In this document: piece after piece, positions 1 through 64,000 of the stretch
Position numbering within the stretch: position 1 is the stretch's first letter
Layout: every line of letters begins with the position of its first letter
NCBI RefSeq assembly: GCF_003123745.1
Contig: NZ_QETB01000004.1
Span: 186,001-250,000, forward strand
Source of the DNA: Ancrocorticia populi
GTDB lineage: Bacteria; Actinomycetota; Actinomycetes; Actinomycetales; Actinomycetaceae
Reading direction: 5' to 3'
DNA: 64,000 bases
Translations under genes and position numbers: made by a program
Notes under the pieces: model-generated
The model's input: the letters and a program-made list of their open reading frames with translations, nothing else
The model's database searches: none
Told to the model about the DNA's origin: nothing

Positions 1-563
1 ATGTCCACGAGGAACGTGATGACCTTCTTCAGCCATCCGCCCTCATACTCGACGAGGTAAATGGCTGTGAAGACGCCGAGTGGAATCGCGATGAGCGCCG
101 TGGAGAGAGTAACCTCCAACGTGCCGATGATGGCATGGCCGGCACCGGGGACGGCCCCCTCTAGCGTCATGCCCTCTGTGGTGTGGTTGAGGAACGCGCC
201 AGACATGACGCCAAGACCGTTCACCACCACTGTGTACAGCAGCGAGAGCAGAGGCACCACGGCCAGCAGAAACGAGCCTCCGATGAGGGTTGTTGCTAGG
301 CGATCTGAACTGTGGCGCGCACCTTCGTAGTTGCGGGACAGGATGAGAATCGCGGCCAGATAGATCAGCACCGCCACTATCGTCATTCCCATGATGTTGG
401 ACGTCCCATCCGGGCCGCCGAAGGCCAGAACAGATGCCAGTGCTGACACGGCACCTACGGCCCACGGCACCCACTTGGGTAAACGCTTGGTCCCGGCCTT
501 CGTAGGGTCACCTACCTTGGGTTCCGCATCGTTTCTAACCGCGACGAATTCCGATTCACTCAT
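1..563 (-). CDS. pstA: Phosphate ABC transporter permease PstA (C-terminal part outside window)
   Basis: Integral membrane permease of the high-affinity phosphate importer PstSCAB. About 187 N-terminal residues are in the window; the frame is open at base 1, so the C-terminal part is missing. The start is the ATG at 563, inside a 4-base ATGA overlap with the pstC stop, so the two are translationally coupled. The visible part has a hydrophilic N terminus, then three hydrophobic segments (about residues 30-50, 55-75 and 90-115), and an ELEVTL-like stretch followed by IALPLGV-type residues typical of PstA (GTLEVTLSTALIAIPLG). Its place after pstS and pstC supports the call; pstB should follow beyond the left edge. 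Confidence 0.93.
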   Translation of the reverse strand, partial: MSESEFVAVRNDAEPKVGDPTKAGTKRLPKWVPWAVGAVSALASVLAFGGPDGTSNIMGMTIVAVLIYLAAILILSRNYEGARHSSDRLATTLIGGSFLLAVVPLLSLLYTVVVNGLGVMSGAFLNHTTEGMTLEGAVPGAGHAIIGTLEVTLSTALIAIPLGVFTAIYLVEYEGGWLKKVITFLVD

Positions 564-1663
564 GCGTTCGCTCCTGAAAACTCTGAATAACGGGCCATCA
601 CGCGGCGGGCAGCAAAGTTCACCACGAAGGTGAGGATGAACAAGAGCAGGCCGAGCCCGATGAGGAACTGGCGTTCAAGGCCACCTTGGGCTTCGGGCCA
701 GTTCAAGGCAATCTGTGAAGCGATCGTAGAGTGCTGGCCCGGGGACATCACGGAGAAGTTCACTTGGAGACCAGCGGATAGAACCATGAGGAGCGCCATC
801 GTTTCTCCGAGCGCACGGCCGAGGCCCAGCATCGCGGCCGAAACTATCCCAGATCGGCCAATAGGCAGCACCGTCATCCGGATCATCTCCCAGCGGGTAG
901 CACCAAGCCCAAGCGCTGCCTCTTCAAGGAGCTTGGGTGTTTGCAGGAATACTTCCCTGCACAGGGAGGTAATGATGGGAAGGATCATGATCGCCAGGAC
1001 TAGGCCACCCATCAGGATGTTGCGTGCGGGCGGGACGAAATGAACGAGGTCCGGGGTGAGCGGCCACCAGTCGAAGTTGTCCGCCATATAACCCATACCT
1101 GGGATGTTGCCTACCCACCATTCCATCGCGGGAGTGAGGATATCGGAGATCCACGCAAAGATCGGACGGATCACCGGCTCTAGGGTGTTCATTCCCCACA
1201 GCCCGAACACTACGGAGGGAATCGCGGCGAGGAGGTCTACAACGTAACCTAACGCTCCGGCGAACCGTCGCGGGGCGAAGTGAGAGATAAAGAGCGCGAT
1301 TCCGATGGCAAATGGTGTGGCCACCAAAAGGGCGATGGTCGCTGAGAGGACCGTGCCGAATAGAGCTGCTCCGGCGAACTGCCAGAAGCTCATACCGCGA
1401 GTGAATCCCACCTCGCTCTGAACGGTCTCATCCGATGCGATGAAAGCGGGGTAAGACTGCGATACAAGGAAGAAGGTTACCGCACCAAGCAGCAGGATGA
1501 TGATGATTCCTGCGCCCTTCGCGATACCGGCAAACACGGCATCGCCGCGTCCCTGAACGGCCTTCTTCTGTGGCCTCGTCGTTTTCGCTGGCGTTGCCGC
1601 CGCGGCCCCTTCAGACGCGTTCTTCGCTTTCTCAGGTAGTTTCACGATTGTCTCTGCTGCCAC
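560..1663 (-). CDS. pstC: Phosphate ABC transporter permease PstC
   Basis: Second permease subunit of PstSCAB. I place the start at the GTG at 1663 (367 aa), because AAGGAG lies 5 bases upstream (complement of 1669-1674). A longer in-frame GTG at 1726 overlaps the pstS stop but has no ribosome site. The N terminus is a roughly 50-residue Ala/Lys-rich cytoplasmic stretch. Six hydrophobic segments follow, with the ABC-permease EAA-type loop EEAALGLGATRWEMIRMTVLP and the GLGRALGETMA motif characteristic of PstC. It lies 59 bases after pstS and overlaps pstA by ATGA. Confidence 0.95.
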   Translation of the reverse strand: MAAETIVKLPEKAKNASEGAAAATPAKTTRPQKKAVQGRGDAVFAGIAKGAGIIIILLLGAVTFFLVSQSYPAFIASDETVQSEVGFTRGMSFWQFAGAALFGTVLSATIALLVATPFAIGIALFISHFAPRRFAGALGYVVDLLAAIPSVVFGLWGMNTLEPVIRPIFAWISDILTPAMEWWVGNIPGMGYMADNFDWWPLTPDLVHFVPPARNILMGGLVLAIMILPIITSLCREVFLQTPKLLEEAALGLGATRWEMIRMTVLPIGRSGIVSAAMLGLGRALGETMALLMVLSAGLQVNFSVMSPGQHSTIASQIALNWPEAQGGLERQFLIGLGLLLFILTFVVNFAARRVMARYSEFSGANA

Positions 1664-1722
1664 ATGTACTCCTTGTGCGGCGATGGGGCTGGATACTAGC
1701 CTGTAGTACCCAGCCCGGCCAA

Positions 1723-2838
1723 TCACTCAATGGTGTCAATTGCAGCCTGCACCTCGTCGCGCAGCTCATCGGAGATCGGGGCGTTTCCGCCACCAGCCTT
1801 CGTTGCAACTTCTTGGCCCTCGGCCGAAGCAACGTAGGTGAAGTAGGCCTTGACGTTCTCCGCCACGGCGGGATCGTCATATGTCTGGCAACCAATCAGA
1901 TAGCTGACCATCACGATCGGGTAAGCATCTTCAACCGAGCCGTCGCGCACCAGATCAAAGGAGATGATCGTGTCGGTTGCGTCCTCGGCTGGTGCCGAGT
2001 TATCAACGATTGCCGCAGCGGCCTCCGGCGAGTACTCGAGGAAATCTCCGCCCACCTCAATGTTTGCATGCTTGAGATCGCCAATCTGAGAGGCATCCGC
2101 GTAGGTCACTGATCCCTCAACTGACTGCGCGAGCTGGACAACACCCGAGGTCTTCTCAGCCGACTGCGTTCCGGTGCTTGGCCAGACTTCTCCGGGCTCT
2201 TCCGTCCACACATCCGGTGCCGCCTCAGCCAAGTAGGCCGTGAAGTTCTCCGTGGTACCGGACTTATCCGCACGGTTCACGGGGATAATATCCAGATCTG
2301 GGAGATCTGCGTCAGGGTTATCCGCTGCAATGGCCGGGTCGCTCCAGTTCGTGATATCTCCAGCGAAGATACCCGCCACGCTATCGGCGGAGAGGTTCAG
2401 CTCATCTACGCCCGGAAGGTTGTAGGCAACTGCAATTGGGGAAATGTAGACGGGAAGTTCCACGACCTCCCCACAAACGTTCTGAGCTTTCTCTAGCTCG
2501 TCAGCGGAGAGTGCTGCGTCGGAGGCGGCAAACTGGACCTGTCCACCAAGGAACTGCTCACGGCCCGTTCCAGATCCCGTGGCCTCGTAGTTGACGGTGA
2601 TTGCGGATTCGACTGACGAGAAGTTGTCGCGCCACGCCTGCTGTGCATTAGCCTGTGACGATGCTCCGGAGCCGTTGATGGTTCCGCCAGCGTCAGATCC
2701 GGAGGCAGCGGAATCACCTGTTGTGGAGCCGCCATTTGCCCCGTCACCCTGTGGGCCAGACGAGCAAGCAGAAAGCGTCAGGGCGATTGCACCGGCGAGA
2801 GCCGTTAGCCCTGCACCCTTGAAGCGTTCAGTTTTCAC
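1723..2838 (-). CDS. pstS: Phosphate-binding lipoprotein PstS
   Basis: Surface lipoprotein that captures phosphate for PstCAB. The likely start is GTG at 2838 (371 aa), with AAAGGA about 8 bases upstream; an ATG 9 bases earlier overlaps the ribosome site and is unlikely. The signal peptide ends in a lipobox (LTLSAC). A Ser/Gly/Asp-rich linker follows, then GSGASSQ and the phosphate-binding segments ATGSGTGREQF and NRADKSGTTENF, all typical of PstS. It is the first gene of the pst operon and sits directly behind a tandem PHO box, so induction on phosphate starvation is expected. Confidence 0.96.
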   Translation of the reverse strand: MKTERFKGAGLTALAGAIALTLSACSSGPQGDGANGGSTTGDSAASGSDAGGTINGSGASSQANAQQAWRDNFSSVESAITVNYEATGSGTGREQFLGGQVQFAASDAALSADELEKAQNVCGEVVELPVYISPIAVAYNLPGVDELNLSADSVAGIFAGDITNWSDPAIAADNPDADLPDLDIIPVNRADKSGTTENFTAYLAEAAPDVWTEEPGEVWPSTGTQSAEKTSGVVQLAQSVEGSVTYADASQIGDLKHANIEVGGDFLEYSPEAAAAIVDNSAPAEDATDTIISFDLVRDGSVEDAYPIVMVSYLIGCQTYDDPAVAENVKAYFTYVASAEGQEVATKAGGGNAPISDELRDEVQAAIDTIE

Positions 2839-2924
2839 GATGTGCATCCTTTGATGTCGCGAGGAGCGCACGGTGCGCTCACGAGCAACGATAAGGATGT
2901 ACTGTAACCGGGCAGCCAGCGGCT

Positions 2925-2942
2925 AGTGAACGGTCAGTGAAC
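2925..2942 (-). promoter_or_regulatory. PHO box: two 11-bp direct repeats upstream of pstS
   Basis: On the minus strand GTTCACT occurs twice with an exact 11-base period (complement of AGTGAAC at 2925-2931 and 2936-2942). This is the form of the actinobacterial PhoP site (direct repeats of GTTCACC type). It lies about 87 bases before the pstS start. The repeat is seen directly; PhoP binding is inference. Confidence 0.75.
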
Positions 2943-2996
2943 GTTCCCGTAAGGCGGGCCCGCGGAGGAGACATTGCCCTCCCCGAAACACATTCT

Positions 2997-3066
2997 TGAC
3001 GCAATCCCGGTGAGCTTGTTCAAGGTCTGACGCAATCCCGGTGAGCTTTTTAGAGAGCTGACGCAG
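2997..3066. repeat. Tandem intergenic repeat, 31-bp period
   Basis: A 21-base unit beginning TGACGCAATCCCGG is present identically at 2997-3017 and 3028-3048. A diverged third start (TGACGCAG) is at 3059, so the period is 31 bases. The TGACGCAA word also opens the dispersed repeats at 39104, 43383 and 54054. It lies between the Nudix gene end and the pstS promoter. Confidence 0.7.
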
Positions 3067-3098
3067 AATTTGGATTGCCGGGCTAGCGGGCGATAGTC

Positions 3099-4181
3099 CT
3101 ATCGAGTGGTGGGGCGATACTGCTCCACCGCTACAACTTGTGCTGCCCTCCCATAGGGATGCGCCACATGCGCCACAAAAAGCTCACCAGTTTTCAAATA
3201 CGGATCCTTCGCCGGGATCTTCTTCGATAATCCGTTGGGCGATCGATCACTCACCGATTTGAACACGCTGGGGAGCGTGGGCCTATGCAGACACACAACT
3301 ACGGTCTCCTGCGCTTCCCTAATCAGATCACGCACCGCGCGAGCAACGGGCTTTTTATGCTTGGAGTACGCGTGCTCGGTCAGCTCGGGCCTCTCGATGA
3401 TTCGCAGATGTGCGGCATCGGCGTACGGCTGTAGCGTATCCATGCATCTCACCCACGGCGAGGACGTTACTTGCCGCGCACCATACGCGTCGAGCTGACG
3501 CGCGATTACCTTGGCTTGCTCCTTGCCACGGGCTGTCAAGGGGCGGGTCTCTTCCGTGCCCTTGCCCTTTTGCCAGTTGGATCTCTTCACCGCCCGGGCG
3601 TGACGCACCAAGATGACTGGCGTCGTATCCAGCTTACCGTCGCTCCACATATCAACAACGCGGCCCAGAACCTCACGGTCCTGCTCGGAGGTCAGCATCA
3701 CCATGGCCTCGGAGAGCGGAACCCACAACACCTGATCAATTTCATTCTTAGAAGCTGGCTTAATCTTCGGCCGCGCCTTGAGAGCCGGATGGCTAGACTC
3801 CAACTCATGGCATACCCAGTAGGTCACTTCTTTAAGTAGCCCATTAGCCAAGCGGTATCTGATCGTCCCTGCCGGGCGGCTGAGCGCAACGTTCAGCTGG
3901 GTCTCCTCGGTGATCTCGCGGATTGCACACGTGCGAAGATCCTCGTTTTCCTTGATCTTTCCTTTTGGGAAGGACCAATCGTCATACCGGGGACGATGGA
4001 TCAGTACAACCTCGAGCCGTCGCCCACGTCTGCGCCAGACGATACCGCCCGCTGCACGCAGGTCAGATTTGGTGCTCTGCGTTGGCTGACGCTTGTGTGC
4101 GCCACCCGCCTTTTCATCACGAAGTACGCTATCCGGCTCCCCCGGTTCACCATTCGCCTCAACCTCAAGATCTCCGCTCAT
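3099..4181 (-). CDS. Nudix hydrolase fused to histidine phosphatase (MutT1-like)
   Basis: Two-domain protein of 360 aa. Residues 41-180 form a Nudix domain with a Nudix box at about 74-96 (GKIKENE...REITEET), which differs from the consensus in having TQ-L instead of x-G-U at its end. Residues 186-355 form a histidine phosphatase (phosphoglycerate-mutase fold) with the RHA catalytic motif at His194. This order matches mycobacterial MutT1, which hydrolyses 8-oxo-(d)GTP and diadenosine polyphosphates; the substrate here is inferred. It begins 2 bases after ppk ends and is surely cotranscribed with it. Confidence 0.9.
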   Translation of the reverse strand: MSGDLEVEANGEPGEPDSVLRDEKAGGAHKRQPTQSTKSDLRAAGGIVWRRRGRRLEVVLIHRPRYDDWSFPKGKIKENEDLRTCAIREITEETQLNVALSRPAGTIRYRLANGLLKEVTYWVCHELESSHPALKARPKIKPASKNEIDQVLWVPLSEAMVMLTSEQDREVLGRVVDMWSDGKLDTTPVILVRHARAVKRSNWQKGKGTEETRPLTARGKEQAKVIARQLDAYGARQVTSSPWVRCMDTLQPYADAAHLRIIERPELTEHAYSKHKKPVARAVRDLIREAQETVVVCLHRPTLPSVFKSVSDRSPNGLSKKIPAKDPYLKTGELFVAHVAHPYGRAAQVVAVEQYRPTTR

Positions 4182-4183
4182 CG

Positions 4184-6646
4184 CTACCTACCCGCTACCC
4201 GCGAGCGCGCCTGACGCATGAGGAGCTCCTGAATGTCCTGAAGCGGACGGCCCTTTGGACTGAGGTGGTGGCGGACCCACCCATCAGGCTCCAAATGCCA
4301 GGAGCTGGTGGTATCCGCACACGCCACATCCAACATGTCCACGAGGGTCTTGATCATGACCGGATCGGTGATCCGGATGAGCGCTTCGATGCGGCGATCG
4401 AGGTTGCGATGCATGAGATCGGCGGATCCGATGAAGACGTCTGTGTCGCCGTCGTCGCAAAAAGCGTAAATACGGGAGTGCTCCAAAAAGCGACCTAGAA
4501 TCGAACGTACCCTGATGTTATCGGAGAGCCCAGGGATACCCGCGCGCAGGCCGCAGATACCGCGAACTTGGATATCAACGGGCACGCCCGCCTGACTGGC
4601 TCGGTAGAGCGCGTCGATCGTCTTCTCATCGACGAGTGAGTTGGCCTTCAGCTTGATCCACGCGTCTTTCCCGGCCTTCTTGTTGGCAATCTCGCGCTCG
4701 ATGCGATCTATCAGGCCGGCGCGGATTCCCGTGGGTGCCACGAGCAGACGGTGGAACTTGGCCTGCGGGGCGTAACCCGAAAGCTGGTTGAACAGCCGAG
4801 TAAGATCTTGGCCGACGTCTCGGTCGCACGTGAGCAAGCCGAGATCCTCATAGCCACGCGCAGTCTTGGGGTTGTAATTGCCGGTGCCCACGTGGCAGTA
4901 CCGCCGCAGTCCCTCGGCTTCCTGGCGTACCACGAGGCAAAGCTTGCAGTGAGTTTTTAACCCAACGATCCCGTACACAACGTGCACGCCCGCGTGCTCC
5001 AACTTGCGGGCCCATTCGATGTTGGCCTGCTCGTCAAATCGCGCCTTAATCTCCACCACGGCTAGTACCTGCTTGCCGGCACGGGCCGCCCGAATCAGGG
5101 CATCAATGATCGGCGAATCTCCCGATGTCCGGTACAGGGTCTGCTTGATGGCAAGCACATCCGGATCATCCGCCGCCTGCGCAATGAACTGCTGGACCGA
5201 GGTAGAAAAAGATTCGTATGGGTGATGCAGAAGAATGTCGTGGCTGCGGATCGATTCGAAGACGTCGCCCGGCTTCGCCGATTCCACTTCTGCCAGCCCG
5301 TAGGAGGTGACGGGAACGTAGCGCGGATACTTCAGGTTGGGGCGGTCAAGATCATGCACAACGTTAAGGCCCGTGAGGTCCAACGGTGCGGGAAGCTCAA
5401 ACACATCCTCGCTGCGCACTCCCAATTCGCGTACCAAAATGCTTCGCACATGCGAGGACATCTTCTGCTCGATTTCTAGGCGCACCGCGGGCCCGAAGCG
5501 CCGGCGCACCAGCTCCTTCTCAAGGGCAGTCAGGAGGTTCTCAGCATCGTCCTCTTCAACCTCTAGGTCCTCGTTTCGCGTGACCCGGAAATTGTGATAC
5601 TCCAATACCTCCATGCCGGGGAAGAGTTGATCGAGGTGTGCGCCAATCACTTCTTCTAATGGCACATACTTTGTGCGGCCTTCAACGTCCACCGGAACGT
5701 CTTCTGGCTTATATGGACGGCCCTCTGCATCCACCGCGATGAAACGAGGCAGCAGTTCTGGCACCTTAATCCGGGCAAACAGGTTCTTGCCAGTCTTCTG
5801 GTTGCGCAGCACCACGGCAAGGTTCAAGGAGAGACCCGAGATGTAGGGGAACGGATGCGCGGGGTCCACTGCCAAAGGCGTCAGTACCGGGAAGATCTGC
5901 TTCTTGAAGAACTTACGGAGCCTACCCGTTTCCTGATCCGGCAGGTCCTTCCAGTGCAGGATATCAATGCCTACATCAGCCAGCTTTGGCTGAATATCTT
6001 TGAGGAACACGTCGGCATGCCGGGACATAAGCTCCTGAGCACGCTCGATAATCCCGTCGAGTGTTTGCCGGGGGCTGAGGCCCGAGGCACCCGGAACGGC
6101 CACGCCCATCGCGATCCTCCGCTTGAGCCCAGCCACGCGAACCATGAAGAACTCGTCTAGGTTCGAGGCGAAGATCGCTAGGAACCACGCACGCTCCAGA
6201 ATGGGAAGATCCTGATCCTCCGCCTGTTCCAGCACGCGCTCGTTGAACGCCAACCACGAGAGCTCACGATCAGCAAAACGCCCCTCGGGCAGCGTCGACT
6301 CATCGAGCGAACGCCGCGAGCGCTTTGCCTCCTCGCGCGCCTGACGCGCCATATCTACCAGTGAGGTTGTTGAGACCGCAGAACCGAGGCGAAGGCGTGC
6401 CTTTCGGCGAGCACGCTCGGCAAGCTGCTCATCCTCATCCACCACTCCTAGGGCAACCTCTTCATCCTCCAGATCCGGATCTTGCTCGTCGGTCAGCTGG
6501 GGGCCGGGTGCGCGGTGCGCCTCCGGAGCCGTCACCTGATCCGCGTCCGCCGGAACGACCTGCGATCCCTCATGAGCCTCTGGCGCAACGGCCTGTTCGG
6601 CTTCCGGCTCTGGCTGTCGCGTCGCTTCGGTGTACTCATCTGCCAC
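4184..6646 (-). CDS. ppk: Polyphosphate kinase 1
   Basis: Makes inorganic polyphosphate reversibly from ATP. It is 820 aa, longer than the usual ~690-740, owing to an acidic Glu/Ala/Pro-rich N-terminal extension of about 115 residues. The conserved core begins at [20 protein letters not shown]. The autophosphorylated histidine is His585 in HVGTGNYN, and the second conserved histidine is about His723 in [15 protein letters not shown] and the C-terminal phospholipase-D-like domains are intact. It is followed immediately by the MutT1-like gene and then by pst, giving a phosphate-metabolism block. Confidence 0.97.
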
Positions 6647-6755
6647 GAGTGTTTCCCCTAGATTGCTGGATTCGGAATGGATTCAAGTTCTGATTCTTAG
6701 AGCGTATTGGCCCATAGAAACACCTCGACTAAGAAGCATTCTCGGCCTTTCGCCG

Positions 6756-7385
6756 CTACTCCAGAAGCCCCTCGGATGCCAGGGCAGCCGCGTGCCTAAA
6801 CTCCGCCGAAGTTGTGAGCATGGCCCGATCACGCCGCGTGACCGCCGTTGCCAACTGGTCCTCGTCAGATTCAATCCATTCGGCCTTAACTTCCCCGAGG
6901 AAATTCGTGATCCGGGCCGAGTCCGTCAGGACATCCTCGAAGGCGCCCTCAAATGTTCCCGCCAGCACAGTGTTCCACTCTTGAAGTACGGTGCCCGGCT
7001 TGGGAGTCATGGACACCTTCAGCTCACCGTCCGCGCCCTGAGACTTCATGAGGTCAACAACTTTTTCAAAGCGATCAGATACCGCGCGCCCATTGCGCCG
7101 TATCCACTCCCGCAAAAGGTAGCCTCGCCAGAGGATGCCCGGCAGTGTGTCCTCGGGAGATTTGACCCATGACTCCGCAAGAACGTCTACCCCTTCATCG
7201 TCCACGAGCGCGATAATGCGCTTGACCGCCTCAAGATCTTGCTCCGCCCGGGCTTGGCCAAGCGGCACAAGTGCCTGAGCTGAGGTGTGGGCCAACTCGG
7301 AGTTGTAGGCCACATCCGAATCGCCTTCGATGGCTTCAATCTGTTCCGCGTCTAGCTGGGCCGGACGCCGTGGTGTTCTGCTCAT
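6756..7385 (-). CDS. Conserved hypothetical protein
   Basis: I do not recognise this 209-aa protein. The start ATG at 7385 is chosen for its strong AAGGAGG site 5 bases upstream; a longer frame to 7427 lacks one. The N terminus is basic (SRTPRRP). The rest looks soluble and largely helical, with no signal peptide or membrane segment, and includes a basic LREWIRRNGR stretch near residue 100. It is in the same direction as ppk, 109 bases upstream of it. Confidence 0.75.
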   Translation of the reverse strand: MSRTPRRPAQLDAEQIEAIEGDSDVAYNSELAHTSAQALVPLGQARAEQDLEAVKRIIALVDDEGVDVLAESWVKSPEDTLPGILWRGYLLREWIRRNGRAVSDRFEKVVDLMKSQGADGELKVSMTPKPGTVLQEWNTVLAGTFEGAFEDVLTDSARITNFLGEVKAEWIESDEDQLATAVTRRDRAMLTTSAEFRHAAALASEGLLE

Positions 7386-7597
7386 GGCAACCTCCTTCAG
7401 TGCTTTCCCTATTGTCTCGCAGATCACGTACTAATGGGAAACTTCCACCAAATCACCTACACGTGAATACCCTGACGGATCCCGCTCGGATAGCCGCCCA
7501 CCATTAGGCGCAAGGTCACGCCGTACCAATGTGACGCGGCCACCCGCGGCGCGTATCATGGTAGCGCTGAGCCTCCGCATCATGCAGGGTTCGGCAA

Positions 7598-7672
7598 GGG
7601 CCTATAGCTCAACGGCAGAGCATCGGACTTTTAATCCGCTGGTTCTGGGTTCGAATCCCAGTGGGCCTACCA
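7598..7672 (+). tRNA. tRNA-Lys (anticodon TTT), site of element integration
   Basis: The cloverleaf reads: acceptor GGGCCTA pairing with TGGGCCT, D arm GCTC/GAGC, anticodon loop CTTTTAA (anticodon TTT), T arm CTGGG-TTCGAAT-CCCAG, encoded CCA. The 3' 46 bases are the attL core, so the functional gene is part host and part element. A second copy of these 46 bases at 18165-18210 is the displaced host 3' end. Confidence 0.96.
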
Positions 7673-8811
7673 TCCAAACCCGCTACATCTAGCGGATCCA
7701 CCACATCATCAAGATTCACTCGCTCAAGGCCGGTGCACTTTCGGTGCACATCAGCCCGAGCCGCTTCCATCTTCTCCGCCACCGAATCAAGGTCATCGTC
7801 AAACAGGTCCGCGTATATATCTAGCGTCATGGCGGCGCTCTTATGCCCAAGCATCCTCTGAACCGCTTTCACGTTCGCCCCGGCGCTCACCGCCAACGAT
7901 GCGGCCGTATGCCGAAGATCATGAGGCGTAATCCCAAGCTTGAGTTTCTTGACAGCATCATCAAAACAACGGCGACGGAAATTCCGTAACCTCAACGGCC
8001 CACCATTAGGCGAAGTGAACACAAGGTCATCGTCAGACTTCCCTTCCATATGGGTGGCAAGTTCATTAGCGATAGACCTCAGGATCGGGACTGTTCGGAT
8101 CTGGTGAGTCTTAGGTGTACCTGTCACGAGCCGCCCACTAATCTCAGTGGTTGACTCCGCGACCGTCAGGCGACACTTCTCAAGATCCACCCTGCCGACT
8201 CGCAACGCTGCAAGCTCCCCAAACCGTAGGCCGCAATATCCCAGCACGAGCACCACCAGCGCATCGGCCCCACACTGGCCCGCCAACCGCTCCAATTCCT
8301 CGCTAGACAGGTAGTGCTTCTCCCTCTCGCCCACACGAGGCAGCGCAACCCTCTTCGCCGGATTATGAGCAATCTTCCCAGCGAGCACCGCATCATCAAG
8401 CATCAACGACATAACCCGATGAGCTTGCCGAACCGTAGCGGGAGACAGACCAGACTCCGATAATCCACGCACCCACTCCCCCACATCCGCGAACATCACT
8501 TTATTCAACGGCACATTAGCCCAGGTGGGGAGAATCTGGACCTTGAGCAGGCCCTCATATCGTGCCCGAGTGGACGGCTTCAACTGCACTTGCGACTTCA
8601 CCCACGGATCAGCCCACTCGCCCAGTTTGATACGCCCACTAGCGGGATCCACATAGCTCCCAGTGTTCAAGCTGGCTTCTATAGATGTCCGGTACCTATC
8701 AGCGTCACTCTTCTTCTTGAACGACTTCGAACGCTGTTTAGCGTCAGGATCACGCCACCGCACAAGCCACGTGACCTTACCGTCACGGACCCGCTTACTT
8801 ACCTTCGCCAT
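7609..8811 (-). CDS. int: Tyrosine recombinase integrase
   Basis: Catalyses site-specific integration into tRNA-Lys. From the ATG at 8811 it is 400 aa; a longer in-frame GTG at 8829 is possible. Residues 1-60 are an Arm-binding-type N-terminal domain, 63-150 the SAM-like core-binding domain, and 165-345 the catalytic domain with Arg196, His297, Arg300, His323 and Tyr333. Residues 381-395 are encoded by the antisense of the attL core and residues 396-400 plus the stop by host tRNA sequence, so the end of the protein depends on integration. The start overlaps the upstream gene by 17 bases. Confidence 0.96.
   Translation of the reverse strand: MAKVSKRVRDGKVTWLVRWRDPDAKQRSKSFKKKSDADRYRTSIEASLNTGSYVDPASGRIKLGEWADPWVKSQVQLKPSTRARYEGLLKVQILPTWANVPLNKVMFADVGEWVRGLSESGLSPATVRQAHRVMSLMLDDAVLAGKIAHNPAKRVALPRVGEREKHYLSSEELERLAGQCGADALVVLVLGYCGLRFGELAALRVGRVDLEKCRLTVAESTTEISGRLVTGTPKTHQIRTVPILRSIANELATHMEGKSDDDLVFTSPNGGPLRLRNFRRRCFDDAVKKLKLGITPHDLRHTAASLAVSAGANVKAVQRMLGHKSAAMTLDIYADLFDDDLDSVAEKMEAARADVHRKCTGLERVNLDDVVDPLDVAGLDGRPTGIRTQNQRIKSPMLCR
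7627..7672 (+). repeat. attL core (46-bp direct repeat)
   Basis: The 46 bases from ACTTTTAATC to CCTACCA are identical to 18165-18210. They cover the anticodon loop to the CCA end of tRNA-Lys. The flanking bases differ on both sides, fixing the core length. Confidence 0.95.
7732..7749. promoter_or_regulatory. Putative integrase arm-type site (left)
   Basis: GGTGCACTT followed by TC and GGTGCAC gives two GGTGCAC words with an 11-base period. It lies 59 bases inside the attL core and within the integrase coding region. The same arrangement recurs at 18039-18056 on the other side of the joined core. Confidence 0.5.
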
Positions 8812-9313
8812 CAAGGAAACCCTTCTCACGCGCCTTACGGATCCAGCGCGTAGCCGTAGCGGGCGGAAGTTTCAGGGAAACCTGAACAAACCACGAGGGT
8901 GCTAAACCTATGGTGTTGGCCAACTTATATGAACGGGCAACCCGTTTGAGGGAATCAGGCACAGGCCCCATCGCCTTCAATAGGTCGAGATCTTCGGTGT
9001 CGAAATCTTGGAGGCGAACACCCAACTTTTCCTCTATATCTCCGGTCAACGCCATCAAGGGTATTGATGACGTCGGAATTAACCGGAGATCGGTCGAACT
9101 TATCTCTCCACCGTCCTGAGCACGGACCCTCACTGACGTCGTGCGAATAAGGTTCTTGTCGCCCACTAAATCTAACTCAGCCTCAAAATCTAAATCTCGA
9201 CCCTCTTCCACAACCGTGCCTATTACCGTGCACGGGACGTCAACTTCAATGCCTTCAATTACAGCAAAAGGCTTACTGCGTGAGTCCGTCCTCACCTCTT
9301 CGATGGTGTACAT
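8795..9313 (-). CDS. Hypothetical protein with C-terminal HTH-like segment; candidate element regulator
   Basis: A 172-aa soluble protein that I cannot name. The first 90 residues look beta-rich. The C terminus (about 135-170) reads like a helix-turn-helix: APSWFVQVSL, LPPATATRWIRKAREKGF. It is upstream of and overlaps int, and is divergent from the excisionase/replication operon. This is the place where a satellite's master repressor usually sits, so a regulatory role is plausible but unproven. No clear ribosome site precedes the ATG, so it may be leaderless. Confidence 0.7.
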   Translation of the reverse strand: MYTIEEVRTDSRSKPFAVIEGIEVDVPCTVIGTVVEEGRDLDFEAELDLVGDKNLIRTTSVRVRAQDGGEISSTDLRLIPTSSIPLMALTGDIEEKLGVRLQDFDTEDLDLLKAMGPVPDSLKRVARSYKLANTIGLAPSWFVQVSLKLPPATATRWIRKAREKGFLDGEGK

Positions 9314-9360
9314 GCCTCAACACTATGCCACTGATTGATTCCTGACAATCCTCGATCAGC

Positions 9361-9448
9361 GTGATTGCCTACGGTCATTGCGCAATCACCCTGAGGGAGT
9401 TATGCTGAACTCGATCATGGTGATTGTGGGTTGTCAGCACTCAATCAC
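9361..9448. promoter_or_regulatory. Two identical palindromic operators in the divergent control region
   Basis: GTGATTG-N15-CAATCAC occurs at 9361-9389 and again at 9420-9448, with the same 15-base spacer and different spacer sequence. A weaker GATTG/CAATC pair lies at about 9333-9350. The sites fill the gap between the leftward regulator/int genes and the rightward xis gene. This is the expected position for a switch operator. Confidence 0.65.
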
Positions 9449-9471
9449 TTGGGATGAAGAAGGGGAAAGTC

Positions 9472-9663
9472 ATGGCCACGAAAACAGAAACACAAACCAT
9501 TCTCACCACGGAAGGACTGGCCGAGCGATACCAAGTACCACTCGCCACCATCTACACGTGGAACAGCCAAGGCACAGGCCCCCGCCGAATCAAAATCGGC
9601 AAACACGTCCGCTACCGCATGGCCGACATCCTCGAATGGGAAGAAGGCAACCTTGAACGCTAA
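9472..9663 (+). CDS. Excisionase-like small HTH protein (AlpA/Xis type)
   Basis: A 63-aa protein from ATG 9472, with an AAGGGG site upstream. It is a single winged-helix of the MerR/excisionase class: TTEGLAERYQVPLATIYTWNSQG, then GPRRIKIGKHVRYRMADILEWE. Such proteins direct excision with the integrase or activate satellite genes. It is the first gene of the rightward operon, just after the tandem operators, and overlaps the next gene by 11 bases. Confidence 0.88.
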   Translation: MATKTETQTILTTEGLAERYQVPLATIYTWNSQGTGPRRIKIGKHVRYRMADILEWEEGNLER

Positions 9664-11365
9664 CCCCACAGACGGCCTCACCGCGTTTGAACGGGTACGA
9701 CGCGCAGTAGAGAATCAAGGCCTCAATATCAAACCCGAGCGGCGAGACTCATTCCTCTGCCAAGGCCCTGGGCACTCCGAATCTGACCTATCCGTTCACG
9801 TCACGGGCATAGCTGGGCAAACCCTTATCAAGTCATTCGCAGATGAGGAAGAACTCTTCCTTGACGCAATCGGCCTAGGGTGGGCAGACCTCTTCGACAA
9901 CCCGAAGCAAGGCAACCGGTACGAGTATTACGACATCGCCGGGGACCTTGCACGCACGGTCACACGCAGCCCGGCAAAACAGTTCAACCAAAAAGTACTC
10001 GACAAAGAGACAGTACCCCTCTACCGCCTTGATGAAGTACGCGAAGCCGTGAAGGCCGGTGCACCGATCTATGTGTGTGAAGGAGAGAAAGACGCTGACA
10101 CGCTCCGCACTCTCGGAGTCTGCGCCACCACCTCCCCGCAAGGCGCACAGTCATGGAACAAGGCCGACTACACTCCACTAGCTGATGCCGCCCAAGTCTT
10201 TGTTGTTGCCGACAACGACAAAGCCGGTATAGAACGCGCCAAAGGACTCACCCCGAAACTTGAACGGCTCTGCGCTGGACAAGTTGAAGCAGTCGCGCCC
10301 GCCGAAGGATTGAAAGACGCCGCCGATCACATCATGGCCGGGCACACACTCCAACAATTCGAACCGTTGAAACTATCTAGCCCACTCGATGGGATGTTCT
10401 CATCAGAATGGTTGTTCAAGCAGCAGTTCCCTCCTCTTGAGTACGCAGTGCCCGGAATCGTTCCCGAAGGCCTAGCCCTTCTCGCTGCCCCACCAAAGAT
10501 AGGGAAATCATGGATGGTGCTCGGACTCGCCAAGGCATGCTCCGAAGGCAACCATGCGTTTGGAGTAATCCCCGTGGATCGTCGCCCCGTCCTCTACATG
10601 GCACTAGAAGATGGACCGCGACGGCTACAAAACAGACTCGGATCCATTCGAGGCGCGGGAGACCCTAACCTGTTCTTCCTAACCGAACTCAAGTCAGACC
10701 TGCTCACCACACTAGACAGCTTCCTCAGGAAATACCGCAAGCCGTTAATCATTCTGGACACCCTAGGCAAAGTCCGCGACGTCTACAGCGGCAACGACGC
10801 CTACCAAAAAGACTACGCCCAGTTAGGCGTCATGAAAGAAATGATTGACCGCTACCCCGGGGCCTCAATGATAGTGGTGCACCATACCCGCAAGGGTGCC
10901 GCCGATGACTTCGTACAGGAAGTCTCAGGCACCCAAGGCCTAACCGGCGCAGTAGACACAATCCTCACGCTCCGCCGTGACCGCAACTCTGGCGATGCTC
11001 TTCTCAACGTCACCGCACGCGACGCGATGGAAGGACAGTACGCCCTCACAATGGGAGATAACGGAGTCTGGGAGCTGATCGGTGATGACCTCGAAGAGTC
11101 AGCCGAAGCAGCACGCAAGCACCATGAGACAAGCAATCTAGGTGATGGCAACGCAAAACTCATTCAGTACATCAACGATCATCCCGAAGGCGTGAAGCGC
11201 TCTGACGTTGCCACCTTCATGGGATGGAGCGATGAGACAGCCAGCACCAACCTCTCACGCCTCTATAAACGCGGCTCGATCAGCAAGAGCGGCCGAGGTG
11301 TCTACGTCCCAAACATAACAAACATAACAGACATAACACCTAACACAGAGAGGCAAGCGTCATGA
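9653..11365 (+). CDS. Replication protein: Toprim plus RecA-fold ATPase plus C-terminal winged helix
   Basis: A 570-aa protein. The start is TTG at 9653 (AAGAAGG about 7 bases upstream), overlapping xis. A Cys36/His41 remnant may derive from a primase zinc finger. The Toprim domain spans about 138-192 (CEGEKDADT, VVADNDKAG). The RepA/KaiC-like ATPase spans about 265-470, with Walker A APPKIGKSW at 279-287, Walker B LIILDT at 365-370 and a VVHHTRKG segment. A helical DNA-binding domain covers 495-555. The family serves in primase-helicase initiation of phage, plasmid and satellite replication. Its last residues form an NIT-NIT-DIT tripeptide repeat encoded by DNA iterons. Confidence 0.88.
   Translation: MNANPTDGLTAFERVRRAVENQGLNIKPERRDSFLCQGPGHSESDLSVHVTGIAGQTLIKSFADEEELFLDAIGLGWADLFDNPKQGNRYEYYDIAGDLARTVTRSPAKQFNQKVLDKETVPLYRLDEVREAVKAGAPIYVCEGEKDADTLRTLGVCATTSPQGAQSWNKADYTPLADAAQVFVVADNDKAGIERAKGLTPKLERLCAGQVEAVAPAEGLKDAADHIMAGHTLQQFEPLKLSSPLDGMFSSEWLFKQQFPPLEYAVPGIVPEGLALLAAPPKIGKSWMVLGLAKACSEGNHAFGVIPVDRRPVLYMALEDGPRRLQNRLGSIRGAGDPNLFFLTELKSDLLTTLDSFLRKYRKPLIILDTLGKVRDVYSGNDAYQKDYAQLGVMKEMIDRYPGASMIVVHHTRKGAADDFVQEVSGTQGLTGAVDTILTLRRDRNSGDALLNVTARDAMEGQYALTMGDNGVWELIGDDLEESAEAARKHHETSNLGDGNAKLIQYINDHPEGVKRSDVATFMGWSDETASTNLSRLYKRGSISKSGRGVYVPNITNITDITPNTERQAS
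11312..11338 (+). repeat. 9-bp iterons inside the 3' end of the replication gene
   Basis: AACATAACA, AACATAACA, GACATAACA lie in exact tandem, followed by a degenerate CCTAACACA. They encode Asn-Ile-Thr repeats. The reverse complement of this block resembles 17984-18010 near attR. Iterons of this kind are common as replication-initiator sites; that role is inferred. Confidence 0.6.
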
Positions 11366-11805
11366 GTCAGCTTCTGTCTTCGTGTCTGGTGTGTGGTGCT
11401 CCGTGTGAAGGCGTCAGGTGTCCCGAGCATCGGATCCCTGCTTCTGCCCGTCCTCCACGTCAACGAGACGACGCCTACCGGACCTATGCGTGGCACAAGC
11501 TCTCCAAGCGTGCAAGGAAACTCCAACCGTTCTGTAGTGATTGTGGAGCCACCGAGGACCTTCAATGCGATCACCTACCTATCGCGTGGGAACGCTACGA
11601 CAAGGGTTTGCCCGTGCGTTTACAGGATGTGGACGTGGTGTGCGGTGAATGTAATCGTGCTCGCGGTTCGGCACGTGGAGAACACATCACCCACCACATA
11701 CCTGGGGGGATAGGCGGAAAAGATTCTGCTGTTTCGCCCCCGTGGCAGGCAAAATCTCAATTACTTCAAGTTTCAACTACCTGTGTAAAGGAGGTGGATG
11801 ACTGA
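11362..11805 (+). CDS. HNH endonuclease
   Basis: A 147-aa protein coupled to the replication gene by an ATGA overlap. It has a zinc-finger-like CLVCGAPCEG...CPEH N terminus and an HNH core with paired cysteines: CSDCGA, LQCDHL, VVCGECNRARG. HNH proteins directly before the large terminase take part in cos-type DNA cleavage and packaging in HK97-like phages. Here the gene stands where HNH plus small terminase would normally be. Confidence 0.9.
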   Translation: MSQLLSSCLVCGAPCEGVRCPEHRIPASARPPRQRDDAYRTYAWHKLSKRARKLQPFCSDCGATEDLQCDHLPIAWERYDKGLPVRLQDVDVVCGECNRARGSARGEHITHHIPGGIGGKDSAVSPPWQAKSQLLQVSTTCVKEVDD

Positions 11806-13265
11806 TGGCTGGACCTAAAGCAGCTATCAAGGCGGATCCTCTCTCGTTTAAGGGTTGGCCGAGGGATCGGGCTAGGCGTCGGATCCGGTTTATCAAGGAA
11901 TATCTGGTTACGCCTCGTGGGCATGGTGCGGGTAAGCCGGTTAATTTGCGGGCGTTTCAGAAGGAGATCATTACCGGCGCGTTTGCTCCGGGGATCCGTA
12001 CGGCGCTTATCTCTATCCCAAGGGCAAACGGAAAAACTGCGATCGCTGCGATGCTGGGATTAGCTGAATTGTTTGTTGGACCCATGTCCGCTGAGGTGCT
12101 TGTGGTGGCCTCTGATCAACGTCAGGCCAATATCACGTTCAAGCTGGCGAAGCGCATGGTGGAGCTGAACCCGGAGCTGGCGGATCGTACCCATATTTTC
12201 AGTGACCGGATATATGTCCCGGAGACGGATAGCACGCTAGTCCCGTTACCTGCTGAATATGGGGCTTTGCAGGGCTATGATCCTTCGCTTTTGATCGTGG
12301 ACGAGCTTCATGTGGTTACTGAGGATGTGTGGAGTGCGGCTGTGACGGCAGCGGGTAAGCGTCCCGAGAGTTTAACCCTTGCGATTAGTACCCCGGCCGC
12401 TAGTGAAGATTCGCTGATGTGGCGGCTTGTGAAGCATGGCCGGGAGGATGAGGATGCCCAGTTCTATCTGCGTGAATGGGCCGCCCCCGAGGGCTGTGAG
12501 GTGACCGATAGGGATGCGTGGAGGATCGCGAACCCGGCTTTGGCGGATGAGGATCCGTTTCTGGCTGAGGATGCGATCGAGGCGGTGCGCAAGACGATCC
12601 GGGAACCGGTGTTCCGTCAGTTGCGGCTTGGACAGTGGGCGAAGGGTATTGACTCGTGGCTGCCGTTCGGTGCTTGGGAGGATCTGGCTGCCCCTGAGGT
12701 GGTTGTGGATCCGAAACAGAAAATTGTCCTTGGCTTTGATGGCTCCGCTAGTGGGGATTCGACGGCTCTGATTGGCTGCACGGTGGAAAAGCAACCTCAC
12801 GTGTTTGTGGCTGGGCTGTGGGAGAACCCGCACGATCCACGTTGGCGTGTACCCCGCCGTGAAGTGATCGACCAGATTCGCTACATGTTCAACCACTACA
12901 ACGTGGTGGAGCTGGCAGCGGACCCGTGGGGATGGCGTACCGAGCTGGAAGAACTCGCTCAAGAGTTTGGGGAGAAGCGCGTCCTGATGTGGAACACGGC
13001 TCAGGCTCAACGTATGGGACCGGCAACTGACCGGATGTATCAGGCCGTGGTGAATAAGGAGCTGACTCATGACGGCAATCAATCCATGGCGAACCACTTC
13101 TCTCATGCCGTAGCAAAGTCCTCCACGGTGGGGGATCTGATCACGAAGGACAAACGGAACTCGCCCCGCAAGATCGATGCGGCGGTGGCTGCGATCGTGG
13201 CGCTTGATCGGAGCGCGTTCCATAGCAAGAAGGCTGGCCGCAAAGTGGCTAGTTTCAAACGATAA
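11805..13265 (+). CDS. Phage terminase large subunit
   Basis: DNA-packaging motor of 486 aa. Walker A is SIPRANGKT (70-78), Walker B LLIVDELH (162-169), and the RNase-H-like nuclease begins at GFDGSASGDST (Asp312), with further acidic residues near ELAADPWGW and DAAVAAI. The start ATG overlaps the HNH stop by one base (TGATG) and has AAAGGAGGT upstream. It is of usual family length and appears intact. Confidence 0.95.
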   Translation: MAGPKAAIKADPLSFKGWPRDRARRRIRFIKEYLVTPRGHGAGKPVNLRAFQKEIITGAFAPGIRTALISIPRANGKTAIAAMLGLAELFVGPMSAEVLVVASDQRQANITFKLAKRMVELNPELADRTHIFSDRIYVPETDSTLVPLPAEYGALQGYDPSLLIVDELHVVTEDVWSAAVTAAGKRPESLTLAISTPAASEDSLMWRLVKHGREDEDAQFYLREWAAPEGCEVTDRDAWRIANPALADEDPFLAEDAIEAVRKTIREPVFRQLRLGQWAKGIDSWLPFGAWEDLAAPEVVVDPKQKIVLGFDGSASGDSTALIGCTVEKQPHVFVAGLWENPHDPRWRVPRREVIDQIRYMFNHYNVVELAADPWGWRTELEELAQEFGEKRVLMWNTAQAQRMGPATDRMYQAVVNKELTHDGNQSMANHFSHAVAKSSTVGDLITKDKRNSPRKIDAAVAAIVALDRSAFHSKKAGRKVASFKR

Positions 13266-13276
13266 GGAGAAACACG

Positions 13277-14566
13277 ATGTTGACGGAACTATTACAGAAA
13301 TTGGATGCCCCGGCTGGACGGTTCGCCCAGCTGGATAGGTATTATGCGGGACGCCAACCGATGGCGTTCCTTAGCCCTGAGTCGAGGGAGGATCTGGGCG
13401 ACCGCATGACCCGCATGGCGGTGAATATCCCGAGGCTTGCGGTCACGTCTTTGACGGAGCGGCTGCGCGTGATCGGCTTTAGCAAGGACGGTTCCCCGGC
13501 GTCTGAGGTGTGGGCTGATTGGATCGGTAACGACATGGACCAACTCTCTGTTGTGGCTCACCGTGAGGCGCTGACTTTGGGATCCTCGTATGTGATCGTG
13601 TGGGCTGATGAGGCCGGTAATCCTACCGTGTCCGTTGAGAGTGCCCGTCAGGTAGCGGTGGTCAGGGATCCGGGCACACGCCGTATCACGGCCGCTGTGA
13701 AACGCTGGGAGACCGATAAGACAACTGAGGCGGTGCTGTATGGCCCGGATGAGATTATCCATTACAGGGCGGACCATACGGGTGGCGTGACTGGCTCCCA
13801 GTTCCATGTGGCCGAGACGATCCCTAATCCGCTGGGCATGGTCCCGGTGGTGGCGCTCAGGAACTCGGATAGGTTGCTTGATGATGGCGTCTCGGAGATG
13901 GAGGATCTACTGCCTCTGGTGGACGCCCTGAACAAGGTGCTGGCCGACATGATGGTCAGCTCTGAGTATTACGCTAGGCCGCGCCGGTGGGCGACTGGGT
14001 TGGAGTTGGAAGAGGACGAAGAGGGTAACGCGATTAATCCGATCCCGAACTCGAACCGGGCGATGATTAGTGAGTCCCCGGATACGAAGTTCGGACAGTT
14101 GCCAGCGGCGGACCTCTCCTCTTATGAGTCGTCGGTGCGCGTGCTCACGTCCCAGATTATGGCGGTGTCTGGGTTGCCTTCCCACTATCTGCCCACGTTG
14201 ACCTCGAACCCGCCGAACGCGGATTCTATGCGCGCCGCCGAGGCCAGCTTGTCCGCGAGGGCGAGTGCCCGGTGTGCACAGTTCGGCCGGGCATGGGAGG
14301 ACGTGGCCCGGTTGATGGTGGCGATCCGTACCGGACAGGACCCCGAGAATGTGGATGTGCGTATCGAGTGGGCGGATACTACAACCCGCTCTGTCGCTCA
14401 AGAGGCCGACGCCACGGTGAAGCTGTATCAGGCTGGGCTTCTCCCGGCTAGTGAGGCTCTGGCGCGTCTGGGATATTCGGATGATGAGATCGAGGCTATC
14501 CGTACCGCGCGCCGGGCTGAGGCCCTTGATAACGCTGGCACTGACCTGCAAGGACTTCTCTCATGA
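13277..14566 (+). CDS. Phage portal protein
   Basis: A 429-aa SPP1 gp6-like portal, the dodecameric ring through which DNA enters the head. The start ATG follows AAGGAGAAACACG. Recognisable parts are the N-terminal YYAGRQP, the segment NIPRLAVTSLTERL, the conserved NPLGMVPVV and the helix-rich C terminus with LPSHYLPTLTSNPPNADSMRAAEASL. It lies 11 bases after the terminase and overlaps the next gene by ATGA. Confidence 0.93.
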   Translation: MLTELLQKLDAPAGRFAQLDRYYAGRQPMAFLSPESREDLGDRMTRMAVNIPRLAVTSLTERLRVIGFSKDGSPASEVWADWIGNDMDQLSVVAHREALTLGSSYVIVWADEAGNPTVSVESARQVAVVRDPGTRRITAAVKRWETDKTTEAVLYGPDEIIHYRADHTGGVTGSQFHVAETIPNPLGMVPVVALRNSDRLLDDGVSEMEDLLPLVDALNKVLADMMVSSEYYARPRRWATGLELEEDEEGNAINPIPNSNRAMISESPDTKFGQLPAADLSSYESSVRVLTSQIMAVSGLPSHYLPTLTSNPPNADSMRAAEASLSARASARCAQFGRAWEDVARLMVAIRTGQDPENVDVRIEWADTTTRSVAQEADATVKLYQAGLLPASEALARLGYSDDEIEAIRTARRAEALDNAGTDLQGLLS

Positions 14567-15156
14567 GCACCTATCAGGACACGGTTCAACGGCTCGGGAA
14601 GAGCACGGCAACGATCCTTGAACAGCTCTGGGAATCCGTGCAGCGCGGGGAACTGCCACAAGCAGACTTCGCCCAGATTGCCGCCCAGGTTGTGTATCTG
14701 GCGAACGAGCAGGGACGGGCTGCCGCACAGGCCGCTCTCAATGGCTATGTGGAGATCGCGACCGGGATCCCAACTGTCCCGGTGGCACAGTCTGCCACAG
14801 TAACCACGGCAGAGCTGGCACGGCTGGAGAAGGCTATCGGGACGATCCTCGCGGCCGATCAAGACACTCTCATGCAACTGGCCCGGCTGGGGAACTCGGA
14901 GCCGTTGGATAGTGCGGCACGGTCCTTCTCTGAGGGCATCAGAACCAACGGGAAAGTCAAAGGCTGGGTGCCCCAGTTGGAGCCGGGCGCGTGCGAACTC
15001 TGTCAATGGCTGTATGCCGATGGGCGGATCTGGCCCAAGGATTACCCGATGCAAACGCACAAGGGTTGCGGCTGTAGCCCACTACCAACCTTCGCGGACC
15101 GTGAGCTGTCGGTCCCGTATAGCAAATTCCTCAACAGAAATGGAGTAAAGCGATGA
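14563..15156 (+). CDS. MuF-like head morphogenesis protein (short)
   Basis: A 197-aa protein in the position of a portal-associated minor head protein. It is helical, with a small Cys-containing C-terminal core: ACELCQWLYADGRIW and THKGCGCSPLP, resembling the end of phage Mu gpF-like domains. It has no toxin domain. ATGA overlaps couple it to the portal before and the scaffold-like gene after. Confidence 0.8.
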   Translation: MSTYQDTVQRLGKSTATILEQLWESVQRGELPQADFAQIAAQVVYLANEQGRAAAQAALNGYVEIATGIPTVPVAQSATVTTAELARLEKAIGTILAADQDTLMQLARLGNSEPLDSAARSFSEGIRTNGKVKGWVPQLEPGACELCQWLYADGRIWPKDYPMQTHKGCGCSPLPTFADRELSVPYSKFLNRNGVKR

Positions 15157-15626
15157 CACAGGAAACCACAATCGAAGAACAGCAGGACGTCACTACTACG
15201 GACACCCTTGATGATTCCGTCAGTAATGCTGACGCAACCCCCGAGGCTGAGGTTAATGGGGTTGACCCCGAAAACGAGGGCACGCAGACGGATCCCCCCG
15301 AGCCGGATTCTTTTCCTCGTGAATATGTGGAGAAGCTACGTGATGAGAACGCCAAATACAGGCGGCGGGCTGGACAGTCTGACGTGCTTGCACAGCGGCT
15401 CCACACGGCCCTCACAGCGGCCACAGGACGGCTCCAGGACCCCACAGACCTGCCATACGACGCGGCCCACCTCGACGATCCCGAGGCCCTTGAACAGGCG
15501 ATCGATGATCTCCTCAAGGCCAAACCACATTTAGGTGCACGCCGCCCCACAGGCAGCATCGGGCAAGGACAAACCTCCACCACAAACATGGTGGATCTGG
15601 CCGGTATCCTCCGCGCCAACGCATAG
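15153..15626 (+). CDS. Scaffold-like capsid assembly protein
   Basis: A 157-aa acidic protein. An unstructured Thr/Asp/Glu/Pro-rich N terminus (1-50) is followed by a short helix (REYVEKLRDENAKYRRRA), an Ala-rich helix and a polar tail. Its composition, and its place between the portal/MuF genes and the capsid, match phage scaffolding proteins. The call rests on composition and context, not on a conserved motif. Confidence 0.75.
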   Translation: MTQETTIEEQQDVTTTDTLDDSVSNADATPEAEVNGVDPENEGTQTDPPEPDSFPREYVEKLRDENAKYRRRAGQSDVLAQRLHTALTAATGRLQDPTDLPYDAAHLDDPEALEQAIDDLLKAKPHLGARRPTGSIGQGQTSTTNMVDLAGILRANA

Positions 15627-15640
15627 AAAGAGAGAAGAAA

Positions 15641-15808
15641 ATGGCAAAGTACATCCTCAATAAAGACCGCACCAACAAGATCCAAGCAACAATCGAGGCC
15701 GACAACTACCGTCTCGACAGTGGTTACTTCACGTTCTTCAAGGACAGTGAGCAGGTCTACACGATCAAGGCCGAAGCAGTGTCAACCATTGTTCGGGATG
15801 ATTCCTGA
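15641..15808 (+). CDS. Small phage protein, 55 aa
   Basis: Begins ATG 15641 (MAKYILNKDRTNK) after AGAGAGAAGAAA, and ends TGA 15806-15808 overlapping the next ATG (TGATG). It is predicted beta-rich (SGYFTFFKDSEQVYTIKAEAV). Function is unknown. Position suggests a small structural or capsid-accessory protein. The coupling on both sides makes it a real gene despite its size. Confidence 0.72.
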   Translation: MAKYILNKDRTNKIQATIEADNYRLDSGYFTFFKDSEQVYTIKAEAVSTIVRDDS

Positions 15809-16149
15809 TGCCACATTATCGAGGCGAGACCGTGACCCTGCATATCAGGGTGGACACGGGCAGAAAAACTTCCAGTAATGACCCCATCTACCGGAATGAG
15901 GACGTGGACCGGCCCAATTGTATGGTGGCACCTCGTGTTAAACCCGAAGCGTTCGACTATAACAGCGTGACTTATGTGCATGGCTTCGACGTGTACGACA
16001 CCTACGACTGCCCCATCACCGCATCGGACAAGGTGACCATTCGCGGCGTCAAGTACAACGTGGATGGGGAAATCTCCCGATGGGCTAACCCCTATGACGG
16101 ACAGAAAAAGGGCTGCCACTATGCGGTGAAAACCGCTGGATACAACTAG
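15808..16149 (+). CDS. Small phage structural-type protein, 113 aa
   Basis: A beta-rich 113-aa protein with several Tyr/Asp pairs (NSVTYVHGFDVYDTYDCPI, DKVTIRGVKYNVDGEI). The pattern is like small head-completion or stopper proteins, but I cannot assign a family. It precedes the capsid gene, whereas head-completion genes usually follow it. Coupled by TGATG to the 55-aa gene. Confidence 0.7.
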   Translation: MPHYRGETVTLHIRVDTGRKTSSNDPIYRNEDVDRPNCMVAPRVKPEAFDYNSVTYVHGFDVYDTYDCPITASDKVTIRGVKYNVDGEISRWANPYDGQKKGCHYAVKTAGYN

Positions 16150-16154
16150 GACAG

Positions 16155-16210
16155 ATACCCCCTAGGGGTATATACTGGGAGGGAGTTGGCCGGGTGCTGG
16201 CTCCCTTCCC
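16155..16210 (+). promoter_or_regulatory. Two hairpins before the capsid gene
   Basis: ATACCCC-CTA-GGGGTAT (16155-16171) is a perfect 7-bp inverted repeat. It is followed by GGGAGGGAG (16177-16185) pairing with CTCCCTTCCC (16201-16210), with one bulge. They lie in the 125-base gap before the major capsid gene. They may terminate or process the upstream transcript, or stabilise a separate capsid message. Confidence 0.5.
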
Positions 16211-16274
16211 GTTGTCCGGGCGACTAGAGGAAACCAAAGACGAAAACTCTTCTAGTTTGAATAGGACAATAATC

Positions 16275-17129
16275 ATGGTAGAAACCACCCAAGACAACAA
16301 GGAACTACTCGCCGAGCAGGTCAGCTCCCTTCTCGTAGAACCACTGGAAGCCGAGAGCGTCGTGCTCGCGGCTGGCCCCCGTATTTTCGACACCGCCTCC
16401 CCGTTGCGGATCCCCAAGCTCGTAGGCTCTAGTGAGCCGGGCTGGATCGGTGAAGGCGAACTGATCCCCGAGCACGATGTCCAGTTCGATGAAGTCAAGC
16501 TGATGCCCACCGACCGTAAGAGTGTTAAGACTCTGATCAGGTTCACCAACGAGCTTCTGCGCCAATCCACTATTGGGATTGATGCGACCCTGAAGGCCCG
16601 CCTTGTCAACGATGTGGCACGCAAGCTCGATGATGCTTTCCTGACAGGTGACGGCACAGGCGGATCCGTAACCGGCATCATCAACCAGCCCGGTGTACAG
16701 CACGGGATCCTCGACGCGGCCGAGCCAGACAGTTTCCTCGACGCGATCGCGCTCGCCTCTGCCGCCGAGGTCACCCCCAACCGGTGGTTCATCTCCGGTG
16801 AGGACTTCATCAACGTCCGCAAGATCAAGGACAACAACGGCAAATACATCCTAGAGTCGGATATTACCTCTGGGACCACGTACCGCCTGTTCGGGATCCC
16901 CGTCACCGCCACCAACAAGCTCACAGCTGGGACCGCTGTCCTTGCCAACATGGCCGAAGTCGCCGTTGCCCGCGATACCAACCCGACCGTGAAGATCCTT
17001 GACCAGCGGTACGCCGAATACGACGAACAGGCAATCCGAGTCACCGCCCGCTACGACCTGGGCCTACTCCGCCCCGAAGGCGTTGTTGTTCTCGGAGCCG
17101 GTAGCGAGCCGGACCCGGCGGGAAAATGA
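16275..17129 (+). CDS. Major capsid protein (HK97 fold)
   Basis: A 284-aa protein from ATG 16275; a longer frame from 16194 has no support. It lacks the long N-terminal delta domain, which fits the separate scaffold-like gene upstream. Capsid signatures are VVLAAGPRIFDT, IPKLVGSSEPGWIGEGELIPEHDVQFDEVKL, the RFTNELLRQS spine-type helix, FLTGDGTGG and the C-terminal VTARYDLGLLRPEGVVVL. No prohead protease gene is visible. Confidence 0.93.
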   Translation: MVETTQDNKELLAEQVSSLLVEPLEAESVVLAAGPRIFDTASPLRIPKLVGSSEPGWIGEGELIPEHDVQFDEVKLMPTDRKSVKTLIRFTNELLRQSTIGIDATLKARLVNDVARKLDDAFLTGDGTGGSVTGIINQPGVQHGILDAAEPDSFLDAIALASAAEVTPNRWFISGEDFINVRKIKDNNGKYILESDITSGTTYRLFGIPVTATNKLTAGTAVLANMAEVAVARDTNPTVKILDQRYAEYDEQAIRVTARYDLGLLRPEGVVVLGAGSEPDPAGK

Positions 17130-17167
17130 CCAGCCGGTACACCCGGCGCTACTAAGGCGGTGAACCA

Positions 17168-17488
17168 ATGGTCACAGGTGAAGATATTGCCGCGTTCATG
17201 GGACGATCTGACGACGCTGAAACAATCGCTTTAGCAGACCAGTCCCTCCCCATCATCACTGCTATGGCACGCGCATATACGCGCGGTCAAGGCTTTCAGG
17301 ACGGGGAACCAAACGAGGAGCTAGCAGCAGTCATTACGACCGCCACCGCCCGCCTCGTAGCCAACCCAACCCAACTACAATACAAACAATCTACAGGCCC
17401 CTTCTCCGAGTCCTTCCAAACCTCTTTCAAAGGCTGGATCCTCGCAGAAACCTTCATCCTCAACAGGTACAGGAAACGCGCCTTGTAG
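17168..17488 (+). CDS. Head-tail connector protein (gp6-like adaptor)
   Basis: A 106-aa helical protein: ITAMARAYTRGQGF, LAAVITTATARLVANPTQLQ, SFKGWILAETFILNRYR. This is the pattern of HK97 gp6-like connectors that seat on the portal. It is the last clear structural gene of the element. No stopper, tail-tube or tape-measure gene follows, so a mature head would need tails from elsewhere. Confidence 0.85.
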   Translation: MVTGEDIAAFMGRSDDAETIALADQSLPIITAMARAYTRGQGFQDGEPNEELAAVITTATARLVANPTQLQYKQSTGPFSESFQTSFKGWILAETFILNRYRKRAL

Positions 17489-17498
17489 ACCATAGACC

Positions 17499-17591
17499 GG
17501 TGGGCGGACGTGGTTCGCCGTCGTCAGCCGGACGCCGCCCACCTACCCACGAAGGGCACTCTCTTTCATTGCCTTTAGAGAGTGCCCTTCG
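17499..17591 (+). terminator. Two tandem hairpins after the head operon
   Basis: GGTGGGCGG (17499-17507) pairs with CCGCCCACC (17535-17543). Then CGAAGGGCACTCTCT (17550-17564) pairs perfectly over 15 bases with AGAGAGTGCCCTTCG (17577-17591). No T-run follows, so this may be a weak terminator or RNA-stability element rather than a classical intrinsic terminator. Confidence 0.55.
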
Positions 17592-17593
17592 GC

Positions 17594-17785
17594 ATGTCTA
17601 CGCGGGCAATCGCGCGAGAGGTAGGGGTTAGCGACAATACAGTCCGGACAGTCCGCGATGAACTCGAATCGACTTCCCAAATTAGGAAGTTGGACAAGAC
17701 AGTCGGCGCAGACGGGAAAGAACGCCCTGCGAATCGTCCTGCCCCTGAGCCGAAGCCATACAGCGAGGTTCTATCACAGGTGTGA
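17594..17785 (+). CDS. Small HTH protein or fragment
   Basis: A 63-aa frame from ATG 17594, with an in-frame GTG at 17582. The text STRAIAREVGVSDNTVRTVRDELEST is a clean helix-turn-helix, followed by VGADGKERPANRPAP. The latter resembles the phrase after the HTH in ParB-like phage proteins, so this looks like the C-terminal half of a longer protein. The start has no ribosome site and overlaps a 15-bp hairpin. It may be a remnant or a hairpin-controlled small regulator. Confidence 0.45.
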   Translation: MSTRAIAREVGVSDNTVRTVRDELESTSQIRKLDKTVGADGKERPANRPAPEPKPYSEVLSQV

Positions 17786-17983
17786 TACTTTGCGCGATCC
17801 CGCAAAATTAACTTTGGCACTGCCGCCATAGTTTTCGGTGACGCCAACGAAAAGGGTTCTTCTGCGATCACCGAAAAACTCTACCGGCGCGGGTAATGTT
17901 CTCAGGGCATCGACTGAGGAGGGAGTGGATAGTATCCCCGCCCCTTGAACATCGTTGCTTTGAACATGACACCCGTCAGAAGG

Positions 17984-18010
17984 TGTTATGTCTGTTATTA
18001 GTGTTATGTT
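17984..18010 (-). repeat. Second 9-bp iteron block near attR
   Basis: TGTTATGTC, TGTTATTAG, TGTTATGTT are in tandem at a 9-base period. On the opposite strand they read (A/G)ACATAACA, matching the iterons at 11312-11338. The middle unit is degenerate. Confidence 0.55.
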
Positions 18011-18038
18011 TACACGACTGTCAGGATCCGCTTCTCAC

Positions 18039-18056
18039 GGTGCACTTCTGGTGCAC
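18039..18056. promoter_or_regulatory. Putative integrase arm-type site (right)
   Basis: GGTGCACTT, CT, GGTGCAC: the same 18-base layout as 7732-7749 with two swapped bases. It lies 108 bases from the attR core. Confidence 0.5.
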
Positions 18057-18164
18057 AGGAGGTCGAGAATAGGTCCGAATTGACGCGAAACAACAAGAGC
18101 AATAAGTGTTGATATTACGCCCCAAACAGCCCAAACCCTAGTCGCCATCTACCGGACGGATATA

Positions 18165-18210
18165 ACTTTTAATCCGCTGGTTCTGGGTTCGAATCCCAGT
18201 GGGCCTACCA
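18165..18210 (+). repeat. attR core (46-bp direct repeat)
   Basis: Identical to 7627-7672. It contains only the 3' half of tRNA-Lys and therefore is not a functional tRNA gene. It marks the right border of the element. Confidence 0.95.
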
Positions 18211-18264
18211 AAAAAGTGGGGACCCCACCGCGAGATCCCCACCTGATTGCTTTAGCTGTTCGCC

Positions 18265-18471
18265 CTACTTGCGGCGCTTGTCAATTTCTTCGTCGACGCG
18301 ATCCTTGACCGCCTTCACGCCAGCCTTCGCGTCATCAACGAATTCCTTGGCCTTGCCCTCGGCGCCCTGCACCTTGCCCTCGGCCTCTAGGTCCTTATCG
18401 CCGGAAACCTTTCCGGCAGCTTCCTTCGCCTTGCCAGTGAACTGATCGAACTTATTATCTTCGTTCGCCAT
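18265..18471 (-). CDS. CsbD-family stress protein
   Basis: A 68-aa highly charged, Lys/Glu/Ala-rich protein with the CsbD pattern: NKFDQFTGKAKEAAGKVSGDKDLEAEGKVQGAEGKAKE. Family members are abundant small proteins induced in general stress; the mechanism is unknown. A strong AGGAGG precedes the ATG at 18471. It is the first host gene after attR. Confidence 0.9.
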   Translation of the reverse strand: MANEDNKFDQFTGKAKEAAGKVSGDKDLEAEGKVQGAEGKAKEFVDDAKAGVKAVKDRVDEEIDKRRK

Positions 18472-18558
18472 GAGATTCCTCCTGTGTCAGTGCGTTCTTA
18501 CACTCTCGAATGTATGTCCGCTCACACTTGTGTGCAACCGTTTCAGCTTTGAGCCAGT

Positions 18559-18604
18559 TTTTATTGAAACGACGACGGCCGCCAGTTCGTCGTCGCCAAT
18601 AAAA
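18559..18604. terminator. Bidirectional hairpin between csbD-like and lplA genes
   Basis: The outer stem TTTTATTG/CAATAAAA and inner stem CGACGACG/CGTCGTCG enclose a 10-base loop. Read on the minus strand it directly follows the lplA stop. Its CGACGACGG core links it to the dispersed repeat family. Confidence 0.65.
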
Positions 18605-19663
18605 CTACGGTAGGCGGTGCACCCACTCTTTCGTGGCAAACTTCGTTTCGCAACGTTCCTCCGCAACGGCCAGATCCGCCTCGGTAATCTCTCCGGGGGT
18701 AGCCCCATACTTTTCTGCGAAGTGGTTGATGAACACATCGAGGATATCCTCGCGGGCCATACCCGTCTGGCTACGCATCGGATCCACACGCTTAACCGCG
18801 CTCCGCAGGCCCTTATCACGGATCTTTTCGCCACCGATGCGCAGTACGTCCATCATCTTGTTGGCATCGATATCGTAGGACATCGTCACGTGGTGAACCA
18901 TGTAGCCATTGGCCCAGCGCTTCTGCGCCGCGCCTCCGATTTTTCCTACCTCAGAGGCGATATCGTTGAGCGGGACATAGCGCGCGTGCACGCCTACCTT
19001 TTCCAGTGCCTCCAAAACCCACTGATCGAGGAAAGGATAGGACTGGGCGAAGCTCAGGCCGTCAACCAATGCCGTGGGAACCACCAGCGAATACGTGACA
19101 CAGTTGCCCGGCTCCATGAACATCGCACCTCCACCAGTTACTCGGCGAGAAACGGTGATGCCATGCAAATCCACGCCTTCCTGATCAATCTCATTCTGAT
19201 AGGACTGGAAGGAGCCGATGACCACCTGAGGGGCATTCCACTCCCAGATACGCATGAAGGGCTTGCGGCGGCCCGCGGCCACTTCTGCCGGCAGAGTTTC
19301 ATCCATCGCCACGTTGAGCATCGGATGAACCGTCGGGCCGTGGATGACCTCGAAATCAATATCGTCCCAGCTCATTGCTAGGCCAAGCGCACGGCGCACG
19401 GCCACACCAACGGCTTCTGGCGTGATGCCGAACAGGACGTCCGTGGGGAGCACGGCATGCTCAATCCGTTCAGCAAGCTGGCTGGACGTGGAATCGGCGG
19501 GGGCACCCTCAACGGCACTCACAATGCGCGCCAGGGATTCATCGGGCTCCAAGAAGAAATCTCCCGAGAGCTGGACGTTAGTAAGGACGCCTTCCTTGAC
19601 GTCACAATCGATTACAACGAGCTTGCCATCAGGAACCTTGTATTCACCATGCATGCTTACCAT
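18605..19663 (-). CDS. lplA: Lipoate-protein ligase A family protein
   Basis: Attaches lipoate (or octanoate) to lipoyl domains of 2-oxoacid dehydrogenases or GcvH. It is 352 aa from ATG 19663; further starts at 19681 (TTG) and 19654 are possible. The catalytic BPL/LPL domain occupies the C-terminal two thirds, with RRVTGGGAMFMEPGN and KIGGAAQKR, the lipoyl-AMP binding loops. An accessory LplA-C-like domain of about 100 residues comes first, so the domain order is permuted relative to E. coli LplA. Confidence 0.88.
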   Translation of the reverse strand: MVSMHGEYKVPDGKLVVIDCDVKEGVLTNVQLSGDFFLEPDESLARIVSAVEGAPADSTSSQLAERIEHAVLPTDVLFGITPEAVGVAVRRALGLAMSWDDIDFEVIHGPTVHPMLNVAMDETLPAEVAAGRRKPFMRIWEWNAPQVVIGSFQSYQNEIDQEGVDLHGITVSRRVTGGGAMFMEPGNCVTYSLVVPTALVDGLSFAQSYPFLDQWVLEALEKVGVHARYVPLNDIASEVGKIGGAAQKRWANGYMVHHVTMSYDIDANKMMDVLRIGGEKIRDKGLRSAVKRVDPMRSQTGMAREDILDVFINHFAEKYGATPGEITEADLAVAEERCETKFATKEWVHRLP

Positions 19664-19701
19664 TGTGGACCAAGGCTCCAACAGTCAGGTAATGGCGCCG
19701 G

Positions 19702-20604
19702 TCACGCCTCGGCTTCTTCTTGAGTGTGGGAGGTGGCCAGTGCCACTGCGATCGAGACGAGAATTAGTCCCGTCACCTCCGCCCAGTTGGGGATTTGTTG
19801 GAGCATGACAAGTCCAACTAACAGGCTAGTGACCGGGAGCAGTGAGGTGAGCAGAGCCATCGTGGGAGCAGGGATCTTGCGCATGACGATTTGATCGATG
19901 CCGTACGGGAGGGCGGAGGAAAGAGTTCCCACGGCGAAGAGCGCGAGGAGCAGCTTCCAATCCGAGACGATCGGGCCGATGCCTGGGGCGCCAAGCGGGA
20001 TGTAGACCAGTCCGGCCACCATCATGGCCCACGACAGGGAATCGAGTCCGCGCCCACCGATGGCCACCTTCCGGCCGATCCAGATATACAGTGCCCAGAA
20101 AAGGCCAGCGAGCAGAACAAAGCCCACGCCCGCGGCAACGCTTGGATCCGACATATCCACGCCGGCCCAAGAGATGAGAAAAACACCAAGTGCGGCAAGC
20201 GTGATACCAGTCCGAACCCGCCAACCGCGGCCAGTCAGTGCAGCCAAAAGTACCGGCCCGATGTACTCGATGGACACGGCGGTACCCAGCGGGATCCTGT
20301 CAATTGCCATGTAGAAGTTGAGATTCATCCCGCCCAGAACTATGCCGAACAGCGCCGCACGCCCCAACATATGCCAATCGAAACTGCCGTCGGGACGGCG
20401 CGGAAGGGCGCGGCGCCAAACCAGCATGATAATCGCGGCCGCAGCGATACGTCCCCAGCCCACCGAGATCGCGGGGGCCACAGCGAAAAGCCCCACGGCG
20501 AAGGATGCGCCAACGTATTGGGAGATCCCCGATCCGAGCATGAGCATGGGGGCCCAGATACTGGCCCTCCCGCTCTGCGATTGCGGACTAACCGCATCTG
20601 ACAT
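19702..20604 (-). CDS. EamA/DMT-family transporter
   Basis: A 300-aa membrane protein with ten hydrophobic segments in two EamA repeats (about 20-150 and 158-290). The YIGPVLLA and PVTSLLVGLVML motifs are typical of RhtA-like amino-acid exporters. The substrate is unknown. It lies 8 bases after the AEC transporter gene and 38 bases before lplA, all in one direction, so cotranscription is likely. Confidence 0.85.
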   Translation of the reverse strand: MSDAVSPQSQSGRASIWAPMLMLGSGISQYVGASFAVGLFAVAPAISVGWGRIAAAAIIMLVWRRALPRRPDGSFDWHMLGRAALFGIVLGGMNLNFYMAIDRIPLGTAVSIEYIGPVLLAALTGRGWRVRTGITLAALGVFLISWAGVDMSDPSVAAGVGFVLLAGLFWALYIWIGRKVAIGGRGLDSLSWAMMVAGLVYIPLGAPGIGPIVSDWKLLLALFAVGTLSSALPYGIDQIVMRKIPAPTMALLTSLLPVTSLLVGLVMLQQIPNWAEVTGLILVSIAVALATSHTQEEAEA

Positions 20605-20611
20605 TGTTGCC

Positions 20612-21535
20612 TCACATATGGAAAAGGAATGCGATGAATAAAGTGATGACTAGGCTGGCCAGTGTGGACAAAATGTTGGCGTCCCGGGCCAGCTCGATAC
20701 CAACGTTGTAGCGGTGTGCGTACGTAAACACGTTGTTGGCCACGGGGAAACCTCCGGCAATCGTGACGGCCATGAGGGAGGCGCCTTCCATTCCAAAGGC
20801 TGTTCCCAGACCAAACGCCACAATGGGGCCCGCGATACACCTGAGGAACACGGCGAAGAACAGCGGCGCCGATTCGCGCCCGATCTTCGGGATGTGGGAT
20901 CCGCGCCAGGAGATGCCCATAGCAAGAAGAATCATGGGAATCGCGGCGTTCGCCATTACGTCCACGGGCGCGGCCACGAGGGCTGGCACGCGAACACCCG
21001 TGAGCGCCACGATCAGGCCAAGCAGAACTCCAATGACGGGTGGATTGAGAAATGGGGCAAGCAGCGTCTTGATCCAGCTCCTGCCCTTCACTCCCGTCTG
21101 CCGGTCAAGAATCGCGAAGGCAATGGGAACCATCACGCACAGCTGGAACACCATGATGGGCGCTGATGCGGCGGCGTCCCCGGCCACTGCCACCAAGAAG
21201 GCCACACCAAGGTTGCCCGCGTTTGTATAGGACGCGCAGAGTGCCCCAATCGTCACTTCACCCCCACGCAACTTGAATACGTAGCGGGCAACAATCGCAT
21301 AGGTCGTGGTCAGAATCACGGCCCCCAGAACGTTGGCCGCCGCACCCGCCGAAAACACTTCGGCAGGATCCGAGCTTGCCACCGTGTTGAAAAGCATCGC
21401 CGGCATTGCGCCAGCAAAGCAGATGCGCGTAAGGGCCTTGTCAGCTCCCGGGCGCGTTACGTTATACCGCGCTAATAGGTAGCCAACGATCATCACTGCG
21501 ATGAGTGACCAAAACGCAACAATAACGTCGCCCAT
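20612..21535 (-). CDS. AEC-family transporter (auxin efflux carrier-like)
   Basis: A 307-aa membrane protein from ATG 21535, with GGAGG upstream; a longer frame to 21571 lacks support. Ten hydrophobic segments, with the family pattern SYTNAGNLGVAFLVA in the first half and LARDANILSTLASLVITL at the end. AEC proteins export organic anions such as malate in some bacteria; the substrate here cannot be told. Confidence 0.85.
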   Translation of the reverse strand: MGDVIVAFWSLIAVMIVGYLLARYNVTRPGADKALTRICFAGAMPAMLFNTVASSDPAEVFSAGAAANVLGAVILTTTYAIVARYVFKLRGGEVTIGALCASYTNAGNLGVAFLVAVAGDAAASAPIMVFQLCVMVPIAFAILDRQTGVKGRSWIKTLLAPFLNPPVIGVLLGLIVALTGVRVPALVAAPVDVMANAAIPMILLAMGISWRGSHIPKIGRESAPLFFAVFLRCIAGPIVAFGLGTAFGMEGASLMAVTIAGGFPVANNVFTYAHRYNVGIELARDANILSTLASLVITLFIAFLFHM

Positions 21536-21580
21536 CGTGTACCTCCACCAACGATGAGCATTGCTCACCACGCCACTTGT

Positions 21581-22369
21581 TCATCGCCGGGGCCGCGCCC
21601 CCGGATCATTCCCAGCCTCTGGCTCAATCTCCGAGATCAGCGCGCGGTGATCCGATACTGGCATGAGCACAGCCTGACTGCCGTGCACTTTCAATCCTTG
21701 CCCGATCACATGGTCGATTTGAGTGCGCGGCGAATCGCTGGGAAAAGTATCCCCTTCTCCGAGTACCGTATAACGGGTTTCGCCACGGAGCACCTCCGAC
21801 CTTATGTTGAGATCGCCCATAATCAGGCGGGGTGCTCGGGGCATCTTTGTGCTCCGAGCTAGGTTATCGAGGCGTTCCTCGAGCCAATGAAGCTGGCGGA
21901 TACCCAGCCCGGCCGTTGGGGCAAGATGTGTGCCGCACACAAATACTGGCTGGCCGTTCTCCCGGACCAGCGCAACAATCGCGCGGCGCTGCTCCTCGAA
22001 CCGAAACCGCATGCCGTTAGGCGTTTGGCGTATCGGTGAGTGCCAGCTGGGCAGCCGCCAGATCCAGGATGCCTCCACACCCAGCATCGAGTACATGACA
22101 ATCCCGTAGCGCTTCTCAGTTCGCACACTATGCGGAGTGTAGAGACGCTGCGCTAGCGCAGTTTCACTCCAACGCGCGCTAGAACCGTGGACAAACGTCA
22201 GGCCCTGATATCCACGTACTTCCTGAAGGCAGACGATATCCGGGTCAAGCTCCACCATCTTGGCAGCGGCCGCCATCGTTGCCTCGTCGGTTGTCAGCTG
22301 GCCGGTACCCCCGTGAGGGCTAAGGCCATTTGGTTGTCCACTTTGAAGATTGAAGGTCGCTACCCGCAT
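21581..22369 (-). CDS. Endonuclease/exonuclease/phosphatase-family protein
   Basis: A 262-aa EEP-fold hydrolase. Metal and catalytic motifs visible in order are ATFNLQSG, CLQEVRG, GTHLAP, MGDLNIR and SDHRALISE. There is no signal peptide, so it is cytoplasmic. It starts 1 base after the msrB stop, so the two are probably translated together. DNA-repair nuclease or phosphodiesterase roles are both possible. Confidence 0.88.
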   Translation of the reverse strand: MRVATFNLQSGQPNGLSPHGGTGQLTTDEATMAAAAKMVELDPDIVCLQEVRGYQGLTFVHGSSARWSETALAQRLYTPHSVRTEKRYGIVMYSMLGVEASWIWRLPSWHSPIRQTPNGMRFRFEEQRRAIVALVRENGQPVFVCGTHLAPTAGLGIRQLHWLEERLDNLARSTKMPRAPRLIMGDLNIRSEVLRGETRYTVLGEGDTFPSDSPRTQIDHVIGQGLKVHGSQAVLMPVSDHRALISEIEPEAGNDPGARPRR

Positions 22370-22370
22370 C

Positions 22371-22793
22371 TTACTTGTGGGCCGTATCTATCTCCGGATC
22401 GAACGTGAGAGACACCGAATTCATGCAGTAGCGCTGGCCTGTTGGTGTTTGGGGAGCGTCCGGGAACACGTGGCCAAGATGCGAATGGCAGGTGGCGCAC
22501 CGTACCTCGACCCGCGCGTAGCCGAGTTTGTAATCCACATCAGTTTCCACCGCATCCGATTCCGCCGGATCGTAAAAGCTGGGCCAGCCGCAACCGGCAT
22601 CAAACTTCGTTTCCGAGCGGAATAACTCGGCCCCGCATGCTTTGCAGCGATAGATGCCTTCACGCGATTCGTCTAAGAGCTCTCCGGTAAACGGACGCTC
22701 CGTACCTGCCTCGCGCAGCACCTGAAACTCCTCCGGCTGGAGGACCTTACGCCATTCTTCTTCGCTCTGGGGAAGCATTGGTTTGTCACTCAC
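22371..22793 (-). CDS. msrB: Peptide methionine (R)-S-oxide reductase MsrB
   Basis: Repairs oxidised methionine. From the GTG at 22793 it is 140 aa; GGAGG lies about 11 bases upstream, and a GTG at about 22811 is an alternative. The frame stays open to 22997 inside mscS, but that part is not MsrB. The zinc site is Cys50/Cys53 and Cys99/Cys102, the catalytic cysteine is Cys123 in RYCMNSVSL, and HSHLGHVF is conserved. Confidence 0.93.
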
Positions 22794-22839
22794 CTTCTCA
22801 TAGTCCTCCACGGACACACCTTTATACAAGGGAGGCAGC

Positions 22840-24528
22840 TCACCCCTTACCGGGATCCTGCTCCATCTGGGTAGTATTTTCGGCCGCATCGTCAGTCTGA
22901 ACTGGCTCCATGACCGAGGTCTTGGTGACCTCGGTCTCTGCCGGGGTTTCTGCGCTCTCGGCCGCAGTACTATCAGCGTCGGTTCCTTCTGCCTCACCGT
23001 CCGCTATATCGTCAAGCGACATTACCTGAGTCTCTTCCGCCAGCTTCCGTTCATATGCAGCATCGCGCTCGTGGTAGGCCTCTTCACCCGGCCCGGAAAA
23101 CTCCTCCGCACGCTTCTCCGCGGATTCGGAACCGGTGAACATCGCTGATTGATGGCCAGTGGTGTGAGTCTCTGTATCTTCCTCCTCCGCAGAATCAGAC
23201 GTTTCCCTTTCCTCAACGGGGACGCGGGCCGGATACAGCAGAGGCATATCCGATACATCGATCACCTGTGTTGCCGTCACATCTTCCACAGTTGGGCCGA
23301 CAGTCGCTGTTTCAAAGGTATCGGAGGGTTTGCGTACGTCGTCGTCGCCAGAATGAAGGACGTTACCATTTGGATCAACGAGACCACTGGAATCCCCAGA
23401 ATCTCCCGAATCTTCTGTTTCTACGGACTCTTCCCCACCTTCGGACGCTTCGGCCTGACGCTGAAGCCATTTGACCATCTCTTCGCGGATGTACAGCTTC
23501 AGATCGGAAACTTCCGCCGAATTGCTGCCGGATACTAGGGCAGCTAGCTGAATCCGCCCGCCCGCGGTGTCAGTGACTTGGAGAATTCCCGTCTCGCCAT
23601 CCCACAGGTTCGTGTGTTTGAGGAGCACGTTCAGCTGCTTGCGCATACCGTCGATCGGGACCTTCCAGTCAACATCGAACTCAACCTTGCCGAGGAGCTT
23701 TGGCGAACGCCGCGTCCAGTTCTCGAACGTGCTGCCCACCATCTCTTTTGAAGGGACGATTAAACGGCGCCCGTCCCACGACTTGAGGACAACATAGGTA
23801 AGCGTGATCTCCTCAACCGTAGTGAAGTCCTCTTGCCACACCACGATATCGCCCATGCGGATCGAATCCGAGAACGCGAGCTGAAGCCCGGCAAACACAT
23901 TACCCAGCGTTGACTGGGCAGCAATACCAACAACCACAGAGAACAAGCCGGCGGAGGTAAAGAGGGCACTACCCAGCGTCTTGCCCCAAGAGAACGTCAA
24001 GAGAATGGCACTGATACCAAACATCCACACTACTACGATGAGGATCCTGTGGAGAATCTCCAGCTGCGTCTGTTTGCGCAGGTACCGCGAATCTCCCCTC
24101 CGCTTCATCCCGTTGAGCATCGTGGCCTCGACGCTAGTAAACGCACGTGCCACAAACCATGTGACTGCGAGGATAAACAGAATCTGTAGCCCATGATCAG
24201 CCAACGCACGCCAGCGCGTTCCTTCCGTGCCCGAATTCTCCGGCCACGCTATGCGCATCCCAATCCAAGCGCCCCCTACACCCAACACAAACTCGAGGGA
24301 ATTAGCGGCCGAATGCACTGTTTCGCGCATAAAGGAGTGCTTACGCAAGGCGAACCGGGAAATGAGTTGGATGATCACCGCGATCAGCACACCTACCGCT
24401 ATGCCGATACCTACTCCAAGCAAGACGGTCACAACGTCCACCGTTGCGCTGACAACTTCATCAGTGTCCACACCATCCGTTGAATCACTATCAGCCAAGA
24501 CCCTTAGCGCTGCCCATACATTCCCCAT
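22840..24528 (-). CDS. MscS-family mechanosensitive ion channel with long acidic tail
   Basis: A 562-aa protein. Four hydrophobic segments lie in the first 210 residues. The pore-lining helix and beta domain follow: [64 protein letters not shown]. After about residue 370 there is a 190-residue acidic, Ser/Thr/Glu-rich tail with no recognised domain, much longer than in E. coli MscS. It probably releases solutes on osmotic downshift. Confidence 0.9.
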
Positions 24529-24731
24529 ACTTCAAGGCTAAAGCAGGACCCCGATGTTTGGGGATGGCAATCTGTTCGCCCTGTGGAAAGCTGGCCAAAA
24601 TGCGACCGTTATTCGGTTACCGCGCCGGTGATCCAGTCCACACGATCTCGATTCGACAGAGCCGAGCAACACGGTCTAAGCTTTAGGAGTTCCACCAAGC
24701 GGAGACGTTAGGAACGCGGTTCGTCCGCAAG

Positions 24732-24804
24732 GCCCCCATCGTCTAGTGGTCTAGGACACCGCCCTTTCACGGCGGCGACACCGGTTCGAACCCGGTTGGG
24801 GGTA
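24732..24804 (+). tRNA. tRNA-Glu (anticodon TTC)
   Basis: Acceptor GCCCCCA pairs with TGGGGGT. The anticodon loop is CTTTCAC (TTC), and the T arm CCGGTTCGAACCCGG is canonical. CCA is not encoded. Confidence 0.95.
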
Positions 24805-24848
24805 CAGGTTCCATCCTGTGGAGCCAGAGGTCAATACCTCAAAGTATT

Positions 24849-24922
24849 GGCCCCGTAGCGCAGTTGGTTAGCGCGCCGCCCTGTCACGGCGGAGGTCGCG
24901 GGTTCAAGTCCCGTCGGGGTCG
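24849..24922 (+). tRNA. tRNA-Asp (anticodon GTC)
   Basis: Acceptor GGCCCCG pairs with CGGGGTC. The anticodon loop is CTGTCAC (GTC). The discriminator is G, as usual for Asp. CCA is not encoded. Confidence 0.95.
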
Positions 24923-24931
24923 CGGATAATT

Positions 24932-24951
24932 GGCCGGGAAACCGGCCTTTT
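24932..24951 (+). terminator. Terminator after tRNA-Asp
   Basis: GGCCGG-GAAA-CCGGCC followed by TTTT: a compact GNRA-type tetraloop hairpin. Confidence 0.75.
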
Positions 24952-24975
24952 GTCTCTCTGGACATCAATCCAGAT

Positions 24976-25048
24976 GGCTCTGTAGCTCAGTTGGTAGAGC
25001 GTTCGACTGAAAATCGAAAGGTCACCGGATCGACGCCGGTCGGAGCCA
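24976..25048 (+). tRNA. tRNA-Phe (anticodon GAA)
   Basis: Acceptor GGCTCTG pairs with CGGAGCC. The anticodon loop is CTGAAAA (GAA). The T loop reads ATCGACG, so position 54 is A instead of the usual T. CCA is not encoded. Confidence 0.93.
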
Positions 25049-25050
25049 CA

Positions 25051-25091
25051 AGCCCTCGCGTAGCTTCTACATCGCGGGGGCTTCTTTTGTT
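25051..25091 (+). terminator. Terminator after tRNA-Phe
   Basis: AGCCCTCGCG pairs with CGCGGGGGCT (one mismatch) across a 12-base loop and is followed by a T-rich run. Confidence 0.8.
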
Positions 25092-25211
25092 TTCCCGCAC
25101 GCACTGGATAACACTTGCCCTCATTCAGGACCATCTACCGGCGGGATCAAGGCGTAGACGTGGCACTCATCCCGTGCGAACACCCTTTGCACCCTGCGTA
25201 CACCGGACCGT

Positions 25212-26216
25212 CTAGCGCGTAGTGGAACGCCGGACCACGCTGAAGGGAACGGTCACGTGCCCACTGTCAATCTCCCGATGCCCCTCCACGATATCTAGGA
25301 TGATATCCGCCGCGTCTGATATGCCGAGGTTGACTGTGGATAGGGGCGGCGTGGCGAACCGTCCCTCATCAATATCGTCAAATCCGATGATCTCAACGGC
25401 GTCAGGAACGCTGATGCCATTTGCAGCCAGAACGTGAAGTGCGCCAAGTGCCAATGTGTCATTGAAGCAAAAGAGACCGTCAAAGTCAGCTCCCCGCTTC
25501 AGCAAGCCTTCTGTGGCACGCGCTCCTTCGGAACGATTAAAGTCGGTAACATTTCCAACAAGCGCCGTTTCGAACGGTATTCCCGCTTCCTCGAGAGCGC
25601 TCTGGTACCCCTGAAAACGCTGGCGAGACGTGGCCTTTGACCCTTCCTCCTGGACACCTATCACGCCCACTCGTTTTCTCCCATTCTTCAAAAGACAGGA
25701 GGTAGCCGCCCGTGCCGCTGCACCGTTGTCCGCACCAATGTGTACTGCGGGTGGCTCGGAGATTTCCTGTCCATGTTCCCCCACAAGAATGAGTGGGGTC
25801 TTTCCTCGGTGCTGGCGAATGTCTTGGGAGGTTAGCTGGAGAGGGCTTACAACAACACCGTCAAGTGCGGGAAGGCCCTCACCCTCAATTGCCCGCTTTT
25901 CTGCGGTTCGTTCGCCACCCGTCTGTACGATAAGTGCGTTGAGGGCCCGTTCCTGCGCTGCCGTCACGAATCGTGAAACGAACTCCGCAAAGTAGGGCTC
26001 CCGTAAGTCTGGAATCGCAAGGGCCAGTACACCACTGGTCCCCCCTCGCAACTGTCGGGCGGCAAGGTTGGGACGATAACCCAATTCGTCGATGGCAGCC
26101 AGAATTCTCTTCCGCGTTTCTTCGCCTACCCAGCCCGTACCGTTAACAACATTGGAGACGCTTTTCGCACTGACTCCCACGGCATCTGCGACGTCAGCTA
26201 GCGTAACACGGGCCAT
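25212..26216 (-). CDS. LacI-family transcriptional regulator
   Basis: A 334-aa repressor. The N-terminal HTH reads VTLADVADAVGVSAKSVSNVVNGTGWV with the LacI hinge helix (PNLAARQLRGG). The rest is a periplasmic-binding-like sensor domain. It is divergent from the carbohydrate operon at 26376, and two LacI-type palindromes lie in the shared promoter region. It therefore very likely represses that operon until a sugar ligand binds. Confidence 0.93.
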   Translation of the reverse strand: MARVTLADVADAVGVSAKSVSNVVNGTGWVGEETRKRILAAIDELGYRPNLAARQLRGGTSGVLALAIPDLREPYFAEFVSRFVTAAQERALNALIVQTGGERTAEKRAIEGEGLPALDGVVVSPLQLTSQDIRQHRGKTPLILVGEHGQEISEPPAVHIGADNGAAARAATSCLLKNGRKRVGVIGVQEEGSKATSRQRFQGYQSALEEAGIPFETALVGNVTDFNRSEGARATEGLLKRGADFDGLFCFNDTLALGALHVLAANGISVPDAVEIIGFDDIDEGRFATPPLSTVNLGISDAADIILDIVEGHREIDSGHVTVPFSVVRRSTTR

Positions 26217-26308
26217 TTCTCGCTCCTCTGTCAGTTTGTACTTGCGTAACTCTAGCCGCTCGCGTTGTCGTATGGCTTGCCAACAAGCACATCAAAATGA
26301 GTGTTGCG

Positions 26309-26354
26309 TTCAACGTTAAACTGTGAAATCCTAATTCAAAGGTTCAACGTTGAA
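26309..26354. promoter_or_regulatory. Pair of LacI-type operators
   Basis: TTCAACGTTGAA (26343-26354) is a perfect 12-bp palindrome, and TTCAACGTTAAA (26309-26320) differs by one base. Their centres are 34 bases apart. They lie between the divergent lacI-type gene and the first permease gene, the nearer one about 22 bases before its ATG. Confidence 0.75.
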
Positions 26355-26375
26355 TGTTACACTTCAGGAGGGTCG

Positions 26376-27248
26376 ATGAGGAATACCTCAAACCGCTTGA
26401 CGCCCTATTTATACATTCTGCCGATCGTTCTTCTGGGCGGCGTCCTCATCTACTTCTCAATCGGATTTACCTTCCTTGCCAGCCTGACCGATTGGAACGG
26501 TCTGACAAAGTATGAGTTCGTGGGGTTCCAAAACTACATAGACCTTTTCAGTGATCGCACGTTCCGCCGAGCCACTCTCAACACTGTCATCTTCATGGTG
26601 ATCACGGTGGCTGTCCAGGCTGCCCTTGGACTTCTCGTTGCGGTAATCTGCAAGGAACGCATGCCGGGAAGCAATTTTTTCAAGGCCGTATTCTTCCTGC
26701 CGATCGCCATGGCTCCCGCTATCATCGCAACGGTTTTCCGCTACATGCTCGAAACAAACTACGGCTCTTTCAATGAGACTCTGCGTTCCATCGGGCTCTT
26801 AGGAGAAGGCGAGGTGATCCAATGGCTGGGCGCTGATTTGGGCGTATGGTCCATCATCGCCATCAACATCTTCCAGTGGATGGGCTTCTCGATGATGATC
26901 TACTTCTCCAGCCTGATGGCCATTCCCAATGATATCTACGAGGCTGCCCGCATCGACGGCGCCGGCTGGTGGCGCACACTCTGGTCCATCACAATTCCCT
27001 CCTTGCGCGGTACAACCAGTGTCCTCATCATTTTGGGCATTGTGGGATCACTGAAGACCTTCGACATCGTGTGGCTAACCACCGGGGGCGGGCCAGGAAA
27101 TGCGACCCAGTTCCTCACCACGTACCTCTACCAGACCCGTGGCGATCGTGAAGCAGGATACTCGTCGTCTATAGGCGTCATCATCCTGCTGATCGCCTTC
27201 CTACTTTCGCTTATTCAACTACGTGTCAATTCGAGGAAGGACGCATGA
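26376..27248 (+). CDS. Carbohydrate ABC transporter permease (MalF type)
   Basis: A 290-aa permease from ATG 26376, with AGGAGG just upstream; the frame reaches back to 26301 without support. Six membrane segments, with the EAA loop EAARIDGAGWWRTLWSITIPSL. It pairs with the next gene by ATGA overlap. First gene of the LacI-controlled operon. Confidence 0.92.
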   Translation: MRNTSNRLTPYLYILPIVLLGGVLIYFSIGFTFLASLTDWNGLTKYEFVGFQNYIDLFSDRTFRRATLNTVIFMVITVAVQAALGLLVAVICKERMPGSNFFKAVFFLPIAMAPAIIATVFRYMLETNYGSFNETLRSIGLLGEGEVIQWLGADLGVWSIIAINIFQWMGFSMMIYFSSLMAIPNDIYEAARIDGAGWWRTLWSITIPSLRGTTSVLIILGIVGSLKTFDIVWLTTGGGPGNATQFLTTYLYQTRGDREAGYSSSIGVIILLIAFLLSLIQLRVNSRKDA

Positions 27249-28042
27249 AGCCTAAACTTTTCGCCCGTGTCATCATGTACGCGGTGCTCGTCTTTCTTCT
27301 GATCCTTTGGATGTACCCGATCGTCATTGCGATTGTGAAATCTGTGCAAGTGGGCGGATGGCACAACTACTCTGCCGTGCTGAACCACGATACGTTCAAC
27401 TACTGGAGTGCGATCGGCAACAGCTTCCTCATGGCGGGCCTGTCCACGATGGTCATCATACTCATCTCCTCTCTGGGTGGATACGCCTTCTCCAAGATGC
27501 AGTTCCGAGGTAGAGAAGTCATCTACCGGGCGCTCCTCGCATGCCTGGCCGTGCCCGTAGCTGCCGTGGTAACCCCGCTATTCTTCACCGTCAACACGAT
27601 GGGCTTACGGGACACTCGGGTGGGAGTTATCATCCCGATGATCGCGTTCAACGTCATGATGATGCTGTTGCTGATGCGCAACCATTTTGACAGCATTCCG
27701 GACGACCTCTTGGAAGCGGCAACCCTGGATGGTTGCGGCACCTTCACTATCTGGCGGCGGGTCCTCATGCCACTGAGCGGCTCTGCTCTGGCTACTGTGG
27801 GAGTCCTTTCCTTCGTCTACTGCTGGAATGAATTCCTTCTCCCGAACCTACTTTTGACGTCACCGGAACTCTTCCCCGTGCCAAAGGCCATATCACTCTT
27901 ACAGTTCGACCGCATGAGCTTGGAACAGATTTCCCAGCTCTACGCGGGGCTGATCCTCATGACCATTCCGTCGGTCATCGTTTATCTGTTCAGCCAGCGC
28001 TACCTCCAAGAAGGAGTAGCCGCAGGGGCGGTGAAGAATTGA
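27245..28042 (+). CDS. Carbohydrate ABC transporter permease (MalG type)
   Basis: A 265-aa permease with six hydrophobic segments. The EAA loop is EAATLDGCGTFTIWRRVLMPLS, and the C terminus ends QRYLQEGVAAGAVK, typical of MalG-like subunits. It overlaps the MalF-type gene by four bases and the GH43 gene by one. No ATPase gene is nearby, so a shared ATPase (MsiK-like) elsewhere is expected. Confidence 0.92.
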   Translation: MKPKLFARVIMYAVLVFLLILWMYPIVIAIVKSVQVGGWHNYSAVLNHDTFNYWSAIGNSFLMAGLSTMVIILISSLGGYAFSKMQFRGREVIYRALLACLAVPVAAVVTPLFFTVNTMGLRDTRVGVIIPMIAFNVMMMLLLMRNHFDSIPDDLLEAATLDGCGTFTIWRRVLMPLSGSALATVGVLSFVYCWNEFLLPNLLLTSPELFPVPKAISLLQFDRMSLEQISQLYAGLILMTIPSVIVYLFSQRYLQEGVAAGAVKN

Positions 28043-29925
28043 TGGTCTCGCCCTACGCACCTGCCACGTATACCAATCCAGTTCAGTACACGGACGGCAT
28101 CGCGCACACAAACCCTGACCCCTTCATCCTGCCCTACAGAGGCAGCTACTACTGCTATTCGACGGGCGAGGAGCAGGTCAACGTTGCCGTGTCACAAGAC
28201 TTGGTAACTTGGCACCACCTCGGGCCCGCACTCACGGTGGCTGGCCGTAGCCACTTCTGGGCGCCGTGCGTTGTATATAACAACGGACGCTTTGACATGT
28301 ACGTATCCTTCCGGCCCGGTGGCTCCTCCGATCCGCACGATGAGCGGCTCCATTTGGCCACCAGTTCGGTTCCTGAGGGCCCTTTTACTCCCGTCCACCG
28401 CTTCTTCGATACTTTCGCGATTGATCCGGACGTGGTCCGTGATTCGCAAGGGGATTTGATCCTTTTTTATTCAGTGAACGACGACGAAGCTACAACCCGC
28501 CGTATCGGAACTGTGATCGTGGCAGATCGCCTCCTTGCCCCCGATCAGCTGGAGGGACGGCCCCAGAGGATTGTGTCGCCTTCCATGGACGAAGAGGTTT
28601 TCGAGCGGAACAGATTTGGGGATGGCCGCGATTGGCACACCATTGAGGGCGCCACCTACATCGAGCGCGGCAACCGCGCCTTCTTAACGTATTCAGGCAA
28701 TGCGTACGAGCACAAGGATTACTTCATTGGTCAGGCCTCTGCGCCACTTACTGGCACGGCCGGCCACGAGCTGGAATGGTCGAAACATCCTGACCCCGAT
28801 ACGTTCAGCCCCCTTGTCCGTCAAACCGGGGCGGTGGAGGGGACCGGACATAACTCCATCACTACTGCACCTAACCTAGTTAGTGATTGGATCATTTACC
28901 ATGGCCGTTCTACCGATCAAGTTCGGCAGATAGGTGTGGAACAACGCGTGATGCGGATTGATCCGCTTTGGTGCGGATCGAAGCGGATGTACACGGATGC
29001 ACCCAGCTCTGAGCCCCGCATTAAACCCGCTCTTCCCGCCGTGCATACTGGTGAGCTGACGATTGACGGCCCCCGCCTCTGCGATGGAAAGTTCGCCTTC
29101 TATGTCGCTCAGGTCTGGATAGGGCCGGGCCCCAGCCGCGCTGGCTTCCATCTCCGACCGGAGTCTGGGGGCACTATCGAGGTGGTGGTTGATCATGATG
29201 ATCGGACTCTATCTGTCAGGAACCAGGGGGCAGGGCAAAACCGTGATCTCACCAAGGAACTGCCGAATACCGTATCTACGAGCTGCTGGCAAAAGCTGCG
29301 CATCGAAAAATCCCCAGGATCTGTATGCGTTACGTTTGCCGATACGGTTCGGTTCAGCTGCGACATAGACGATTCCCCTGCGAGAGTGGGACTCACCAGT
29401 AGTCGCAGTGGGCAACGCTTTGACGATTTCTCCATAACCCGCCATGTGGAGCTCTGGCAGGGTGAACTCAAGAATCTCTCCTCAGTTCTGGATGTGACGG
29501 GTACCAGTCGTGATCGTGAGCTGACGGCCTCAGGGCCCCGTCCCACATCTGGTACCACGGTTTACGAGGTGGCCACGGAACCCGGTGGCACAGCCATCGT
29601 TGAGCCGTGGCGGGCAGGATCACAACACTATATCCGCATCAAGATTACCCCGGAAGACCTTAGGGTCGAGTGGTCGGAACCATTGGAACACACAGAAGAG
29701 TCACTAGCTTGGGAGCAGAACGAATCTTCTGCTGTGATCAGAGCAGAAGTAGCCAACGCTGAGCTCGTCCTACACATTGGGACGCGGCGTTTCTGCTACC
29801 ACGTCACCCAAGCGCCAGCTACCCAGCAGATCTCATTGACCGCTGCCCACCTATTGCACTATCAGGAAACCGATTACTCGCAGACAACAAGCCGGTTCAT
29901 CGACCAACAAAGGAGTAGACAATGA
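28042..29925 (+). CDS. Glycoside hydrolase family 43-like enzyme with C-terminal beta-sandwich
   Basis: A 627-aa protein from ATG 28042 (TGATG overlap). Residues about 10-330 form a five-bladed propeller with GH43-type acidic residues: Asp26 (NPDPFIL), Asp128/Asp130 (AIDPDVV) and Glu202 (IEGATYI). Residues about 335-630 look like concanavalin-type sandwich domains. There is no signal peptide, so it should cleave imported arabino- or xylo-oligosaccharides in the cytoplasm. The exact bond is unknown. Confidence 0.85.
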   Translation: MVSPYAPATYTNPVQYTDGIAHTNPDPFILPYRGSYYCYSTGEEQVNVAVSQDLVTWHHLGPALTVAGRSHFWAPCVVYNNGRFDMYVSFRPGGSSDPHDERLHLATSSVPEGPFTPVHRFFDTFAIDPDVVRDSQGDLILFYSVNDDEATTRRIGTVIVADRLLAPDQLEGRPQRIVSPSMDEEVFERNRFGDGRDWHTIEGATYIERGNRAFLTYSGNAYEHKDYFIGQASAPLTGTAGHELEWSKHPDPDTFSPLVRQTGAVEGTGHNSITTAPNLVSDWIIYHGRSTDQVRQIGVEQRVMRIDPLWCGSKRMYTDAPSSEPRIKPALPAVHTGELTIDGPRLCDGKFAFYVAQVWIGPGPSRAGFHLRPESGGTIEVVVDHDDRTLSVRNQGAGQNRDLTKELPNTVSTSCWQKLRIEKSPGSVCVTFADTVRFSCDIDDSPARVGLTSSRSGQRFDDFSITRHVELWQGELKNLSSVLDVTGTSRDRELTASGPRPTSGTTVYEVATEPGGTAIVEPWRAGSQHYIRIKITPEDLRVEWSEPLEHTEESLAWEQNESSAVIRAEVANAELVLHIGTRRFCYHVTQAPATQQISLTAAHLLHYQETDYSQTTSRFIDQQRSRQ

Positions 29926-31226
29926 GCACGCGAAACTATAGAAAGCACATAGCGCCTCTCGTGGCACTGACGGCTGCAGCAAGCCTCGCCATAGCGGGAT
30001 GCAGTGGATCCGATTCAGAAGGAGGTTCCTCAGATGATGCGGTCACCATAACCTTCCACTCTTGGCTCCCCACTCAAGACCAGTGGACCGACCTTATCGA
30101 GGCCTTCGAGAAGGAGAACCCGAACATCACCATTGAATTCACACGAGAGGAGGATTACGGGGACTACCTTACGAACCTCGATAACGAGATTCTGGCTGGA
30201 GAAACTCCAGACCTCTACGGTATTCAAGTGGGATCGTCCTTTGACGATTACGCCGATTTCGCCCTTCCCATTGAAGAATACGCCTCGGACTGGATCGATC
30301 AGCTCAATGAAGAATCAGTCAATCAAACAACCACCACAGAAGGTACGGAGGCGGCCATTCCTCTCTTAACGGGCGGCATGGAGTACTACCTGTACAACCA
30401 GACACTCCTCGACGAACTTGATCTTGATCTGCCCACCGATTACGACTCGCTGTTAGCGGTGAGTGAAGCCGCGCGCGATGCGGGATATTCGCCATTCGCC
30501 ATGGGTGCTGCGGAAGAGTGGCATAACGCCGATTTCTTCGTCTGGTTGAGTAACCAATATGGAGATGGCGGTGACGTCTACAAGGCCGCCGCGGGGGATA
30601 TCCCATGGGATTCCGATTCCCTTGTTGAAGCCGCAACACAGTGGCAAAATCTCTTCTCCGAGGGCGTGTTCCAACAGGGCGCTACCTCCACCACCACTTA
30701 TCCGTCTGCTCGCGATGATTACTTCCTCGCCAGAAAGTCGATCGCTATGCCCACGGGATCGTGGCACATTGGCGCGGCTCTTTCCAGCAGTCCTGAAGTC
30801 CCCGGCACTGCAGTTGAAGGCGATGAGATCGGGATGGCCACATTCCCCACGCTCGGAGACAACGATGCTGGTGTCACATCTGGCGTTGACTTCGCCATCG
30901 CCATAAACGCGGACATCGATGATGATCATTTGGTGGCCGCATCAAAGTTCGTGGAGTTTATGGCCGTGGGTGAAGGACAACAGATGTGGGTTAATACCCT
31001 TCAGGGCTTCCCCGTGGCAGAAGGTATGGAAATTGAGGTGGGCGATGAAACTGAACTAGCTCAGTCCAGCCTCGATCTAGTCACCGAAACATTGGAAGAG
31101 GCCAGTTATCCCCGCAAGCTGACCGTTCCTGGAAAGGAATCGCTCGAGAATGATCTGGGTATTGTCTTGCAGAATATCGGAGATGGCGCTGACCCAGCTG
31201 ACGAACTAGCAACACTCAACGATTAA
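29922..31226 (+). CDS. Extracellular sugar-binding lipoprotein
   Basis: A 434-aa family 1-type solute-binding protein. Signal peptide with lipobox (LAIAGC, Cys at 27), Ser/Asp-rich linker, then the typical ITFHSWLPTQDQWTDLIEAFEKENPNI start. It delivers the sugar to the two permeases. It is unusual that the binding protein is the last gene of the operon, after the permeases and the GH43 enzyme. ATGA overlap with the GH43 gene. Confidence 0.92.
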   Translation: MSTRNYRKHIAPLVALTAAASLAIAGCSGSDSEGGSSDDAVTITFHSWLPTQDQWTDLIEAFEKENPNITIEFTREEDYGDYLTNLDNEILAGETPDLYGIQVGSSFDDYADFALPIEEYASDWIDQLNEESVNQTTTTEGTEAAIPLLTGGMEYYLYNQTLLDELDLDLPTDYDSLLAVSEAARDAGYSPFAMGAAEEWHNADFFVWLSNQYGDGGDVYKAAAGDIPWDSDSLVEAATQWQNLFSEGVFQQGATSTTTYPSARDDYFLARKSIAMPTGSWHIGAALSSSPEVPGTAVEGDEIGMATFPTLGDNDAGVTSGVDFAIAINADIDDDHLVAASKFVEFMAVGEGQQMWVNTLQGFPVAEGMEIEVGDETELAQSSLDLVTETLEEASYPRKLTVPGKESLENDLGIVLQNIGDGADPADELATLND

Positions 31227-31259
31227 TCAGGGAGTTCCTCAACGCCCTATTGACCCACC

Positions 31260-31312
31260 AGCTCCCCGGGATCTGGGTTGAGAATCACCTCAGCTCCTCG
31301 TTCCGGGGAGCT
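31260..31312. terminator. Possible hairpin after the sugar operon
   Basis: AGCTCCCCGG pairs with CCGGGGAGCT over 10 bases around a 33-base loop. No T-run follows. The rest of 31227-31462 shows nothing recognisable. Confidence 0.4.
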
Positions 31313-31462
31313 CGCTATGCGAGATCACTTCTTGCGCATCTCACGCCGAGACCTCGTCTTTCGCCCACGAGACAACCTACAAGGACACAGCAAGACACTG
31401 ACAGCGCGATTTCACTGTGTTTGGCTCCGCCGAGGTTGCGTCCAATCTCTGGGAGCTGAGGG

Positions 31463-32656
31463 TCAATCGTTTAGCTCCTCGAGGCTCTGGACCGTCGGTT
31501 CGGGCGCGCGCAAAACTCTGTAAACCTCCCAGATTACGGCGATTAGAGGGATTGCGATAATCGCCCCGAGCAGCCCCGCCAGCATGGTCCCGGCTGCGAC
31601 ACCAACGGCCACCACCACCGGGTGGAGCGATACTTGACGGCCCATGACGAGTGGCTGAAGGATATGTCCCTCGAACTGCCCAATCAGCGCGATGCCAATT
31701 CCTACCACGGCAGCTTTGACGATGCCATCAGCCGCGAGCGCCACAATCATTGCAATGATCATGGCTGCGGGAGCACCGATCATCGGGATGAAGGCGCCAA
31801 TCATTACGAGGACTGCGAGCGGTGCCGCCAAAGGAACGCCAACAATCAATAGCAGGATGGCCGCCAAGATCCCGTCCGTAACGGCGATGATAATAGTCCC
31901 ACGAGCATATCCGGAGAAGGTCTTCCAACCAGCGGTGGCGCTGTGATGCACGTTCCTGCGGTTCTTGGCGGGTAGCAAGTTGATGAACCAGAGCCACATC
32001 TTGGATCCTGACGTCAGGAAGAAGACCGCCATGAAGATGGCGAGGGCCAGCATGGTCAGGCCCAGCGCGATAGCGGAAGCGGAACTCATCGCCTGAGAAG
32101 CGACGTTGCCCGCGTTATCCTGAACCCATTCCATCACGGCAACTGTGACCTCATGAAGCCTCTGGTTCACTTCGCCGTCACCGATCATGTCGCTTAATGG
32201 GCTGCGGTCAAGGAAATCAAACACCTGCGCGATGCCGGTCGAAAACTGTGAGCCGAGATCAGCCCACTCGTTTGAGACGGAGTATCCAACGAAGAACAAC
32301 AGACCACCGAAGAAGATGAATGTTCCCAGGAGCGACAGGGCAGTGGCCAATCCTCGCGGTATCCATTGGGATAGCCACCCAACGAACGGCCCAAGGAGTG
32401 AGGTAATCACTAGTGCCAAGAACACTGCGATAAACACCATTTGGATCTGAGCGGTAGCGAAGATGATGAAAGCCACGACCAGCCCAATGCCGATGAGGTA
32501 CCAGGCTCCCAACCCGTATTTCGTAAGAACCGCGGACACTCCTCCGTAGCTTTTCGGGGTAGGTTCCTCGGCCTCGACCACCACGGCAACTACTTCCTCC
32601 TCAGGAGGGGCTTCAGGTGGGATTGGCACTGATTCTTCTTTGTGTTCCTCAGACAT
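31463..32656 (-). CDS. AI-2E family (PerM/YdiK-like) membrane transporter
   Basis: A 397-aa protein. A Glu/Pro-rich cytoplasmic N terminus (about 45 residues) is followed by seven or eight membrane segments. Family marks are the paired helices at 55-105, GFIPMIGAPAA-like text (GAFIPMIGAPAAMIIAM) and LQPLVMGRQVSLHPVVV. Members export small molecules or ions; despite the name few handle AI-2. Confidence 0.9.
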   Translation of the reverse strand: MSEEHKEESVPIPPEAPPEEEVVAVVVEAEEPTPKSYGGVSAVLTKYGLGAWYLIGIGLVVAFIIFATAQIQMVFIAVFLALVITSLLGPFVGWLSQWIPRGLATALSLLGTFIFFGGLLFFVGYSVSNEWADLGSQFSTGIAQVFDFLDRSPLSDMIGDGEVNQRLHEVTVAVMEWVQDNAGNVASQAMSSASAIALGLTMLALAIFMAVFFLTSGSKMWLWFINLLPAKNRRNVHHSATAGWKTFSGYARGTIIIAVTDGILAAILLLIVGVPLAAPLAVLVMIGAFIPMIGAPAAMIIAMIVALAADGIVKAAVVGIGIALIGQFEGHILQPLVMGRQVSLHPVVVAVGVAAGTMLAGLLGAIIAIPLIAVIWEVYRVLRAPEPTVQSLEELND

Positions 32657-32782
32657 GTTCGTCTCTCATCCGCCATAGAACGCAACCTAAGTGCGACACT
32701 ACGGCACGATGAGCATTAGTGCGAAGTATCGATATTGGCTAATCGCCGCTTTTATGTGGGAGCCTGCACTTAAGGTGTGGTT

Positions 32783-33607
32783 ATGAGTACACAACCGCCG
32801 CCCAGTCAGCAATTCCCGTCATTCCCACCTAGCCAAAATTCAGCGATACCCGAACAGAGCCAGCCAGATTTCGGCAACCAATGGGGCCCGAGTCAACAGG
32901 CTAAGTCTCCCTTCTTCAAGAAGTGGTGGTTTTGGCTTCTTATTGGCTTACTACTCATAGCGGGCGGAGTGATTGGCGGACTCCAAGCAAACTCTAGTTC
33001 CACAAGTTCCTCAACACCCGCCACGTCGCAATCGCCTGAGCCGACGGAATCTGCCATAACGGTTGAAACCGAGCCACCGACGCCTCCAAGCGAGGCGCCG
33101 CAGCCCACAGTGGAGCCACCCGAATCTACTCCAGAACCGGCCTCAAACGTGCCAGCTGAGTACCAGTCCGCTCTCGATTCCGCGAAGTCCTATTCAGACA
33201 TCTTCCATATGAGTAAGGCGGGCCTCTTCGATCAGCTCACCTCCGAATACGGCGATGGCTTCTCAGCAGAAGCCGCCCAATATGCAGTCGATAACCTCGA
33301 CGTTGACTGGAAGCAGAACGCCCTAATGAACGCCGCCTCATATAACGAATCGATGCCGATGAGCTATCGAGGGCTCTATGACCAGCTAGTCTCCGGGTAT
33401 GGCGAACAATTCACCGACAATGAAGCCCAATATGCGGTGGACAACCTTGATGCCGATTGGAACAAGAACGCCCTAGAATCCGCGAAAAGCTACCAAGACC
33501 TCATGGATATGTCATCCTCGGAGATTTACGAGCAGCTTGTCTCCGAGTACGGGGAAAAGTACACCGCAGATCAAGCTCAATACGCGATCGATCATCTGGA
33601 CGGTTAG
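32783..33607 (+). CDS. Membrane-anchored protein with three Ltp repeats
   Basis: A 274-aa protein from ATG 32783. A Gln/Pro/Ser-rich N terminus (1-45) leads into one membrane helix (about 48-70), then a Ser/Thr/Pro/Glu linker (71-120). Three tandem ~47-residue Ltp (host cell surface-exposed lipoprotein) repeats end the protein, each with ALxSAxSYxxxxxMSxxxLxxQLxSxYGxxFxxxxAQYAxDxLD. The Ltp protein of Streptococcus phage TP-J34 blocks phage DNA entry. A host-encoded exclusion role here is possible but unproven. Confidence 0.87.
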   Translation: MSTQPPPSQQFPSFPPSQNSAIPEQSQPDFGNQWGPSQQAKSPFFKKWWFWLLIGLLLIAGGVIGGLQANSSSTSSSTPATSQSPEPTESAITVETEPPTPPSEAPQPTVEPPESTPEPASNVPAEYQSALDSAKSYSDIFHMSKAGLFDQLTSEYGDGFSAEAAQYAVDNLDVDWKQNALMNAASYNESMPMSYRGLYDQLVSGYGEQFTDNEAQYAVDNLDADWNKNALESAKSYQDLMDMSSSEIYEQLVSEYGEKYTADQAQYAIDHLDG

Positions 33608-33703
33608 TCTGGGAGGCTCAGATTTGCTGCGCGTTACTTCGCCGTCGTTGTAAAAGCACAATCAGCCGAGCAAGCCTCGAAAGCGCGCCCACCCAAAAAG
33701 AAA

Positions 33704-33749
33704 CTGGGGGCCGGCTCAACGGTACCCCGTACTACGAGCCGGCCCCCAG
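33704..33749. terminator. Terminator shared by convergent genes
   Basis: CTGGGGGCCGGCTC and GAGCCGGCCCCCAG form a perfect 14-bp stem with an 18-base loop, between the Ltp-repeat gene and the aldehyde dehydrogenase gene. Confidence 0.8.
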
Positions 33750-33765
33750 AATGGTTCTTCTCACG

Positions 33766-35172
33766 TCAGAAAGCGGGCGAGAGCCCCGCATCGGACTGAT
33801 CGCTTACTCGAATGAGGTGATCGTTGACGAATTCACCAACGCCCCATTCGGCAAGCTCACGGCCGTAACCGGAGCGTCCAACGCCGCCGAAAGGCAGGCC
33901 AGCACCGGTCACAGATGCCTCATTAACGAAGCTCATCCCGGTCCGGATCTGCGCCGCAACACGCTCAGCAAGCGCCAAATCGCTGCCCCAAACGGAACTA
34001 GCCAGCCCATAATCAGAGTTATTAGCGATGGAGACTGCTTCCTCCACGTCCTGCGCGGAAAAGACGATGGCAACGGGACCAAAGATCTCATTGGAGCCAG
34101 CGTCGGAACTTGGATCAACGTCAGTGAGCAGAGTCGCCTCCATGTAGGCGCCTGGCCTGTCGAGCGCGTTTCCACCAACCGGCACGCTCGCCTCCCCACG
34201 CTGACGAGCATCTTCGATTCGCTCTACGATTTCATCGCGCGCACCAATCGACGAAAGCGGACCGATATCCGCACTCTCATCGTCCCACGGCCCAACCGTC
34301 AACTGGCCGATCTTCTGCTTGAGAATCTCAAGGGTGCGGTCATAAAAATCGTCCAGAACGATCAAGCGCTTTGGAGCGTTGCATGCTTGACCCGTGTTGT
34401 ACATGCGGATCTTCACGAACTGATCAAGAACCCAGTCCAAATTCTGATCATCAAGAATCAGGAAGGGATCGTTGCCGCCCAGCTCCAAGAGCGACTTCTT
34501 ATAGTGCTCGCCTGCAGTCTTCGCCACGGAAGCACCGGCGGATTCCGAGCCGGTAAGGGAAACACCAGCAACGCGCGAATCGGCCACAAATCCGCCCATC
34601 TGCGAGCCGGACGCGTAAACGTTAATGAACACGTCTTCGGGCAGGCCCGCCTCGCGGAGGATGTCCGCGCAGGCCTGTGAAGATAGCGGGCAGATCGAGG
34701 CATGCTTAAGCACAAGGGAATTGCCCAACAAGAGGTTCGGTGCAGCCCACCGAGCAACCTGATAGTAGGGGAAGTTCCACGGCATGATGCCAACTAGCGG
34801 CCCGATAGGATCCTTGCGTACATACGTGTGGAAGGCGCCTTGAGCCGGAAGCTCTTGAGGTGCCAGCAGTTCGTGGCTATGTTCGCCGTACCAGCGGTAG
34901 ATATCGGATACGATGTCGATTTCGGCGATTGCCCAACGCTTGAGTTTGCCCATCTCGCGGCCGATGAGAGCAGCGAGTTCATCCTTGCGATCCTCATAGA
35001 GCTGGGCCGCACGCCTTAAGACTGCCGCGCGCTCATCTATCGGCGTTTGCCGCCACGATTCGTAGGCGATTTCAGAACGATCGAGGATTGCATCGCGATC
35101 AGAATCCTCAATTCGATCGAATGTGTCCTCGGATTTGCCGGTAGAGGGATTGTTCAACGAAAAGGTAGCCAT
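33766..35172 (-). CDS. NAD(P)-dependent succinate-semialdehyde dehydrogenase-like protein
   Basis: An aldehyde dehydrogenase of 468 aa from ATG 35172, with GGAGG upstream; the frame extends to 35226 without support. PWNFPYYQVARWAAP, catalytic Glu230 (LELGGNDPF) and nucleophile Cys264 (NTGQACNAPKR) are present. The start (NPSTGKSEDTF) and length resemble GabD1-type succinate-semialdehyde dehydrogenases. Substrate is inferred from family resemblance. A long antisense frame across it is a shadow. Confidence 0.88.
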   Translation of the reverse strand: MATFSLNNPSTGKSEDTFDRIEDSDRDAILDRSEIAYESWRQTPIDERAAVLRRAAQLYEDRKDELAALIGREMGKLKRWAIAEIDIVSDIYRWYGEHSHELLAPQELPAQGAFHTYVRKDPIGPLVGIMPWNFPYYQVARWAAPNLLLGNSLVLKHASICPLSSQACADILREAGLPEDVFINVYASGSQMGGFVADSRVAGVSLTGSESAGASVAKTAGEHYKKSLLELGGNDPFLILDDQNLDWVLDQFVKIRMYNTGQACNAPKRLIVLDDFYDRTLEILKQKIGQLTVGPWDDESADIGPLSSIGARDEIVERIEDARQRGEASVPVGGNALDRPGAYMEATLLTDVDPSSDAGSNEIFGPVAIVFSAQDVEEAVSIANNSDYGLASSVWGSDLALAERVAAQIRTGMSFVNEASVTGAGLPFGGVGRSGYGRELAEWGVGEFVNDHLIRVSDQSDAGLSPAF

Positions 35173-35314
35173 ATTGCCTCCTACGTGCAATGTGGCTAAG
35201 CCGAGGCTAGGCGGTTGAACACCCAATCGAGATCATCGGCTTAGCCGTTCATCTTCTTTTCCACGCTAGTTGGGGCCACCGGGGATGTAAAGGCGAATCC
35301 TCTTCGCTGAGAGC

Positions 35315-35818
35315 CTAGTTCTGACTGAATGCCCCCACAACGTAGGCGGCTTGGCCGATGTGTTGGGCGGCGTCGTCGATAATGCTCACAAGCCGAACAC
35401 CGCGGGTGGTGGGCGGGTCCCAACTCGCATCAATCACGGTATCCAGATCGTCATCCGCGAGCCCATGTAGGTAGTCAACAAGATCGGCAGTCACTGCATC
35501 GATATAGTCCAAGAGCGGCCCGGCATCGTCCACCCGTATAGCACGCGCCTGCGCGGGAGTATGGCCGTATCCCTCGAGTGCCCCAGCATCACCCAGCCCA
35601 ATGCCATCCTTGAAGCGGTCCCACGCCTCGGGCTGGCCAGCCAGATCGGCGAGCTGCGCATCAATCTCGCGGCCCGTGTGCCACAGTAGCCACGCGACCG
35701 AATTGTCGTGACCACCAAGGTGACCGTTGAGAACCTCTTGGCTGAGTTTGCTTTCAAGGGCTCGGGCGGCCTGCGCTGGGCGGGTCGCAGCGTCTATCAA
35801 TACATCTCTTGCATCCAT
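35315..35818 (-). CDS. DinB-like four-helix-bundle protein
   Basis: A 167-aa protein from ATG 35818; an earlier start at 35848 is possible. It is a DinB/YfiT-like bundle: conserved His in LNGHLGGHDNSVAWLLWHTGREID and a second His in DDAAQHIGQAAYVVG give a three-His metal site. Actinobacterial members often use mycothiol in thiol transfer. Function here is unknown. Confidence 0.82.
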   Translation of the reverse strand: MDARDVLIDAATRPAQAARALESKLSQEVLNGHLGGHDNSVAWLLWHTGREIDAQLADLAGQPEAWDRFKDGIGLGDAGALEGYGHTPAQARAIRVDDAGPLLDYIDAVTADLVDYLHGLADDDLDTVIDASWDPPTTRGVRLVSIIDDAAQHIGQAAYVVGAFSQN

Positions 35819-35949
35819 GCCCCCAGCTTCCTCGCCGGAATAACCCACGTCAATGCCAAAGTTCGCGGCCAGAGGATCTTCGCGCCGCTACGCAAGCGGA
35901 CGGCGTGTAAGCTAAGGTTCAGCGAACTGTCCAGCCCGAGGAGCAACCC

Positions 35950-36783
35950 GTGGGTATCGAATTCCGCAACGTCTCGAAGATCTACGATGATGGGACGGAA
36001 GCCGTCCGCGATTTCAGCCTGACTATCCCGTCCCGCACCTGCACAGTTTTGCTTGGTTCGTCCGGCTGCGGGAAAACCACACTTCTTCGGATGGTTAACA
36101 GGATGGTTGATCCGACTTCGGGGAGTGTTTTGATTGACGACGACGACGTTTCCTCCGCCAACCCCGTCAACCTCCGCAGGAGTATCGGATACGTGATGCA
36201 GAATGCTGGCCTACTCCCACATCGCCGGGTGGTGGATAACGTGGGGACGGTTCTGCGGCTGAACGGAGCATCAAAGAGTGAGGCACGGGAGCGAGGACGG
36301 GAGCTGCTGGACATGGTGGGGCTGGATCAATCGCTCGCCGATCGCTATCCCGAGCAGCTTTCCGGTGGCCAACAGCAGCGCGTGGGAGTGGCTCGCGGGT
36401 TAGCGGCGGATCCCAATATCCTCCTCATGGACGAACCGTTTGGGGCGGTCGATCCGCTGGTGAGGCTGGACTTGCAGCGCGAGCTCATGCACCTGCAGAA
36501 AGATTTACAGAAGACGATTCTATTCGTAACCCACGATATTGATGAGGCGCTGACGCTCGGTGATCAGATCGCTGTGATGCAATCCGGAGGAAAGACTGCT
36601 CAGGTGGGCAGCCCGCAGGAGATTATTGAGAATCCGGCAGATGATTTCGTTGCTCGGTTTGTAGGCGTAGATGAGGGTGGAAGACGCGAACTTGCTGCTT
36701 CCCCGCGGCGCTCGGGCGGCTGGAACGTGAGCGACGCCGCGGGTAGGCCCCTCGGAGTTCTCGGCCAGCTCGCCGGAGAGTAG
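35950..36783 (+). CDS. opuCA: Osmoprotectant ABC transporter ATPase (OpuCA/ProV type)
   Basis: A 277-aa ATPase from GTG 35950, with GAGGAG upstream. Walker A GSSGCGKTT (about 37-45), signature LSGGQQQRVGVARGLA, Walker B ILLMDEPFGAVDP, H-loop VTHDIDEA. It powers glycine betaine, carnitine or choline import with the three genes that follow. The C terminus after about 240 is short and lacks tandem CBS domains, so salt sensing through CBS is not expected. Confidence 0.92.
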   Translation: MGIEFRNVSKIYDDGTEAVRDFSLTIPSRTCTVLLGSSGCGKTTLLRMVNRMVDPTSGSVLIDDDDVSSANPVNLRRSIGYVMQNAGLLPHRRVVDNVGTVLRLNGASKSEARERGRELLDMVGLDQSLADRYPEQLSGGQQQRVGVARGLAADPNILLMDEPFGAVDPLVRLDLQRELMHLQKDLQKTILFVTHDIDEALTLGDQIAVMQSGGKTAQVGSPQEIIENPADDFVARFVGVDEGGRRELAASPRRSGGWNVSDAAGRPLGVLGQLAGE

Positions 36784-36787
36784 ACCG

Positions 36788-37441
36788 ATGAACTGGGTTC
36801 TCACCAACAGCGCGCATATTGCGTCCCTTGCTGGCCAACACGTGGCGCTGGCACTGCCGGCAATCTTGGCCGCGTTCGTGCTTTCGTTACCGATTGCTGC
36901 TTTCGTTAATCGGTTCCGGAGCGTGCGCGGCGTCATCATCACAGGTACTGGACTGCTTTATGCAGTCCCCTCGCTGCCGCTCTTCATCGTGTTGCCCGTC
37001 ATTCTGGGAACGGGCGTTCGCGATTCCATCAATGTGGTGGTTGCCCTGACACTGTTCGGGCTGGCGCTTATGGTTCGTTCGGCGGCAGACGCTCTGGATG
37101 CCGTGCCAAACACAGTCCGGCTTTCGGCAACTGCGCAGGGGTACTCTCCTATCGGGCGATTCTTCTCAGTTGAACTGCCTCTGGCGATGCCGGCACTTCT
37201 GGCCGGTTTGCGAGTGGTGGCCGTCAGTACGATCAGTCTTGTGACGGTAAGCGCCGTGATCGGAGTTCAGTCGCTGGGCTCCCTATTCACGGACGGTTTC
37301 CAGCGCGGCATCGTCCCCTCGATCCTGAGCGGAGTTGTGATCACAGCACTGTTGGCGCTGATCCTTGATCAGATTATCGTCCTTGTGGGGTATCTGGCTG
37401 CTCCGTGGCAACGTTCCCACTCAAAGGGGGTGGCCGCGTGA
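36788..37441 (+). CDS. opuCB: Osmoprotectant ABC transporter permease 1 (OpuCB type)
   Basis: A 217-aa permease starting 4 bases after the ATPase gene. Five or six membrane segments, with the family text TGLLYAVPSLPLFIVLPVILG and RLSATAQGYSPIGRFFSVELPLAMPALLAGLR as the coupling loop. It overlaps the second permease by four bases (GTGA). Confidence 0.9.
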   Translation: MNWVLTNSAHIASLAGQHVALALPAILAAFVLSLPIAAFVNRFRSVRGVIITGTGLLYAVPSLPLFIVLPVILGTGVRDSINVVVALTLFGLALMVRSAADALDAVPNTVRLSATAQGYSPIGRFFSVELPLAMPALLAGLRVVAVSTISLVTVSAVIGVQSLGSLFTDGFQRGIVPSILSGVVITALLALILDQIIVLVGYLAAPWQRSHSKGVAA

Positions 37442-38100
37442 ACCAGATAGGTGAGGCGTTCCAACTTCTTTTCACTTCGGATATATGGTCCGGACCAACA
37501 GGCTTCGGAATGCGACTGGGTGAGCACTTGTGGTACACCGTGGCCGCTGTGGCAATCGCGTTAGTGATCGCGTTGCCCATCGGGCTGGCTATCGGGCATT
37601 TTCACAGATTCCGCAATTTGAGCGTAGCTACCACGGGCATGGTACGCGCCCTTCCCACACTCGGTTTACTCACCCTCGTAGCGCTCTTCACGGGCCTAGG
37701 GCTGGTGGCCCCGATGGTGGCACTTGTAACCCTTGCGATTCCTTCAGTACTTGCCGGGGCCTACTCGGGAGTTGAGTCAGTGGACGCACGTGTTGTGGAT
37801 GCCGCAAAAGCCCAGGGAATGAGCGGTTGGCAAGTGCTCTTTCGTGTAGAGATCCCCCTCGGCCTTCCGTTGTTGATCGGCGGAATTCGCACGGCAACAG
37901 TGCAGGTGGCCGGCACCGCCATTCTTGCAGCCTACGTGGGAGCTGGCGGGCTCGGAGCGCCCCTCTTCCTCGGCCTAAAAACCTACGATTATCCCCTCCT
38001 TCTGGCAGCATCACTTGTAGTCATTGCCTTGGCAGTAGTACTCGATATCCTCTTCGAGGTTATAGGGCGGCTCCTGCGTAGATTGCCCGGATTGAGGTAA
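37438..38100 (+). CDS. opuCD: Osmoprotectant ABC transporter permease 2 (OpuCD type)
   Basis: A 220-aa permease. I choose the GTG at 37438, because AAAGGGGGT precedes it and it overlaps the first permease stop as GTGA; an ATG at 37405 lacks a site. TTGMVRALPTLGLLTLVALFTGLG and the coupling loop DAAKAQGMSGWQVLFRVEIPLGLPLLIGG are typical. Confidence 0.9.
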   Translation: MNQIGEAFQLLFTSDIWSGPTGFGMRLGEHLWYTVAAVAIALVIALPIGLAIGHFHRFRNLSVATTGMVRALPTLGLLTLVALFTGLGLVAPMVALVTLAIPSVLAGAYSGVESVDARVVDAAKAQGMSGWQVLFRVEIPLGLPLLIGGIRTATVQVAGTAILAAYVGAGGLGAPLFLGLKTYDYPLLLAASLVVIALAVVLDILFEVIGRLLRRLPGLR

Positions 38101-38123
38101 ACAATGAGAGTAAGGACGTAACC

Positions 38124-39032
38124 ATGAAAACATCCATCAAGGTGGCGGCTCTTTCGGGCGCGATGGCACTCGCACTGAGCGCTTGTGGCGGCCAAGAAGA
38201 TCCGCTATCCGAATCTGGCGGAGAATCGGGCGAAACCATCGTCGTCGGCTCCCAGCAGTACTACTCCAACACGATCATCGCGGAGATCTACGCGCAGGCG
38301 CTCGAGGCCGAGGGCTACAGCGTCCAGCGCGAGTATGAAATCGGCCAACGCGAGGTTTACGCCTCTGAGCTGGAGGATGGGAACATTGATGTATTCCCCG
38401 AATACGAGGGGAGCCTCCTGCAATACTTTGACTCTGATACCACAGCAACAAGCGCTGACGAGATCGAGGAGGAGCTCGCGAGCGCCCTACCCGACGGATT
38501 GACCGCGCTGGATCGTGCCGAAGCTACGGATCAAAACTCGCTGGTTGTCACGAAAGATTTTGCGGAGGAGCACAACCTCCAAGAGATCGGTGACCTTGCC
38601 TCCATCGATGGGCTCGTGGTTGGTGCAAATCCCGAGTTCGAGACACGGCCATACGGCCCAACTGGCCTCAAAGATGCTTATGGCGTTGAAGTAGAGCTCC
38701 AAACCATCGACGATTCCGGTGGACCACTCACCGTCAAGGCGCTCAACGACGGGGAAATCGATGTAGCCGCCAATATCTTCACATCTAGCCCGTCCATCGC
38801 GGCCAACGATTTCGTGGTTCTGGAGGATCCAGAGCAGATCGTCCCTCAGGAGCACATTGCCCCCATCGTGACCGACTCCGTTGATGAGCAGGCACAAGAG
38901 GTCCTCAATGACATCTCTGCGCGGCTGGATCAGGACGAGCTGTTGGCGCTGAATGCCAGAAGTGTCGATGAGCAGGCGGTGCCCGAAGTGATTGCTTCGG
39001 ACTGGCTGGCCGATCAGGGCGTTATCGATTAG
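38124..39032 (+). CDS. opuCC: Osmoprotectant-binding lipoprotein (OpuCC/OsmF type)
   Basis: A 302-aa substrate-binding protein of the OpuAC/ProX class. Signal peptide with lipobox (LALSAC, Cys at 21). The mature part begins IVVGSQQYYSNTIIAEIYAQALEAEGY, with DVFPEYEGSLLQYF and FETRPYGPTGLKDAYG conserved. It captures quaternary amines for the two permeases. Last gene of the operon; a structured repeat follows. Confidence 0.92.
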   Translation: MKTSIKVAALSGAMALALSACGGQEDPLSESGGESGETIVVGSQQYYSNTIIAEIYAQALEAEGYSVQREYEIGQREVYASELEDGNIDVFPEYEGSLLQYFDSDTTATSADEIEEELASALPDGLTALDRAEATDQNSLVVTKDFAEEHNLQEIGDLASIDGLVVGANPEFETRPYGPTGLKDAYGVEVELQTIDDSGGPLTVKALNDGEIDVAANIFTSSPSIAANDFVVLEDPEQIVPQEHIAPIVTDSVDEQAQEVLNDISARLDQDELLALNARSVDEQAVPEVIASDWLADQGVID

Positions 39033-39103
39033 CCCACTTCCTAGAGACTCGTACTCCCTTTCCTGCAGAATTGACGCAATTCCGATTTCGTTTCTAAAGG
39101 GAT

Positions 39104-39188
39104 GACGCAATCTTTGGAACAACGACGGATCCCACCTCCGCGCAACCTCATTAGAGCGGGTGGTTGCGTGAGGTGACGTCGTCGTCCA
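39104..39188. repeat. Dispersed structured repeat, copy A
   Basis: GACGCAATCT...ACAACGACGGATCCCACCTCCGCGC is followed by complementary parts: ACCTC/GAGGT, GCAACC/GGTTGC and CAACGACG/CGTCGTCG. It lies after the opuC operon and before the xfp promoter. A related TGACGCAATTCCGATTTCG lies just before, at 39072. Elsewhere in 39033-39301 I see no gene. Confidence 0.65.
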
Positions 39189-39301
39189 CAAAAAAGTGAC
39201 ACCGGTTACTCTCTAAGCGCAACAGCCTTCTCCTCTACCACCTAGTTTGACATGCTGAAGGCTGAGTGTGTGTATCCATTACGTACGGAAAAGGAGCCAC
39301 A

Positions 39302-41761
39302 ATGGCTGAATCACCAAGCCCGGAGCTAGTAGATGCCCTTGCCCATCCCACGGAAGACGATGTGGCCGCCATGGATGCTTGGTGGCGCGCGGACAACTAC
39401 CTGACGGTGGGGCAGATCTACCTCAAGTCCAATCCGCTGCTTCGCGAACCGCTCACCGCAGACCACATCAAGCCGCGGCTACTTGGACACTGGGGAACGT
39501 CTCCGGGGCTTTCCTTCATCTACACGCACGCCTCGCGGCTGATCCGGATGACGGATCAGGACATGATTTATGTGACGGGGCCGGGGCACGGAGGCCCAGC
39601 CCTCGTGGCGGCAACGTACCTAGAGGATACGTATACGGAGACCTACCCGAAGATCACCGAGGATGAGGAGGGTGTGCTTCGGCTGTTCCGGCAATTCTCG
39701 GCACCAGGAGGCATCCCCTCCCACGTGTCCGTAACAACACCCGGGTCCATAAACGAAGGTGGCGAGCTTGGGTATAGCTTGGTCCACGGCTTTGGCGCCG
39801 TGTTTGATAATCCGGACCTGATCGCGCTCACAGTGGTGGGCGATGGCGAGGCTGAAACTGGGCCACTCGAAGGCTCTTGGAAGGGTATCTCCTTCCTGAA
39901 TCCGGAGCGTGACGGTGCCGTACTGCCAATCCTCCATCTGAATGGGGCAAAGATTGCCAGCCCCACGGTTCAGGGCCGCAAGGATCCTGACGATCTGCGC
40001 AAGCTGTATGAAGGTCACGGCTATGAAGTCATCGAAGTCAGCGGCGATGACCGGCCGGGTATGCACTATCGTTTCGCCGAGGCGCTGGCAACAGCGTGGG
40101 CCAAGATCCGCAAGATCCAGACCGATGCCCGCGAGCATGGCGTGACCGGGCAGCCACGCTGGCCGATGATCATCCTGCGCTCACCAAAGGGGTGGACGGG
40201 CCCACACGAAGTAGACGGCACGGTTGTTGAAGGCACGTGGCGCGCCCATCAGGTCCCGCTTTCCGGCGTACGAGAGAATCCCGAGCATCTCAAGATTCTG
40301 GAAGATTGGTTGCGTTCGTACCGGCCAGAGGAGCTTTTTGACGCCGACGGCGCGGCCGTGGACCTGGTCCGCCGCGCCAATCCTTCTGGCGAAAAGCGCA
40401 TGTCCGCCAATCCCGCAGCCAATGGCGGTGGCGTCTATACGCCACTCAAGCTGCCTGAGTGGGGCACGTTCGGGCTTGACTTCGCACCAGAGGAGCGCGG
40501 CACGTTCCAGAAGGAATCCACCCGCAGCTTGGGCGAGTTCATGGCGGAGATTTACCGGCAGAACCCTGAAACTTTCCGACTCTTCTGCCCTGATGAGACT
40601 AACTCCAACCGGCTGGGTTCGGTGTTTGACGTATCGGATCGGACGTTTATGGAGCCGACCAACGATCAGGACGTGAAGCTGTCTCCGAGTGGTCGCGTCA
40701 TGGAGGTACTCTCCGAGCACAACACTCACGGTTGGCTGGAAGGCTACAACCTGACGGGCCGGCACGGGATGTTTGCCTCCTACGAGGCCTTCGGGATGGT
40801 AAGCGTTTCGCAAACCATCCAGCACGCGAAGTGGCTTGAGGAGGGCGTGAGCCTTGACTGGCGTACACCCGTTCCGTCACTGAACGTGCTTCTGTCCTCC
40901 ACCTGCTGGCGCAACGATCACAACGGATTCTCTCATCAGGGACCCGGCGTGCTGTCCACTGTGGTGAACCTGCGCGGTGACGTTGTGCGCGTGTACCTGC
41001 CGCCGGATGCGAACTGCCTTCTGGAGATCGCCTCCTATGCGTTCGAGACCAAGGATCGGGTGAACCTGATCGTTCAGGACAAGCAGCCACAGTTCCAGTG
41101 GCTCACCAAGGAGGAAGCCTACGATCACTGCCAGCGCGGATACGGCATCTGGGACTGGGCAGGGAACGAGGATCTCGATTCTGAAAAGGACCCCGACATC
41201 ATCATCGCCTGCGCCGGTGACGTGGTCACTCTGGAGGCTGTGGCAGCGGCGCAGATTATTCGCCAGCAGCTACCGCAGATGAAGGTTAGGCTGGTGAACG
41301 TTGTGCGGTTGCAGACGTTGGCGCGGCCCAAGGATCATCCCAACGGAATGTCCAATCAGGACTTCTCCGAAACCTTCACCGATTCAACGGACGTGGTGTT
41401 TGCCTTCCACGGCTATCCTGGCGTTGTTCACCAGCTCGTCCACGGCCGGCCGGATGCGGATCGCTTCCACGTCCGCGGGTTCATTGAGGAAGGAACAACC
41501 ACTACGCCGTTCGATATGGTGGTTCGCAACCGGGCGGATCGCTACCACCTCGTAATTGACGCAATCAACAACTGCAAGCGCACGGTGCGCGGCGGGGCCG
41601 ATCTCAAGCGTTGGTGCGAGGAGCAACTGGCCAAGCACGAGGTCTACAAGGTTGAACACCTTGAGGATCTGCCCGAGGTTCGGGAATGGAAGTTCCAGGG
41701 CGAGTCAGCTGACGTTTCGAAGGCTGGCACCAGTGATTCGGGCCAGCCACTGCGCGCATAG
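39302..41761 (+). CDS. xfp: Xylulose-5-phosphate/fructose-6-phosphate phosphoketolase
   Basis: ThDP enzyme that splits Xu5P (and possibly F6P) to acetyl phosphate. It is 819 aa from ATG 39302 (AAGGAG 6 bases upstream), the normal length. Motifs are GTSPGLSFIYTH, GPGHGGPA, the ThDP-binding GDGEAETGPLEGSWKG and the second-half DETNSNRLGSVFDV and STCWRNDHNGFSHQGPG. It would give a bifid-shunt-like pentose and hexose fermentation route. Monocistronic, with its own terminator. Confidence 0.96.
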   Translation: MAESPSPELVDALAHPTEDDVAAMDAWWRADNYLTVGQIYLKSNPLLREPLTADHIKPRLLGHWGTSPGLSFIYTHASRLIRMTDQDMIYVTGPGHGGPALVAATYLEDTYTETYPKITEDEEGVLRLFRQFSAPGGIPSHVSVTTPGSINEGGELGYSLVHGFGAVFDNPDLIALTVVGDGEAETGPLEGSWKGISFLNPERDGAVLPILHLNGAKIASPTVQGRKDPDDLRKLYEGHGYEVIEVSGDDRPGMHYRFAEALATAWAKIRKIQTDAREHGVTGQPRWPMIILRSPKGWTGPHEVDGTVVEGTWRAHQVPLSGVRENPEHLKILEDWLRSYRPEELFDADGAAVDLVRRANPSGEKRMSANPAANGGGVYTPLKLPEWGTFGLDFAPEERGTFQKESTRSLGEFMAEIYRQNPETFRLFCPDETNSNRLGSVFDVSDRTFMEPTNDQDVKLSPSGRVMEVLSEHNTHGWLEGYNLTGRHGMFASYEAFGMVSVSQTIQHAKWLEEGVSLDWRTPVPSLNVLLSSTCWRNDHNGFSHQGPGVLSTVVNLRGDVVRVYLPPDANCLLEIASYAFETKDRVNLIVQDKQPQFQWLTKEEAYDHCQRGYGIWDWAGNEDLDSEKDPDIIIACAGDVVTLEAVAAAQIIRQQLPQMKVRLVNVVRLQTLARPKDHPNGMSNQDFSETFTDSTDVVFAFHGYPGVVHQLVHGRPDADRFHVRGFIEEGTTTTPFDMVVRNRADRYHLVIDAINNCKRTVRGGADLKRWCEEQLAKHEVYKVEHLEDLPEVREWKFQGESADVSKAGTSDSGQPLRA

Positions 41762-41772
41762 GTTCTGAGCAC

Positions 41773-41819
41773 CACGTTGAGGGGGCCGCTTTGCTAAAAA
41801 GAGCGGCCCCCTCAACGTG
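41773..41819 (+). terminator. Terminator of xfp
   Basis: CACGTTGAGGGGGCCGCT and AGCGGCCCCCTCAACGTG form a perfect 18-bp stem with an 11-base loop, 11 bases after the stop codon. Confidence 0.88.
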
Positions 41820-41847
41820 TCCCATGCCGCAAGCCCTAAGTTTGAGG

Positions 41848-41890
41848 ACGACGACGAAACTCCACCTCCGCACTAAGTTGCCGAGGTGGG
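41848..41890. repeat. Dispersed structured repeat, copy B
   Basis: ACGACGACGAAACTCCACCTCCGCAC then CCACCTC/GAGGTGG hairpin. It lies between xfp and the convergent hxlR-type gene. Confidence 0.6.
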
Positions 41891-41908
41891 TGTGTAGGCC
41901 CCTACTAC

Positions 41909-42289
41909 TCACTCTGCCTCTACCGAGCGCGATTGCTCGTTATTTTCGGAGGCCCAGAGGCAGGTGGCGATCGCATCACGCAGCCCTAGAAGCGCGTACG
42001 TGATGTTTCTGCCATTGTCCGTGAGCTCGTATGAAGGTCGGCCATTTTCGTCCAGAGAACGGCTGATCAGCTTGTCATCCGTGAGTGTTGCAAGGGTCTG
42101 AGACAGCATCCGTTCGTTCGAACCACCGATGGTACGGTGCAGCTCCCCAAACCTACAAGCACCATCATTTAGAGCCATGAGAACCAAGGGCGCCCAACGT
42201 CCGGTGACATCCCGCAGGATAGATCGAGAAGGACATCGCGGATCAAATACGTCAATGACCGGTCCATCTTCATGCTCAAAGTTGGCCAC
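41909..42289 (-). CDS. HxlR-family winged-helix regulator
   Basis: A 126-aa regulator. I choose the GTG at 42289 (GGAG 9 bases upstream) over a GTG at 42313. It has the HxlR pattern: the conserved Cys in DPRCPSR, VTGRWAPLVLMALNDGACRFGELHRTIGGSNERMLSQTLATL, then the wing and ELTDNGR. The single Cys may be redox-active, as in redox-sensing HxlR proteins. It is divergent from the NmrA-like oxidoreductase gene and probably controls it. Confidence 0.9.
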   Translation of the reverse strand: MANFEHEDGPVIDVFDPRCPSRSILRDVTGRWAPLVLMALNDGACRFGELHRTIGGSNERMLSQTLATLTDDKLISRSLDENGRPSYELTDNGRNITYALLGLRDAIATCLWASENNEQSRSVEAE

Positions 42290-42343
42290 CTTAATTGACT
42301 CCTCTTTCACCACAGCTACTGGTTGACACTTCTATGAGTAGAG

Positions 42344-42375
42344 CTTACATTAAGTAAGTGCTTACGAAAAGTAAG
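42344..42375. promoter_or_regulatory. Tandem CTTAC-N5-GTAAG operators
   Basis: CTTAC-ATTAA-GTAAG (42344-42358) and CTTAC-GAAAA-GTAAG (42361-42375) have the same spacer length and a 17-base period. They occupy the divergent promoter between the HxlR-type and NmrA-like genes. Confidence 0.7.
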
Positions 42376-42416
42376 TGATGCACGAATAGTTCATGTTACG
42401 GACGGAAGGAACACTT

Positions 42417-43274
42417 ATGACCATCGCCTTTACAGGTGCCACAGGCCAATTCGGAACACTACTTGCGGACGAGCTTCTGGCTCGCACCAGTGCTGACAAC
42501 ATAGTTGCACTCGCCCGCAATCCAGAAAAAGCCAGCAATCTGCGCGATAAGGGAATTGAGGTTCGCGCTTTCGATTATGACCAGCCTGACATGCTCACGC
42601 CAGCCCTCGAAGGGGTGGACCGCCTCCTCTTGATCTCCGGATCAGCGATCGGCCAGCGTATCCCTCAGCACGAAGCGGTCATCCGTTCCGCCACCGAAGC
42701 GAATGTGGGTTTCGTTGCCTACACAAGCTTCCTGCACGCAGACACCGCCTCTATCATCGCCGTAGCACCTGAGCATCAAGCAACCGAGAAGCTATTAGCT
42801 GAGGCGCCATTCGACGTGGCCCTGCTACGCAACGGTTGGTATACAGAGAACTTCGAGAGTCTCGTGAAGCAGGCCGTCTCCACCGGCACACTTCTCGGTA
42901 GCACAGGCGATGGGCGAATCTCGTCTGTACCACGCAAGGATCTCGCCGAGGCAGCAGCTATCGTACTTACCGCCGAAACCGCCCAGCCAGCCACCTACGA
43001 GCTCGCGAGCGATGAGTCATGGACTCTTTCCGATCTGAACAGCATCATCGGTGAAGCTTCTGGCAAGAGCATCACATTGAACAACGTATCCTCCGCTGAA
43101 CACCGCAGTATTCTCCTCGACTCGGGTGTGCCAGAAGGAATGGCGGACTTCCTTGTAGGCACCGATCAGGCAATCGCGGCAGGAGAGCTTGAGGATAAGA
43201 ACCCCGGCACCCTCTCCAAACTGATCGGCCACCCCACAACTCCGCTTACAGACGTCGTTCAGACCTGGATCTGA
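42417..43274 (+). CDS. NmrA-like NAD(P)-binding oxidoreductase (quinone-reductase-like)
   Basis: A 285-aa short-chain-type protein from ATG 42417, with GGAAGGA upstream. GATGQFG (7-13) is the dinucleotide-binding loop. LLISGSAIGQRIPQHEAVI, VAYTSFLHAD and LRNGWYTEN follow the QOR2/NmrA pattern. In E. coli and firmicutes such genes next to HxlR regulators respond to quinones or electrophiles; that role is inferred here. Confidence 0.88.
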   Translation: MTIAFTGATGQFGTLLADELLARTSADNIVALARNPEKASNLRDKGIEVRAFDYDQPDMLTPALEGVDRLLLISGSAIGQRIPQHEAVIRSATEANVGFVAYTSFLHADTASIIAVAPEHQATEKLLAEAPFDVALLRNGWYTENFESLVKQAVSTGTLLGSTGDGRISSVPRKDLAEAAAIVLTAETAQPATYELASDESWTLSDLNSIIGEASGKSITLNNVSSAEHRSILLDSGVPEGMADFLVGTDQAIAAGELEDKNPGTLSKLIGHPTTPLTDVVQTWI

Positions 43275-43301
43275 GACTCAGCCCGGACACACTGACGCGT
43301 C

Positions 43302-43336
43302 AGAGGGGCGCTCTCCGATATGGAGAGCACCCCTCT
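43302..43336 (+). terminator. Terminator of the NmrA-like gene
   Basis: AGAGGGGCGCTCTCC and GGAGAGCACCCCTCT form a 15-bp stem (one C-A mismatch) with a 5-base loop, 28 bases after the stop. Confidence 0.8.
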
Positions 43337-43392
43337 CTCATCCCAGAAACTTGGCACAAGATTCACTTCTGTTCCCGAGATCTGACGCAAAC

Positions 43393-43433
43393 CCGAGGTG
43401 GGTGCCGCCTTCCAATGGCGGCACCCACCTCGG
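43393..43433. terminator. Terminator of dhaKL (with repeat-family start)
   Basis: CCGAGGTGGGTGCCGCC and GGCGGCACCCACCTCGG form a perfect 17-bp stem with a 7-base loop, just beyond the dhaL stop. TGACGCAAA at 43383 is the opening word of the dispersed repeat. Confidence 0.82.
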
Positions 43434-43446
43434 CTAGAGAGCCCGG

Positions 43447-44085
43447 CTAGGCGGCCTCAATCGCCTCCGCGATAGTGTCCAGCAGGATAGTCACCGAAAT
43501 GGCACCCGGATCCCGGTAGCCAAGGCTCCGTTCGCCGAGTGACTTGGACTTTCCAACGGTGGCCTTCATATCAATGGTCGCCTCGCACCCATCGTGAGCG
43601 GCTGCGGCAGCAGCCTTGGCAACCGCCAAGACGTCTCCACCTGCGTCAGCCGATTCCCTAGCCGCCAGGCCTGCGGGAACCAGCGCATCAAGCATCGTCT
43701 TATCCCCCGGCTTAGCCTTTCCCCGGAGCTGAACCTGCTCTGCCGATTCCTCGAGTGCCTGCGCCAGTCCCTCACCATCTAGAGTTTCAGACTTCAACAC
43801 CTTGGACGGTCCACGAAACATGGTCCCGAACACTGCGCCTGAGGCGCCGCCGCTTGTACGCATAACGGCGGATCCCACGGCCTTGAACGCATCTCCGACT
43901 GTCGTTAGATCTGCGGTTTCAACCGCTTCTCGGGCCGCTTTGAAGCCACGCCCCATACCTACCCCATGATCGCCATCGCCGATCTGGCGATCGGCATCGG
44001 ACAGTGCCTCGCGCGCATCGTAAATCGCTTGGCATGCGGCCGCGAGAACGCCGCGAACCTGTTCAGTGGTCAGTGGTTCTGTCAT
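43447..44085 (-). CDS. dhaL: Dihydroxyacetone kinase subunit DhaL
   Basis: ADP/ATP-binding subunit, 212 aa. The metal-nucleotide motif is IGDGDHGVGMGRG (about 37-49), with MRTSGGASGAVFGTMF and GDKTMLDAL conserved. It overlaps dhaK by ATGA. No dhaM gene is adjacent, so the phosphate donor (PTS DhaM elsewhere or ATP directly) is open. Confidence 0.93.
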   Translation of the reverse strand: MTEPLTTEQVRGVLAAACQAIYDAREALSDADRQIGDGDHGVGMGRGFKAAREAVETADLTTVGDAFKAVGSAVMRTSGGASGAVFGTMFRGPSKVLKSETLDGEGLAQALEESAEQVQLRGKAKPGDKTMLDALVPAGLAARESADAGGDVLAVAKAAAAAAHDGCEATIDMKATVGKSKSLGERSLGYRDPGAISVTILLDTIAEAIEAA

Positions 44086-45086
44086 AGCTGTGCCTGAGTG
44101 TAGGGAACGGAGTTGCAGGGTGCAGCGAGCAGTTCGGCAATCTCATCGTCCAGCTTGAGCATAGTAAGCGAGAAGCCCGCCATTTCCTGAGACGTGAAGT
44201 GGGCACCGATGTCCGTGCGCTCGATCTTTAGGCCACGCTCCTCCAGAAGCTCGGCCACCTTCCGGTACACAATGAGCATCTCCATCTGGGTTGTAGCCCC
44301 AAGGTTATTCATGAGCACTGCAACGCGATCACCCTTCTCAAAGGGAAGGTCATCGGCCACGCGATCCACCATGTTCTTGGCTAGTTCGTCCGCGCTCATC
44401 ATCTTCGAGCGCTCCACGCCCATTTCGCCGTGGACGCCAAGACCGATTTCAATCTCGTCGTCGCCAAGCTCGAACGTCAACTTGCCGGTGTCTGGCAGTG
44501 TTCCCGCTTTTACCGCAACACCGATCGTCCGGGTGTTGAACTGGACGCGCTCGGTTGCGGCTGCGGCTTCGTCGAGTGAGAGACCCTTCGCGCAGGCGGC
44601 ACCCGCGGCCTTGACAACGTAAAACGCACCGCCGATGCCGCGCCTACCGTCAATGTCCGGTGTGGCAACATCATCGCGTACAAGCACGGTCTTCGTTTCA
44701 ATGTCGCTATCATCTGCGGCATCCTCGGCGCCCATATCGAAGTTCATGACATCGCCGGCGTAGTTACCGTAAACCAGCAGAACTCCCGCACCTGAATCGG
44801 CGGCCTCGACAGCCTCTTGAACGTGCGGCGGTGCCGGGGCCGCAAAAATATCTCCGGATACGCTTGCGGCCGCGAGTCCCGGACCCACGAACGCCCCATA
44901 CATGGGCTCGTGTCCCGAGCCTCCACCAACTACTAGGCCTACCTTTCCTTCATCGATCTCGGTACGCCGGATAACTCGCGAACCTGGATCTCGCGCAAGC
45001 AGCCCACGTGAAATGGCGACCAGCCCGTCTAGCACTTCGTCAACAATGTTCTCCGGATCGTTGATGATCTTATGTACCTTTGCCAT
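44082..45086 (-). CDS. dhaK: Dihydroxyacetone kinase subunit DhaK
   Basis: Substrate-binding subunit, 334 aa from ATG 45086 (GAGG upstream); the frame reaches 45134 without support. GLVVGGGSGHEPMYGAFVGPGL and the covalent-binding histidine in LGVHGEMG are present. Together with DhaL it phosphorylates dihydroxyacetone or a related ketose. The gap 45087-45308 contains nothing I recognise beyond its promoter. Confidence 0.93.
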   Translation of the reverse strand: MAKVHKIINDPENIVDEVLDGLVAISRGLLARDPGSRVIRRTEIDEGKVGLVVGGGSGHEPMYGAFVGPGLAAASVSGDIFAAPAPPHVQEAVEAADSGAGVLLVYGNYAGDVMNFDMGAEDAADDSDIETKTVLVRDDVATPDIDGRRGIGGAFYVVKAAGAACAKGLSLDEAAAATERVQFNTRTIGVAVKAGTLPDTGKLTFELGDDEIEIGLGVHGEMGVERSKMMSADELAKNMVDRVADDLPFEKGDRVAVLMNNLGATTQMEMLIVYRKVAELLEERGLKIERTDIGAHFTSQEMAGFSLTMLKLDDEIAELLAAPCNSVPYTQAQL

Positions 45087-45308
45087 GACTACCTCGTTGT
45101 TGTCGACATGCGGCTTTCGCCGCTCCCAAGACACTTCATTCTCAGCGTGTCGTAGATAACAATACGTGGCCCAACATGGCTCGCGCTACATTCAGTCACC
45201 GCGCCGGTAGCGAAACTCGCGGTCTGTCTTATGACCCATTTGGAATGGCACCCAATCGGTTCCGTACCTTCACGGTTGGCCCTCATCCTTGGGAGAGTTC
45301 AGTACTGG

Positions 45309-46103
45309 TTACGAACTGCGGATTGTTCGCCGGTTCAAGCTGGCAATACCTACTACCGTGAGAACAACCGCGCATCCGACCATGATTCCCGTGCCTGCAC
45401 CGTCAAATCCTGAGGTCAGCGGCTCGGTACTCAAAGCCCAGTGCCACGGCGAAATCTTAGCGATTCCTGTGCTGCCGGCGAGCGGCAGGAGGGCGTGGAG
45501 GATATAGCCCAGACCGAGCACCCCGAAGGCAATCCCTGACGCCAGAGGGGCTCTCCAGCCGATGCCCGCAATCGCAAAGACCACAGCCGCATGTGTAAGG
45601 GCGAAGAGGAACAATGCGAGGGTTATGGCTGCCACGCCTGTTCCATTAAGGGACATGTCCACGGCAAGGCCGCCCAGCCCCACCACGAGCCCCACGGCCA
45701 CGGAAGCAATGGCCAGCCACGCGGCAACTGCCGCAAACCTGCTGAGATAGATCCGTGTGCGGCTCACCGGGAGCACCATAAGCAATTCCAGACGTCCCGA
45801 ATCCTCATCGCCTGCAGTCAGCGAATTCGTGTGGGTGATGGCCATGACGGCTAGTAGAGCGGGAAGGAACACTGCGTAAAGATTCCCATTGAGAAAGCCG
45901 ACGGCGGATCCGTAGTCCTCTAGGCCGAAAGCCACAAGCAGCTCCGGGGACAGGCCATCCATCATAGTGTCGAGCGAACCTGAGCCACTCATCGATGGCC
46001 ATAGCGCGATCACGGATCCGGCAAAGAGAACCAGCAGGCCAGTCCAGATGGATCCCGAACGCTTCAGGCTACCGAATGCCCTAGCAAATACTTCACGATT
46101 CAC
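45309..46103 (-). CDS. ABC-2 type exporter permease
   Basis: A 264-aa membrane protein from GTG 46103 (GGAG 7 bases upstream), overlapping the ATPase gene by 11 bases. The frame is open to 46424, but that part lies in the ATPase gene. Six hydrophobic segments and the ABC-2 text DSGRLELLMVLPVSRTRIYLSRF are visible. It forms an exporter with the ATPase, under TetR control; the substrate is unknown. Confidence 0.85.
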   Translation of the reverse strand: MNREVFARAFGSLKRSGSIWTGLLVLFAGSVIALWPSMSGSGSLDTMMDGLSPELLVAFGLEDYGSAVGFLNGNLYAVFLPALLAVMAITHTNSLTAGDEDSGRLELLMVLPVSRTRIYLSRFAAVAAWLAIASVAVGLVVGLGGLAVDMSLNGTGVAAITLALFLFALTHAAVVFAIAGIGWRAPLASGIAFGVLGLGYILHALLPLAGSTGIAKISPWHWALSTEPLTSGFDGAGTGIMVGCAVVLTVVGIASLNRRTIRSS

Positions 46104-47034
46104 GGGGATCTCCGCCTCTCCTCTGCGCGCTGGAGGTTCGCTTTGTTTCTGACGTTGAATAATAGGAGAGGAATGCGGTTTCAAGATCAGGTTCAGGAGC
46201 CGTGATGGCTGAGATGCCATAGCGGGACAAAAGTTCCAGAAGCGGCCCGGGCGGGCCAACCCATTCAATTCGCATCTCCCCGGGGATTTCAGCTTCAAGA
46301 CTTCGGCAACCTTCGAGCCTGCGGAGCTCCCCGGCACTAGGCGATCGGTCCGAAAAGGCCACTCGAAACTCTTGGGCTGCTCCCCGGCGCAGATCACCGA
46401 TAGGCCCATCAGCGACGATCTCACCAGCTCGGATCACCACCGCCGAATCGGCAATTCGCTCTACCTCGCTCAGAATGTGTGACGACAGGAAGATTGTGGC
46501 ACCTTCGCTTGCAGCTTCCGCCAATATGGTCAGGAACTCGTGTTGGACGAGGGGATCGAGCCCGCTAGTCGGCTCATCCAGAATCAGAAGGTCTGGGCGC
46601 GCCATCAGGGCGCCAACCAAAGCAACCTTTCGCCGATTGCCTGTAGAGAGGCTTCCCACTTTCTTGCTCGGGTCAACTGAGAGGCGCTCAATGAGCTCAT
46701 CCCGATAGGCAGAGTTCACCCCACTCCGTAGCCTCCCCCAGCTCGCCAACGTTTCGCGAACCGTTGGGCGTTCGTCCAGCCGAAGCTCGCCGGGAACGTA
46801 ACCGAGACACTCCCGGGTTTTCTGGGCCCGTGGATCCGCCCCGAATAATCTGACCGTTCCCGCGCTCGGGATCGAAAGCCCCACCATCATGCGGATGCTC
46901 GTACTCTTTCCCGCACCGTTTGGCCCTAGGAACCCAACAACACTGCCTGGGCTTACGTTCAAACTGAGATCGTCTACCGCAGTGAATGATCCAAACTTCT
47001 TCGTGAGGTTGTTGCACTCGACTGCCGGACTCAT
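46093..47034 (-). CDS. ABC exporter ATPase (DrrA/CcmA type)
   Basis: A 313-aa ATPase from ATG 47034 (GGAGGAG upstream). Walker A GPNGAGKSTS, signature LSTGNRRKVALVGALM (TG in place of GG), Walker B LLILDEPTSGLDP, H-loop SSHILSEVE. A C-terminal ~90-residue domain is typical of drug-export ATPases. Its ATG overlaps the tetR-type stop (TGATG), so the three genes form one operon. Confidence 0.92.
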   Translation of the reverse strand: MSPAVECNNLTKKFGSFTAVDDLSLNVSPGSVVGFLGPNGAGKSTSIRMMVGLSIPSAGTVRLFGADPRAQKTRECLGYVPGELRLDERPTVRETLASWGRLRSGVNSAYRDELIERLSVDPSKKVGSLSTGNRRKVALVGALMARPDLLILDEPTSGLDPLVQHEFLTILAEAASEGATIFLSSHILSEVERIADSAVVIRAGEIVADGPIGDLRRGAAQEFRVAFSDRSPSAGELRRLEGCRSLEAEIPGEMRIEWVGPPGPLLELLSRYGISAITAPEPDLETAFLSYYSTSETKRTSSAQRRGGDPRES

Positions 47035-47726
47035 CACTTCTCCTCCCCGTCTCGCAATGCCTTCAAAATGGAATCGTCCGCGTAGAGCCCGTGAGTGAAC
47101 ATCTCCAGGGTGGGCAGGGTGATTCGGCGGAGCAACTCGCCGTCAATATGCTCACGCCCCAACACCTTTGCAAACGGCGCCTCCAAGACAAACGGAGCTA
47201 ATCCAAACACCACAAGGAGGGCCGCTGTTGCCTCAAGATCCTCCTGCGGGCGGATCATGCCCGCAACACTTTGTGCCTGGAGCCCCTCCAAGGTAGTTGT
47301 CATAAACCCGTCGAAGATCTGCTCGGCCATGCTGGGATCTTCGGTGAGCATCCGCCTCAAGTAATCGAGCGCGGGCCCGTACGTGTCCGTTTCCGCGAGC
47401 GCGCTCTGCACTGCCTCAATCGTCAGCGATTCGAAGGCTGCCCGATTTCTGCCTTCATCGTTCGTGTCGCCTCCGCCTGAAACACTGTCGCCAACACCTT
47501 CGGTCATGCCCGTACCGAACAGCTCAATGACATAGGCGTCGCACGCCTTTCTGAGACCATCTTTCGTACCAAAGTGGTGGATAACGAGGCCCGGGCTCAC
47601 CCCGGATTCCTCGGCGATTGCCCGCACGCTCGTTGCAGCGATGCCCTGCCGCCCGAAGAGGCCAACAGCCGCGTTGCGAATGCGCGCTCGGGCGGTCAGG
47701 TCACGGGATTCGTTTACTGAACGCAT
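47034..47726 (-). CDS. TetR-family regulator
   Basis: A 230-aa regulator from ATG 47726; an earlier ATG at 47744 is possible. The HTH is LTARARIRNAAVGLFGRQGIAATSVRAIAEESGVSPGLVIHHFGTKDGL. Neither start has a good ribosome site, and both lie inside a 38-base inverted repeat, so the message may be leaderless and the operon self-repressed. It heads the exporter operon. Confidence 0.9.
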   Translation of the reverse strand: MRSVNESRDLTARARIRNAAVGLFGRQGIAATSVRAIAEESGVSPGLVIHHFGTKDGLRKACDAYVIELFGTGMTEGVGDSVSGGGDTNDEGRNRAAFESLTIEAVQSALAETDTYGPALDYLRRMLTEDPSMAEQIFDGFMTTTLEGLQAQSVAGMIRPQEDLEATAALLVVFGLAPFVLEAPFAKVLGREHIDGELLRRITLPTLEMFTHGLYADDSILKALRDGEEK

Positions 47727-47753
47727 GTTTCTATTATTAAACATTCGTTCAGT
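47716..47753. promoter_or_regulatory. TetR-type operator covering the gene start
   Basis: ACTGAACGCATGTTT-N8-AAACATTCGTTCAGT: 15-base arms with one mismatch. It overlaps both candidate ATG codons of the tetR-type gene. Confidence 0.75.
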
Positions 47754-47783
47754 CCATGCAAGACCCAAAGCCAACGCACATAA

Positions 47784-47819
47784 GAAAGTGGAGGTGGCCC
47801 GAAGGCCATCTCCACTTTC
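47784..47819. terminator. Terminator-like hairpin after the formamidase gene
   Basis: GAAAGTGGAGGTGGCC and GGCCATCTCCACTTTC form a 16-base stem with one mismatch and a CGAA tetraloop. A CGTCGTCGTCGTTAAAAAA stretch (47862-47880) from the dispersed repeat lies between it and the stop codon. Confidence 0.7.
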
Positions 47820-47881
47820 ATCAAAAACATTGTGGAAGGGACAAACGAGCGAGGAGAAATCCGTCGTCGTCGTTAAAAAAC

Positions 47882-48886
47882 TCAGTAAGTCTTCAACTTC
47901 TCGTGAATCCCGCCGTAAACGTCAGCCCCGCCAAGGAGAGCCTTCGGGATCTTGCACACCACGGTGTAAACGGTGTCCACGGCGTTGGCAACAGGGGTAA
48001 GCGCGGCCTGAGATACAAACTGGTAGGAATCCAGCTTGGACATGCCCGTGATTTCGCTGATCCAGTGCACCATTTCAGTGTGGGCGATCCGGTAGGCATC
48101 TTCCATCGGGCGCATGGACCCGGTGGTCATGATGAACTCGTCCGTCTCAATTCGCGGCCACGGCGTGTAGTAGTTGGACACCACATCGAAGGCAACAGTG
48201 GAATCCATCGCGGTCTCCACCGCAGTCCCGCATGATTCACCCTCGCCCTGACGGGCGTGCCCATCACCGAAGTTGAACAGGGCTCCCTCGACGTTAACAC
48301 CCAGATAGCACGTGGCCCCAGCCCGAAGCTCAGGGGTATCCATGTTGCCGCCCCACGCGCCCGGAGTAAGCGAGGAATGGACCTCGTTCTTCGCTGGTGC
48401 CACACCAACCGTCCCGTGCATTGGGTCCAGTGCAAAATCGAAGGAATGCGCAGACTCCTTGGCGTTCAGCGTGACCGTTCCCTTCGCCGTATCGATCCCG
48501 TAGTACCACAGGCGCTCAGGAAGCGGATCCTGCAGCGTGGGGGTTTGTGGCGTAGATGTGAGGGCACCGAAGAAGTGGATCAGCGTACTCACACCGAAAT
48601 CGAAGTGGGGAACAATGGACTTGAAATGGACCGCCAGTGTGTCACCGGGATGCGCCTGAGGAATGAAGAACGGGCCGGTTTGGGGATTCAGGTAGCCCTG
48701 AAGGTCTGCATCACTCGGGAGCATATCCGGGCGATTGAGCCTCCCAGCGAACGCATCAAGTGTGGATGTGGACAAGGTTCCCGGGGCCGGAACTTCTGCC
48801 ACCGCATCCTTGCCACCAAAAGTAAACGTCAGTAGGCCCGGATCCTGATCGAAATCAACCGGATAGTCAATGTGGGGAACGCTCAT
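47882..48886 (-). CDS. Acetamidase/formamidase family protein
   Basis: A 334-aa protein from the second of two adjacent ATG codons (48889/48886). Family marks: PGDTLAVHF, AHPG, VGVAPAKNEVHSSLTPGAWGGNMDTPELRAGATCYLGVNVEGALFNFGDGHARQGEGE. It should release ammonia from formamide or short amides, though some members act on other substrates. It has its own transcript and no clear partner gene. Confidence 0.92.
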   Translation of the reverse strand: MSVPHIDYPVDFDQDPGLLTFTFGGKDAVAEVPAPGTLSTSTLDAFAGRLNRPDMLPSDADLQGYLNPQTGPFFIPQAHPGDTLAVHFKSIVPHFDFGVSTLIHFFGALTSTPQTPTLQDPLPERLWYYGIDTAKGTVTLNAKESAHSFDFALDPMHGTVGVAPAKNEVHSSLTPGAWGGNMDTPELRAGATCYLGVNVEGALFNFGDGHARQGEGESCGTAVETAMDSTVAFDVVSNYYTPWPRIETDEFIMTTGSMRPMEDAYRIAHTEMVHWISEITGMSKLDSYQFVSQAALTPVANAVDTVYTVVCKIPKALLGGADVYGGIHEKLKTY

Positions 48887-48994
48887 CATCGGACTCCATT
48901 CTGTGCTTTTGCGCTAGCAGCGCCAGCGCAGGACTGGACCTCAAGCGTAACCCAGAATGGCAACGGCGGGCAGTGGAACTTCGGCGGAAAGTGC

Positions 48995-49324
48995 CTAGCT
49001 ATTGCGGATCAGATCGATCAATTCGTCCTTGCGTAGCTTTGAGTAGCCGCTCAGGCCGAGCTCCTTAGCGCGCTGACGCAGCTCTGGGACCGTGCGATCG
49101 GGTAGATTCTCCGCCTTGCCGCCGCGTTCGCCTACCTTCTTTTTGCCTTCGCGCGCAGCCGCATTCGAGATACGGGCGGCCTTCTGCTCGCTCATGCCAC
49201 GGTCCTCGAGTTCGTCGAAGTAGTCCGGATCCTTGAGTGAGGGGCGCGAGGGGTCAGGAGACGGAGGAGTTTTGCCGGCTTTCCCCGAGGTCCCTGACTT
49301 ACTGGCCTTCTTCGCTGCTGCCAT
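48995..49324 (-). CDS. Small basic protein with Rho-N/SAP-like C terminus
   Basis: A 109-aa protein from ATG 49324 (AAGGAG upstream). The first 40 residues are Lys/Ser/Pro-rich. DYFDELEDRGMSEQKAARISNAAAREGKKKVGERGG is followed by a Rho N-terminal-type helix-extended-loop-helix: TVPELRQRAKELGLSGYSKLRKDELIDLIRN. A nucleic-acid-binding role is likely; no more can be said. Confidence 0.82.
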   Translation of the reverse strand: MAAAKKASKSGTSGKAGKTPPSPDPSRPSLKDPDYFDELEDRGMSEQKAARISNAAAREGKKKVGERGGKAENLPDRTVPELRQRAKELGLSGYSKLRKDELIDLIRNS

Positions 49325-49501
49325 GATCACTCCTTGTAGATAGAACTCTGACAAGCACTGTCGAGTCTAGTACCACGATGTGGCGTGCAACACCCCTTGG
49401 CTCGCGTACGGATTCCCCGTAGTGTGGAGGAAGAGCTTCATGAGCCACCTCATGAACGTCAGAATTTGTCATTTCCACACACCACCAGTTTTGGAGGCAT
49501 C

Positions 49502-50122
49502 ATGGCAACGAGATCAAGAATTCCCGCAGCGCTTCTAGCCGCCGGGGCGATCATATTCGCAACGGCGTGCAGTACGGACGCTGATTCCAATGCGCAGGAC
49601 TCATCAGCGCCAACAACCGCACCTACCGCCGAGGTGGGGCCAACCACCTCAGAACCTGATTCCTCCACCTCAACATCTCAAGATGCTGATGCCACCCAGA
49701 CTGGGCCATCGGACACCGGCGAACTACTCGCGGTAGACGCCATTACTGCTGCTGAGGATTTGGAGCCTGGCGGCACGGTAGTGTCCGTGGACTATGAGCG
49801 CGACCAATCGGCATGGGAAGTCGAGATACTGACTGAGTCGGGCGAGGGCATCGAACTGCTCGTAGATGCCCAAACGGGCGAGGAGCTTGGGCGCATGCCC
49901 ACGAATCTGGACGAAGAGCAGATGGCCGCCCCAAGCGTTTCCGCGCAGGACGCTGCAAACAGTGGGCTGGAGGCCAAGCCCGGCACCATCACGAGCCTCG
50001 AACTTGAACGTGAGGCTGGCATAATCATTTGGCAGCTCGACATCACCGCAGACGATGGCTCCGAATGGGAGCTAGACATCGATTCGGAAACCGGTGAGGT
50101 TCTTTCCACCGAGCAGGATTAA
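49502..50122 (+). CDS. PepSY-domain lipoprotein
   Basis: A 206-aa exported protein from ATG 49502 (GGAGG upstream). Signal peptide with a lipobox-like ATAC (Cys at 22), a Thr/Ser/Asp-rich linker to about 75, then two PepSY-like repeats: AITAAEDLEPGGTVVSVDYERDQSAWEVEILTESG and a similar unit around 140-205. PepSY proteins often inhibit or regulate extracellular proteases; the partner is unknown. Confidence 0.82.
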   Translation: MATRSRIPAALLAAGAIIFATACSTDADSNAQDSSAPTTAPTAEVGPTTSEPDSSTSTSQDADATQTGPSDTGELLAVDAITAAEDLEPGGTVVSVDYERDQSAWEVEILTESGEGIELLVDAQTGEELGRMPTNLDEEQMAAPSVSAQDAANSGLEAKPGTITSLELEREAGIIIWQLDITADDGSEWELDIDSETGEVLSTEQD

Positions 50123-50262
50123 GGCAGGCTTTGGCAGGAGGCTCGGATTCTGCCACTTCCCATATCGCCACCTCTGAGACACGTCCCGCAGCACGTTACG
50201 GGCGCGTAGGATCACTCCTTGAACCCGCCCGCCGCGCTTCCGGCATGTCTTAAGGAGCCCCC

Positions 50263-51442
50263 ACGAAAGAGCGTTTTCTCCGCGCGCTAGCTGATACCCG
50301 CCCGCTCGCCTATCCTGATTTTGCACGGCTGTGGTACGCGAACATCGTTACGGTAATCGGCGCCCAGCTAACGGTGGTCACCGTGCCCGCCCAACTCTGG
50401 GCGATATCGCGCGATTCGATGTACGTGGGACTTACTGGACTGTTTGGCCTAGTTCCGCTCATCCTCTTTGGCCTATGGGGCGGAGCGATCGCGGATGCTT
50501 TCGACCGCCGCAAGGTGCTACTAGTGAGCACGATCGGCTTGATCGCCACCACCAGCGCCTTCGCCGTTCAAGCCCTCCTTCAGTTCCATAATGTGTGGCT
50601 TATCCTAGGGATCTTTGCTGTCCAGCAATCCTTCTTCGCCCTGAACCAGCCCGCACGCAACGCGATCATCCCGATGCTGATCCCCAAAGATCAGCTACCG
50701 GCCGCCAACGCCCTGTCCATTCCGGCGAGCCTTCCACTTCCAACGGCACCAGCACCGCGCGGGACGGTTCTGCCTCCCCATCCAAACCCTCGCGCCGCCA
50801 AGTGATCGGAATCGGCAGCATCGTTGACGGCTTTAGATACACGTGGGCCCACAAGATTCTGCTCATGAGCTTCGTGGTGGATTTGATCGCTATGGTGTTT
50901 GGAATGCCGCGAGCGCTCTACCCGGAGATTGCGAATATCAACTTCGGCGGCCCGGCTGGTGGCGGTATGGAGTTCGCCCTCTTGTCCGCGGGCATGGCTG
51001 CCGGCGCAGTAATCGGCGGAGTCTTCTCCGGCTGGGTTTCGCGGGTACATCGCCACGGAATGGCCGTCTTGATGGCCGTGGCGTGTGGGGGATTGCGGTT
51101 GTTGGCTGCGGTATTGCAGTAGGGGCCGCTAACGGGCGCGCGCTTCCCTTCCTTGCGATCGCCATCGTCTTCCTCGCCATTGGCGGCGCCGCGGACATGG
51201 CGTCCTCTGCCTTCCGCCAGTCGATTCTTCAGTCCGCCGCAACCGACGAGGTTCGCGGGCGCCTCCAAGGTGTGTTCCTCGTTGTGGTGGTTGGCGGGCC
51301 GCGGCTGGCTGACATGCTGCACGGCGCGGTGAGCGGCTCGATCGGCGCGGCGTGGACCGTATTCGGCGGCGGCTTGCTAGTTATTGCGGGAGTTGCCCTG
51401 TGCGCGCTAGCAGTCCCGCAGTTCCGTAACTACCGGGCATAG
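50263..51442 (+). pseudogene. Decayed MFS transporter (start mutation, internal deletion, frameshift)
   Basis: Three consecutive frames read as one MFS exporter (EntS/MFS_3-like). Frame 1 runs from an ACG at 50263 (AAGGAG just before it, so probably a mutated ATG) to NQPARNAIIPMLIPKDQLPAANALS near 50730. It then jumps: about 60-80 residues expected there (membrane segments 5-6) are missing. A second frame continues GSIVDGFRYTWAHKILLMSF to about 51085. A shift at GTGTGGGGG moves to a third frame that ends VPQFRNYRA at 51442. Three lesions make a functional protein very unlikely. Confidence 0.85.
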
Positions 51443-51461
51443 TTTTTTGCCGACGACGGCA

Positions 51462-51499
51462 CGAGGGCCCGAAACAGCTTTCGCTGTTTCGGGCCCTCG
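51462..51499. terminator. Terminator between the MFS pseudogene and dps
   Basis: CGAGGGCCCGAAACAGC and GCTGTTTCGGGCCCTCG form a perfect 17-bp stem with a TTTC loop, shared by convergent genes. TTTTTTGCCGACGACGG precedes it. Confidence 0.88.
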
Positions 51500-51516
51500 G
51501 CTCAACTATGTGCTGC

Positions 51517-52053
51517 TTAGATACCACTCGGGGTACGAAGCTCGGCGCTCAGGAACCATGCCTGCTGCTCGAGCTGAGAGATATAGCCGTGGAGCACATC
51601 CGCGCTGGTCGGATCCTCGGCATCGATACCATCATGAACACGGCGCATCGTCGCCACTGTGGCTTCGATGGACTGAACCATGAGCCGAATAGCATCGTGA
51701 GTGGAGATCTCCCCCGCTGCGAACTCCGGCAAGTTCGAATGTGCCGCTACTTCCTTCGGGCGGCCATCCGGCGCGGCGTGAAGTGCACGCATGCGCTCTG
51801 CGAAATCGTCACTACCCGTACGGGCGATCGTTACGATCTCATCAAGATTCAGGTGAAGATCGCGGAAGTTCGGCCCAACGATATTCCAATGCGCCTGCTT
51901 TGCTACCAAGCTCAGATCGATGAAATCGACGAGCACTTCCTGCAACGATTCGCGCAGCTTGGAGGAGGCTACAAAACCATTCTCCGCCTGCTGTAAATTC
52001 GTACCTACTTCGCCTTCATTTTCAACATTGAGGTCAGGATTTTGATTTGCCAC
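51517..52053 (-). CDS. dps: Dps-family ferritin-like DNA protection protein
   Basis: A 178-aa four-helix ferritin-like protein that oxidises and stores iron and protects DNA. The intersubunit ferroxidase motif is KQAHWNIVGPNFRDLHLNLDEI. A 25-residue Asn/Glu-rich N-terminal tail is acidic rather than Lys-rich, so direct DNA binding through it is doubtful. Next to tpx, giving an oxidative-stress pair. Confidence 0.93.
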   Translation of the reverse strand: MANQNPDLNVENEGEVGTNLQQAENGFVASSKLRESLQEVLVDFIDLSLVAKQAHWNIVGPNFRDLHLNLDEIVTIARTGSDDFAERMRALHAAPDGRPKEVAAHSNLPEFAAGEISTHDAIRLMVQSIEATVATMRRVHDGIDAEDPTSADVLHGYISQLEQQAWFLSAELRTPSGI

Positions 52054-52186
52054 TTGCGTTTCCTCTCTACATCCTGGAGGGCGCTCTTTAGCTGGCGCCC
52101 TTGATCATCACGTCTTCTATTCTAGGACAAATGCGAGTATTTAACTTGCTTTCCTTGCCCTAAGCGCAATTGGAATAACGCCCGTA

Positions 52187-52684
52187 TTAGTCCAATGCCC
52201 GAAGAGCAGAATCGTAATCTGGTTCCGTCGCAATCTCGGGCACTAGTTCCGTGTAGACCACCGTGCCATCCGCATCGATCACCACCACGGAGCGTGCCAA
52301 CAGCCCAGCGAGCGGCCCATCAGCCATGGTGACTCCGTACACCGATCCAAAACGAGAGCGAAAGGCCGATCCGGTTACAACGTTCTCGATCCCTTCAGCT
52401 ACGCAGAAGCGCTCCGCAGCAAAGGGGAGATCATCAGACACACAGATAACAACTGCGTTCTCGAGCCCCGCGGCTCGCTTATTGAACTCTCGAACGGTGT
52501 TCGCGCACACCCCGGTGTCGAGACTAGGGAAGATATTGAGAACGATCGGTTTGCCAGCAAAGCCAGCGCTCGTTACGTCCGACAGATCGGAGCCAACAAG
52601 AATAAAGTCAGGGGCGTGGGTGCCCACGCCTGGTAGTTCACCTACGGTATGGACAAGTTCACCCTTAAATGCAGTCGTAGCCAT
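52187..52684 (-). CDS. tpx: Thiol peroxidase (Tpx-type peroxiredoxin)
   Basis: A 165-aa atypical 2-Cys peroxiredoxin from ATG 52684 (the frame to 52729 is unsupported). Peroxidatic Cys60 is in FPSLDTGVCANTVREF and resolving Cys94 in AAERFCV. It reduces hydroperoxides using thioredoxin. A weak hairpin (AGGGCGC...GCGCCCT, 52078-52101) follows it. Confidence 0.93.
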   Translation of the reverse strand: MATTAFKGELVHTVGELPGVGTHAPDFILVGSDLSDVTSAGFAGKPIVLNIFPSLDTGVCANTVREFNKRAAGLENAVVICVSDDLPFAAERFCVAEGIENVVTGSAFRSRFGSVYGVTMADGPLAGLLARSVVVIDADGTVVYTELVPEIATEPDYDSALRALD

Positions 52685-52859
52685 GCCCCTATTGTGTAAC
52701 GTAGATCTCGTAAGAACAAGAGTTGGCATGCCGTGGGCGAAAGGTTGGGACCGTTTTTCCCGAATAGTCGCAATTCGTAGCCAATTTCAGGGACAATGAG
52801 CGTATTAAGCCACAAGCTGCATCAAGCGGCGCAGATGAATTGAAAAGGAGTTGCTGAGC

Positions 52860-53273
52860 GTGGAGAACCAGACACCATCCGAATCAGCAAAATCTGAACG
52901 AACGATCGGGGAACTGATCTCGAAGGTTTCAGAACAGATCTCTTCGATTGTGCGCGATGAAGTAGAGTTCACCGTTCTCAATCTCAAGGCGAAAGTGAAG
53001 AAGCTCGGCTTGGGCGGCGTCCTCATGATCGTTGGGCTTGTTCTGGCGGTCTTTGCGTTCAACCTGCTCCTGTTCGCCGGAGTGGCTGGATTCGCGAACA
53101 TCGTCCCATGGTGGGCCGCATTCCTCATCGTTGCGGGTATCCTTCTGCTGATCACGCTCATCCTCGTGGGCATCGGAGCGATCTTCTTCAAGAAGTCCCA
53201 GAAGGATGTTGTTGACCCTAAGGGCGCGATCGATCAAGACATCGCGACCATTAAGAAAGGATTAGACAAGTGA
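52860..53273 (+). CDS. Holin-superfamily-like small membrane protein
   Basis: A 137-aa protein. GTG 52860 is chosen because AAGGAG lies 9 bases upstream; a TTG at 52851 is too close to it. It begins with an amphipathic stretch (IGELISKVSEQISSIVRDEVEFTVLNLKAKVKKLGLGG), then two membrane helices (about 55-80 and 85-110) and a polar tail. This is the actinobacterial phage-holin-6/DUF1469 pattern, found in normal chromosomes. GTGA overlap with the next gene; function unknown. Confidence 0.85.
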   Translation: MENQTPSESAKSERTIGELISKVSEQISSIVRDEVEFTVLNLKAKVKKLGLGGVLMIVGLVLAVFAFNLLLFAGVAGFANIVPWWAAFLIVAGILLLITLILVGIGAIFFKKSQKDVVDPKGAIDQDIATIKKGLDK

Positions 53274-53569
53274 GCCCCGCCAAATCAGGAGACGAGATCC
53301 GGTCCGCTCAGCAGATTGAGAATGACATCAAGAGACAGCGTGAGGATCTAGAGCAGACGGTTAACGAACTGGCCGGGCGGCTTGATCCCAAGAACCTCGC
53401 TCAAGATGCGCAGGAGCAGGCCAAGGAGAAGGCAACCGAAGCAGCCGGCGCAGCGAAGGACTTCCTTGAGGAAGCGAAGAAGGGCAACCTTCTCAACATC
53501 GCAGTTCTTGCCGGATCAGCGGCGGCCTGCCTCGGAGTTGTGATCCGAAAGGCGCGCCGCAGCAAGTAA
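53270..53569 (+). CDS. DUF3618 family protein
   Basis: A 99-aa protein from GTG 53270. The DUF3618 core is SAQQIENDIKRQREDLEQTVNELAGRLDP, followed by an Ala/Glu-rich helix and one C-terminal membrane helix (NIAVLAGSAAACLGVVI) with a basic end. It is usually paired with the preceding holin-like protein, as here. The pair may act at the cell envelope. Confidence 0.88.
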   Translation: MSPAKSGDEIRSAQQIENDIKRQREDLEQTVNELAGRLDPKNLAQDAQEQAKEKATEAAGAAKDFLEEAKKGNLLNIAVLAGSAAACLGVVIRKARRSK

Positions 53570-53768
53570 GCGATGGGTGGGCGTAAACTGCGCGCCCACA
53601 CGGTTTGAACGCTTCCGTCTCAACACATGGAACATGCAAGATGTTGTCTGTACCATGACGGGCCGCGTAGCGTCAGCCGCTATATTCGCGGTAAGGTATA
53701 CGCGAGAACGGATATGTCCATGGGGGATCTTTACGATTACCCCACGAAGAGATGAAGGGGGTCGAGCC

Positions 53769-53978
53769 ATGGGGCGCGGCCGTCAAAAGGCTAAACAGCG
53801 CAAGGTAGCCCGAAATCTCAAGTATTACACTCCGGAGACTGATTATCAGGCCTTGGAGCGTGAGCTCAGAGGTCAGAAGGCTTCTGAGGAAGACGAGGAT
53901 TACGAGGACTACTATGACGTCCCTTCGGCAGAAGATGCCTGGGATGAAGACGAGGATGGTTCGTCGAAACCCTCGTGA
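53769..53978 (+). CDS. DUF3073 family protein
   Basis: A 69-aa actinobacteria-specific protein from ATG 53769. MGRGRQKAKQRKVARNLKYYTPETDYQALERELRG is the family hallmark. The C terminus is acidic (EDEDYEDYYDVPSAEDAW). Function unknown. A long frame to 53577 is upstream non-coding sequence. Confidence 0.92.
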   Translation: MGRGRQKAKQRKVARNLKYYTPETDYQALERELRGQKASEEDEDYEDYYDVPSAEDAWDEDEDGSSKPS

Positions 53979-53993
53979 CAACGATTTGTGATG

Positions 53994-54024
53994 TGTGGGA
54001 GCAACTGGAGTTGCTCCCACATTT
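53994..54024 (+). terminator. Terminator of the DUF3073 gene
   Basis: TGTGGGAGCAACT and AGTTGCTCCCACA are separated by two bases and followed by TTT. Confidence 0.82.
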
Positions 54025-54053
54025 CGTTGTACGTCCCTAGCGCTCAGAGATTA

Positions 54054-54095
54054 GACGCAATCTCGGGCAACGACGACGAATCCCCACTTTCGTAC
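54054..54095. repeat. Dispersed structured repeat, copy D
   Basis: GACGCAATCTCGGGCAACGACGACGAATCCCCACTTTCGTAC aligns throughout with copies A (39104) and C (60474), but without an obvious closing stem. Confidence 0.6.
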
Positions 54096-54219
54096 CCAAT
54101 TCAACGAGCACGTGTGTTCCACCGTGAGCACACCCGGAAAATCGAACGTGCTCACGGCACAATGGGCGTGCTCACCACAACCTGGCCGGGTGCAGACACG
54201 GGTTCGATAGTTGCCCGCA

Positions 54220-55344
54220 TCAGGCAAGGGCGTAATCCCCCGAGATCCGCACTGACCCAGCGCTCACGCCCTTGGTGCCAGATACGGTTCTTGTGGTGGT
54301 GTGGGCGTGAACGGGGAGAACGTCGTCGTTATTATCTACAACATCCCCAATAACCCAAGCCTTCACACCGGACTCTTGGCAGGAGCGAAGCGCGCGATCA
54401 ACCGCGTGCTCGGGCACAACGGCGATCATGCCGACTCCTAGATTCAAGGTGTCCTCAAGATCCTCCCACGAAGCGCTACCCAGCCGACCAAGCACTTGGA
54501 ACGTGACGGGGACGCGGATACTGGAACGGTCCACGCGCGCCTGGAGTCCTTCTGGAATCACGCGCGCAAGATTGGCCGCGAGTCCGCCACCGGTCACGTG
54601 GCAGTAAGCGTGGACGTCTGTAGCCTCGGCAAGCGCGAGGCAGGCCGTGGTGTAGAGGGCGGTTGGCTCAAGGAGCTCCTCGCCCATGGTCCGGGCAAAC
54701 TCCTCCACGTGATCTTCCAGGCCGATTCCGGCGTCAGCCACAATCTTGCGCACGAGCGAGTACCCGTTGGAGTGCAGCCCGGAGGAAGCTATAGCCACAA
54801 GGGCGTCCCCGCGCCGGACACGGTGGGCGCCGAGCATGTGATCCGCCTCGACCACGCCGGTGGCCGCGCCAGCAACGTCGTAATCTTCGGGCCCCATGAG
54901 GCCGGGATGCTCGGCCGTCTCCCCTCCCAGCAACGGCACGCCCACGTATTCGCAGGCCTCGGCGATCCCGCGCACAATGGCTGCGATGCGTTCGGGAACA
55001 ACCTTGCCGCACGCAATGTAATCGGTCATGAGGAGCGGCGTAGCGCCAACCACCACGATGTCATCTACCACCATCGCCACAAGATCCTGACCGATAGTGT
55101 CGTGGATATCGAGCGCCCGAGCGATCGCAACCTTGGTCCCCACGCCGTCCGTGGACGTGGCCAGCAGCGGCTTGCGGTAGTTCTTCAGCTCGGAAACGTC
55201 CACCATCCCGGCGAACCCGCCCACTCCCCCGAAGACGTTAGGCGTCATGGTGCGCGCAACCGCGGCCGTCATGAGTTCCACGGCGCGGTCTCCGGCCTGA
55301 GTATCCACTCCGGCTTTGGCGTATGCGTTAGGCTCTGTGTTCAC
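54220..55344 (-). CDS. purM: Phosphoribosylformylglycinamidine cyclo-ligase PurM
   Basis: Makes AIR from FGAM in purine synthesis. It is 374 aa from GTG 55344, which overlaps the purF stop as GTGA; the frame runs on to 55416 inside purF. YAKAGVDTQAGDRAVELM, STDGVGTKVAIA, LVAMVVDDIVVVGATPLLMTDYIACG and ALVAIASSGLHSNGYSLVRKI are diagnostic. Cotranscribed with purF. Confidence 0.96.
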   Translation of the reverse strand: MNTEPNAYAKAGVDTQAGDRAVELMTAAVARTMTPNVFGGVGGFAGMVDVSELKNYRKPLLATSTDGVGTKVAIARALDIHDTIGQDLVAMVVDDIVVVGATPLLMTDYIACGKVVPERIAAIVRGIAEACEYVGVPLLGGETAEHPGLMGPEDYDVAGAATGVVEADHMLGAHRVRRGDALVAIASSGLHSNGYSLVRKIVADAGIGLEDHVEEFARTMGEELLEPTALYTTACLALAEATDVHAYCHVTGGGLAANLARVIPEGLQARVDRSSIRVPVTFQVLGRLGSASWEDLEDTLNLGVGMIAVVPEHAVDRALRSCQESGVKAWVIGDVVDNNDDVLPVHAHTTTRTVSGTKGVSAGSVRISGDYALA

Positions 55345-56921
55345 AAGTTCACCGTTTCGTTGTTGGATGCGGGGGCCGATCCCGCGGGGTAGCTGCCGGT
55401 AAAGCAACCGATGCACATGCTGTCCGGGCTCTGTCCCGTCGCTTCGACCATGCCATCAAGGCTGATGTAGCCCAGCGAATCAGCGCCGATGGATTCGCGG
55501 ATGCCTTCCATAGTGAGATCATTGGCGATCAGTTCTTGGCGCGTTGGGAAATCGATACCGAAGAAGCATGGCCAGCGCACGGGCGGCGCCGAAATCCGCA
55601 CGTGGACTTCCTTGGCTCCGGCACTGCGCAACATTGCCACGAGGGCCCGTTGCGTATTTCCACGGACAATAGAATCGTCGACGACGACGAGCCTCTTCCC
55701 CTCAATCACCTCCCGCATCGGGTTGAGTTTGAGGCGGATCCCGCGCTGGCGTGCCAATTGAGTGGGCTGGATGAATGTGCGCCCCACATAAGCGTTCTTG
55801 ACGAGACCCTGACCGTAGGGAATACCCGAGGCCTGCGCATACCCGATAGCGGCCGGCGTGCCAGATTCGGGCGTGGGCATCACGAGGTCCGCCTCCACAG
55901 GGTGTTCACGGGCCAGCACGCGGCCCATCTGCGTGCGTGCCGAGTTCACCATCGTGCCGTTGATCGTGGTGTCTGGGCGTGCCAGATACACGTACTCGAA
56001 CACGCAGCCAGCACGCGTGGTGGGAGCCCAGCGGCGAGAGCGCACTTGTCCGTCCGCCGTGATAATCACCAGCTCGCCGGGTTCTATCTCGCGGACGAAC
56101 TCTGCTCCCACGATGTCCAGTGCAGCAGTCTCGGATGCAACAACCCAACCCGCGACCGCTGTGGCAGCGCCGCCGCCATTCGCCTTTTCGCCCCCATTGC
56201 CGTTCGCGGCTTCGTTTGTTTCCGCGCTCCCATTACTGCCCGCGGCCCCGTTCGCGTCATTGCTCGCTTTCTCGGGTGTGACCAGCCGACCCAATACGAG
56301 CGGGCGGAAGCCGTGGTGATCCCGCGCCGCATATAGCGTGGATTCGTCCATGAAGGTGAGGGAGAAGGCGCCCTTGAGCTGAGGACATACTTCAAGAGCT
56401 CGCTCTTCGAGTGAGGATGCCTCTGTGGGCAAGCCAAACATTGACGTGATGACGGCTGTGTCAGTGGAGCTGCCGTTGCCGAGTGCGTCGCGCAGGTCCG
56501 TGCCCGATGCGGCGCGCACGCCAGCCATGAGATCTTCGGTATTCGTTAAATTGCCGTTATGGGCTAAGGCGACAGTGCCGAACGGCGTTGGCCCAAGCGT
56601 TGGTTGGGCATTCTGCCAGGATCCTATGCCCGAGGTGGCGTAACGGACATGGCCGATTGCCAGGTCCCCGCGCAACGTTGCGAGATTCTGATCGTGGAAC
56701 ACCTGAGAAACGAGGCCAAGCTCCTTATACACAAGGATCTGCTTCGTATCCGATACCGCGATGCCCGCCGCCTCTTGGCCGCGGTGCTGCAGTGAGTACA
56801 GACCGTAGTAGGCCAACTGACTGACCTGTTGGCCCGGCGCAATCACTCCGAATACGCCGCATTCATCTTGCGGCTTGTCCTGCGGGAAGAGCTCAGCGCT
56901 TAGGCGCCCATCAGCAATCAC
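55341..56921 (-). CDS. purF: Amidophosphoribosyltransferase PurF with a low-complexity insertion
   Basis: First committed enzyme of purine synthesis, 526 aa from GTG 56921. The propeptide ends at Cys21 (DECGVFGV), the N-terminal glutaminase nucleophile. HRGQEAAG, GHVRYATSG, HNGNLTN and the PRPP-binding VVDDSIVRGNT are intact. Residues about 215-256 are an Asn/Gly/Ala/Glu-rich segment not expected in the family, placed between VLGRL and GWVVASETAALD. It is encoded at 56154-56279. Confidence 0.95.
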   Translation of the reverse strand: MIADGRLSAELFPQDKPQDECGVFGVIAPGQQVSQLAYYGLYSLQHRGQEAAGIAVSDTKQILVYKELGLVSQVFHDQNLATLRGDLAIGHVRYATSGIGSWQNAQPTLGPTPFGTVALAHNGNLTNTEDLMAGVRAASGTDLRDALGNGSSTDTAVITSMFGLPTEASSLEERALEVCPQLKGAFSLTFMDESTLYAARDHHGFRPLVLGRLVTPEKASNDANGAAGSNGSAETNEAANGNGGEKANGGGAATAVAGWVVASETAALDIVGAEFVREIEPGELVIITADGQVRSRRWAPTTRAGCVFEYVYLARPDTTINGTMVNSARTQMGRVLAREHPVEADLVMPTPESGTPAAIGYAQASGIPYGQGLVKNAYVGRTFIQPTQLARQRGIRLKLNPMREVIEGKRLVVVDDSIVRGNTQRALVAMLRSAGAKEVHVRISAPPVRWPCFFGIDFPTRQELIANDLTMEGIRESIGADSLGYISLDGMVEATGQSPDSMCIGCFTGSYPAGSAPASNNETVNL

Positions 56922-57100
56922 TCATCCATGTTCTCACATCGCGGGTGTTTTTCGAGATCTGTCCATCCACTATGTGGAAGCGCTACTGAATTCCGTTGGG
57001 CCTGGCATTATCTCACCTGCACTTTCCCCAACACAGTCTCACCAGCTCGCTCTCACGAGCGCCTGAGAGTTGCGGCCTCACCGGATGGCAGCCTGCGATC

Positions 57101-57484
57101 TCACCAGCGGGCAAGCGTCGCAGCATTGAACAGAGGCAAGAATTCGTGCAGATCGGCGCGGATCCCCGAGGCCGAGATACTCGCGTCATCCTCTGCCTGC
57201 TCCCATGTCATTTCGCCGATACAGAGCCCAAGCCACGTCGCAGTCTTCATCTCCACCACATTCGGCGGTGTTCCACGCCGGTGCTTCGGCCCCTCAATCG
57301 CTTGGACCGCGCCGGCGAACGGCACACGAATCTCCACGCTGTGGCCTGGATGGCGCTCAGCCATCTCTTCGAGGCAGAAGCGGGCCGCGACCTTGGCGTC
57401 GGAGCGCGTTAGAACGGCAACACCGTCTCGCGCTGCCTTCCCGAGGAGGGGCATTCCATCATCTACGCTAATTCGCCGAGCCAT
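57101..57484 (-). CDS. Sterol-carrier-family (SCP2-like) protein
   Basis: A 127-aa protein from ATG 57484 (GGAGG close upstream); the frame extends to 57553. GHSVEIRVPFAGAVQAIEGPKHRRGTPPNVVEMKTATWLGLCIGEMTW and SGIRADLHEFLPLF match the small sterol-carrier-family protein commonly found beside purF in actinobacteria. Ligand and role are unknown. Confidence 0.85.
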   Translation of the reverse strand: MARRISVDDGMPLLGKAARDGVAVLTRSDAKVAARFCLEEMAERHPGHSVEIRVPFAGAVQAIEGPKHRRGTPPNVVEMKTATWLGLCIGEMTWEQAEDDASISASGIRADLHEFLPLFNAATLARW

Positions 57485-57577
57485 GGCCTCCAGCCTACCG
57501 CGGGTGACATGCGAGAGGGCGGCCGATATGGATCCGCCGCCCTCAGGCTTCAACTATTCAGTTATGGCTATTCTCGG

Positions 57578-60163
57578 TTACACCTGATCGGTCTTGCGGC
57601 GGGCAACCAGCACGCCACCAGCAGTCACGAGCAGGAGCGCCACAACCACGAAGCCGGCAACATTTGCACCGGTGTTCGGAAGATCCTCACCGGGCTGCGT
57701 TGTGGAGCCGTCGGATGGCTGACCAGAGCTTCCGTCAGAGGCCCCATCAGAAGGACCCGTGGTTGGCTGACCAGTGGTCGGCCCATCAGTGGGCTCCTCC
57801 GTAGGCTCAGGGTCAGGCTCTGGCTGGGCCAAAGGCACGAGACCACCAGGAATCTGGAAAACTGTCGGACCCGCAACAATCACCATTGCATAATCTTCAT
57901 CGTCAGATACGGCTGCCCGTGCGAGTTCACCTGCATCGGACTGCCCATAGTCGTCAGGAACTGTCAGTTCAATAGAGGCTTGACCCGTCTCATTGAGGTT
58001 CGGAGTCACCGTGTTGTCCAGTTCAACTGAGGCCCACTCCGTAACCTCAGGATATTCCTGAGTCTCAAGTGGTGCCTCATCCGTTGGTACTAGAGCAACT
58101 TGAACCGACTCAGGCAGTGGTTGCTTGTTGCCCTGATATGTCATGGAAAGTGAACCAAGGTCAAGTTTTGCAACCTCGCCTGCAGCGATTTCCTCGTCGC
58201 CGCTGATAGCTACGCCACGCTGCATGTAGTCAACGACGTAGCCTGGATTATCCCCTAGGAAAATGTTAAAAACATCGTTATCAATAATGCCCGTATCCGC
58301 GTGGTTCTCCCCATCCTTGAGAGTTTGGAAACCATCAGCTCCCTCAAGCAGGAATGCATTGGACGCCACCGTGTACTTCTTAGAAGTGTCGTTCGGGACA
58401 AGCTCATTATTGACATATACATCTTTAACATGCTTCACGTAGTTTGCTGCGTCAGGGTCAACTCCCTCAACGTTCTCATAGGGGGCACATAGATCTTCAT
58501 CAGTCTTGTAGCCATCTGCATCGTATGTATAGCTGATGGAATCAGACAGTCCGAGCGCCAGCATGTCACGGGAAGTCTGAGTACATGGGCTCTTCCATTG
58601 CTGTTCGAGCATCGTATAAATCTGCGCACCGGAGATCTCGACTGTGCCATAGGTATTTCCAAATGGTTGAGCAGAGAACGATTCTCCCTTAGTAACTTTG
58701 CCATCGTTATTCGGATCAATCTCCGCACGAACGCCACCCGGATTCATGATTCCGAAATCTGCTGGCTTGGCCATAGCCTGTGAGTACTCATAGAAGCTCT
58801 GCGCAATAAGGTTACCCGCAGTCATCTCACTGCCACGGTTGGCACCAAGGTCAGTTCCATTGTTGGTCGCGCGGTCCGCACCACCGACGATCGCCCCCAC
58901 TGGTTCCTTACCTAGTTCGTCAGCATCCTTGAGAGCGGTCAGGTAGTCATCACAGATATCGTCATTTACCACTAGCTGATCTGATGTAGGAGGCTCTGAT
59001 TCATCCCACGCAGGGTCGCCCTTGCAGTACATCTCTGGAACGTCGACCACCTTCGCAGTGGCCGTTACATTGTCTCCATCAACCGTTACTTCAATATGTC
59101 CAAAAGATTGCCCAAATTCACCGGTTTCGATTGCCGGAGCTCCTGAATCGGTTTCATCCGTATCTGCGATGTGGTGAGTATGACCGCCCACCACCGCATC
59201 AACGTGTTCGCCTACACCTTTTGAAACCCCCACTGTTTCATGGATAAGCGCAACTACAACGTCAGCTTCGCCACTCTCCTTGAGTTCCTTAGCTTGCTTA
59301 TCAACTGCAGATACCGGTTCTTCGATGGTCAGCCCGGCAATCCCCCCAGGTGAAACGAGCGTGGACAGCTGATCAGTCACAGCCCCGACGTAAGCGACCT
59401 TAACTTCTGATTCTCCAGAGCCATAGGTCTCAATAACGTAAGGTTTAATCGCTGTGTCTTCATCCATGCCCTGAACATTTGCTGCGGCATACGGATACTT
59501 AGAAAGACCCGTGATTCGATCCTCGAAATCGCGGTAGCCTTTATCGAATTCATGGTTTCCGGCCGAAGACATCTCAAGGCCCATTTTACTCAAGATTGCC
59601 ATGGTCGGTTCATCTTCGGCAATGGCGGAAACGTATGCGGAACCGCCAACTAGGTCACCGTTACCAACAAATCCTGTGTAGTCAGGATTACCTGCCTCGA
59701 TTGCCTTGACCATGTTGTCGAGCTGAGGAGCATTTTCGATATGCCCATGGAAATCGGAGATTGCCACGATATCTAGCGTGATCGGATCGTCATCCGCTTG
59801 TGGACCGACCTTGGCATTCCTAGATGCTAAAGACTTGCTAGAACCTGTGGCCTTGGCAGCATCAGCATCTTCATCAGTGGTTTCGGTGGATTCTGGATCG
59901 CCAGCTACTGCATCGTCGCCAGATGCGTCTTCACCAGTATTGGCGTCATCGGCATCGGTGGAAGGTGAAGGCTCTGGCGATTCGGTGGGTTCTGCCGGTG
60001 CAGTCGTTTGGTTTTCTGCGGGATCGGCGGTTACAACTTCTGTCGGAGCCGGCGTTGGCTCCTCATCGGCGGAAGCAGGCAGTGCCGCCAGTCCCATTGC
60101 ACTGAGCGCAAGCGCAGCAACGGCACTGACCGAACCGCCCGCACGCATTCTTGCGCGGGACAT
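57578..60163 (-). CDS. Sortase-anchored 5'-nucleotidase / metallophosphoesterase
   Basis: A surface enzyme of 861 aa. Signal peptide 1-32 (ASA cleavage), Thr/Glu/Asp-rich linker to about 125, metallophosphatase domain (DFHGH, GNGDLVGG, SAGNHEFD, VGGHTHH), then the 5'-nucleotidase C-terminal domain (about 430-650, NPGGVRAEIDP). A Pro/Glu/Thr/Ser-rich wall-spanning region ends in the sorting signal LPNTG, membrane helix and RRK tail. It should hydrolyse extracellular nucleotides or UDP-sugars and supply phosphate and nucleosides. Confidence 0.94.
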   Translation of the reverse strand: MSRARMRAGGSVSAVAALALSAMGLAALPASADEEPTPAPTEVVTADPAENQTTAPAEPTESPEPSPSTDADDANTGEDASGDDAVAGDPESTETTDEDADAAKATGSSKSLASRNAKVGPQADDDPITLDIVAISDFHGHIENAPQLDNMVKAIEAGNPDYTGFVGNGDLVGGSAYVSAIAEDEPTMAILSKMGLEMSSAGNHEFDKGYRDFEDRITGLSKYPYAAANVQGMDEDTAIKPYVIETYGSGESEVKVAYVGAVTDQLSTLVSPGGIAGLTIEEPVSAVDKQAKELKESGEADVVVALIHETVGVSKGVGEHVDAVVGGHTHHIADTDETDSGAPAIETGEFGQSFGHIEVTVDGDNVTATAKVVDVPEMYCKGDPAWDESEPPTSDQLVVNDDICDDYLTALKDADELGKEPVGAIVGGADRATNNGTDLGANRGSEMTAGNLIAQSFYEYSQAMAKPADFGIMNPGGVRAEIDPNNDGKVTKGESFSAQPFGNTYGTVEISGAQIYTMLEQQWKSPCTQTSRDMLALGLSDSISYTYDADGYKTDEDLCAPYENVEGVDPDAANYVKHVKDVYVNNELVPNDTSKKYTVASNAFLLEGADGFQTLKDGENHADTGIIDNDVFNIFLGDNPGYVVDYMQRGVAISGDEEIAAGEVAKLDLGSLSMTYQGNKQPLPESVQVALVPTDEAPLETQEYPEVTEWASVELDNTVTPNLNETGQASIELTVPDDYGQSDAGELARAAVSDDEDYAMVIVAGPTVFQIPGGLVPLAQPEPDPEPTEEPTDGPTTGQPTTGPSDGASDGSSGQPSDGSTTQPGEDLPNTGANVAGFVVVALLLVTAGGVLVARRKTDQV

Positions 60164-60473
60164 ATGGTTCCTTCACGTGAAAAATTACGGACCATCTAAG
60201 GCTAACCCGTCCACGTGTTCTGCGCCATATCAATTTGCTATGTGGGAGCATAACGGCTCACTAACATCTGATAAACCGCGGATAACTCAGCTACTTTTCC
60301 GCGTAAATTCGCGGTTCAGACAAGCATCAAAATCGGCACCCAGCATAGGTTGTACCGTATCTCAGATTTCGTTAAGGTTTCACGATGCTACAGTGAGGGT
60401 CCAAGCAAGGTGGCTTGCCGAGTCACTTCACCCAAATGTTTGACGCCAACCCGGTTCTATTACTAGAGGCATG
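60164..60473. other. Intergenic region upstream of the nucleotidase gene
   Basis: About 310 bases with no supported gene. It must hold the leftward nucleotidase promoter. TGACGCCAACCCGGTT at 60441 is a diverged repeat-family word. I see no PHO box or riboswitch pattern. Confidence 0.5.
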
Positions 60474-60558
60474 GCACAATCTTGAAAACGACGACGGAGC
60501 CCCACCTCCGCACAAACCTACCGAAGTGGGTACGTACGTAAGGGAGGCTCCGTCGTCG
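60474..60558. repeat. Dispersed structured repeat, copy C, acting as gdhA terminator
   Basis: GGCACAATCTTGAAAACGACGACGGAGCCCCACCTCCGCAC. CGACGACGGAGCC (60489-60501) pairs perfectly with GGCTCCGTCGTCG (60546-60558), and an inner CCCAC/GTGGG stem sits within. It lies just beyond the gdhA stop on the minus strand. Confidence 0.75.
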
Positions 60559-60604
60559 GAAAACTTCCAATCAGAGATTTGGCACACTCTCTGAGTTTGA
60601 AGAA

Positions 60605-61960
<1,356 letters not shown>

Positions 61961-62080
61961 TTACCGCGTGAACGCCAAATTGCGCACACGTTACGGGTAT
62001 TTTTCTACATCAGTGTCAAATTCAGATGTAACCCTGTCCAGAATAAGGAACGCGCCTAGGGCTCCGCTACCTTTCCGTCA

Positions 62081-64000
62081 CTAATCGAAGATGTCGCGCA
62101 GCACAGAATCCGACTCTCCGGCTAGCTCCTCCACATCGAATAGAATGGTGTCGCTGCCCGACCATCCGGCCGGTTCAGCCGGACTAATCGTCAGCAGCTC
62201 CCCGCCGGTGGTCCCCACACGGACCATCTCAACGGCCTCGGCCTCCGCGGCAGCACTCACCACTCCAAGCAGGTGCTCGGGCACTTCCAGCAGCACGCGT
62301 GCCTGAGATTCGGAGAACAACGCGGTGAAGGAATCGAGACCGTCGCGATCGCACAGTGGCCGCAGATCAATCGATCCACCGATCCCTCCGTTTACTGCCA
62401 TGTCCACGAGGCCTTGTGCCAATCCTCCTGATGAGAGATCGTGCGCGGATTCGATCACACGCCCAAGCTCCCCCGTCTCCGCCTCATGCAGAGCTAAGAG
62501 CACCCGCCCGAGCGCCATTTCCTCCTGCAGATCCACCTTCGGCGGAACCCCTCCCAGATGGCCGTGAACAACGCGCGCCCACGCGGAGCCATCAAGCTCC
62601 TCATACGTCTTGCCCAGAAGAACCACGGCGGAATCCTCACGCTGGAACCCGGAGGGAGCGGCCTTGCGCACGTCTTCCATCACGCCCAGCACGCCCACAA
62701 CGGGAGTCGGATTGATCGAGGAATCAGGCTGGCCCTTAACAGTCCCAGAGGAATTGTAGAGCGAAACGTTGCCGCCGGTGACGGGAACACCCATCTCCTT
62801 GCATCCGTCGGCCAGCCCGGTCATGGCTTCAACTAACTGCCACATCGCATCGGGATCCTCAGGATTGCCGAAGTTCAGGCAGTCGGTCACGGCCAGCGGG
62901 CGCGCACCCACGGTGCACACGTTCCGGTACGACTCCGCGAGCGCCTGCCGCGCTCCCTCATACGGATTGAGCTTGGTGTACCAGCCGTTCGCGTCCGTGG
63001 ATAGGGCGATGCCACGCCCAGTGGTTTCGTCTACGCGAACCACTCCGGCATCATCAGGCTGCGAAAGTGCCGTATTCCCGCGCACGAACCGATCGTACTG
63101 ATCGGTGATCCACCCCTTGCTGGTCTGGTTCGGATCCAGAACCACCTTGCGGATCAGCTCGGTCAGTTCCTCCACGGACTTGGCGCTTTCCAGCTCGCCC
63201 GTCCCGTTTTCTACCAGTTCGTCCTGCCAGTCTGGCCGGGCGAAGGGCCGATCATAAACCGGGCTGTCCACGGCAACAGTCGCGGGATCAACGTCTACGA
63301 TGCGCTGACCGTGATGATCAATCACGAGCCGGCCATCGCCAGTGACCTCGCCGATCACCGAGGTCTCCACATCCCACTTGCCCGTGATAGCCATGAACGC
63401 TTCCAGCTGAGCCGGAGTCACGATAGCCATCATCCGCTCTTGGGACTCTGACATAAGGATCTCACCGGCGGTAAGCGAGGGATCGCGCAGCAGCACGTTT
63501 TCCAGATCCACACGCATGCCCGTTCCACCGTTCGCGGCAAGCTCGCTCGTGGCACACGAAATGCCCGCCGCACCCAGATCCTGGATGGCCTCCACAACAC
63601 CAGCGTGGAACAGCTCCAAGCAGCATTCGATGAGCACCTTCTCCATGAAGGGGTCGCCCACCTGCACGGAGGGACGCTTGGTGGGCATGCCCTCTTCGAA
63701 GGTCTCGGAAGCAAGGATGGAGGCACCGCCGATTCCATCACCGCCGGTGCGCGCTCCGAACAACACCACGAGGTTGCCCACACCCTCGGCGTTAGCCAGA
63801 TGAATATCCTCGTGGCGCATCACGCCGATGCACAGTGCATTGACCAGCGGATTTCCCTGATAGGACGGGTCAAACTCCGCCTCACCACCAATATTCGGTA
63901 GGCCGAGGCAGTTGCCGTAGCCGCCCACGCCAGCCACCACGCCGTGCACGACGCGCGCAGTATCCGCATGATCCACCGCGCCAAACCGAAGCCCGTCCAT
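62081..64000 (-). CDS. purL: Phosphoribosylformylglycinamidine synthase subunit PurL (N-terminal part outside window)
   Basis: The C-terminal 639 residues of the roughly 750-residue PurL; the frame is open at base 64000. It begins in the GLRFGAVDHADTARVVHGVVAGVGGYGNCLGLPNIGGE region. ARTGGDGIGGASILAS, GDPFMEKVLIE, DLGAAGISCATSELAANGG and SESQERMMAIV follow, then the second PurM-like half with VTGGNVSLYN and DLSSGGLAQGLVD. With purF and purM it puts three purine-pathway genes in this region, though PurL is 5 kb upstream of purF. Confidence 0.96.
   Translation of the reverse strand: MDGLRFGAVDHADTARVVHGVVAGVGGYGNCLGLPNIGGEAEFDPSYQGNPLVNALCIGVMRHEDIHLANAEGVGNLVVLFGARTGGDGIGGASILASETFEEGMPTKRPSVQVGDPFMEKVLIECCLELFHAGVVEAIQDLGAAGISCATSELAANGGTGMRVDLENVLLRDPSLTAGEILMSESQERMMAIVTPAQLEAFMAITGKWDVETSVIGEVTGDGRLVIDHHGQRIVDVDPATVAVDSPVYDRPFARPDWQDELVENGTGELESAKSVEELTELIRKVVLDPNQTSKGWITDQYDRFVRGNTALSQPDDAGVVRVDETTGRGIALSTDANGWYTKLNPYEGARQALAESYRNVCTVGARPLAVTDCLNFGNPEDPDAMWQLVEAMTGLADGCKEMGVPVTGGNVSLYNSSGTVKGQPDSSINPTPVVGVLGVMEDVRKAAPSGFQREDSAVVLLGKTYEELDGSAWARVVHGHLGGVPPKVDLQEEMALGRVLLALHEAETGELGRVIESAHDLSSGGLAQGLVDMAVNGGIGGSIDLRPLCDRDGLDSFTALFSESQARVLLEVPEHLLGVVSAAAEAEAVEMVRVGTTGGELLTISPAEPAGWSGSDTILFDVEELAGESDSVLRDIFD

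Follow-up and report, generated by a model that had tools for sequence, protein, structure and literature searches.

Satellite switches are known in detail from the staphylococcal islands, and products of the helper phage commonly switch satellites. In SaPIbov1 the stl, str and xis promoters are overlain by three inverted-repeat Stl sites, two of them in the stl-str region and one in the str-xis region, each with 6-bp arms, a 5-bp spacer and a pitch of one helical turn (PMC4936726). The operators of gp33 in the mycobacteriophage BPs are built of 12-bp palindromic half-sites with a variable spacer and are found in five regions (PMC4557955). Actinobacterial satellites have a dedicated study in that on the Streptomyces satellites (PMC10690885), and in the extracts of the literature on actinobacterial satellites that were searched, no switch of the build presented below was found described.

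The locus compared here belongs to Ancrocorticia populi and lies in a 64-kb window, by which is meant the whole stretch of 64,000 nucleotides that was analysed. It is part of an element (7627-18210) bounded by 46-bp copies of a tRNA-Lys 3' end, with the following features in window coordinates:

7609-8829, minus strand: tyrosine integrase gene (int), overlapping the end of reg
7627-7672, plus strand: att copy, the 3' end of tRNA-Lys(ttt)
8795-9313, minus strand: reg, which comes first in the leftward operon, encoding a 172-aa regulator and putative binder of the sites, with a C-terminal HTH by family comparison
9320-9348, minus strand: proposed reg-int promoter, TTGTCA-N17-TAGTGT, read by eye, from which transcription would begin at the reg start codon (9313) or close to it
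9331-9359, minus strand: site 1, CTGATCG-N15-CAATCAG, within which lies TTGTCA, the -35 proposed for the leftward promoter
9361-9389, no strand assigned: site 2, GTGATTG-N15-CAATCAC, exact
9378-9407, plus strand: proposed, weak xis-primase promoter, TTGCGC-N18-TATGCT, read by eye
9412-9418, minus strand: orphan half-site, CGATCAT, with a 1-bp gap to the left arm of site 3
9420-9448, no strand assigned: site 3, GTGATTG-N15-CAATCAC, exact, with the xis start codon 23 bp downstream
9472-9663, plus strand: xis, encoding an excisionase-like HTH_17/AlpA-like protein
9653-11365, plus strand: Toprim/AAA_25 primase-helicase gene
11362-17488, plus strand: HNH, large terminase, portal, VG15-like, scaffold-like, head closure, capsid and adaptor genes
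18165-18210, plus strand: second att copy, identical at 46/46 positions

Judged from its gene content, the element is predicted to be a satellite that is integrated at tRNA-Lys and encodes a capsid, with no recognised tail genes. It carries the traits of a capsid-forming PICI, namely its own capsid (Phage_capsid, 1.2e-38), portal (SPP1_portal, 2.9e-43), connectors (head closure Hc1, 8.5e-9; adaptor Ad1, 0.0029), large terminase (TerL_ATPase, 5.1e-19; phrog_9, 1.4e-95), HNH endonuclease (phrog_144, 4.2e-7) and an att site. A small terminase had no match among the element proteins scanned, and the sole protease match, of the VG15-like protein to phrog_1522 (E 0.0012), is weak. Neither tail nor lysis genes were recognised; between the end of the adaptor gene (17488) and 18210, the only ORF with a match is one of 67 aa (17582-17785), located past the adaptor near the right end of the element and showing weak matches to several HTH families.

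Searches with the primase returned no relative among genome contigs and, among viral contigs, the window's own element only. The genome with the best primase relative (G169) showed primase and integrase matches, and no match to reg or xis within 19 kb. The genome of the window has a second primase-like locus (L080; G000:C1:815000-834000), in which a primase-helicase with 34% identity stands beside an integrase relative and neither reg nor xis has a match; it is another integrative element. The satellite also contains a 31-nt inverted repeat (90%) built of iteron-like ACATAACA units, with one arm (11311-11341) where the primase gene ends and the other (17981-18011) near the right end of the element; these repeats are possible replication origin or initiator sites. 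Replication-origin iterons were also considered for the switch sites and rejected, as these sites are inverted pairs and the two ACATAACA positions are the better iteron candidates.

The intergenic region between the leftward reg-int operon and the rightward xis-primase operon contains, as the first-pass annotation had reported, two exact copies of GTGATTG-N15-CAATCAC with 15-base spacers (9361-9389 and 9420-9448), and a genome-wide pattern search located this exact sequence at those two sites only in the 2,651,737-base genome. The array is larger than the two sites then counted: it has a third member, site 1 at 9331-9359, as well as the orphan half-site at 9412-9418. Site 1 shows three mismatches to GTGATTG-N15-CAATCAC and one to TGATTG-N6-GWC-N6-CAATCA, and the consensus of the three sites is.TGAT.G......GTCA.....CAATCA. 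(with site 1 taken from the minus strand). The spacers had been called unrelated, which is wrong in part, since GTCA is common to all three at one offset and they thus have a common centre. The 59 bases given as the spacing apply to sites 2 and 3 alone, counted from start to start, while sites 1 and 2 abut with a gap of 1 bp; the orphan CGATCAT is followed by site 3 after the same gap, in the same layout as the right half of site 1 and site 2. In each of the three sites the 7-bp arms flank a 15-bp spacer and start 22 bp apart, or about two helical turns, which would place both arms on one face of the DNA.

The repeated junction of a right half with the next left half admits another reading, in which the true unit is the 15-bp palindrome CGATCANNGTGATTG (9353-9367 and 9412-9426) and the 29-bp frame a by-product. 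The two copies of CGATCANNGTGATTG are 59 bp apart and 13/15 identical, and a 12-bp palindrome forms half of the bipartite operator of the BPs repressor (PMC4557955). We nevertheless consider this reading quite unlikely: the CGATCANNGTGATTG unit has no place for the left arm at 9331 or for the right arms, both exact, at 9383 and 9442, whereas the 29-bp frame fits sites 2 and 3 at all 15 defined bases and site 1 at 14, and reg relatives too have palindromes of 25-29 bp upstream.

A lone palindrome with 7-bp arms is unremarkable by itself in this region, some such inverted repeat with a spacer of 6-25 bp being present in 902 of 5000 dinucleotide shuffles of 9314-9471. The duplicated palindrome is real and beyond chance: two non-overlapping palindromes with identical arm and spacer appeared in 0/5000 of these shuffles, and nowhere else in the 64-kb window is a palindrome of the same arm and spacer duplicated within 150 bp. 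When up to two mismatches to TGATTG-N6-GWC-N6-CAATCA were allowed, nine places were found genome-wide, of which the three switch sites alone have at most one mismatch and the other six have two. With only three genomic places at this stringency, all of them in the element, an element-encoded binder is favoured, and a host regulon was rejected. It is in our view distinctly improbable that the sites are instead bound by a helper-phage or host protein, for example an inducer sensing the helper; switching by helper products is common among satellites (cf. SaPIbov1, PMC4936726), but the same three places make a host regulon unlikely, and in viral contigs, where 11 stretches have a single GWC-centred site, the doubled site was confined to the window's own element, and so was reg among the fetched stretches.

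Two proteins of the element had been put forward as the binder, the 172-aa protein and the excisionase-like one, and they do not fare equally. The 172-aa protein appears the better candidate, given its C-terminal HTH, the same xis/reg-int module around its homologues and the enrichment of their upstream regions in palindromes of this size, and the excisionase-like protein the poorer. An arrangement in which xis, with its HTH_17/AlpA-like product, binds the sites and regulates the switch in the manner of phage 186 Apl, the 172-aa protein having another role, would agree with the position of the xis gene directly downstream of site 3 and with Apl combining the roles of excisionase and of regulator between divergent early promoters (PMC7498355). 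We regard it as improbable, as Apl and similar proteins use direct repeats one turn apart (PMC7498355), the arrangement of excisionase (RDF) sites, while the GTGATTG arms are inverted and 22 bp apart, and as the att flanks lack GTGATTG and carry instead direct pairs of GGTGCAC at an 11-bp step. The latter pairs (7732-7749 and 18039-18056) have the same orientation, lie inward of the two att copies by approximately 60 and 110 bp (30-nt repeat at 80%), and are candidate integrase arm or excisionase sites. Integrase arm sites were rejected as an identity for the switch sites on the same absence of the GTGATTG motif from the att flanks.

The reg family, to which we return as the preferred source of the binder, is small. 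By its own sequence the window's 172-aa protein matches no family, and relatives were found in 2 of 213 genomes of the taxonomic family and in 6 of 396 of the order, own genome included in both cases. A five-member reg profile reached 30/396 genomes at 1e-5 and, at stricter thresholds, 1/47 (1e-15), 2/149 (1e-15) and 7/345 (1e-12), these counts including genomes already known. No relative was returned by the genome-contig search with the 172-aa protein, no match by the phage search with this protein or the reg proteins of two other loci (L014 and L018), and none by the plasmid search with L014 reg; in viral contigs, L014 reg and L018 reg found nothing and the window's reg found its own element only. 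The best five reg proteins are alignable over their whole length, and all five aligned members (5/5) have a divergent excisionase-like gene on one side and an integrase gene downstream of reg. Among 25 loci inspected by tblastn, both neighbours were present at 12, the integrase only at 7, the excisionase only at 2 and neither at 4, the excisionase-like gene of L033 having been assigned by eye. This set excludes L021, L022 and L024-L026, which are duplicates or additional hits from genomes that the set already contains, and the profile-search loci L035, L037, L040, L041, L043-L046 and L049-L052 lie outside it.

The HTH-like stretch of the 172-aa protein occupies residues of about 108-168, towards the C-terminus. 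The final 65 or so residues of 12 members matched HTH_23 in 8, DUF6214 in 7 and Sigma70_r4_2 in 5 cases (E up to 1), with a best HTH_23 match of E 7.8e-5; the corresponding piece of the window's own protein matches none of these three. Comparison with the PDB pointed weakly to DeoR and SorC-type HTH chains (E 0.02 to 0.4), an AlphaFold single-sequence model was unusable (mean pLDDT 41), and a literature search for DUF6214 found no paper.

Palindromes of 25-29 bp with perfect 7-bp arms, a length range that was picked after the sites had been seen, are located upstream of reg at 5 of the 24 other loci of the whole 25-locus set, against 0.9 expected from shuffles (P 0.0016), or at 6/25 when the window is counted (P 0.0003); 19 of the 24 have none. 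Neighbouring control segments contain such a palindrome in 15/240 cases, which is above the shuffle prediction; this control comparison, like that of 12-mers below, was made on the window plus 9 of these 24 loci, with L033 added after its palindromes were seen. L018 possesses a 29-bp palindrome whose arms differ but in which TTGTCAGGA takes the offset, and the orientation relative to reg, that it has in site 1, L014 one of 27 bp upstream of reg, and L033 two palindromes with the same core arms. The switch region of L033 (about 1096-1204, reg on the plus strand) contains GTTGCGTA-N11-TACGCAAC together with a second near-copy and a further half-site, and is, as a putative assignment, an independent duplicated operator with other arms; scanned against viral contigs, this pattern occurred in 5 contigs, and over these and the 11 with the GWC-centred site reg was present in the window's own element only. 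The recognition helices of L019 and L033 differ at one residue of nine, and these loci have in common a 12-mer containing the L033 arm (shuffle p 0.005, uncorrected for 45 pairs). Half-site and recognition-helix similarity showed no overall correlation (Mantel p 0.27), and the idea that the half-site tracks the helix was rejected as a general rule, being true of the closest pairs only.

We favour, as a reading with a reasonable probability of being correct, that the 172-aa reg is the master repressor of the satellite and has the three 29-bp palindromes as its operators, acting on them as a dimer over both promoters and relieved by the helper; most likely the palindromes hold the island's own repressor, which keeps the island dormant. 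A reg homodimer, with its C-terminal HTH domains far apart, would contact the paired arms around the central G-W-C. Site 1 covers the proposed -35 of the reg-int promoter, through which reg would limit its own synthesis, and side-by-side binding at the abutting sites 1 and 2 may be possible. At the xis-primase promoter, site 2 would overlie the proposed -35 and site 3 would lie just downstream, so that the excision and replication genes are proposed to be off while reg is present. A consensus promoter scan accepted neither promoter, and both therefore remain proposals. The integrase, made together with reg, would keep the element integrated, and a helper-phage product acting on reg, or the loss of reg, would release the rightward operon. 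The dimeric regulator at a satellite switch that had been suggested earlier finds good support in this anatomy of inverted arms, a divergent intergenic region and a tRNA-integrated element with capsid genes; that core idea is sound, while the number of sites was underestimated and the spacers were misjudged.

Only tentatively can the reading be extended to the whole family, that is, to an actinobacterial regulator family without described function, with a C-terminal HTH, in an operon with int and with some members touching DUF6214, which might control satellites and other integrative elements through arms spaced two turns apart around the -35, the half-site following the recognition helix and the N-terminal domain serving as receptor of the helper signal. 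If right, the locus offers a repressor candidate with its operators, a concrete place to seek the inducing signal of the helper, and a small repressor family with readable half-sites.

Compared with known systems, the element has the integrase, excisionase, primase, HNH, large terminase, portal, capsid and connectors, without recognised tail genes, of the capsid-forming PICIs (PMC10690885); it differs from those described in that study in that a small terminase was not recognised, the protease match is weak and the regulator belongs to a family without described function. With phage 186 Apl it has in common a small HTH excisionase next to a divergent switch, but one-turn direct repeats are seen here at att and not at the switch (PMC7498355). 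As in SaPIbov1, whose Stl sites work through arm symmetry (PMC4936726), as the present ones would, three inverted-repeat sites are located at the switch; they would overlie the repressor and xis-operon promoters if these are where they were proposed by eye. All three sites nevertheless depart from the Stl type of 6-bp arms and 5-bp spacer, having 7-bp arms, a 15-bp spacer and a pitch of two turns and lying in one intergenic region; in addition, the HTH is N-terminal in Stl and C-terminal in reg, and reg is in one operon with int. Like gp33 of BPs, the presumed repressor is divergent from an early operon in an actinobacterial host and would have several bipartite operators with a spacer, but the BPs att lies inside the repressor gene (PMC4557955), while here it lies beyond int (att at 7627-7672 and 18165-18210, reg at 8795-9313). 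The proposed logic is that of Stl and BPs, but the element falls outside both definitions; it is an arrangement of a familiar kind, in which the unusually wide palindromes, their arm spacing and a probable repressor from a family without described function stand out.
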